This document shows, piece by piece, positions 1 to 27,552 of a stretch of 27,552 bases of DNA (positions are counted from its first letter, which is position 1; the number at the start of each line of letters is the position of its first letter). Position numbers and translations under genes: made by a program. This DNA comes from a virus. Below the pieces are notes generated by a model that did no database searches, was not told where the DNA came from, and worked only from the letters and a program-made list of their open reading frames with translations. The stretch is from positions 1 through 27,552 of the IMG/VR virus record IMGVR_UViG_3300042373_000672; one strand, 5' to 3'.

Positions 1-957
1 ATTTCTAATATTGATGTTAGTAGTTCATTAGATAGTAGGATATATATTAATAGTGCTTCTCCTACCTCGGGAAATACAGATGGACGTATTTGGATTGACA
101 TATCTACCGCATCTGCTCCAATATTACAAACTTATGGCAGTAATTTTTTTAGAATTCCAAAATTTACTAGAGAAAAAGCAACTGGTGGAGTCGTTACAAC
201 ATTTGGAAGTTACACAATACATACATTTTTATCAAATGGTACTTTTACAGCAAATGTTCCATTAGAAGTTGAGTATTTGGTTGTTGCTGGTGGTGGTGGT
301 GGAGGATATAGTGTTGCTGGTTCTGGTGGAACTGGTGGTGGAGGTGCTGGAGGAATGAGAACTGGTAGTATTGGAATTTCTTCAGAAAGTTATTCGATAC
401 AGGTTGGGGCTGGTGGTTCAGGATCATCTACAACAACAAATGGAAGTAATTCAGAGTTTGCCACCATAACTGCAATTGGTGGTGGTGCTGGAGGAAAAGG
501 TGGTTCGTTAAATGGCAAATCTGGTGGTTCTGGTGGTGGAACTGCTGACGGTAATACTAGTGTAGGAACTGGAACTGTTGGTCAAGGTAATAATGGTGGA
601 GGATCTAACGGAAACAGTCCTTCTTATGGCGGCGGCGGCGGCGGAGGTGCTGGTGCTTCTGGATCTAGCGGAACAAGTTCATCAAGTGGAAGTGGGGGAA
701 TAGGATCGATTTCATCAATAACTGGATCAAGTCAATATTATGCAGGAGGGGGTGCTGGTGGAACTGGTTACTCTCAAGGAACTTTAGGAAGTGGCGGTTC
801 TGGAGGTGGAGGAAGTGGTGCCTTTCATGCAAATGGTAATAATGGTACAGTAAACACTGGTGGTGGAGGTAGTGGAACTGGTTCTGGAAGCACTGGGATT
901 AATAATAACGCTGGCAACGGCGGTAGTGGAATAGTAATAATCAGGTATTTAACATAA
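1..957 (+). CDS. Glycine-rich tail fibre adhesin, 5' partial
   Basis: The frame is open from the first base, so the start lies outside the window and 318 residues are visible. Residues 1-65 look like the end of a fibre stem, with the linker motif GRIWID at 28-33 that recurs in the stem genes downstream. From about residue 92 (YLVVAGGGGG) to the end (GIVIIRY) it is a glycine/serine-rich domain of the kind found at the tips of phage tail fibres (Gly_rich_2-like). Such domains are thought to form receptor-binding tips; the polyglycine-sandwich adhesins of T-even phages are a possible analogue (inference). Here stem and adhesin are in one frame, whereas the two cassettes downstream encode them separately. 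The exact receptor is unknown. Confidence 0.85.
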   Translation: MSNIDVSSSLDSRIYINSASPTSGNTDGRIWIDISTASAPILQTYGSNFFRIPKFTREKATGGVVTTFGSYTIHTFLSNGTFTANVPLEVEYLVVAGGGGGGYSVAGSGGTGGGGAGGMRTGSIGISSESYSIQVGAGGSGSSTTTNGSNSEFATITAIGGGAGGKGGSLNGKSGGSGGGTADGNTSVGTGTVGQGNNGGGSNGNSPSYGGGGGGGAGASGSSGTSSSSGSGGIGSISSITGSSQYYAGGGAGGTGYSQGTLGSGGSGGGGSGAFHANGNNGTVNTGGGGSGTGSGSTGINNNAGNGGSGIVIIRYLT

Positions 958-963
958 GGAGCA

Positions 964-969
964 TATAAT
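964..969 (+). promoter_or_regulatory. Possible -10 box, leaderless type
   Basis: TATAAT ends 6 nt before the ATG at 976. No good -35 or TG extension is seen. A GGAG at 958-961 is too far from the start (14 nt) to be an ordinary ribosome binding site, so either a leaderless transcript or weak coupling is possible. Confidence 0.3.
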
Positions 970-975
970 AATATT

Positions 976-1686
976 ATGGGTAGAACAAGAGATATATCAA
1001 ACATATTTGATGACAATAGTCCTATTGTTAATAGTGATGAATTAAATATTGCTATAAATACCGCCTCGGCTGCGGCTGCTTCTTATGCAGATTCAGAGTT
1101 AGCAGTTATTGATTTATCTTCAACTATTCAAACAGCAAGTGCAGCAGCAGTATCATATGCGGATTCCTTAACAACTACAGACATATCAGAAGGAAACCAG
1201 TTATATTTTACAAATCAAAGATCAATAGATGCTGGATCATCAACATATATATTACAAATAAATGAGCAGTCTATTATAAATACTGCTTCTGGTGCGGCAG
1301 TAACATATTTGGTAGATTCTGCTCCAGGAACTTTAGATACCCTTAATGAGTTAGCAGCAGCATTAAATGATGATGCAAGTTTTGCAAGTACGGTAACAAA
1401 TTCTTTATCAACAAAGTTAGATTCTTCTACAGCATCTACAACATATTTAACTATTACAAATGCTTCTACAACTTATTTAAGCCAATCAGATGCATCAAAT
1501 ATTTATGAGCCAAATATTGATTATGTATCATCATCTCCCTCTACTCCTATTGCTGGAACACTGTGGATAGACTCAACAGCATCAGCAGCACCCTCATTAA
1601 AAGTGTATAATGGTAGTGAGTGGATTGCAGTATCTGGTGCTGGTGGCGGCGGACTAAAGACACACTTTTTATTAATGGGGGCTTAA
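976..1686 (+). CDS. Tail fibre stem protein
   Basis: A 236-residue fibre-like protein. The N-terminus carries MGRTRDISNIF, a leader that resembles those of two later genes and of fibre proteins in other phages. The body has repeated Ala/Ser stretches (TASAAAASYADSE), a motif SAPGTLDTLNELAAALNDD at about 115-133, short TTYL repeats, and the linker GTLWID at 194-199 followed by KVYNGSEWIAV. These are typical of trimeric fibre shafts with short heptad-like or beta-helical repeats. It abuts the next gene (ATG directly after the stop), which suggests one transcript. It probably presents the small protein at 1687 and the glycine-rich adhesin at 2019 (inference). Confidence 0.75.
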   Translation: MGRTRDISNIFDDNSPIVNSDELNIAINTASAAAASYADSELAVIDLSSTIQTASAAAVSYADSLTTTDISEGNQLYFTNQRSIDAGSSTYILQINEQSIINTASGAAVTYLVDSAPGTLDTLNELAAALNDDASFASTVTNSLSTKLDSSTASTTYLTITNASTTYLSQSDASNIYEPNIDYVSSSPSTPIAGTLWIDSTASAAPSLKVYNGSEWIAVSGAGGGGLKTHFLLMGA

Positions 1687-2019
1687 ATGGCTACAGAAAC
1701 GATTAAATCTGCTTCTTATTTATTACCAGCAGCAAATACGCTGAGCACTCTTTACACCGTTCCTAGTTCAACACAAGCAGTTATTTCAACAATAAATGTT
1801 TGCAATACAGCATCTGCTGACGCAACATATAGAATTGCTGTAGTGCCAAATGGTGTGTCAATTACAAATGCAAACTATATTGTTTATAATGCAACAATTT
1901 CAGGAAACGAAACAGTGGCTTTCACTCAGGGTATAACGATGGGAGCACAGGACGTATTGTCCGTTTTTGCAAGCACTGCATCAGTTGCATTTAATGCTTT
2001 TAAAATGGAGATTGCATAA
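1687..2019 (+). CDS. Small beta-rich tail protein
   Basis: A 110-residue protein starting directly after the previous stop; a GGGGG run about 5 nt upstream could serve for ribosome binding. The sequence alternates hydrophobic and polar residues, with segments such as STINVCNTASADATYRIAVV and QDVLSVFASTASVAFNAFKM, as in a single beta-sandwich domain. The 115-residue protein at 4908 has the same size, position and style (STVKLTVEF, SLVVRAFAATTNVVSISGYV), so the two may be divergent paralogues. Its stop overlaps the next start (TAATG). I do not recognise the family; a structural role in the distal tail is inferred from context. Confidence 0.65.
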   Translation: MATETIKSASYLLPAANTLSTLYTVPSSTQAVISTINVCNTASADATYRIAVVPNGVSITNANYIVYNATISGNETVAFTQGITMGAQDVLSVFASTASVAFNAFKMEIA

Positions 2020-2996
2020 TGGCTATTAATAGTAGCAAAATAACTTCACTAGCAAATAATGGTTTGTTTAGTAAAAGTGAATTGGTTACTTTATTACCAG
2101 CAAACTCTAGCACTGGATTAATAAATTATATTCAAAATGCTATTAGTCAAAATTTAACAAAATCTCAAATATTATCTTCTTCAAGATACTTAACATATAT
2201 AGAAGGGCTGGGATTTGCAACAGAAAGTTTTAATGGTCAAACCTATGCAAAAAAATCTTTTACAACAGTTGGAACTTCTAGTTGGATAATTCCAACACCC
2301 TTTATAAATCAACCAGCAATATTATTAGTTGTAGCAGGTGGTGGTTTTGGTGCAAACGGAGTAGCAAATGTTATGGGTGGAGGTGGTGCTGGTGGTTTAA
2401 TATATAATGCTTCTTTTACTCCAACTGCAAATACAGTTACAGTAACTGTTGGAAATGGTGGACAAACAACTGGAAGTAATGGCTCAAATTCTGTTTTTGA
2501 TAATCAAACTGCTATTGGTGGTGGTTTCGGTGCAGCAGAAACAGGTGCTGGAAATGGTGGAGGTTCTGGAGGTGGTGGATCATACAGTAGTGGTCAAGGA
2601 GGCTCAGGAACTTCAAATCAAGGTAATCGGGGTGGAAATGGTGGTTCAACAGCAAGTCCATATAATGGTGGTGGTGGTGGAGGTGCTGGTGCTGTTGGAG
2701 AGGCTGGTCAAAATGGTAGTCGTGGTGGAAATGGTGGAATAGGTTTATCAATTTTTGGAACATATTATGCTGGTGGTGGTGGTGGATCTGCTTGGGCAAG
2801 TAGTGGATCTGGAGGAACTGGTGGACTTGGTGGTGGAGGAAATGGTGGAGCAAATCCAGCAAACTATGCTTCTGATGGAGTAGCAAATACTGGTGGAGGT
2901 GGAGGTGGAGGATACTCTGCTTGGAATGGTGGAAAAGGCGGAAGTGGAATAGTAATAGTTAGATATCCATTAACTATTCCATCATCATTTGCATGA
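2019..2996 (+). CDS. Glycine-rich tail fibre adhesin
   Basis: A 325-residue protein translationally coupled to the preceding gene (TAATG). Residues 1-100 form a non-repetitive N-terminal part with SFTTVGTSSWIIP, and ILLVVAGGG opens the glycine-rich region at about residue 102. That region runs to GGKGGSGIVIVRYPL near the end. The -IVIVRY- ending matches the genes at 1 and 3951, which marks them as one family. It is likely a fibre-tip adhesin. The glycine stretches are not strict Gly-X-Y triplets, so it is not collagen. Its stop overlaps the ATG of a 36-residue reading frame (ATGA). Confidence 0.78.
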   Translation: MAINSSKITSLANNGLFSKSELVTLLPANSSTGLINYIQNAISQNLTKSQILSSSRYLTYIEGLGFATESFNGQTYAKKSFTTVGTSSWIIPTPFINQPAILLVVAGGGFGANGVANVMGGGGAGGLIYNASFTPTANTVTVTVGNGGQTTGSNGSNSVFDNQTAIGGGFGAAETGAGNGGGSGGGGSYSSGQGGSGTSNQGNRGGNGGSTASPYNGGGGGGAGAVGEAGQNGSRGGNGGIGLSIFGTYYAGGGGGSAWASSGSGGTGGLGGGGNGGANPANYASDGVANTGGGGGGGYSAWNGGKGGSGIVIVRYPLTIPSSFA

Positions 2997-3103
2997 TTGA
3001 ATTTATAAAATGTGGTACATGTCATCCAGAATTAAAATATAGAAATATTCACGAGGTAGAAGAATGTGATATTTGCAAAAATAAGGAGTATATAAAAGAA
3101 TAA
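2993..3103 (+). CDS. Tiny CxxC-CxxC protein (36 aa)
   Basis: A 36-residue reading frame whose ATG overlaps the upstream stop as ATGA, the usual signature of translational coupling; no Shine-Dalgarno is seen. It holds Cys at 7, 10, 25 and 28 (CGTC, then CDIC after 14 residues), the spacing of a one-metal zinc ribbon. It ends where the next tiny frame starts (TAATG). Function is unknown. It lies between two fibre cassettes, where small accessory or assembly proteins could be encoded. The four ordered cysteines and the perfect overlaps at both ends argue that it is a real gene. Confidence 0.5.
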   Translation: MIEFIKCGTCHPELKYRNIHEVEECDICKNKEYIKE

Positions 3104-3171
3104 TGTCAAAAGCCAGAGATTTAGCCAATCAAGTATCTAATTTAATAACTATAATAAAGGGAGGGGAATAA
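3103..3171 (+). CDS. Fibre N-terminal leader remnant (22 aa)
   Basis: A 22-residue frame, MSKARDLANQVSNLITIIKGGE, overlapping the previous stop (TAATG). Its start resembles the leaders of the stem genes at 976 (MGRTRDISNIF) and 3175 (MSNSRELSKIF), and SKARDLA is a common opening of fibre proteins in other phages. It is therefore best read as the leftover 5' end of a lost fibre stem gene, perhaps kept because its last codons carry the strong ribosome binding site for the gene at 3175. It could be translated simply as a coupling leader peptide. Confidence 0.45.
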   Translation: MSKARDLANQVSNLITIIKGGE

Positions 3172-3177
3172 AAATTG
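3157..3177 (+). promoter_or_regulatory. Strong RBS that fixes a TTG start
   Basis: AAGGGAGGGG at 3157-3166 stands 8 nt before TTG at 3175-3177. There is no ATG in this frame near the conserved leader, so TTG is the likely start codon. Confidence 0.6.
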
Positions 3178-3951
3178 TCAAACTCAAGAGAACTATCAAA
3201 AATTTTTACAGCAGATACAACTGTAACAACTCATAGTGAACTAATAACAGCAGTTAATGCTGCCTCTGTAAATATAATACAACAAGCAATACAATATACT
3301 GATAATGCTACCCCCGACTTAACTCCTGCCATTCAAGCAGCCTCTGCAGCAGCCGTAGCCTACACAGACCAAGAACTATCTAACATAGATTTAACAAGCA
3401 CTATCATTACAGCAAGTGCAGCCGCTGCATCTTATACTGACAGTGAAATATCTGCCATTGATTATTCAACAATTATTCAAACAGCATCTGCAGGAGCAGT
3501 AACATTTTTAACAGACTCAGCACCTGGAACATTAGACACTCTTAACGAATTGTCGGCGGCATTGAATGATGATCCTAATTTTTATTCAACTATTCAATCT
3601 GTATATTTAACACAATCAAATGCTAGTGCAACATATCTTACTCAATCAAATGCTAGTTCAACTTATCTTACACAAGCAGCAGGATTAACAACAGCAACTG
3701 CATCTACAACTTATTTGACCCAATCAAGTGCTAGCACTACCTACTTAACCCAATCAAGTGCTTCTACTCAATATGAAAAGTTAATACCTTATTCTACTTC
3801 TACCCCCGAAAGTCCAGTAACTGGTGATATGTGGCTCGATTCAAATAGCACACCTCCTGCATTAAAGGTTTATGATGGAAGTAGTTGGGTTCAACTTGGT
3901 GCTGCTGTTGATGACAGTCAAGCAATAATTTCAGGTAGGATGTTCTCATAA
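3175..3951 (+). CDS. Tail fibre stem protein (TTG start)
   Basis: A 258-residue paralogue of the stem at 976. It starts MSNSRELSKIF and has Ala/Ser-rich segments (QAASAAAVAYTDQELSNID). It carries SAPGTLDTLNELSAALNDD in the middle, then five or more TYLTQS repeats from residue 143 to about 198. It ends with the GDMWLD linker and KVYDGSSWVQLG. The start is TTG, chosen because of the strong purine-rich site upstream and the conserved leader. The stop overlaps the next ATG (TAATG), so stem and adhesin are probably made in step. Role: shaft of a receptor-binding fibre (inference from repeat style and position). Confidence 0.75.
   Translation: MSNSRELSKIFTADTTVTTHSELITAVNAASVNIIQQAIQYTDNATPDLTPAIQAASAAAVAYTDQELSNIDLTSTIITASAAAASYTDSEISAIDYSTIIQTASAGAVTFLTDSAPGTLDTLNELSAALNDDPNFYSTIQSVYLTQSNASATYLTQSNASSTYLTQAAGLTTATASTTYLTQSSASTTYLTQSSASTQYEKLIPYSTSTPESPVTGDMWLDSNSTPPALKVYDGSSWVQLGAAVDDSQAIISGRMFS
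3601..3768 (+). repeat. TYLTQS-type tandem repeats in fibre stem
   Basis: Five copies of YLTQ[SA] separated by short Ser/Ala/Thr spacers. The DNA copies are near-identical over about 15-30 bases, so unequal recombination could change the shaft length. Confidence 0.7.
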
Positions 3952-4871
3952 TGTTAGGAATTAGAAGATTTTATACAAGTGCTGGAATGAGTAGATTAGT
4001 TTCTAATCCATTAAGAGATTTAACAAAATATAATGCAACTGGTGGAGTAATTAGTATTCCAGGAGATGGATATAAATATCATACCTATACTACCCCTGGA
4101 ACATCTCAAACATTTTTTTCTGATATGCCAGGTCAAATAGAAGTTTTTATGTGGGGAGGCGGTGGTGCTGCTGGCGGAACAGGAGGTGGAGCATATTGTT
4201 TTGGTGGAGGTGGTGCATATTCAACTTCAACTTTTATTACAAATCCAGGAACATATACAATAAGTGTTGGTGGTGGTGGACAATTAGGTACACAAGGATG
4301 TGTTATAGGAACTGGAGGTGCTGGAGGACTTGGTGCTAGTGGTGCAGCAGGAGGAAATGGAAGTCAGGCTGGAACCTCTCCATGTTCTGGAACTGGTGGT
4401 GGAGGTGGTGCTGGAAGTTTATTATTATTTTCTGGAACTATTATTGTTGCTGCAGGTGGTGGTGGCGGTGGTGGAGGAACAGAAACTGGATACAACGGAA
4501 CTGGTAACGGTGGTGGAGGTGGTCAAAACGGAACTGCTGGTCAAGGTGCTGGAGCAACTGCTGGAGTAACTGGTGCTAGTGGAAGTACAAATGGACAAAA
4601 TGCTACCGCAACAGGTGGTGATCATAGTGGATCTGGTGGAGGTGGTGGTGGATTTTTAGGTGGAACTGCTGGATTAAATCCCAGTGTTGACGGTCTTTCT
4701 GGTGGTGGTGGTGGAGGAGGTTCAAGTTTAGGACAAACTATTAATAATGGTAGTGGTTCAACTCCTGGAAACTCTGGAAGTTCTTTAAGAAGTGGTGCTG
4801 GAAATGGTGGAGGATCTGGTGCTGCTGGATCAAATGGAATAGTAATAATAAGATATCCGTTTGTTGTATAA
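3951..4871 (+). CDS. Glycine-rich tail fibre adhesin
   Basis: A 306-residue third member of the glycine-rich family. Residues 1-60 are non-repetitive (MLGIRRFYTSAG, YKYHTYTTPGTSQTFFSDMPG), then EVFMWGGGG opens the glycine-rich part, which ends NGIVIIRYPFVV. Unlike its siblings it contains several cysteines in the glycine-rich part (AYCFGG, GCVIGTGG, SPCSGTGG). It is coupled to the stem gene by TAATG. The most likely role is the fibre tip that touches the host surface; the differing glycine-rich cores of the three copies suggest different receptors (inference). Confidence 0.78.
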   Translation: MLGIRRFYTSAGMSRLVSNPLRDLTKYNATGGVISIPGDGYKYHTYTTPGTSQTFFSDMPGQIEVFMWGGGGAAGGTGGGAYCFGGGGAYSTSTFITNPGTYTISVGGGGQLGTQGCVIGTGGAGGLGASGAAGGNGSQAGTSPCSGTGGGGGAGSLLLFSGTIIVAAGGGGGGGGTETGYNGTGNGGGGGQNGTAGQGAGATAGVTGASGSTNGQNATATGGDHSGSGGGGGGFLGGTAGLNPSVDGLSGGGGGGGSSLGQTINNGSGSTPGNSGSSLRSGAGNGGGSGAAGSNGIVIIRYPFVV

Positions 4872-4892
4872 AATATTATTAAATGATATAAT
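4864..4892 (+). promoter_or_regulatory. Extended -10 promoter
   Basis: TGA then TATAAT at 4887-4892 gives an extended -10 (TGnTATAAT), with a weak -35 TTGTAT at 4864-4869 and a 17 nt spacer. It precedes the gene at 4908, which has AGAGAGGT as its ribosome binding site. Confidence 0.5.
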
Positions 4893-4907
4893 AAAAGAGA
4901 GGTAAAA

Positions 4908-5255
4908 ATGCCAACATTTTCAAAAGTTTTATTATCTGGGTCTACAAATGGTGCATCAACTTTGGTGGCTGCAACCTCGACTCCAGGAACAACTATTCAT
5001 ACAGCAGTATCAGGAACATCTGGTTTAGATGAAATATGGTTATATGCAGACAACTCAAGTTCCTCAACAGTTAAACTTACAGTAGAATTTGGTGGTACTG
5101 CTGAAAAAGATCAAATAGAAATAAATATACCTGGTGAATCTGGATTAGTACTAGTAGTTCCAGGATTAGTATTGCAAAATTCTTTAGTTGTTCGGGCTTT
5201 TGCAGCAACAACAAACGTAGTGTCAATTTCAGGGTATGTAAATAGAATTTCATAA
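4908..5255 (+). CDS. Small beta-rich tail protein
   Basis: A 115-residue protein with a good ribosome binding site (AGAGAGG, 6 nt from the ATG). It reads as one beta-sandwich: DEIWLYADNSSSSTVKLTV, then QIEINIPGESGLVLVVPGL and SLVVRAFAATTNVVSISGYV. Similar short proteins occur among the tail genes of other phages. It resembles the protein at 1687 in length, pattern and place after or within a fibre cassette. No catalytic motif is visible. A capping or decoration role in the distal tail is possible but inferred. Confidence 0.65.
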   Translation: MPTFSKVLLSGSTNGASTLVAATSTPGTTIHTAVSGTSGLDEIWLYADNSSSSTVKLTVEFGGTAEKDQIEINIPGESGLVLVVPGLVLQNSLVVRAFAATTNVVSISGYVNRIS

Positions 5256-5286
5256 TTTTGGGGGTATGTAAAATTATACATATCTA

Positions 5287-5295
5287 TGTTATAAT
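5287..5295 (+). promoter_or_regulatory. Extended -10 promoter
   Basis: TGT then TATAAT at 5290-5295. No convincing -35 is found. It lies 15 nt before the ATG at 5311, with AAGAGGT between. Confidence 0.45.
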
Positions 5296-5310
5296 TTAAA
5301 AGAGGTATAA

Positions 5311-6714
5311 ATGACATTATCTACAAATAAAAGAAGACCAATAATCATTGGTCCAGATACCCCTTTGGATCCAAAAGAAACAGACTTATGGGTTAATACT
5401 ACAAATAATAAAATTTATCGATATGATGGTTCAACTTTTGCAGTTGTATCAGAAGCAATTACTCAAGCCTATGTTCAAAGTGCTTCAGCATATGCTTTAT
5501 CCCAAGCAACATCACAAGTTAATGCTGTAATAGATGCAGCACCAGGTGCTTTAAACACCCTTAACGAATTGGCAGCAGCCCTCAATGACGATGCAAACTT
5601 TGCAACAACTATAGTTAATCAAATAAATAACGCAAGTGCTGCAAATATATATTATACAGATTTTAGAGTTGATAGTGCCAGTGGAGCATTGACAGGGTAT
5701 ATAGATGCAGAATTAGGATATTTAGAAACAACAATAAATAATAATATATCTTTATCAGAAGTAGAATTAGTTGGAATTATTAATACCGCTTCAGTTGCAA
5801 ATACAAATTATACAGATTCAGAAATTATTGCTTTAAATTTAACAGCAGGACTAGTTAGTGCTTCTGCTGCCGCAGTATCATATGCAGATGCTTTAACTAC
5901 AACAGATGTATCAGAAGGAACTAGTTTATATTTTACAAATCAACGTGCTATTGACGCAGGGTCGGCAACATACTTAACACAATCAAATGCAGCAACAACT
6001 TATCTTCCACAAGTAGGTGGAGTAATTACTGGTAATTTAGAAATAGATGGAACTTTAATAGTTTCTGGGTCAACAGCATATATTAACGTAACAGAATTTA
6101 AAGTAGATGACCCAATGATTTATCTTGCTGGCAACTCAAGTGCTAACTTAGTAGATATTGGATTAGTAGGAAATTATAATGACGGTTCTTACGCACACAC
6201 AGGATTAGTAAAAGACGCAACAGATGGTAGATGGAAATTTTTCTCCAGTGTAGAAACAGAACCAACTGGAACTATTGCATTTAATGAAGCAGTTTTAGAT
6301 GCAGTTGCTATGGGCTCAGCCAGCGTTATAGGAAACGTAAATGCGTCTGCATTTATTGGTGACGGATCTCAATTAACAGGAATTAATCTAGCAACAAAAG
6401 CAGATAAACTAAATACATTTGATAGCGAAACTTCAAACTATACATTAATTTTGTCAAATGCAGATCAGATAGTTGAAATGAATGTTGGTTCAGCAAATAC
6501 ATTAACAGTACCTCCAAATTCTTCTGTAGCATTTCCAGTTGGAACCGAGTTAACAGTATTGCAAACAAACACTGGACAAACAACCATAACACCAGGAGCA
6601 GGCGTAACAATTAACGGAACTCCTGGATTAAAACTTCGTGCACAATGGGCGTCTGCTGTATTAATTAAAAGAGCAGAAAATACTTGGGTTGCCATAGGCG
6701 ACTTGTCAGCATAG
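5311..6714 (+). CDS. Large tail fibre protein
   Basis: A 467-residue fibre. Residues 20-50 carry the linker DLWVN...KIYRYDGSTFAVV, here at the N-terminus rather than the C-terminus. Then follow Ala/Ser stem repeats, AAPGALNTLNELAAALNDD near residue 75, and TDVSEGTSLYFTNQRAIDAG. At about 235-330 is a domain with GSTAYINVTEFKVDDPMIYL, also seen in fibre proteins of T4-like cyanophages. The last 90 residues (LTVPPNSSVAFPVGTELTVL to WVAIGDLSA) recur in the protein at 7676. The gene has its own promoter-like box and ribosome binding site and is followed closely by the gene at 6727. Confidence 0.75.
   Translation: MTLSTNKRRPIIIGPDTPLDPKETDLWVNTTNNKIYRYDGSTFAVVSEAITQAYVQSASAYALSQATSQVNAVIDAAPGALNTLNELAAALNDDANFATTIVNQINNASAANIYYTDFRVDSASGALTGYIDAELGYLETTINNNISLSEVELVGIINTASVANTNYTDSEIIALNLTAGLVSASAAAVSYADALTTTDVSEGTSLYFTNQRAIDAGSATYLTQSNAATTYLPQVGGVITGNLEIDGTLIVSGSTAYINVTEFKVDDPMIYLAGNSSANLVDIGLVGNYNDGSYAHTGLVKDATDGRWKFFSSVETEPTGTIAFNEAVLDAVAMGSASVIGNVNASAFIGDGSQLTGINLATKADKLNTFDSETSNYTLILSNADQIVEMNVGSANTLTVPPNSSVAFPVGTELTVLQTNTGQTTITPGAGVTINGTPGLKLRAQWASAVLIKRAENTWVAIGDLSA
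6625..6648 (+). repeat. 24-bp exact repeat, copy 1
   Basis: This stretch is identical to 8591-8614. It lies within the shared C-terminal domain of the fibre genes at 5311 and 7676 and encodes GLKLRAQW. Confidence 0.85.
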
Positions 6715-6726
6715 TGAGGGGTATAT

Positions 6727-7077
6727 ATGGCATTTCCAGCAACATACAACTTTAACTACTATCGTGGAGATAGTTTTGAATTTATTATTTATCCTAAAAA
6801 TGCAAATGGAACAACTTTTAACTTAACAGAGTACGATTCAAATTTATTTACAATTGCTACCGCTAGAGGATCTTCTGGAGAAGAAATAGGATTTGGAACC
6901 GTAGTTTCTGGATCATCTAGTTTAACTTGTAAAATTACACCAGCAGTAGGAGATTTATTATCTGCTAACTCATATGTTTATGATGTTCAAATTAGTGATA
7001 CTAGTGCTTCAACTAAATATACTTTATTGACTGGAACAATAACTGTAACTCAAGATGTTACCGATAGGGTTTCGTAA
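6727..7077 (+). CDS. Small tail/baseplate-associated protein
   Basis: A 116-residue protein. It has the pattern NYYRGDSFEFIIYPKNANG near the N-terminus and YVYDVQISD then TLLTGTITVTQDVTDR at the C-terminus. This outline (RGD-x-F, YDVQ, TLLxGxxxVxxDVT) is widespread in short phage tail proteins whose fold resembles the N-terminal domain of upper baseplate proteins. GAGGGG stands 5 nt before the ATG. The stop overlaps the next start (TAATG). It probably forms an adaptor or structural unit near the fibres; the match is by pattern recognition only. Confidence 0.65.
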   Translation: MAFPATYNFNYYRGDSFEFIIYPKNANGTTFNLTEYDSNLFTIATARGSSGEEIGFGTVVSGSSSLTCKITPAVGDLLSANSYVYDVQISDTSASTKYTLLTGTITVTQDVTDRVS

Positions 7078-7658
7078 TGGCTATTAATTCAGTAGTTTCA
7101 ACAGAATCAATTACAGTATTTGGCCCACCCGAAGTTATAGAATTAGGATTAGATGTTGGTGCCCCTGGACAAAGAGGAAGTCTTATCTACACTGGATCAG
7201 GAGATCCAAATATTAATACTGGAGTATTTGTTAACGAGCCTGCAATAGTAGGAGATTTATATTTAAGAACAGATTTTGGCTCAGATTACGGAGTTATATA
7301 TTCATACAACGTTACCCCTAGTGGTAACGAGTGGAGTTCTGTATTAAAATTTCAACCAGTTACATATAGTGTAATTGAGCCTTTAACATTTGTAAGTGGA
7401 TCAGTAAGTGTGAGCATACCAGTAAATGACATATATAACGATGCTCCTGGAACTCTAACTTCAAGTAATTTTTCTATACAATTAACCCCAGAACATGATA
7501 AAGCAATTTCATTTGCTGTAGTAGATAAAGGTTTGGTAACTTCCTCAAGTAGGTCTTTAGTATTTGAGATTATTGCTACAGAACAAGATGAAAGTGGCGG
7601 GGTAGTAGATTTAGTAGGAATTGTTGATTTCAATATTACTATCAACGTTCTGATATAA
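7077..7658 (+). CDS. Minor tail structural protein
   Basis: A 193-residue protein coupled to its neighbour by TAATG. Residues 1-80 contain STESITVFGPPEVIELGLDV, GAPGQRGSLIYTGSGDP and GDLYLRTDFGSDYGVIYSY, a layout recognisable in minor tail proteins that precede fibre genes in many marine and freshwater phages. The second half is beta-rich (SVSIPVNDIYNDAPG, SLVFEIIATEQDE). No enzyme motif is seen. It likely links baseplate and fibre. A promoter-like box for the next gene overlaps its stop. Confidence 0.6.
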   Translation: MAINSVVSTESITVFGPPEVIELGLDVGAPGQRGSLIYTGSGDPNINTGVFVNEPAIVGDLYLRTDFGSDYGVIYSYNVTPSGNEWSSVLKFQPVTYSVIEPLTFVSGSVSVSIPVNDIYNDAPGTLTSSNFSIQLTPEHDKAISFAVVDKGLVTSSSRSLVFEIIATEQDESGGVVDLVGIVDFNITINVLI

Positions 7659-7659
7659 T
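7651..7659 (+). promoter_or_regulatory. Extended -10 promoter
   Basis: TGA then TATAAT at 7654-7659, overlapping the stop codon of the upstream gene. It is followed by AAGAAGGTGAT as ribosome binding site before the ATG at 7676. There is no clear -35. Confidence 0.45.
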
Positions 7660-7675
7660 TTAAGAAGGTGATAAA

Positions 7676-8680
7676 ATGGCTGGACAATTTTTAAGTGATG
7701 CTTCTGGATACGAGGCTACCGAATTTGATACAAAAATACCTTCATTAACCGATCAGGCAAATATAGTTGAGGCTTTTAAGTTATATCATTATGGAATAGA
7801 TAATTATAGTGGTGCTGGAGCACCCTCTTCAGATAGTGTTCACGCTCACCTTAAAGATATTAATGATAGATTGACAGAAGTAGAAGAAAGTTCCGTTAAT
7901 TCTTTAACTGGAACAGCAAACGAAGTATCGGTGTCCGCATCTGTAGGAAACGTTGTTGTTGGTTTACCAGACGATGTAACAATCACAGATGACTTAACCG
8001 TAGGTGGAGATTTATCGGTAACTGGAGATTTACAAGTTAGTGGCTCAACAACATTTATTAATACAACAAATTTATCAGTAAAAGATCCTTTAATATTATT
8101 AGCAAGTGACAACGCTGCAAACTCTGTAGATTTAGGAACTGTTGCTAAATATAATTCTTCTGGAGAAAAATATTCAGGATTGGTTAAAGATGTTTCAGAC
8201 TCTGGAAAATGGAAATTATTTTCTGACGTAACATCTCTTCCATCTACAACGGTAGATTTTACTTCTGCTACATATGATACATTGAAAATTGGTTCATTAG
8301 AATCAACAAGTGTAATTGCAACCAGTGCAACTTTAGATACAATAACATCAACTGGACCATCAGACATAAGAATTCCACAAAATGCTCAAACTGGTTCTGC
8401 TACATATACATTAGTTTTATCAGATGTAGGAAAAATGGTTGAAAGAGATAATGCTTCCGCTAATAGCGTAACCGTTCCACCAAATTCTGATGTAGCCTTT
8501 CCAATAGGATGTCAAATTATAATTTTACAAACAGGATCTGGACAAACAACTATTGCTGCTGGTATTGGAGTTACCGTAAACGGTAGCCCAGGATTAAAAC
8601 TTCGTGCACAATGGACATCTGCTACTCTTATAAAAAGAGCAACAAATACTTGGGTTGCGATAGGAGACTTAGCATCATAA
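7676..8680 (+). CDS. Tail fibre protein, paralogue of 5311
   Basis: A 334-residue fibre. The N-terminal 75 residues (FLSDASGYEATEFDTKIPS, AHLKDINDRLTEVEE) are unlike the gene at 5311 and may bind a different partner. From about residue 110 it follows that gene: GDLSVTGDLQVSGSTTFIN, SVKDPLILLAS, YSGLVKDVSDSGKWKLFSDV, then the shared C-terminal domain (VTVPPNSDVAFPIGCQIIIL to TWVAIGDLAS). A 24-bp exact repeat lies in the shared part. It seems to be a fibre built by duplication of the C-terminal two thirds. It ends one base before the next ATG. Confidence 0.75.
   Translation: MAGQFLSDASGYEATEFDTKIPSLTDQANIVEAFKLYHYGIDNYSGAGAPSSDSVHAHLKDINDRLTEVEESSVNSLTGTANEVSVSASVGNVVVGLPDDVTITDDLTVGGDLSVTGDLQVSGSTTFINTTNLSVKDPLILLASDNAANSVDLGTVAKYNSSGEKYSGLVKDVSDSGKWKLFSDVTSLPSTTVDFTSATYDTLKIGSLESTSVIATSATLDTITSTGPSDIRIPQNAQTGSATYTLVLSDVGKMVERDNASANSVTVPPNSDVAFPIGCQIIILQTGSGQTTIAAGIGVTVNGSPGLKLRAQWTSATLIKRATNTWVAIGDLAS
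8591..8614 (+). repeat. 24-bp exact repeat, copy 2
   Basis: Identical to 6625-6648, in the homologous position of the paralogous fibre gene. It could support recombination between the two genes. Confidence 0.85.
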
Positions 8681-8681
8681 A

Positions 8682-9542
8682 ATGTCTAAAAAAATTAGAG
8701 GAAATGCTGGAAGATTACCAGGTGCTCCAACAATTGGGACAGCAACTGCAGGAATTCAAAATGCTACAGTTTCTTTTACAGCCCCATCATATTTAGGAAA
8801 ACCTTCAGGAACAAGTTATACAGTAACTTCAACCCCTGGATCATTTACAGGAACAGGTTCATCATCTCCAATAACAGTAACTGGTTTAACTGGAGGAACC
8901 GCTTACACTTTTAAGGTTGCATTGTCTAATGGAATAGGTTTTGGTCCAGAATCTGCAGCAAGTAATTCAATAACAGCAATTGTTCCACCGTTCTTCCCAC
9001 CGTTCTTCCCACCATTCTTCCCACCATTCTTCCCACCATTCTTCCCACCATTCTTCCCACCAAGATTTTATGTAAATAGTATTCACGTTGCAGGATGTAT
9101 CTATGCAGAAACATTAGTTAAAACAGTAGGAGATAATGATTCTATTAAACATGCAAGAGCAGAAGAATTAGAGGTAGGTCAAGATATTTGGGCTATGACT
9201 CATTCAAATATTGAAGATATGTCATTAGTAAAAACTAAAATTAAAAGTGTTTATCCAATTATTAAACAAACTTTAATATTTAATAATGATGAGTCTACAA
9301 GGGTATCCTTAGAGCAACCAGTACTAGTAGAAGACGGGGGTAATTGGAAATTTATTACCTCAAATGAATTAACTATTGGTAATAAGATAATGTCTTATAG
9401 TGAAGAAGATAATAAATTTGTACCCCTTGAAATTACCGAAATAACAAAAGATGAATCTCCAAAAGTAACATATGCTATATCTGTAGAAGATCATAGTGCA
9501 TTTATTGCTGGAAATATAGTTTGTAGAAATAAGCAGGTATAA
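8682..9542 (+). CDS. Tail protein: Fn3, FFPP linker, Hint domain
   Basis: A 286-residue three-part protein. Residues about 14-98 are a fibronectin type III domain (GTATAGIQNATVSFTAP, SPITVTGLTGGTAYTFKV). Residues 102-127 are six PPFF units and a final PP. Residues 137-286 look like a Hint (hedgehog/intein) domain. Cys139 opens block A (CIYAETLVKT, ELEVGQDIWA), VSLEQPVLVEDGGNW matches block B, TYAISVEDHSAFIAG block F, and VCRNKQV the end. The block B histidine is Gln here, and the residue before Asn283 is Arg rather than the usual His, so activity is uncertain. Hint domains can form a thioester and cleave or ligate. There is nothing downstream to splice to, so cleavage or attachment of the upstream part is more likely than splicing. 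The neighbour at 9544 has the same first two parts. Confidence 0.75.
   Translation: MSKKIRGNAGRLPGAPTIGTATAGIQNATVSFTAPSYLGKPSGTSYTVTSTPGSFTGTGSSSPITVTGLTGGTAYTFKVALSNGIGFGPESAASNSITAIVPPFFPPFFPPFFPPFFPPFFPPFFPPRFYVNSIHVAGCIYAETLVKTVGDNDSIKHARAEELEVGQDIWAMTHSNIEDMSLVKTKIKSVYPIIKQTLIFNNDESTRVSLEQPVLVEDGGNWKFITSNELTIGNKIMSYSEEDNKFVPLEITEITKDESPKVTYAISVEDHSAFIAGNIVCRNKQV
8985..9062 (+). repeat. 12-bp tandem repeat encoding (PPFF)6
   Basis: Six near-perfect 12-bp units (CCACCATTCTTC, the first two with CCG) plus half a unit. The period is in frame, so copy-number change alters linker length without breaking the gene. Confidence 0.9.
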
Positions 9543-9543
9543 A

Positions 9544-10227
9544 ATGCCATTAATTATTGGATCAAATAGTGGTGGAAAACAACCAGGAACACCTATAATT
9601 GGTACTGCAACTGCAGGAATTATAAGTGCTACAGTTGGCTTTACAGCCCCATCATATTTAGGAAAACCAACAGGAACAACTTATACAGCAACATCAAGTC
9701 CTGGAGGAATAACTGGAACTAGTTCAACTTCTCCAATTACTGTCAATGGATTAACAGCAGGTGTGTCTTATACATTTACTGTTACATTGTCTAACGGAAT
9801 TGCAACTTCTACCGCTTCTGGAATAAGTAATTCTGTTACACCTTCACCAGTACCATTCTTCCCACCATTCTTTCCACCATTCTTTCCACCATTCTTCCCA
9901 CCTAACTTTTATTCAGACGAAAGAGACAAGCAAGATATTAAATCATTAGAATTGGGATTAGACTTTGTTAAAGATTTATTACCAGTATCTTATGTATGGA
10001 ATATGAGAGATGGGTCAGTTGCTGGAGTAAATGATGCTGGTTTTATTGCTCAAGACCTACAAAGAATTCAAGAAAAATACGGTGTAGAGTGGCTGGGTAT
10101 GGTTGATGATTCTAATGAAAGTCAATTAAAGATAAACTATATTAAGATGATACCTATCCTTGTAAAATCAGTACAAGAACTAACTAAAGAAATAGAAGAA
10201 TTAAAAAATAAACAGTGCTCTTGCTAA
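9544..10227 (+). CDS. Tail protein: Fn3, FFPP linker, Peptidase_S74
   Basis: A 227-residue twin of the upstream protein. The Fn3 domain (residues 14-100) is closely similar (GTATAGIISATVGFTAP, APSYLGKPTG), followed by four FFPP units at 104-120. Ser124 then opens an intramolecular chaperone of the endosialidase/Peptidase_S74 family: SDERDKQDIKSLELGLDFV, PVSYVWN, AGFIAQDLQ. These chaperones help a trimeric fibre to fold and then cut themselves off just before the conserved Ser. A C-terminal helix (VKSVQELTKEIEELKNK) ends in CSC, which could pin the chaperone trimer together. If cleavage is standard, the mature protein is only Fn3 plus the linker, about 123 residues. It starts one base after the upstream stop. 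Confidence 0.85.
   Translation: MPLIIGSNSGGKQPGTPIIGTATAGIISATVGFTAPSYLGKPTGTTYTATSSPGGITGTSSTSPITVNGLTAGVSYTFTVTLSNGIATSTASGISNSVTPSPVPFFPPFFPPFFPPFFPPNFYSDERDKQDIKSLELGLDFVKDLLPVSYVWNMRDGSVAGVNDAGFIAQDLQRIQEKYGVEWLGMVDDSNESQLKINYIKMIPILVKSVQELTKEIEELKNKQCSC
9853..9903 (+). repeat. 12-bp tandem repeat encoding (FFPP)4
   Basis: Same repeat unit as 8985-9062, with TTT/TTC wobble changes. It joins the Fn3 domain to the self-cleaving chaperone. Confidence 0.88.
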
Positions 10228-10249
10228 ACTAGTATCTTTATGATATTAT
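10221..10249 (+). promoter_or_regulatory. Promoter of hydroxylase cluster
   Basis: TTGCTA at 10221-10226, a 17 nt spacer, then TATTAT at 10244-10249 with a TG extension. It overlaps the end of the S74 gene and stands 21 nt before the ATG at 10271, which has AAAGG as ribosome binding site. Confidence 0.6.
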
Positions 10250-10270
10250 AGATCTAACAGAAAGGTCATC

Positions 10271-10945
10271 ATGATGCAAAGAGAAGAAAATATAGTTCAA
10301 TCATGGTCAGAAGTAGAAGACTTAGGTAATGGCATATATGTTTATAGAGATGTATTACCAGAATCATTAGACTTAGTCAATAGATTAGAAAAAGTATTAT
10401 CTAACCCAGAAAGTCAATATAACTGGATAGTTGCACAAGTAGGATATGGTCAAGTTATGCCAGACTATCGTGACTGTGTTGATTTTAAATATAAAAAATC
10501 AGATTTGGTTGATGATGGATCAAAAGAATATAATGAATTAGCAAAAATATGGCAGCAATGTTACGATAGAAAGGCTGCAGCAGTAGATCACTATAGATCT
10601 AGATTTAATATTATGGACTTAAAATATTGGGAAGCATTTAACTTTATTAGATATGGTGAAGGTCAACATTTTATGGAACACCATGATCATGGATATTCAT
10701 ATAATTGTACAGTTTCGTTAGTTTGTTATTTAAATGATAATTATGAAGGTGGAGAACTGTCATTTAGATTGCAGGGTTTAAAAATTAAACCAAAGGCTGG
10801 AGACATGTACGTATTTCCTTCTAATTTTATGTATCCACATGTTGCTGAAAAGGTAACGTCTGGTGTTAAATATTCTTTAGTAACTATGTTGGATTATAGT
10901 GCTAAGTATCATACACCAGAAATTTATAATAATACGGAAGACTAA
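10271..10945 (+). CDS. 2OG-Fe(II) oxygenase, prolyl 4-hydroxylase-like (1)
   Basis: A 224-residue enzyme of the P4H superfamily. Fe(II) ligands are H137-x-D139 (in EHHDHGYS) and H190 (YPHVAEKV). K200 (GVKYSLV), ten residues later, would hold the 2-oxoglutarate carboxylate. The core strand motif YLNDNYEGGELSF is shared with the five related genes downstream. Such enzymes couple 2-oxoglutarate decarboxylation to hydroxylation of a side chain, often proline, or of a small molecule. This copy stands apart from the others, separated by two genes of unknown function, and begins the operon. The start could equally be the second ATG one codon later. Substrate unknown; nearest candidates are the proline-rich tail proteins upstream. 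Confidence 0.85.
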   Translation: MMQREENIVQSWSEVEDLGNGIYVYRDVLPESLDLVNRLEKVLSNPESQYNWIVAQVGYGQVMPDYRDCVDFKYKKSDLVDDGSKEYNELAKIWQQCYDRKAAAVDHYRSRFNIMDLKYWEAFNFIRYGEGQHFMEHHDHGYSYNCTVSLVCYLNDNYEGGELSFRLQGLKIKPKAGDMYVFPSNFMYPHVAEKVTSGVKYSLVTMLDYSAKYHTPEIYNNTED

Positions 10946-11655
10946 TGTCAACAGTAAATGTTTACTGTCAAAACCAATCTGTTAATATAAAACAAACACG
11001 AATAAAAAGAGATTGGATGGAAGAAACTGCTGAAAAACATGCCTATAAATGTTTTCCTATAAGTTTGGCAAATACTATAGGGTATGAATTATCTTTACCA
11101 ATAGATGTTACTTTTGTTTGGGATGGAATTAGTGATTCATCACCAGAACACATAAAAATACTTTCTGGAGAAGAATTTATACAAAACTCTAGGGCAAATG
11201 CAACTGTTAGTTTTAAAACTGGTATAGTTATAAAGTCAGATAGCAATATTAGTTTTTTACATATGCCAGTACCAAACATGTTTAATGATTCATATCAAAC
11301 TTTTACTAGTTTAATTAGTACCTCATTTTTTGATCAAGAATTTCCTTCTGCTATAAAAATATTAAAGCCAGATAAGGCTATAACAATTAAAGCAAATGAG
11401 CCATTTGCAACACTTGTACCTATATCTTTAACTAGCATGTCAGATATAGAATTAAATTTAAATGATTTTGATATGGATGAGAAGTGGTATAAAGATAATG
11501 AAGAAAGAGGCAAGGTGGCATATGAACTTAATAAAAAGGGTGAATGGACTAACTGGTATAGAAATGCTACTGATCATAACGATGTTCAAATTGGTGAACA
11601 TGAGGTAAAGTCTTTAAAACTAATAATAAACGATAATAGGAGAAATAGTGGATAG
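10945..11655 (+). CDS. Conserved protein, paralogue of next gene
   Basis: A 236-residue protein overlapping the oxygenase stop by one base (TAATG). It has C36-x-P38, G46-Y47 and P52 (CFPISLANTIGYELSLP), then DVTFVWDG, and near the C-terminus EPFATLVPISL. The protein at 11648 has the same residues at identical spacing (C64, P66, G74, Y75, P80, then DIEFYLD, and later TPFVQVFPF). The pair is therefore homologous. The pattern recalls the DUF6065 group found in phages and bacteria, though I cannot confirm this. It has no clear metal site. Its place between oxygenases suggests it serves the same pathway, perhaps by binding or shaping a substrate (inference). Confidence 0.6.
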   Translation: MSTVNVYCQNQSVNIKQTRIKRDWMEETAEKHAYKCFPISLANTIGYELSLPIDVTFVWDGISDSSPEHIKILSGEEFIQNSRANATVSFKTGIVIKSDSNISFLHMPVPNMFNDSYQTFTSLISTSFFDQEFPSAIKILKPDKAITIKANEPFATLVPISLTSMSDIELNLNDFDMDEKWYKDNEERGKVAYELNKKGEWTNWYRNATDHNDVQIGEHEVKSLKLIINDNRRNSG

Positions 11656-12382
11656 CAAAGAAATAAAGTTTATTACAAACAGATTTTGGCAAACAGAAAG
11701 AACCAGCACTAAACCATCTTCTGCATCTAAGTCTTTACCAGAGTGGTATACAAAAGCAGAAAGATTTATAACTAACCCTGAAACTAAAGAATATTATGAA
11801 GATAAAGACGGTGGCAAAATTGCTAGTTGGAAGGCATGTATGCCATTTATGGATGTAATGATGAGTGGATATTTTATGTATACCCCTTGCGATATAGAGT
11901 TTTATTTAGATGAGCAAGGAGATATTCGTCATAAAATAACTGATGAAAAAAATCAAAGTTTTTGTAGTGAAAGACCACCAATGCTTGGATTTTATCAACC
12001 AGACGGATACTACTTAGATCATTTCTCTTGGTTTGTAGACTGGGGAACTATATTACCAGAAGGATATAGTGCTCTGTATACAACTCCATTTAATAGATTT
12101 GATTTACCATTTATAAATACATCTGGAATTATTGATAACGATGTTGTTAACCTTAATGGAAACCTACCATTTTTTTTAAGAGAAGGCTGGACTGGTGTAA
12201 TACCTAAAGGAACCCCATTTGTTCAGGTATTTCCGTTTAAAAGAGAAAACTGGACTTCTTCTATAATTGTTGAAGACCCAATGTCTATTCCTCAAAAAAA
12301 TATTGATAATGCTGCTAAATATAGAGTGCCTGATGGAGGGGTATATAAAAATGTAGACTGGCATAGAAGATCATATGAATAG
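11648..12382 (+). CDS. Conserved protein, paralogue of previous gene (GTG start)
   Basis: A 244-residue protein starting at GTG, 8 nt inside the upstream gene, behind AGGAG. The N-terminal part has NRFWQTERTSTKPSSASKSL and PEWYTKAERF. The shared core is CMPFMDVMMSGYFMYTPCDI (64-83), and the C-terminal half has GWTGVIPKGTPFVQVFPFKR, then DWHRR at the end. The beta-rich middle with PEGYSALYTTPFNR and the KGTP turn suggests a jelly-roll or cupin-like fold, but no metal triad is clear. Proteins of this look sit near 2OG oxygenases in other aquatic phages as far as I recall. Function unknown; possibly a partner of the hydroxylases. Confidence 0.6.
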   Translation: MDSKEIKFITNRFWQTERTSTKPSSASKSLPEWYTKAERFITNPETKEYYEDKDGGKIASWKACMPFMDVMMSGYFMYTPCDIEFYLDEQGDIRHKITDEKNQSFCSERPPMLGFYQPDGYYLDHFSWFVDWGTILPEGYSALYTTPFNRFDLPFINTSGIIDNDVVNLNGNLPFFLREGWTGVIPKGTPFVQVFPFKRENWTSSIIVEDPMSIPQKNIDNAAKYRVPDGGVYKNVDWHRRSYE

Positions 12383-12387
12383 TCCTA

Positions 12388-12396
12388 TGGTAAAAT
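12388..12396 (+). promoter_or_regulatory. Extended -10 promoter, leaderless type
   Basis: TGG then TAAAAT at 12391-12396, six bases before the ATG at 12403. No ribosome binding site fits in between, so transcription probably starts at the start codon. Confidence 0.45.
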
Positions 12397-12402
12397 AAAA
12401 TT

Positions 12403-13086
12403 ATGAATCCAAAAGAATTAGAAAAATTAATGGAAGAAACAGATAAAAATAGGGTATCTATAACCCCGTCTGGATCTTTTGGATCATCTAAAGACAATAT
12501 TGTAAGTTTAGAAGATTTTATGACTAAAGAAGATAAAGAGTTATTGTATAACTTTGCAGTTAACTTAGAAAATTGGCACAAAGATGAAAGTGTTTATGAT
12601 AAAGATGGTGTTATGATTTATGATGCTAGTTTTTGGGCTAACCGTGTAGCAAATCAAAAAGAAATTGCACAACAAGATTCAGCAAATATAGTTAGAGATA
12701 AAATTGTAGAACTACTAGCAAGATTTAAAGAAAAGGTAGATGCTCATTTAAACGTTAATGCCGTACCAACATTTCCTGCTTTTGTAAGATGGTTTCCAGG
12801 AAATTATCAACTACCACATGCAGATAAAGAATTGCATGAAGGAGAAAACTCAGGAAAACCAAATAATTTTCCATATTATGACATTGCTGGATTAATGTAC
12901 CTTAATGATGATTATGAAGGTGGAGAACTATACTTTCCACAACATGATATTGAGTTTAAACCTAAAGCAGGTGCAGCATATTTTTTTCCAGGAGATAAAA
13001 ACTTTATACATGGGGTAAAAGAAGTTACTGCTGGTGTTAGATACACACTTCCATTTTTTTGGACTATAGTAGGGCACGGTAAATAA
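12403..13086 (+). CDS. 2OG-Fe(II) oxygenase, prolyl 4-hydroxylase-like (2)
   Basis: A 227-residue P4H-type enzyme. Iron ligands H139-x-D141 (LPHADKEL) and H203 (FIHGVKEV), 2-oxoglutarate residue R213 (GVRYTLPFFW). The shared core is YLNDDYEGGELYFPQHDIEF, followed by KPKAGAAYFFPG. The first 75 residues are helical and polar. The start is set by the -10 box that ends 6 nt before the ATG. The next gene begins directly after the stop. It is closest in style to the copy at 13850 (both GELYFP, IHGVKE, RYT). All catalytic residues are present, so activity is likely; substrate unknown. Confidence 0.87.
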   Translation: MNPKELEKLMEETDKNRVSITPSGSFGSSKDNIVSLEDFMTKEDKELLYNFAVNLENWHKDESVYDKDGVMIYDASFWANRVANQKEIAQQDSANIVRDKIVELLARFKEKVDAHLNVNAVPTFPAFVRWFPGNYQLPHADKELHEGENSGKPNNFPYYDIAGLMYLNDDYEGGELYFPQHDIEFKPKAGAAYFFPGDKNFIHGVKEVTAGVRYTLPFFWTIVGHGK

Positions 13087-13863
13087 ATGGAATATATTAA
13101 ACTATTTCCTAAGATACATGTATATAAAGGTTTATTAAATAACTGTGATGATCTAGTAGATATATTAAAAAAAGCAGAAGAAGATTCAGATACAACATAT
13201 TTATTTAAAGACTGGAAACCGTGGAGTTTTTTTGGAACTTACGTTTATCAAATAGACAATAACGCCATACATTCTGGTATACAAAATGAAAAATTACAAA
13301 AAGAAATAAATTATCTTGAAATGGTTAAGAAAGCATTTTTTGATAGCACTGATAACTTTTTAAAAGAATATAAATTAGACCTACCTGGAGATTGGCAAAT
13401 GATGGGTCCTTCATTTTCCAAATATATACCAGACGAAGGCGAAGAGGGTAGAGTAGGAAAAGGAATGAGTATGTCTAGGCATACAGATTACGTACCATGG
13501 ATGAAAGATGTTCCAGGATATAAATTTGCTTTAACTTGCACTATGTATTTAAATGACGATTATGACGGTGGAGAAATATCATTTAAAGTTGGAGATCAGT
13601 ATATAGATTATAAACCAGTTGCTGGAGATGTAATTGTATTTCCATCTGGACACCCTGAATTTTTAGCAGACGAGCACCCTTATCTACATGGTGTTAAAAA
13701 GATATCTGGAAATCCAAGATATTTAATTAGATCTTTTTACCAGTTCTATCATACAGGCTCTGAAGAATGGCTTAAAAATCAAGAAAAGTATGGAAAAGAA
13801 ATATGGTGTAAAATGGAAGAAGAAAGAATAGAAAAGGACATGAGGGTGTATGACTTTTACTAA
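13087..13863 (+). CDS. 2OG-Fe(II) oxygenase, prolyl 4-hydroxylase-like (3)
   Basis: A 258-residue enzyme, the longest of the six. Iron ligands H132-x-D134 (SRHTDYVPW) and H201 (YLHGVKKI), 2-oxoglutarate residue R211 (NPRYLIRSF). The core is YLNDDYDGGEISF, with an extra loop PSGHPEFLADEHPYLHG before the distal His. A C-terminal tail of about 40 charged residues (EEWLKNQEKYGKEIWCKMEE) is absent from the shorter siblings and may contact a partner. The ATG follows the upstream stop with no gap, and the next gene starts 14 nt before this one ends. Substrate unknown. Confidence 0.86.
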   Translation: MEYIKLFPKIHVYKGLLNNCDDLVDILKKAEEDSDTTYLFKDWKPWSFFGTYVYQIDNNAIHSGIQNEKLQKEINYLEMVKKAFFDSTDNFLKEYKLDLPGDWQMMGPSFSKYIPDEGEEGRVGKGMSMSRHTDYVPWMKDVPGYKFALTCTMYLNDDYDGGEISFKVGDQYIDYKPVAGDVIVFPSGHPEFLADEHPYLHGVKKISGNPRYLIRSFYQFYHTGSEEWLKNQEKYGKEIWCKMEEERIEKDMRVYDFY

Positions 13864-14530
13864 AGAAGATCTTAAATTCTATAAAAACGATATTGCAAGA
13901 ATTGATAACTTTGTTACAGCAGATGAAGCAAAGGCAATGATTAAATATTTTGAGTCTCAAGCACAAATTTGGGGAGATATTGCTTTTTATAATTCTCTTG
14001 GTATGGGCTTGGCACCACATGATCAAAGGCTTATTGAATTAGGTTTAGATCCTAAACATTTTGATAATTTAAGAGATAAGTTTAAACAATCATGTGAGAT
14101 GTTTTTTGAAAGAGAATTAAGAGCAAACACATCTCATGCACAAAAATGGAAAGTTGGAGGATTTGCTGCACCACATTCAGACAACTCAGACCATGATGGA
14201 AATCCAAACGCCTTTCATATAAATAAATATGTTGGTATATTATACTTAAACGATGATTACGAAGGTGGAGAACTATATTTCCCTGATCATAAGTTAGAGT
14301 TTAAACCTCCTGTGTATTCCTTCATTATGTTCCCAGGTGGTCACGAAAATATTCATGGAGTAAAAGAAATAACAAAAGGAACAAGGTATACAATGGTTTC
14401 ATTTTGGGATTATGCTGATGCAGTATATGATGAAGAAACTTTGGATAAGTGGGAAAAGGAAATTGAAAAGGTTAGAGAAGAGCAAGCAGTTCAAAAAATA
14501 GAGTGGGACAAGGGAAATAAACTTGTATAA
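13850..14530 (+). CDS. 2OG-Fe(II) oxygenase, prolyl 4-hydroxylase-like (4)
   Basis: A 226-residue enzyme whose ATG overlaps the previous gene by 14 nt and follows GAGGGTG. Iron ligands H109-x-D111 (APHSDNSD) and H169 (NIHGVKEI), 2-oxoglutarate residue R179 (GTRYTMVSFW). The core is YLNDDYEGGELYFPDHKLEF. The C-terminus is a charged helix (LDKWEKEIEKVREEQAVQK). A loop of about 20 residues between the HxD and the core (NSDHDGNPNAFHINKY) could form a substrate lid. All key residues are present. Confidence 0.86.
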   Translation: MTFTKEDLKFYKNDIARIDNFVTADEAKAMIKYFESQAQIWGDIAFYNSLGMGLAPHDQRLIELGLDPKHFDNLRDKFKQSCEMFFERELRANTSHAQKWKVGGFAAPHSDNSDHDGNPNAFHINKYVGILYLNDDYEGGELYFPDHKLEFKPPVYSFIMFPGGHENIHGVKEITKGTRYTMVSFWDYADAVYDEETLDKWEKEIEKVREEQAVQKIEWDKGNKLV

Positions 14531-15071
14531 CCTATATATTAATGAAAAAATATATTATTATAAAGATGTAATAAAAAATTATCAAGATATTGTAGATAGG
14601 ATAAATAATGAAAAAGATCCATGGGTTTTTTATCCAACAAAAGAAATTAATGGTATTAAAATACATGAACTAAACCCTTATGAGTTTACTGAATATAAAA
14701 AGGTTAAGATAACAGATATAGAAGATAAGTTAGAAAATTGTATTAGTGATTATGAAATAAAAAATAACATAAAAATAAAAAAATTTACAGATATGATTGT
14801 ACATAAATCGTATCCAGGAAAACACTTAGGGCCTCATACAGATTCTAATGGAGAACATAACTCCCCATGTGTAACAGTTATTATTACCTTAAATGATAAC
14901 TACTATGGAGGAGAAATGGTATTTGATAAACAAAATGTAACATTAAAACTTAGTGCTGGAAGTATTTTAATATACCCATCTGTTGAACCATATAGTCATA
15001 TGCCTAGTCTAATTACCGCAGGAAGTAAGATATCAGCAATTATGTTTGGATTTAAAGATGAAGATAACTAA
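14523..15071 (+). CDS. 2OG-Fe(II) oxygenase, P4H-like, short (5; TTG start)
   Basis: A 182-residue member, starting at TTG 8 nt inside the upstream gene; no in-frame ATG fits. Iron ligands H105-x-D107 (GPHTDSNG) and H159 (YSHMPSLI), with K169 in place of Arg as the 2-oxoglutarate contact. The core is TLNDNYYGGEMVF. The N-terminal YINEKIYYYKDVIKNYQDIV resembles the start of the last member (FDKIHYYEDVIENPYVLI), so these two are the closest pair. It lacks the HGVK motif of members 2-4. Probably active, with a different substrate from those members (inference). Confidence 0.8.
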   Translation: MYNLYINEKIYYYKDVIKNYQDIVDRINNEKDPWVFYPTKEINGIKIHELNPYEFTEYKKVKITDIEDKLENCISDYEIKNNIKIKKFTDMIVHKSYPGKHLGPHTDSNGEHNSPCVTVIITLNDNYYGGEMVFDKQNVTLKLSAGSILIYPSVEPYSHMPSLITAGSKISAIMFGFKDEDN

Positions 15072-15636
15072 GTTTGATAAGATACATTATTATGAGGATG
15101 TTATTGAAAATCCTTATGTTTTAATAAAAGATATTGAAGAAACAGATGAGTTATTAAATAATACTACATCTATAACAAGGTGGAAACAGTGGAAGGCAAG
15201 TGATGACTCATACGATTTCGGGTATCAAAAAATTATTAATCCTTCTATCATTGATGAAACTAATGAAAGACTTACATCGATAAATAAAAAAGTTCGTAAT
15301 GCAATAGTTAACTCTTCTAAAGATTATGCAAATGAACATAATATAGATTTAGGATATTTAACACCAATATCAATAGCCAAATATTCAACTGGAAAAGAAA
15401 TGGGATCTCATATTGATTCATATGATGATGAAAGATCTCCTGTGCTATCTGTAGTCTTATATATTAATGATAATTATGATGGTGGAGAATTATATTTTAA
15501 AGAACAAGAAGTTTTAATTAAGCCTACCGCAGGAAGTTTAATAGCCTTTCCATCAGTAGATCCTTACTACCACCAGTCTATGGTTGTTACTAAGGGATTA
15601 AAGTATATGTCGCCAGGATTCTGGTACAAGGATTGA
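15058..15636 (+). CDS. 2OG-Fe(II) oxygenase, prolyl 4-hydroxylase-like (6)
   Basis: A 192-residue enzyme. I chose the ATG at 15058, with GGA 7 nt before it; a TTG four codons earlier is the alternative. The start overlaps the previous gene by 14 nt. Iron ligands H118-x-D120 (GSHIDSYDDE) and H172 (YYHQSMVV), with K182 as the 2-oxoglutarate contact. The core is YINDNYDGGELYF. It ends GFWYKD. The stop lies within the -35 box of the holin promoter, so the cluster ends here. It pairs with member 5 by N-terminal motif, Lys contact and lack of HGVK. Confidence 0.84.
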   Translation: MKITKFDKIHYYEDVIENPYVLIKDIEETDELLNNTTSITRWKQWKASDDSYDFGYQKIINPSIIDETNERLTSINKKVRNAIVNSSKDYANEHNIDLGYLTPISIAKYSTGKEMGSHIDSYDDERSPVLSVVLYINDNYDGGELYFKEQEVLIKPTAGSLIAFPSVDPYYHQSMVVTKGLKYMSPGFWYKD

Positions 15637-15661
15637 CATCACTCTACGGAGGGTGTACAAT
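15633..15661 (+). promoter_or_regulatory. Near-consensus sigma-70/A promoter before holin
   Basis: TTGACA at 15633-15638 (overlapping the TGA stop), a 17 nt spacer, then TACAAT at 15656-15661. A second TATAAT follows at 15664-15669. This is the best promoter in the window. Confidence 0.75.
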
Positions 15662-15695
15662 AATATAATCGATGTTCTTAAAAGGAGGACAATCA

Positions 15696-15929
15696 ATGGA
15701 ATCATTACTAAATAAAAAAGTATTAGAGTCAGCACTCAATGCTTTTGTAATCGCTTTGATTACACAATTTACCGCTTCAGGTGCAGATGTATCAGCATTA
15801 ACTGGAGACGCATTGGGAACAATTCTCAATTCAGCACTATCAGCAGCAGCATGGGTAGTTATTCGTGCAGTTAATCCAAAAGATACAAAATTTGGAATTA
15901 ACCAAGTAGCAGATAAAAAGAAAAAATAA
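15696..15929 (+). CDS. Putative holin
   Basis: A 77-residue membrane protein. The ATG at 15696 is chosen because AAAAGGAGG stands about 7 nt upstream; a longer frame from 15672 would place that site inside the gene. Hydrophobic segments lie at about 12-25 (LNAFVIALITQFTA) and 44-62 (TILNSALSAAAWVVIRAV). The rest is NPKDTKFGIN and a Lys-rich tail (KKKK). Size, two membrane spans and basic C-terminus fit a small class II type holin, which would open the membrane for the lysin. The lytic transglycosylase lies 1.2 kb away on the other strand. Its own strong promoter would allow separate timing. A simple membrane protein of other function cannot be excluded. Confidence 0.7.
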   Translation: MESLLNKKVLESALNAFVIALITQFTASGADVSALTGDALGTILNSALSAAAWVVIRAVNPKDTKFGINQVADKKKK

Positions 15930-15944
15930 TTAACTAGCAGTATC

Positions 15945-15973
15945 GGGTGGATAGGACACAATCTTATCCACCC
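15945..15973 (+). terminator. Strong 12-bp stem-loop after holin
   Basis: GGGTGGATAGGA at 15945-15956 pairs with TCTTATCCACCC at 15962-15973, with one G-U pair and a 5-nt loop. There is no U-run, only CTTAAT, so it may be a terminator of the U-less kind or an RNA processing or regulatory element before the glycosyltransferase start at 15992. Confidence 0.55.
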
Positions 15974-15991
15974 CTTAATAGAAAGTTTAGT

Positions 15992-17083
15992 ATGTCAAAA
16001 CCTACAGTATGTTTCTTAACCTATGATTGGTCATGGGGAACTAAGCCTTTACAACCAAATGGATGTGCTTGGTATAGATGTTTTCTTCCAATGCAACAAT
16101 TAAAAGAAAAAGATTGGGAAGTTGGAATGGGCTTTCCAGCATTTTCTCCAGAACATGGTTTTGGATTATTAATTCCAGATAAAAAAGCAATTCATGGTTG
16201 GGACATAGTTGTATTAAAACTTATGATGTTAGAAAATTTAGTTAACAATATTCCTGAAGCACAAAGTCGTGGTCAAAAAATTGTAATAGATGTAGACGAT
16301 CACCATGCTGGCTTGGAGCCAACAAATATGGCATACACTTCAACTGATCCTAAAACTAATCCTAAAAATAATAGAGATCATTATTTTAGGGGTATGGAAT
16401 TAGCAGATGCCTTAATTACCTCTACTCCCTTTCTAAGAGATTTTTATAAAAAACAATATCCAAATAAACCTATATACATGGTTAGAAATTCTTTAGATTT
16501 TAAAAACTTTCAAATGAGAAAAGATACTTCTGGTAATTGGCCAACAGTTGGTTGGGTGGGAGCAACTCCTTGGCGTTCTGGAGATCTAGAAACTTTGAGT
16601 CCTTTTGTTGGAGAGTTTGTTGAAAAAAATGATTTACGTTTTCATCACTCTGGTCATATTATTAATGCCCCAACGGTTCAAGAGCAAATGCAAATTCCTG
16701 CTAAAAGATTTTCTAGCGAAGGCATGAAGCCTATATTAACTTATGGAGAAATGTTTAGAAAAATGGATATCGGATTAGTTCCATTGAGACATGTTGAGTT
16801 CAATCTTGCAAAATCATTTATAAAAGGTTTAGAGTATTCTGCTGCTGGTATTCCTTTTATTGCAGAAAATATAGAAGAGTATAAGTTTTTATATGAAGAG
16901 TATGGAATTGGCAGGGTTGCAAATACCAAAGATGAGTGGTTGGGTCATCTAGAAGAGTTAAAAAGTCAAAAGGTTAGAAATATTGAAAGACAGAATAACT
17001 ATAAGTTAGCAAAAGAGTTTCATAGTATTGAAGCAAGAGGTCCTGAATGGGATAAGGTTTATAGAGAGATCAGAGAACTCTAG
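15992..17083 (+). CDS. GT-B fold glycosyltransferase
   Basis: A 363-residue protein. I chose the ATG at 15992 rather than a non-ATG start 15 codons upstream, which would lie inside the stem-loop. The N-terminal half has VCFLTYDWSWGT, KAIHGWDIVVLKLM and VIDVDDHHAG. The C-terminal half has TVGWVGATPWRSGDLETL, then MDIGLVPLRHVEFN and KSFIKGLEYSAAGIPFIAEN, the nucleotide-sugar side of GT4-like enzymes. It should move a sugar from a nucleotide donor to an unknown acceptor. Candidates are phage proteins (hydroxylated fibres), DNA, or host surface glycans. It is the last plus-strand gene before the minus-strand island and its stop overlaps the convergent stop by CTAG. Confidence 0.75.
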   Translation: MSKPTVCFLTYDWSWGTKPLQPNGCAWYRCFLPMQQLKEKDWEVGMGFPAFSPEHGFGLLIPDKKAIHGWDIVVLKLMMLENLVNNIPEAQSRGQKIVIDVDDHHAGLEPTNMAYTSTDPKTNPKNNRDHYFRGMELADALITSTPFLRDFYKKQYPNKPIYMVRNSLDFKNFQMRKDTSGNWPTVGWVGATPWRSGDLETLSPFVGEFVEKNDLRFHHSGHIINAPTVQEQMQIPAKRFSSEGMKPILTYGEMFRKMDIGLVPLRHVEFNLAKSFIKGLEYSAAGIPFIAENIEEYKFLYEEYGIGRVANTKDEWLGHLEELKSQKVRNIERQNNYKLAKEFHSIEARGPEWDKVYREIREL

Positions 17084-17589
17084 TACCAGCCTTTATATTT
17101 TTTAAAGTCCCAAGCCTTACATCCATCACCATAAATTAAATTAACATATTTGATCATTGCATCAATTTGAGCGTATGGGTTTTCAGTTTTTTTACTATCA
17201 ACTAGTCCCCAGGTGCTATTTAAAAATTGACCAATGCCAAATGCAGTTGATTTAGGGTTTTGTGCAAGAGGATTCCATTTTGATTCTTTGTCAATGATAT
17301 TAAAATAACAGGATAGTTCTTTGTTGGGAACATTTTCTTTTACATAGTGCTGATAGGCCAATATAGCCCTCTGAGACTTAGGATCAGTGAAGTTGGCCCT
17401 AGACCTAGCAGCAACGTCAGTATTGCTCTCACGAGCCTCTAGAAGCCCCTTTAAAGGGCTAAAGGTGGCTTGTCCTTGTTGGACAGCCACCAAAGGTTCG
17501 GCGGTATAAATTGGTCTATGTCTATCTACATAATTAGAATAAGTTCCTACAAAAATAAACGCTACTATCGATAATATTACACTCTTCAT
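17080..17589 (-). CDS. Lytic transglycosylase-like endolysin
   Basis: A 169-residue protein on the minus strand. Residues 3-17 (SVILSIVAFIFVGTY) form an N-terminal signal or membrane anchor. Residues 90-169 look like an SLT-type lysozyme fold: Glu102 in IIDKESKWNPLAQN is the likely catalytic acid, followed by AFGIGQFLNSTWG and AQIDAMIKYVNLIYGDG. The C-terminal CKAWDFKKYKGWY resembles aggregation-promoting-factor type domains of Gram-positive bacteria. Cys94 and Cys157 could form a disulfide after export. It cuts peptidoglycan glycan strands, for lysis or entry. AAGGAGGT stands just before the ATG. Together with the next gene it forms an inverted island. Confidence 0.8.
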   Translation of the reverse strand: MKSVILSIVAFIFVGTYSNYVDRHRPIYTAEPLVAVQQGQATFSPLKGLLEARESNTDVAARSRANFTDPKSQRAILAYQHYVKENVPNKELSCYFNIIDKESKWNPLAQNPKSTAFGIGQFLNSTWGLVDSKKTENPYAQIDAMIKYVNLIYGDGCKAWDFKKYKGWY

Positions 17590-17593
17590 AAGT

Positions 17594-17601
17594 TACCTCC
17601 T
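17594..17601 (-). promoter_or_regulatory. Consensus RBS of lytic transglycosylase
   Basis: Minus strand AAGGAGGT, a full match to the 16S anti-Shine-Dalgarno, 4 nt before the ATG at 17589. Confidence 0.7.
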
Positions 17602-17626
17602 TGAAGAAGTATTTTATTGTTCTACT

Positions 17627-17655
17627 ATTATAACCCTAATATTGGAAAAAGGCAA
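17627..17655 (-). promoter_or_regulatory. Promoter of lytic transglycosylase
   Basis: Reading the minus strand: TTGCCT (17655-17650), a 17 nt spacer, TATAAT (17632-17627). It lies in the 68-base gap between the two minus-strand genes. Confidence 0.6.
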
Positions 17656-17657
17656 GG

Positions 17658-17879
17658 TTATTTAAGAAATTTTTTAATTATAGTATTAATAGTGTGTTCT
17701 ATGTCACTTGTTAGTTTAAATGTTGTTCTACAACTAATGCAATAAAAATATGGTTTGTCATCTTCATCAACTCTAGAAACAACAATATCATCTTTCACAA
17801 ATGGACAAACTATTAAACTATCAAGTTTATTAACATCTACTAAATTATTATAAAAATGAACCTCTTGTATTGATATCAT
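17658..17879 (-). CDS. Small protein with C...CxxC motif
   Basis: A 73-residue protein with Cys25, Cys47 and Cys50 (VCPF, then YCISC), so a possible metal-binding knuckle lacking a fourth cysteine. His8 could complete it. The C-terminus is a basic amphipathic helix (IEHTINTIIKKFLK). AAAGGATC stands before the ATG. I do not recognise the family. It is read away from the reductase gene from a divergent promoter pair and lies upstream of the lysin on the same strand, so it might regulate or assist either; this is only position. Confidence 0.6.
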   Translation of the reverse strand: MISIQEVHFYNNLVDVNKLDSLIVCPFVKDDIVVSRVDEDDKPYFYCISCRTTFKLTSDIEHTINTIIKKFLK

Positions 17880-17882
17880 ATA

Positions 17883-17911
17883 TTGATCCTTTCATAAATG
17901 TAGTGTACAAT
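17883..17911 (+). promoter_or_regulatory. Promoter of ribonucleotide reductase gene
   Basis: TTGATC at 17883-17888, a 17 nt spacer, TACAAT at 17906-17911. The -10 lies in GTGTACAATA, as at the holin promoter. It overlaps the minus-strand promoter 17902-17931. Confidence 0.6.
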
Positions 17912-17931
17912 ACTATTATCTCATAAATCAA
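17902..17931 (-). promoter_or_regulatory. Divergent promoter of small Cys-motif gene
   Basis: Reading the minus strand: TTGATT (17931-17926), an 18 nt spacer, TACACT (17907-17902). Its -10 shares bases 17906-17907 with the opposing -10, so the two polymerases could hardly bind together. Confidence 0.5.
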
Positions 17932-17953
17932 AAAACTAGGAGTTGTATTTTTA

Positions 17954-19894
17954 ATGTCATTTATTAATCAAAACGGGTCAATAACAGATCCATATAAGAA
18001 TTTTATTCATATCTCTAGGTACGCTAGATGGATACCTGAATTAAATAGAAGAGAAACTTGGAGTGAAACGGTAGATAGATATATCAATTTCATGAAAGAT
18101 CATTTAGTATTAAATTATGGCTATAGCCCAAATGCTAAAATTTTTGATGAAGTTAAAGATTCAATTTTAAATCATAAAATTATGCCTTCTATGAGGGCCT
18201 TGATGACTGCAGGTCCAGCGTTAGATCGTGATCACATTGCAGCATATAACTGTTCTTTTATTGCAGTAGATAGTCTTCGTGCATTTGATGAAGCAATGTA
18301 TGTTTTAATGAATGGAACTGGTGTAGGATTTTCAGTAGAATCAAAATATGTTGATGAACTTCCTATAATTGCAGAATCTTTTAATCAAACAGCAACAACT
18401 ATTGTTGTGGAAGATTCTAAACTTGGATGGGCAAAAGCATTTAAAGAATTAATTGCATTATTATCACAAGGTCAAATTCCACAATGGGATATGTCAAAGG
18501 TTCGTCCTTCAGGAGCAAGACTAAAAACTTTTGGTGGTCGTGCTTCTGGTCCTGGACCTCTTAATGCATTATTTACATTTACAACAGATACTTTTAGAAA
18601 CGCAGCAGGTCGTAGATTAAAACCAATTGAAGCACACGATTTAATGTGTAAAGTTGGAGAAGTTGTTGTAGTTGGTGGAGTACGCCGTAGTGCACTTATT
18701 AGTCTTTCTAATCTTGATGATTTTGAAATGGCTAAAGCAAAAAGTGGATCATGGTGGGAAACACAATCACAAAGATCACTAGCAAATAACTCAGCAGTTT
18801 ATAATACTAAACCAAACACTGCACAATTTTTACGTGAGTGGAGAAATCTATATGAATCAAAATCTGGAGAAAGAGGAATCTACAACATAGACTCAGTTCG
18901 TAGACATGTAGAGTCTTTTGGAAGAAGAGATGCTTCTTTGATTGCTGGAACAAATCCATGTGGAGAAATTATTCTTCGTCCTAATGAATTTTGTAATTTA
19001 ACAGAAGTAGTTATTTCGGCAGAAGATACAAGAGAAGATTTAATGGAAAAAGTTAAACTTGCTACAATTCTTGGAACATGGCAATCAACACTAACTAATT
19101 TTAAATATCTTCGTAAGACATGGAAAGATAATTGTGAAGAAGAAAGATTATTAGGAGTTTCTTTAACTGGAATTTATGGTAATAAGATTACTTCAACAGC
19201 AGGAAAAGCATTAGAGCAGTTGTTGACTGATATGAGATTAGAGTCGGTTAAGGTTAATAATGATGAAGCAAAAAAATTAAACATTAATCCTTCCGTATCA
19301 ATTACTTGTGTTAAGCCTTCAGGCACTGTAAGTCAACTGGTCGGGGTGTCTAGCGGAATTCATCCGTGGTATTCAGAGTATTACATTAGAAGTGTTCGTG
19401 GGTCAAACAATGATCCATTAACACAATTTTTAAAAGATTCAGGAATTCCAAATGAACCAGACGTAATGAAGCCTGATGAAACAACAGTATTTTATTTTCC
19501 TCAAAAGGCTCCAAAGAATGCAACAATAACAAAAGATTTAACAGCCATAGATCATCTAGAGATGTGGAAGATTTATAGAACTTATTGGACTGAGCATAAC
19601 CCTAGCGTTACGATCAATGTCCACGAAGATGAATGGCTAAGAGTAGGTGCTTGGGTTTTTGATAACTTTGATTCAATTGGTGGTGTATCTTTCTTACCAG
19701 CAAGTGAGCATACTTATAAGCAAGCCCCATATCAAGAAATTTCTAAAGATGAGTATGAAGACTGGGTAAAGAAGTCTCCATCAGATATTCAATGGGAAAT
19801 ACTTTCAATGTATGAAAAAGAAGATGGAACTACTGGATCTCAAGAATTATCTTGTGTAGCAGGGGTATGCGAAATAGTTGATATTACCAAATAG
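17954..19894 (+). CDS. nrdJ: Adenosylcobalamin-dependent ribonucleotide reductase (class II)
   Basis: A 646-residue enzyme that reduces ribonucleoside triphosphates to dNTPs for phage DNA synthesis. Cys100 (YNCSFIAVD), Cys336 and Glu338 (NPCGEI), and Cys347 (FCNLTEV) form the active site. Cys634 and Cys639 (CVAGVC) at the C-terminus are the shuttle pair. The 11-residue gap between Cys336 and Cys347 and the 5-residue gap of the C-terminal pair match the monomeric enzyme of Lactobacillus leichmannii. That enzyme is about 90 residues longer, with a wider gap between the first two active-site Cys, so part of its allosteric region seems reduced here. It needs no oxygen and no small subunit. It lies alone among structural and lysis genes rather than with replication genes. 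Confidence 0.92.
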   Translation: MSFINQNGSITDPYKNFIHISRYARWIPELNRRETWSETVDRYINFMKDHLVLNYGYSPNAKIFDEVKDSILNHKIMPSMRALMTAGPALDRDHIAAYNCSFIAVDSLRAFDEAMYVLMNGTGVGFSVESKYVDELPIIAESFNQTATTIVVEDSKLGWAKAFKELIALLSQGQIPQWDMSKVRPSGARLKTFGGRASGPGPLNALFTFTTDTFRNAAGRRLKPIEAHDLMCKVGEVVVVGGVRRSALISLSNLDDFEMAKAKSGSWWETQSQRSLANNSAVYNTKPNTAQFLREWRNLYESKSGERGIYNIDSVRRHVESFGRRDASLIAGTNPCGEIILRPNEFCNLTEVVISAEDTREDLMEKVKLATILGTWQSTLTNFKYLRKTWKDNCEEERLLGVSLTGIYGNKITSTAGKALEQLLTDMRLESVKVNNDEAKKLNINPSVSITCVKPSGTVSQLVGVSSGIHPWYSEYYIRSVRGSNNDPLTQFLKDSGIPNEPDVMKPDETTVFYFPQKAPKNATITKDLTAIDHLEMWKIYRTYWTEHNPSVTINVHEDEWLRVGAWVFDNFDSIGGVSFLPASEHTYKQAPYQEISKDEYEDWVKKSPSDIQWEILSMYEKEDGTTGSQELSCVAGVCEIVDITK

Positions 19895-19908
19895 TAACAT
19901 GCTAAAAT
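19878..19908 (+). promoter_or_regulatory. Promoter of LamG structural gene
   Basis: TTGATA at 19878-19883, a 19 nt spacer, TAAAAT at 19903-19908 with a TG extension at 19900-19901. It starts within the 3' end of the reductase gene. Confidence 0.5.
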
Positions 19909-19923
19909 AGATTAGAGGTTAAT

Positions 19924-22900
19924 ATGACCAAAATTTCTAATCTTTATGCTGCAAGAGTTTTTGCAGAACATCCACTAGCACTGTGGAGTCTTGACGATGA
20001 AAATTATTTTAATACATCACTTAATGGACTTAACTACAGTTTAGATAATTGGCAAATATTAAACAATAATGGTGAGTGGGAAACTTCATACGTAAATCCA
20101 CCTAATAATCCTTTTCCAGACGGAGACTTGGCAGTACTATCAAAAACCTCTAGTGCAAGTGTAACCAGTACTCAAATAAATGCATCTCCAATTTACATAT
20201 CAGATCTAGATTTATCAAAAGATAGCATATGCATATCTACATGGCTATATCAATATGGTGCTTTGGTAGAAGAATTTGAAGTAGGTTTTTCTTATACCAG
20301 TGGATCTGTAGAGACCGTAGTAGGCTCATCAATATCTTCTTTAGGAAGTGGAATATGGCAAACACTGCATCATACATTATTACTACCAGAAAGTTTTGAT
20401 TATATAACTCCATTTGTAAAGGTTAACTATTTTGAAGAGGCTGGATCTTCTAGCGAATTTCAAGTAATGTTTAATAATACAGCGGTAGCACAATGGTCTG
20501 AAGAATACTTATATCAAGGAAAGGGAATTCAAAAAGAAGAATTTAGTATTCAAATCATAAAAGACATATTGCCACAAACTAACTTTAAGGTTTACCCACT
20601 AGATACATATGGTTTTCAAGATCAAGATAATGGATATGCGATTATTGATGAAAATAAGTTATTGGCAAAAAACACAAATTTTTCTATGGTATATGGATCA
20701 GACAATTTAACTTCAATAGAAAGTCCAATAACAGACGGTATGCCTTCTATAATGTTTCCAGGAAAAGGGTTTTTAAATAGAAGTGGAAAATACAAAAATT
20801 TAACAGCAGAGTTTTGGCTAAGAGTAAGTCCAAATAATAATATAAGTGCAAGAATATTTGGACCTATTTCTTCTTTAGATGGCCTGTATGTAGAAAATGA
20901 ATATTTAACATTGCATGTTGGAAAACACTCTCAATCATATTTTGTTGGTAAATGGTATAGACCAATGTTAGTTGATATTAGATACGGACTATCATTAATA
21001 ACAGTTTTAATTAATGGAGACGTTGTCATTGAGTTAGATGTAGATATAAATAACTTAGAGTTTCCATATCAAGTTTATGATTGGCTAGCATTTTATGGTA
21101 ATGAAAACATAAAGCCTTTTGACATTGATTGTGTTGCAATATACCCTTATTTAGTATCAGATCAAATTGCAAAAAGAAGATTTATATATGGACAAGCAGT
21201 TTTGCCAGCAGAGTCTATTACTGAAAACTTTGATGGAGAGTCTTACTATACAGATTTTCCATTTGCTAACTATTCAAGCATTATGAATTATCCTGACATG
21301 AACCCTTGGAATTCTGGATATTTAAATAACTTAGAGTCTAATTCAAAATATCTTGGTTTTGATGATTATGAATTGCCCGAACTTAGATTTGTTGGAGAGG
21401 CTCAAACATTAACTACATCTTTAGTTTCACAAAATTGGAATGAATACGAATCTCTTACCTGGTATGAAATACTTTCTCAGTCTTGGCAAGATGTAAGTAT
21501 AACAAATGAAAATGTTGTAAACGATATATATATTGATAATTTCCTTATACAGTCTAGTGCGTCTGCTCCATTTTTTACACTTAAGCCAAATCTAGGGTAT
21601 GACAATGTTAACTCTTCAATTGAGTTTGACACTATTAAACCAATTCAAAACAATGTGGCTTCAATATATGGAGTATTTAGAACAGAAGATGAATTGCCAG
21701 CAGTAGAGACTCCAGAAACTTTGATGTATTTTTATAACTCTAATAACAATAATGTTTTTAAAGTAACCGTAGATGTTAGTGGATTAAAGTATATTTATAA
21801 TAATACATTGATCAAAAATATATCAATTCTTGAATCATCAGATTTTATTGCTGGGGTAGATATTGATAAGTTAAGAATAAACTATCCAGATACCGTAGGT
21901 AATTTTTTTGCTAATCCACAAAATGTATCTTTGAGTCTTTTAGGTTACGGAGATTCAACTTACTCTGGTAAACTATATCAGTTTACTTTTAATAATTTGT
22001 TCTTTCACGAAAAGGATACATATGCTTTGTTTGACAACGAAGGTATTGCATTATCAGATTCCTCTAGTTCAGATATACAGTATGTAGGAAACTATACTGT
22101 TAAGCCAATTTTAACCCCTACATATCTAAACTTAGATGTAAGTTGTGCTGGATATTGGGAAGACTCTATACCCCTTTCATATTTTGGAAAGCAAGTAACT
22201 AGTGCTGGTGGTTTACAGTATTTTGATCTAGACATGATTCAGTTTAATATTGATATTCCTACTCAGGTTTTAACCTCTCCTTCTGCAAGTTCTTATGCCC
22301 TATCGGATCTAGTAAAAACATATGTTACTTTACAAGATAGCGATAATGTTGGAAATATTGCATACTCAACATATACAAATACTCAAGAAATTGGTGCAGG
22401 AAGAGTTCTAGACTTTGATAACACAACCGATGTAATAGAAACAAAATTTGAAGTAGTAGATGGAACAATTATAATTCCACCTAAAGAACTAGTTGATTTT
22501 AAAGACTACTATATTACTATTCATATTGAGGCTAAAGTCGAGGGTATAAGTAATAAACCATTACAAATTAGAAAGATGTTATTATCATCTCTAGTAACCA
22601 ATGAAAAGACCTTTACTGAAATAGGAACTAGGTCTGGTAATAAAATATATCCAGTAGCAAAATATAATAGGACATATTCTTTTAAAGATAAAAATCCATT
22701 TACTATATACCCAGAAACTTCCCCATACCTATATTTGACTGGAAATTCTGGAATAACAATGTTGCCTTATACCTCTCAAGCAGAAAGAGGTTTTTCAATC
22801 CCTATTAATAAAAATAGAAAGGCTTCATACTTTTTAGGTGGTATTCAATTTTGGGCTATGTACAATAAAGACAATTTAATAGACTCTACTAAAAAAATTG

Positions 22901-23514
22901 CCAGGGTATCCACTATTGATAAAACTTATGACTTTTTTATTGAACCTATAGACAATGGAAAAAGGGGTATATTAAAAGGATATGACGTTGAAACTGGATT
23001 CATATCAGATATTATCAATGAAGTCGTAGGAGATATACTATTTTACCAAGATGGATATCTAATTAAAAATCCAATAATTAATCCACTTAAATGGACTTCT
23101 ATCGTAATAGCCTTTGGATCAAGCATACAGTCTCCCCTAGCATCTGGAAGTTTAGAACTATATGAAGGAGCCTTATATAATAATATTTCAATTTATGAAA
23201 AGCCACAGATTACATCAAACTTTACGGTTGGAAGTAGAAATTGGCAAGAAGCAAGGTTTACAGATATAGAAACAGAGACTGAGTCTATTACTACAGAAAA
23301 TCAATGGGATGATTGGTTGGTATACACATGGACAGAGTTGTACGCACCAGTAGAGTTGTTTAAGTTTGCAATAGATGGAAAGAATATTTTAGAGTCATAT
23401 TCTGGAACTGCTGGTGTAGTAATTGACGATAATGCAACAATATTGTTTAATTCAAATGGGGCAGACCTATTTTCTAACGTTACATGGGAGACAAGACTTG
23501 TCAAACCAGTATAA
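19924..23514 (+). CDS. Large LamG/concanavalin-like structural protein
   Basis: A 1196-residue beta-rich protein, with AGAGG before the ATG. Near the start is FAEHPLALWSLDDENYF, a typical opening of phage proteins with laminin-G-like domains. About residues 272-425 form one such domain (MPSIMFPGKGFLNRSGKY, AEFWLRVSP, DIDCVAIYPYLVSDQIAKRR). A second similar region lies near 970-1110 (YFLGGIQFWAMYN, LKWTSIVIAFG, LELYEGALYNNISIYE). Repeated aromatic patches (ESLTWYEILSQSWQDV, DDWLVYTWTELYAPV) occur in both halves. It is probably a virion protein binding glycans or the cell surface. It lies just before the portal, not with the fibre array, which is unusual. No catalytic motif is seen. Confidence 0.72.
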   Translation: MTKISNLYAARVFAEHPLALWSLDDENYFNTSLNGLNYSLDNWQILNNNGEWETSYVNPPNNPFPDGDLAVLSKTSSASVTSTQINASPIYISDLDLSKDSICISTWLYQYGALVEEFEVGFSYTSGSVETVVGSSISSLGSGIWQTLHHTLLLPESFDYITPFVKVNYFEEAGSSSEFQVMFNNTAVAQWSEEYLYQGKGIQKEEFSIQIIKDILPQTNFKVYPLDTYGFQDQDNGYAIIDENKLLAKNTNFSMVYGSDNLTSIESPITDGMPSIMFPGKGFLNRSGKYKNLTAEFWLRVSPNNNISARIFGPISSLDGLYVENEYLTLHVGKHSQSYFVGKWYRPMLVDIRYGLSLITVLINGDVVIELDVDINNLEFPYQVYDWLAFYGNENIKPFDIDCVAIYPYLVSDQIAKRRFIYGQAVLPAESITENFDGESYYTDFPFANYSSIMNYPDMNPWNSGYLNNLESNSKYLGFDDYELPELRFVGEAQTLTTSLVSQNWNEYESLTWYEILSQSWQDVSITNENVVNDIYIDNFLIQSSASAPFFTLKPNLGYDNVNSSIEFDTIKPIQNNVASIYGVFRTEDELPAVETPETLMYFYNSNNNNVFKVTVDVSGLKYIYNNTLIKNISILESSDFIAGVDIDKLRINYPDTVGNFFANPQNVSLSLLGYGDSTYSGKLYQFTFNNLFFHEKDTYALFDNEGIALSDSSSSDIQYVGNYTVKPILTPTYLNLDVSCAGYWEDSIPLSYFGKQVTSAGGLQYFDLDMIQFNIDIPTQVLTSPSASSYALSDLVKTYVTLQDSDNVGNIAYSTYTNTQEIGAGRVLDFDNTTDVIETKFEVVDGTIIIPPKELVDFKDYYITIHIEAKVEGISNKPLQIRKMLLSSLVTNEKTFTEIGTRSGNKIYPVAKYNRTYSFKDKNPFTIYPETSPYLYLTGNSGITMLPYTSQAERGFSIPINKNRKASYFLGGIQFWAMYNKDNLIDSTKKIARVSTIDKTYDFFIEPIDNGKRGILKGYDVETGFISDIINEVVGDILFYQDGYLIKNPIINPLKWTSIVIAFGSSIQSPLASGSLELYEGALYNNISIYEKPQITSNFTVGSRNWQEARFTDIETETESITTENQWDDWLVYTWTELYAPVELFKFAIDGKNILESYSGTAGVVIDDNATILFNSNGADLFSNVTWETRLVKPV

Positions 23515-23525
23515 TATGGTATACT
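23498..23525 (+). promoter_or_regulatory. Promoter of head module, leaderless type
   Basis: TTGTCA at 23498-23503, a 16 nt spacer, TATACT at 23520-23525 with a TG extension. The ATG at 23533 lies 7 nt further, so the transcript probably starts at or next to it. Confidence 0.6.
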
Positions 23526-23532
23526 TGTGTAC

Positions 23533-23898
23533 ATGAATAAGCCAAAACTCAAAAATAATGGTAAGCCTAAGTTAACAGTAATAGAAAAAAAATCAGACTG
23601 GGGAGTTTACGTTTGGTTATGTGACTTTGACAGTAAACCATTTGGTGATGGTAACGGTAATATAATGAATGTTCCAGGAAGACCATATGATTTAGAAAAG
23701 ATGGCAAAAATAAGACAAGCGGCAGAACACTATGGTGCTCCTGCAGGAAAGGTCCATTTCATGGCTGGTGTAAATAGAGTTAGTGACGAAGAGCATCAAA
23801 ATCAAATTCATAGAATGAAAGAAGGATTAATTCCTAGCGAAACAGACATAGGTGCATGGATGCTTGCCCAAGAAGGAATGAGAAAAAATGGAAGATAA
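23533..23898 (+). CDS. Conserved phage protein next to portal
   Basis: A 121-residue protein. I chose the ATG at 23533; a GTG two codons earlier is less likely, and no ribosome binding site is seen, which fits a leaderless start. After a Lys-rich head (NKPKLKNNGKPKL) come WGVYVWLCDFDSKPFGDGNG and NVPGRPYDLEKMAKIRQAAE. Then follow HYGAPAGKVHFMAGVNRVSD and HQNQIHRMKEGLIPSETDIG. Proteins of this outline sit next to terminase or portal genes in actinobacterial phages as I recall, with no known function. Overlapping the portal start by 11 nt, it is likely co-translated with it. It could be a packaging or head-assembly accessory. Confidence 0.6.
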   Translation: MNKPKLKNNGKPKLTVIEKKSDWGVYVWLCDFDSKPFGDGNGNIMNVPGRPYDLEKMAKIRQAAEHYGAPAGKVHFMAGVNRVSDEEHQNQIHRMKEGLIPSETDIGAWMLAQEGMRKNGR

Positions 23899-25444
23899 TA
23901 ATGATGCAATAGCAAAAATAGATAATTTAGATAAAGCACAACCTAAAGAAAAAATAGATTCTTTTAATGTTGATGCAGAAATAGTAAAATCTTATAATGG
24001 AATAGATCATAATTTTAAAAGAAAGATTAATAGAGTTGTAAGTAAGGCATTTACAGGTGTTGGTAATACTAAGTCAAAACAACTATTTCCAGAAATGGAT
24101 ATGGTTACAGCCTACGGTTTATTTGATGTTGTTCTACCACCATACAATTTAGATGAACTTTCTTATTTTTATGAAAACTCATTTGCAAATCACGCAGCAA
24201 TTTCAGCAAAAGTATCAAACATAGTTGGACTTGGATATGGTTTTGAAATTACAGATTCAGTATTGGCAAGACTAGAAGAAGCACCAAATGAAGAATCATT
24301 AATGAGAGCACAAAGAAAAATACAAAGAGCAAAGGCTTCTTTAACCGAGTGGTTAGAAAGTTTAAATGATGAAGATACCTTTAGCCATATTTTAGAAAAA
24401 GCATATATTGATGCAGAATCAACAGGTAACGGATATATTGAAATTGGTCGTAAAGTAAATGGAGAGATTGGCTACATTGGCCATATCCCAGCAACTACAA
24501 TTCGTGTACGCCGTATGCGTGATGGGTATATTCAAATAGTAAATCAAAAGGTAGTATATTTTAGAAACTTTCAAGGTAAAAATGCAAACACAGTAACAAC
24601 TGATCCTAGGCCAAACGAATTAATTCACATTAAGAAGTACTCTCCAAAGAACTCATACTATGGAGTTCCAGATACAGTTGCTGCTGCAACATCTATGGTG
24701 GGTAACGAATTAGCAGCAAAATACAATGTTGACTATTTTGAAAATAAAGCAGTTCCTAGATATATTGCAACTTTAAAGGGTGCAAGACTTAGCCCAGATG
24801 CAGAAGATAAGTTTTTTAGATTTATGCAAGCAGGACTAAAAGGTCAAAATCACAGAACCCTTTATATTCCTCTTCCATCAGATGGTCCAGATAACAAGGT
24901 AGAGTTTAAACTAGATCCAATCGAAAATGGTATTCAAGATGGGTCATTTGAAAAATATCGTAAGGCAAATCGTGACGATATCTTAATGGCACACCAAGTT
25001 CCATTTTCAAAGGTAGGTGGAGGTGAAGGTGTATCAATAGCCTCAGCCCTAGTTGCCGATAGAACCTTTAAAGAGCAAGTTGCTAGACCAGCACAAAGAA
25101 ATCTTGAAAAGACAATAAATAAACTTATTAAAGAAAAGACCGATATGCTTTTGCTTAAATTCAATGAGTTAACTTTAACTGATGAAGATACTCAAAGTAA
25201 GATAGACGAAAGATATTTGCGTATGCAGGTTGTTGTTCCAAATGAAGTTCGTGAAAGAATTGGGTACCCAGCAAGACCAGGTGGCACAGATCCAGTCCTT
25301 TTAGGAGCACAAGCCAGAGCAGAACAAACAGCACAGGCAAGTGGAAATAGACGCAGAGACCAAGAAAGAACTAACAACGCATCCGACTCAACATCTACCA
25401 CAAGAGGTAGAAGTGCACAGGGCGAAGGCAGATCTCAAGAATAA
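23888..25444 (+). CDS. Portal protein
   Basis: A 518-residue portal of the PBSX/HK97-like group. It forms the dodecameric ring at one capsid vertex through which DNA is packaged and to which the tail joins. Typical segments are LPPYNLDELSYFYENSFANH, DAESTGNGYIEIGR, GHIPATTIRVRR, ELIHIKKYSPKNSYYGVP and GEGVSIASALVADRTFKEQV. The C-terminal 60 residues are Gln/Arg/Ser-rich and likely disordered. The ATG is 11 nt inside the preceding gene, with AAGGA upstream. No terminase gene is found in the window, though it usually precedes the portal. Confidence 0.9.
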   Translation: MEDNNDAIAKIDNLDKAQPKEKIDSFNVDAEIVKSYNGIDHNFKRKINRVVSKAFTGVGNTKSKQLFPEMDMVTAYGLFDVVLPPYNLDELSYFYENSFANHAAISAKVSNIVGLGYGFEITDSVLARLEEAPNEESLMRAQRKIQRAKASLTEWLESLNDEDTFSHILEKAYIDAESTGNGYIEIGRKVNGEIGYIGHIPATTIRVRRMRDGYIQIVNQKVVYFRNFQGKNANTVTTDPRPNELIHIKKYSPKNSYYGVPDTVAAATSMVGNELAAKYNVDYFENKAVPRYIATLKGARLSPDAEDKFFRFMQAGLKGQNHRTLYIPLPSDGPDNKVEFKLDPIENGIQDGSFEKYRKANRDDILMAHQVPFSKVGGGEGVSIASALVADRTFKEQVARPAQRNLEKTINKLIKEKTDMLLLKFNELTLTDEDTQSKIDERYLRMQVVVPNEVRERIGYPARPGGTDPVLLGAQARAEQTAQASGNRRRDQERTNNASDSTSTTRGRSAQGEGRSQE

Positions 25445-25445
25445 A

Positions 25446-25454
25446 TGCTATAAT
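25446..25454 (+). promoter_or_regulatory. Extended -10 promoter before protease
   Basis: TGC then TATAAT at 25449-25454, overlapping the end of the portal gene by the neighbouring stop region. There is no clear -35. A second TATAAT lies at 25481-25486, ten bases before the ATG at 25496. Confidence 0.45.
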
Positions 25455-25460
25455 ATTATA

Positions 25461-25478
25461 AAGTGTCTATAAACACTT
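25461..25478 (+). promoter_or_regulatory. Small stem-loop before protease start
   Basis: AAGTGT at 25461-25466 and ACACTT at 25473-25478 form a perfect 6-bp stem with a 6-nt loop. It encloses the alternative GTG start at 25463 and could hide it in the mRNA. Confidence 0.4.
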
Positions 25479-25495
25479 ATTATAATAGAGGTAGA

Positions 25496-26869
25496 ATGAC
25501 TAATTTAACTAAAGCCTTTTGGCACTCTGAAGAAAATAATATTAGACTATCTATGCCTATTGGCAAAGTAGATAAAGAAAAACGTATGGTATCAGGATTT
25601 GCTACCCTTGACAATGTTGACAAACAACATGACATAGTTCCAACAGATGTTAGTGTTAAAGCCTTTGAAAGATTTCGTGGTAACCTAAGAGAGATGCATA
25701 TGCCTATCGCAGTCGGTAGAGTAATGTCATTCAAATCAGATAAATTTTATAATAGAGAAGAAGATAAGTTTTATAATGGGGTGTACGTAGATGCATATAT
25801 TTCTAAAGGTGCTCAAGATACTTGGGAAAAGGTTCTTGATGGTACTCTTTCTGGGTTTTCTATTGGTGGCAGTATCAAGGAATCGGACAGCGTATACGAC
25901 CCCGACTTGGATAAGGCTATCAGGGTTATTAAGGACTATGACCTCCAAGAATTATCATTAGTAGATAATCCTGCTAATCAATTTGCAAATATTGTATCAA
26001 TTGAAAAAATAGCAGACGGTAGTAATAAAATTGATGGTATCATTAGTAAAGTAGATCTTGAAAATGTTTACTGGTGTGAATCAGATTCACTAATTAGACT
26101 TTCAAAAGACGAAGACTCTTCATGCCCTTCATGTGACAAGGGTATGACAAATATTGGTTTCGTAGAATCAAACGATTCAGAAAAGAATTCTGTGGTAAAA
26201 GATTTATTAAAATCACAGAAAAATAGACTTGGTGATAAAGTAGCCAAGGCTGATAATCCTATCAAGGAGGGGAATAATATGGCAGATCAAGAAATTACAA
26301 AACATGATGATGTTGCAGAAGTGGCAGAAGCACAAGCAGACGCACCAGCAGAAGCAGTTGCAGAAGCAGTAGCAGACGCACCAGCAGAAGCAGTAGCGGA
26401 CGCAGTAGCAGATGCACCAGCAGAAGCAGTTGCAGAAGCAGTAGCAGACGCACCAGCAGAAGCAGTAGCAGATGCACCAGCATCAGACGTTGATGCCACC
26501 ACTCCTGCTGAAGAAGTAAGTGCTGAAGAAGCACCTGCTGATTTAGCAAAGGCTGTAGATACAGTACAAGAATCAGTTGATGAGATTCAAAACACAGTTG
26601 CTTCAGCACTTGGAGACTTGGTGACAACCGTAAAGTCATTAAATGACAAAATGGCAGAATTACAAAAAAGCATTGATTCAGCAAAAGAGGAAGTTGCTGG
26701 AATTAAAAACAATGTAGAAGAGTTTGGAAAGCGTGTAGATTCACTAGAAGATGATACCGCTGTCCGTAAGTCTGGCGACCTTGGCGGGTTCGTACAGGAA
26801 GAAACACAAATAAAGAAAGGATCGATGTGGGGCGGGCGTTTCCTCAATTCCGCTGACCTATATCGTTAA
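25496..26869 (+). CDS. Prohead protease fused to scaffold
   Basis: A 457-residue protein; the ATG at 25496 (AGAGGT just upstream) is preferred, with GTG at 25463 as alternative. Residues 17-165 are an S78-type HK97 prohead protease: GKVDKEKRMVSGFATLDN, His68 in HMPIAVGRV, Ser122 in SGFSIGG, and LQELSLVDNPANQFA. Then comes a possible zinc knuckle (Cys194, Cys210, Cys213). From residue 262 it is a scaffold: Ala-rich repeats, a coiled coil (VQESVDEIQNTV, LNDKMAELQKSIDSAKEEV) and a C-terminal SMWGGRFLNSADLYR. The protease matures the procapsid and removes the scaffold. An in-frame internal start (26279) suggests the scaffold is also made alone. Confidence 0.85.
   Translation: MTNLTKAFWHSEENNIRLSMPIGKVDKEKRMVSGFATLDNVDKQHDIVPTDVSVKAFERFRGNLREMHMPIAVGRVMSFKSDKFYNREEDKFYNGVYVDAYISKGAQDTWEKVLDGTLSGFSIGGSIKESDSVYDPDLDKAIRVIKDYDLQELSLVDNPANQFANIVSIEKIADGSNKIDGIISKVDLENVYWCESDSLIRLSKDEDSSCPSCDKGMTNIGFVESNDSEKNSVVKDLLKSQKNRLGDKVAKADNPIKEGNNMADQEITKHDDVAEVAEAQADAPAEAVAEAVADAPAEAVADAVADAPAEAVAEAVADAPAEAVADAPASDVDATTPAEEVSAEEAPADLAKAVDTVQESVDEIQNTVASALGDLVTTVKSLNDKMAELQKSIDSAKEEVAGIKNNVEEFGKRVDSLEDDTAVRKSGDLGGFVQEETQIKKGSMWGGRFLNSADLYR
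26264..26272 (+). promoter_or_regulatory. Strong internal RBS for nested scaffold
   Basis: AAGGAGGGG stands 6 nt before an in-frame ATG at 26279, inside the protease gene. It is stronger than the site at the gene's own start. Confidence 0.65.
26279..26869 (+). CDS. Nested scaffold protein from internal start
   Basis: A 196-residue product in the same frame as the protease gene, sharing its C-terminus. It starts MADQEITKHDD exactly where the protease and knuckle region ends and the scaffold begins. It holds the DAPAEAVAEAVA repeats, a coiled-coil region at about 85-160, and the C-terminal capsid-binding-like end. This is the layout of lambda C and Nu3, where scaffold is needed in far larger amount than protease. 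Evidence is the strong ribosome binding site and the domain boundary; translation itself is inferred. Confidence 0.65.
   Translation: MADQEITKHDDVAEVAEAQADAPAEAVAEAVADAPAEAVADAVADAPAEAVAEAVADAPAEAVADAPASDVDATTPAEEVSAEEAPADLAKAVDTVQESVDEIQNTVASALGDLVTTVKSLNDKMAELQKSIDSAKEEVAGIKNNVEEFGKRVDSLEDDTAVRKSGDLGGFVQEETQIKKGSMWGGRFLNSADLYR
26339..26482 (+). repeat. 36-bp tandem repeat, Ala-rich scaffold
   Basis: Three full units encoding DAPAEAV[AD]xAVA at 26339-26374, 26375-26410 and 26411-26446, then shorter units. The unit is in frame, so expansion or loss changes scaffold length. Units 1 and 3 are almost identical. Confidence 0.85.
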
Positions 26870-26877
26870 CATTCACT

Positions 26878-26886
26878 AGGAGGTGA
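26878..26886 (+). promoter_or_regulatory. Consensus RBS of capsid gene
   Basis: AGGAGGTGA, 7 nt before the ATG at 26894. It fixes the start and fits the high expression expected of a major capsid gene. Confidence 0.75.
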
Positions 26887-26893
26887 AATAATT

Positions 26894-27552
26894 ATGGCAG
26901 AAGAAATTTTAGAAAAGGCTGCTGCTACAGGATCTATCGTTTCTGGTGGTATTGGAGGTGTAAGCACCCCAGCCGCAGGAGACCTTGGTGTTGCAGGAAG
27001 TTCCGCTAATGACGGAGGTATTCTTGCTCCTGAGCAATCACGCCAATTTATCGAATACATATTCGAACAACAAGTACTAGCAAGAGATGGACGCAGAGTA
27101 ACAATGCGTACAAACGCTGCTGAACTTGAAAAACTTAACGTTGGAGAACGTGTAATCCGTGCCGCTGCACAAGCAGATGCAACTTACACAAACGCTGGTG
27201 TTACTTTCACAAAGGTAGAAATCTCTACAAAGAAGATTCGTCTTGACTGGGAAGTATCAACTGAAGCACTCGAAGACAACTTGGAAGGTGCAGGATTGGA
27301 AGACCACTTGGTCCGTACAATGACTCGTGCTTTCGCAAATGATCTCGAAGATCTCGCAATCAACGGAGTAGGTTCTGGTTCAAATGCATTCTTGAACATC
27401 ATGGAAGGTTTTGTTGCAAAAGAAGACACTTCTACAAACACTGCAACATTCGGTACAGATATCGAAGACTTACAAGCACTTGTGCTTGCAATGCCTCGTA
27501 AATATCGTGCTTCACGTTCAGCAATGAAGTTCTATGCAGACACAGAAACAGT
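26894..27552 (+). CDS. Major capsid protein (HK97 fold), 3' partial
   Basis: Frame open to the window end, 219 codons visible. It starts MAEEILEKAAATGSIVSGG. Then come GGILAPEQSRQFIEYIFEQQ, RRVTMRTNAAELEKLNVGER, STKKIRLDWEVSTEALEDN and LVRTMTRAFANDLEDLAING, the last two being the usual middle part of HK97-like capsid proteins. It follows the protease/scaffold gene after 24 nt, as in most HK97-type head modules. Codon use differs from the rest of the window, with many C-ending codons (ATC, TTC, AAC, GAC) and CGT for Arg, as expected for a very highly expressed gene. The rest of the protein and any cleaved N-terminal extension cannot be judged. Confidence 0.88.
   Translation, partial: MAEEILEKAAATGSIVSGGIGGVSTPAAGDLGVAGSSANDGGILAPEQSRQFIEYIFEQQVLARDGRRVTMRTNAAELEKLNVGERVIRAAAQADATYTNAGVTFTKVEISTKKIRLDWEVSTEALEDNLEGAGLEDHLVRTMTRAFANDLEDLAINGVGSGSNAFLNIMEGFVAKEDTSTNTATFGTDIEDLQALVLAMPRKYRASRSAMKFYADTET

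Follow-up and report, generated by a model that had tools for sequence, protein, structure and literature searches.

The window, the whole 27,552-nt stretch analyzed here (IMG/VR virus record IMGVR_UViG_3300042373_000672), carries a run of plus-strand genes in which two tail proteins with Phe-Phe-Pro-Pro linkers are followed by a block of oxygenase genes, two accessory genes and a glycosyltransferase gene:

8682..9542 (+), tail protein: fn3, (FFPP)6, degenerate Hint domain (Pfam fn3 E 6.4e-7)
8991..9062 (+), (FFPP)6 linker, candidate hydroxylation substrate (direct sequence reading and the grammar of 159 linkers)
9084..9539 (+), Hint-like tip domain (A5 family alignment, PDB profile matches)
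9544..10227 (+), tail protein: fn3-like, (FFPP)4, Peptidase_S74 intramolecular chaperone (Peptidase_S74 E 4e-12)
9856..9903 (+), (FFPP)4 linker (direct sequence reading)
10271..10945 (+), prolyl-4-hydroxylase (P4H)-like 2OG-Fe(II) oxygenase A (PF13640 E 1.6e-15; AlphaFold2 pLDDT 93.6)
10945..11655 (+), DUF6065 protein B, cassette accessory (PF19541 E 4.8e-28)
11648..12382 (+), phrog_7084-type protein C, dUTPase-like beta-clip fold (phrog_7084 match; model pLDDT 94.6)
12403..13086 (+), P4H-like oxygenase D (PF13640 E 1.7e-9)
13087..13863 (+), P4H-like oxygenase E (PF13640 E 1.7e-10)
13850..14530 (+), P4H-like oxygenase F (PF13640 E 1.3e-8)
14523..15071 (+), P4H-like oxygenase G (PF13640 E 4.5e-8)
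15046..15636 (+), P4H-like oxygenase H (PF13640 E 1.3e-11)
15672..15929 (+), small hydrophobic 85-aa ORF, putatively holin-like (position between the P4H block and the glycosyltransferase)
15947..17083 (+), glycosyltransferase (phrog_7162 'glycosyltransferase' match, E 5e-29)

A preliminary description of this DNA had placed two tail proteins with (FFPP)n linkers upstream of the oxygenases, and both ORFs are present, with arrays of six and four units. No other array with at least three of these units occurs in any of the window's six reading frames, and the two are thus not a chance occurrence; their codon usage is rather uniform. The fn3-like stretch of the second protein falls below the Pfam cut-off. 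A homology search of GenBank phages with the whole first protein returned three weak Erwinia phage records, which match its Hint part. This C-terminal Hint-like domain had gone unmentioned in the preliminary description. Searched alone, the protein gives Intein_splicing and PT-HINT matches below the Pfam cut-off; the profile of its C-terminal family, A5, matches solved inteins and the bacterial intein-like domain 2lwy (E 1e-11 for 2lwy), a similarity to solved Hint domains that places the tip in the Hint/intein superfamily. In the A5 alignment the tip has the first Cys, Gln-Pro at what we take to be the block-B His, and Arg-Asn in place of the presumptive C-terminal His-Asn; it thus lacks these splicing residues, and some A5 relatives retain HP and HNK.

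All six oxygenases pass the curated PF13640 cut-off of 27 bits (34-58 bits) and retain the iron-binding residues, bearing out their initial identification as P4H-like 2OG-Fe(II) enzymes. The HxD and distal His residues (H137, D139, H190) are invariant in the six and in 56 sequences, K200 is conserved at 90% or more among the 56 aligned sequences, and the 2OG-binding position of the window enzymes is Lys or Arg (alignment, by eye). A loose HxD...H...K/R expression matched 318 of 327 P4H hits of at least 170 aa in the surveyed loci. Oxygenase A, the one enzyme of the six that was modelled, has a predicted prolyl-hydroxylase-type fold: its top Foldseek matches are PHD2, Pseudomonas putida P4H and an algal P4H, and 46 of its 50 best fold matches are prolyl hydroxylases, at TM (query) of about 0.5-0.7. 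Sequence comparison likewise puts the phage oxygenases nearest prolyl hydroxylases, with PKHD-type PiuC among the neighbours. Because PiuC belongs to the same superfamily, the fold leaves the substrate unfixed, which counts against reading the genes as a hydroxylation cassette for the linker. The ORFs from 10271 to 15636 lie close together or overlap, the successive gaps being -1, -8, 20, 0, -14, -8 and -26.

The two paralogous proteins of the preliminary description both match phrog_7084, and B also matches DUF6065, with C as its remote relative. Their families recur in 138/194 (B) and 119/194 (C) cassette loci, and the DUF6065-type proteins are members of the cassette. The model of protein C has the beta-clip fold of the dUTPase superfamily: the 50 VIA matches listed are all dUTPases, with Z scores reaching 9.8 and an rmsd of 2.6 for 119 aligned residues; the Foldseek E is only 3e-3. 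Of the five catalytic motifs of dUTPases, the family consensus retains by eye a GIIDxD-like stretch and shows no PRSG-like motif. None of 55 family members matched the Pfam dUTPase family, and querying the PDB with the alignment of DUF6065/phrog_7084-type sequences returned nothing up to E 1.

The linker and the P4H-like block co-occur specifically. The survey of FFPP fibres and P4H clusters proposed in the preliminary description came out strongly positive, with P4H-like genes in 90/120 FFPP-anchored viral loci versus 16/120 S74-anchored tail-fibre controls, each set comprising the 120 matches listed, first found rather than drawn at random, and P4H detection relying on one fixed HMM built from the window enzymes only (an earlier iterated profile gave 92/120). 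Grouped by DNA, P4H occurred in 48/66 FFPP groups versus 10/100 S74 groups (Fisher p 5e-17). Of the 30 FFPP loci whose stretch lacks P4H, 16 have PF13640 elsewhere in the contig (E <= 0.001), 15 of them above the curated cut-off, which brings the FFPP count to 106/120 among the matches listed. S74 control contigs carry P4H in 13/50 cases, in a whole-contig search limited to 50 of the 120 S74 contigs and, on the FFPP side, to the 30/120 loci without P4H, with partly different profiles. PF13640 is absent from 14 FFPP contigs, which may be partial, a result that counts against a linker-directed cassette.

The association also holds in reverse: an FFPPFF ORF is present in 58/74 P4H-anchored loci (74 of the 80 loci most like the window enzymes, six being already in the FFPP set) versus 0/120 S74 controls. 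For 16 of the 74, part of the sequence is nearly identical to one in the FFPP set; FFPPFF occurs in 42 of the other 58, and in 16/20 loci without a DNA link to that set. Loci anchored on the divergent linker FFAPPx carry P4H in 99/116 cases (120 matches listed less four already among the other loci, some on one contig) and in 73/88 cases lacking FFPPFF, although these loci form only 23 DNA groups, 20 of them with P4H. Near other repeats, among the matches listed, P4H was found in 1/120 PAPA and 0/120 FPFP loci, the repeat lying within an ORF of at least 100 aa in 96/120 and 32/120 loci, respectively; among the S74 controls, P4H occurred in 6/31 Pro-rich loci versus 10/89 others. Linker ORFs with fn3 have P4H beside them in 145/149 cases, and because those without fn3 do so as well (37/43), the linker itself, rather than fn3, appears to be the correlate. 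Where 3 kb or more of sequence follows the FFPP ORF (81 ORFs), the first same-strand P4H downstream lies within 1.5 kb in 59 cases and within 5 kb in 70. The loci are related by descent, so all of these counts overstate the number of independent events; grouping by shared flanking gene families under single linkage joined 140/144 loci, and resolved no separate genomic backgrounds.

Across loci, the linkers consist of (F/Y)FPP, FFP or FFxPPx repeats that follow an N-terminal domain, often fn3, and precede a variable tip (Hint, S74, Cys-rich or other), with the enzymes staying while the tips change. At least two Pro codons are used in 153/159 distinct viral linkers, a pattern that favours selection at the protein level over a recently arisen DNA repeat. 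The oxygenase block lies near the linker gene, in most cases immediately after it in the same orientation and often with DUF6065-type proteins, and comprises one to about ten paralogues; the numbers found, up to eleven in one locus, are left unaccounted for by a stalk-hydroxylating cassette. P4H number is only weakly correlated with the length of the linker (rho 0.31) and with the proportion of its units that have a single Pro (rho 0.24), and tends to fall where position 1 is more often not Phe (rho -0.35), all uncorrected for kinship. When genes were labelled by best BLAST hit to the window genes, which is not a phylogeny, the run A-C-A-B-D appeared in 27/116 tabulated FFPP loci (by eye); of the window order A-B-C-D-E-F-G-H, A-B-C-D is common to about 10/116 (by eye), and none of the ORFs of these 116 has oxygenase G as its best match. 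The cassette adjoins sheath and tube genes in one locus (L285), and a PF04860 portal exceeds its cut-off in 22/50 cassette contigs. Near cassettes, Methyltransf_24 and TylF each match one family representative, and a family in 16/194 loci is methyltransferase-like by eye, two members being without a Pfam match. A scan of bacterial genomes gave 28 FFPP stretches, four of which (L329, L335, L344, L346) look like real arrays by eye, three with P4H in the stretch; these four may be misbinned phage contigs.

P4H clusters in related phages with no proline-rich fibre protein had been named in advance as evidence against modification of the linker, and the survey yielded such evidence weakly. Sixteen P4H-anchored loci have no FFPPFF linker; 12 of them have 1,064 bp or less before the first P4H and three carry divergent linkers. 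One genuine case is left, L307, with six P4Hs, 4.1 kb of upstream sequence and no linker found.

We consider the genes most probably (roughly 0.7) a phage-encoded hydroxylation cassette that acts on a tail stalk of aromatic-diproline repeats whose tips are interchangeable, a reading that draws on sequence and on the model of oxygenase A. The preliminary description had proposed hydroxylation followed by glycosylation, and its hydroxylation half is strongly supported by the genetic association, the catalytic residues and the predicted prolyl-hydroxylase fold of oxygenase A. Late in infection, the oxygenases would hydroxylate stalk prolines, different paralogues possibly acting at different positions or residues. 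Hydroxylation would stiffen and solubilise an otherwise very hydrophobic FFPP rod presenting the tip, and the DUF6065-type beta-clip proteins could assist in this, for instance in substrate binding or presentation. A more ambitious version, to which we give clearly less than even odds, is a widespread, undescribed modification system in which each paralogue writes a distinct hydroxylation (by site or residue) on the stalk, so that the hydrophobic FFPP/FFAPP rod becomes a receptor-presenting fibre rich in hydroxyproline; DUF6065-type proteins of dUTPase fold would be scaffolds that present the substrate, and the cassette would pass between phages of different tail types while the tips are swapped.

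The strongest competitor, itself unlikely, is that the oxygenases modify other tail parts (Gly-rich, Hint, Cys-rich or S74 tips, at Asn, Asp or Lys), the linker being a passenger of the tail module. Other 2OG enzymes near some cassettes (Asp/Arg hydroxylase, TauD, JmjC), the many paralogues and the constancy of the enzymes beside variable tips are compatible with such targets; however, the linker is the element common to differing N-terminal regions and tips, and S74-anchored loci, none with FFPPFF, seldom have P4H (the 16/120 above).

More doubtful is a small-molecule or metabolic role in 2OG/nitrogen status, siderophores or host glycans, with the tail-side position a chance of gene order. 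The accessible text of PMC3037559 records earlier proposals of 2OG-metabolic or DNA-repair roles for cyanophage enzymes, PiuC-like sequences are neighbours, and in S-SCSM2R a P4H-like gene adjoins glycosyltransferases, but this role leaves unexplained both the linkage to two aromatic-diproline repeats and the near absence from PAPA and FPFP loci.

There is only a slim chance that hydroxylation is followed by hydroxyproline glycosylation by the enzyme encoded at 15947. That gene lies just downstream on the same strand in the window, but a holin-like ORF separates it from the P4H block. The enzyme has no Pfam match at E 0.1, and the 15672..15929 ORF has no family match. By BLAST of loci L001-L355, each of the two genes occurs outside the window in L245 only, a close relative; the glycosyltransferase was not found in L380-L735 at the thresholds used, and relatives occur in 0/116 tabulated FFPP loci at bits >= 45. 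Since it was found outside the window in one locus only, the glycosylation half of the proposal is not supported: judged by relatives of this enzyme, as distinct from unrelated glycosyltransferase families, the conserved glycosyltransferase of an extensin-like pathway is missing and hydroxyproline glycosylation is not a conserved step. Both genes lie outside the conserved cassette.

Least plausible, and very improbable, is DNA hypermodification, in which TET/JBP-like oxygenases, the dUTPase-like protein and the glycosyltransferase would act on phage DNA: weak Tet_JBP matches to the window oxygenases (E 0.009-0.02), the fold of protein C and a phrog_7084-type gene adjoining thymidylate synthase in halovirus HRTV-7 speak for it, against which stand the prolyl-hydroxylase fold matches of oxygenase A, the tie of the oxygenases to a tail gene, the unconserved glycosyltransferase and the fact that no DNA methyltransferase was identified among the listed families near cassettes.

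The hydroxylation cassette we favour has partial parallels in known systems. The viral prolyl 4-hydroxylase of PBCV-1 (5c5t) is likewise a virus-encoded small P4H fold (Foldseek E 8e-10 to oxygenase A), for which we know of no linked substrate gene. The accessible part of PMC7019647 describes a single gene in a eukaryotic algal virus, in contrast to the phage arrays, and reports hydroxylation of Pro-containing peptides (with Eriksson 1999 as its reference); it calls the role of the enzyme unknown and states that hydroxyproline was not found in virions, which counts against our reading. Cyanophage 2OG-Fe(II) oxygenases belong to the same family, PHROG 61, as five of the six window enzymes, and some follow short tail-fibre genes. 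Neither FFPPFF nor FFxPPxFF occurs in the stretches read from named cyanophages and single-cell marine viruses, nine in all, each with one to three P4H-like genes; the oxygenase superfamily is thus broader than the linker pairing. In S-H9-1 and S-MbCM7, P4H-like genes follow short tail-fibre genes, and the five proteins inspected have no such linker; in P-SSM2, the copy examined lies among replication and metabolic genes.

Plant and algal P4H enzymes act on repetitive Pro-rich extracellular rods of the extensin type, and among the top fold matches of oxygenase A is an algal P4H with (Ser-Pro)5; the phage repeat differs in being Phe-Phe-Pro-Pro, in lying in tail proteins and in having no conserved glycosyltransferase. 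The EGLN/PHD2 HIF prolyl hydroxylases, also a top fold match, function in oxygen sensing and, unlike the phage enzymes, are not known to form operon arrays beside a gene for a structural protein. Similarity of phage oxygenases to EGLN3 has been noted before, in the accessible text of PMC12774648, and a Baltic Sea survey, as far as the accessible text of PMC9301287 goes, finds that viral use of P4H 'remains cryptic' and recalls collagen in tail fibres. Literature phrase searches found no phage paper with an FFPP-type or FFAPPGFF repeat, the four papers that matched FFPPFF or FFAPPGFF being judged by title and abstract start, and none of the matches listed (for example, the best 15 of 774, with subscription papers and preprints outside the search) links P4H clusters with an FFPP linker. 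If the cassette acts as proposed, tail-fibre hydroxylation would add to the known virion modifications of phages a new one that depends on oxygen and 2OG and bears on receptor binding and fibre stability. Viral P4Hs have so far been 'auxiliary' genes without a known use; here they gain a specific candidate substrate, with a sequence grammar and negative controls, which reduces the question to one co-expression and one mass spectrum.

The virus record spans 27,552 bases, and two genes encoding tandem Phe-Phe-Pro-Pro arrays come after a run of tail-fibre-like genes within it:

8682-9542: tail protein with fn3, (FFPP)6 and a Hint-like tip
9544-10227: fn3-like tail protein with (FFPP)4 and a Peptidase_S74 chaperone

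A packed gene block starts 43 bases past the (FFPP)4 gene and runs in the order A, B, C, D to H, where A and D to H are P4H-like 2OG-Fe(II) oxygenases, B is a DUF6065 protein and C a phrog_7084-type protein; 3′ of the oxygenases lie a small hydrophobic ORF and then a glycosyltransferase. The preliminary description was right in what it observed here, linker genes accompanied by six oxygenases and two proteins of the B and C type. The portal protein (23888-25444) shares 54% identity with the portals of Streptomyces phages, among them Gilson and Moab, so that the host is likely actinobacterial. Three Gly-rich tail proteins encoded upstream (277-957, 2019-2996 and 3951-4871) resemble poly-glycine phage adhesins by eye.

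The proposal that the oxygenases target the linker, with putative hydroxylation as the outcome, receives strong indirect support from the co-occurrence of the two. Viral contigs were searched for the FFPP pattern, and P4H-like ORFs were counted with one fixed profile built from the six window proteins. Among the 120 matches listed for each set, at least one P4H-like gene was present in 90 FFPP loci (334 genes, 30.8 per 100 kb) versus 16 loci of a control set (26 genes, 2.3 per 100 kb) that was anchored on the Peptidase_S74 motif, likewise a feature of tail fibres, so the suggested survey came out in favor of the association. Relatedness among loci inflates these counts; when DNA-similarity groups were compared, P4H genes occurred in 48 of 66 FFPP groups versus 10 of 100 S74 groups. 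In the reverse direction, 58 of 74 P4H-anchored loci contained an FFPPFF ORF versus none of 120 controls. The P4H-anchored set overlaps the FFPP set, with 16 loci sharing a near-identical stretch with it, and FFPPFF was present in 42 of the 58 loci lacking such a stretch and in 16 of the 20 lacking any DNA link. Among 30 FFPP loci without a local P4H gene, PF13640 was matched elsewhere in the contig for 16 (15 over the cut-off); whole S74 control contigs matched PF13640 in 13 of 50 cases and the FFPP pattern in none. For the 81 FFPP ORFs followed by 3 kb of sequence or more, a P4H gene on the same strand lay within 5 kb downstream in 70 cases and within 1.5 kb in 59.

One control locus, L221, carried five P4H genes together with an fn3-like tail protein bearing a different repeat, FFAPPG, which prompted a scan of the collection with FFAPPxFFAPP, a test that the association might not have passed. 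P4H genes were present in 99 of the 116 new loci among the matches listed, in 73 of the 88 containing no FFPPFF, and in 59 of the 71 that additionally shared no DNA with the FFPP set. Proline-richness as such is not the correlate, because the repeats PAPAPAPAPA and FPFPFPFPFP, the latter matching mostly outside long ORFs, were accompanied by P4H genes in only 1 and 0 of 120 loci among the matches listed, respectively; within the S74 controls, P4H genes were slightly commoner in Pro-rich loci (6/31 versus 10/89). Nor is fn3 the correlate: for linker ORFs whose N-terminus was intact and which had 1.5 kb or more of downstream sequence, the locus contained P4H genes in 37 of 43 cases lacking fn3 and in 145 of 149 cases carrying it.

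The FFPP- and P4H-anchored loci yielded 159 distinct linkers with 2,300 units in all. Position 1 was Phe in 1,917 units and Tyr in 318, position 2 was Phe in 2,293, and PP followed in 1,488 and P in 812; these tallies are descriptive, since the search expression itself admitted only F/Y/W/L/I at position 2 and called for three FFP or more. At least two Pro codons were used in 153 of 159 linkers. The linker is preceded by fn3 or, in some proteins, by another stretch that looks PASTA-like by eye (linker ORFs of L019, L398 and L410, and L261:11510-12247, all without fn3), and is followed by variable tips, including Hint-like, Cys-rich or other short tails, S74 and fn3. Several phages have Hint-like tips after the stalk (window 9084-9539; loci of alignment A5), with His-Pro and His-Asn-Lys signatures kept in some and lost in others, including the window.

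Gene order within the cassette varied. When each ORF was labelled by its best window match and runs were counted by eye, 27 of the 116 loci tabulated showed A-C-A-B-D and about 10 the order A-B-C-D of the window, with D-A-B or an inverted D in others; no ORF in these loci was assigned to G. The cassette extends beyond a single tail type, since the L285 copy adjoins tail sheath and tube genes. Searches of GenBank phages found no cultured phage bearing it. Several other families were seen nearby: glutathione-peroxidase/redoxin-like proteins (21 of 194 loci), inside or adjoining some cassettes (L070:6683-7366, L081:9876-10457); short-chain dehydrogenases (32 of 194; L057:10984-11652), within the P4H block in L008; Asp/Arg hydroxylase, TauD and JmjC oxygenases (L031:1408-2130 and others, alignment A4); and a methyltransferase-like family assigned by eye (16 of 194), just downstream of cassettes (L296:7698-8309, L006:2594-3202), for which two members searched gave no Pfam match.

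Relatives of B and C were found in 138 and 119 of 194 cassette loci, respectively, in 1 of 120 S74 controls (L221, B only) and in none of the 240 PAPA and FPFP controls. Both match phrog_7084; they are remote relatives, B being 13% identical to C when aligned. The model of protein C (11648; pLDDT 94.6) resembles dUTPase (Foldseek E 3e-3, VIA Z up to 9.8); it is read as a beta-clip protein that, from motifs compared by eye, is probably not a working dUTPase. In halovirus HRTV-7, a DUF6065/phrog_7084-type relative adjoins thymidylate synthase.

The further claim, that the window GT-B enzyme then glycosylates the linker, found no support. Judged on relatives of this enzyme, with other glycosyltransferase families surveyed in part, it does not belong to the conserved system; among the loci searched it turned up outside the window only in L245, a close relative whose oxygenase shares 75% identity with A.

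Several observations count against oxygenase action on the linker. Nine stretches from named phages hold one to three P4H-like genes each and lack the linker: in two cyanophages these genes follow short tail-fibre genes whose products lack it, and in other named phages they sit elsewhere in the genome. L307 has a P4H cluster with room for a linker gene, and none was found; paralogue number, up to 11 P4H-like genes in one locus, also weighs against the cassette reading. Hydroxyproline was reportedly looked for in PBCV-1 virions and not found (PMC7019647).

The prolyl-hydroxylase-like label itself is well founded, by modelled fold for A and by sequence for the other five, and fold does not fix the substrate. 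All six window oxygenases exceed the PF13640 cut-off and share HxD and the distal His without exception, as do 56 aligned sequences, at least 90% of which also keep the 2OG-binding Lys. Sequence-profile relatives comprise prolyl 3- and 4-hydroxylases, PBCV-1 P4H, lysyl hydroxylases, PHD2 and PKHD-type PiuC, and the AlphaFold2 model of A (pLDDT 93.6) best matches PHD2, Pseudomonas putida P4H and algal P4H.
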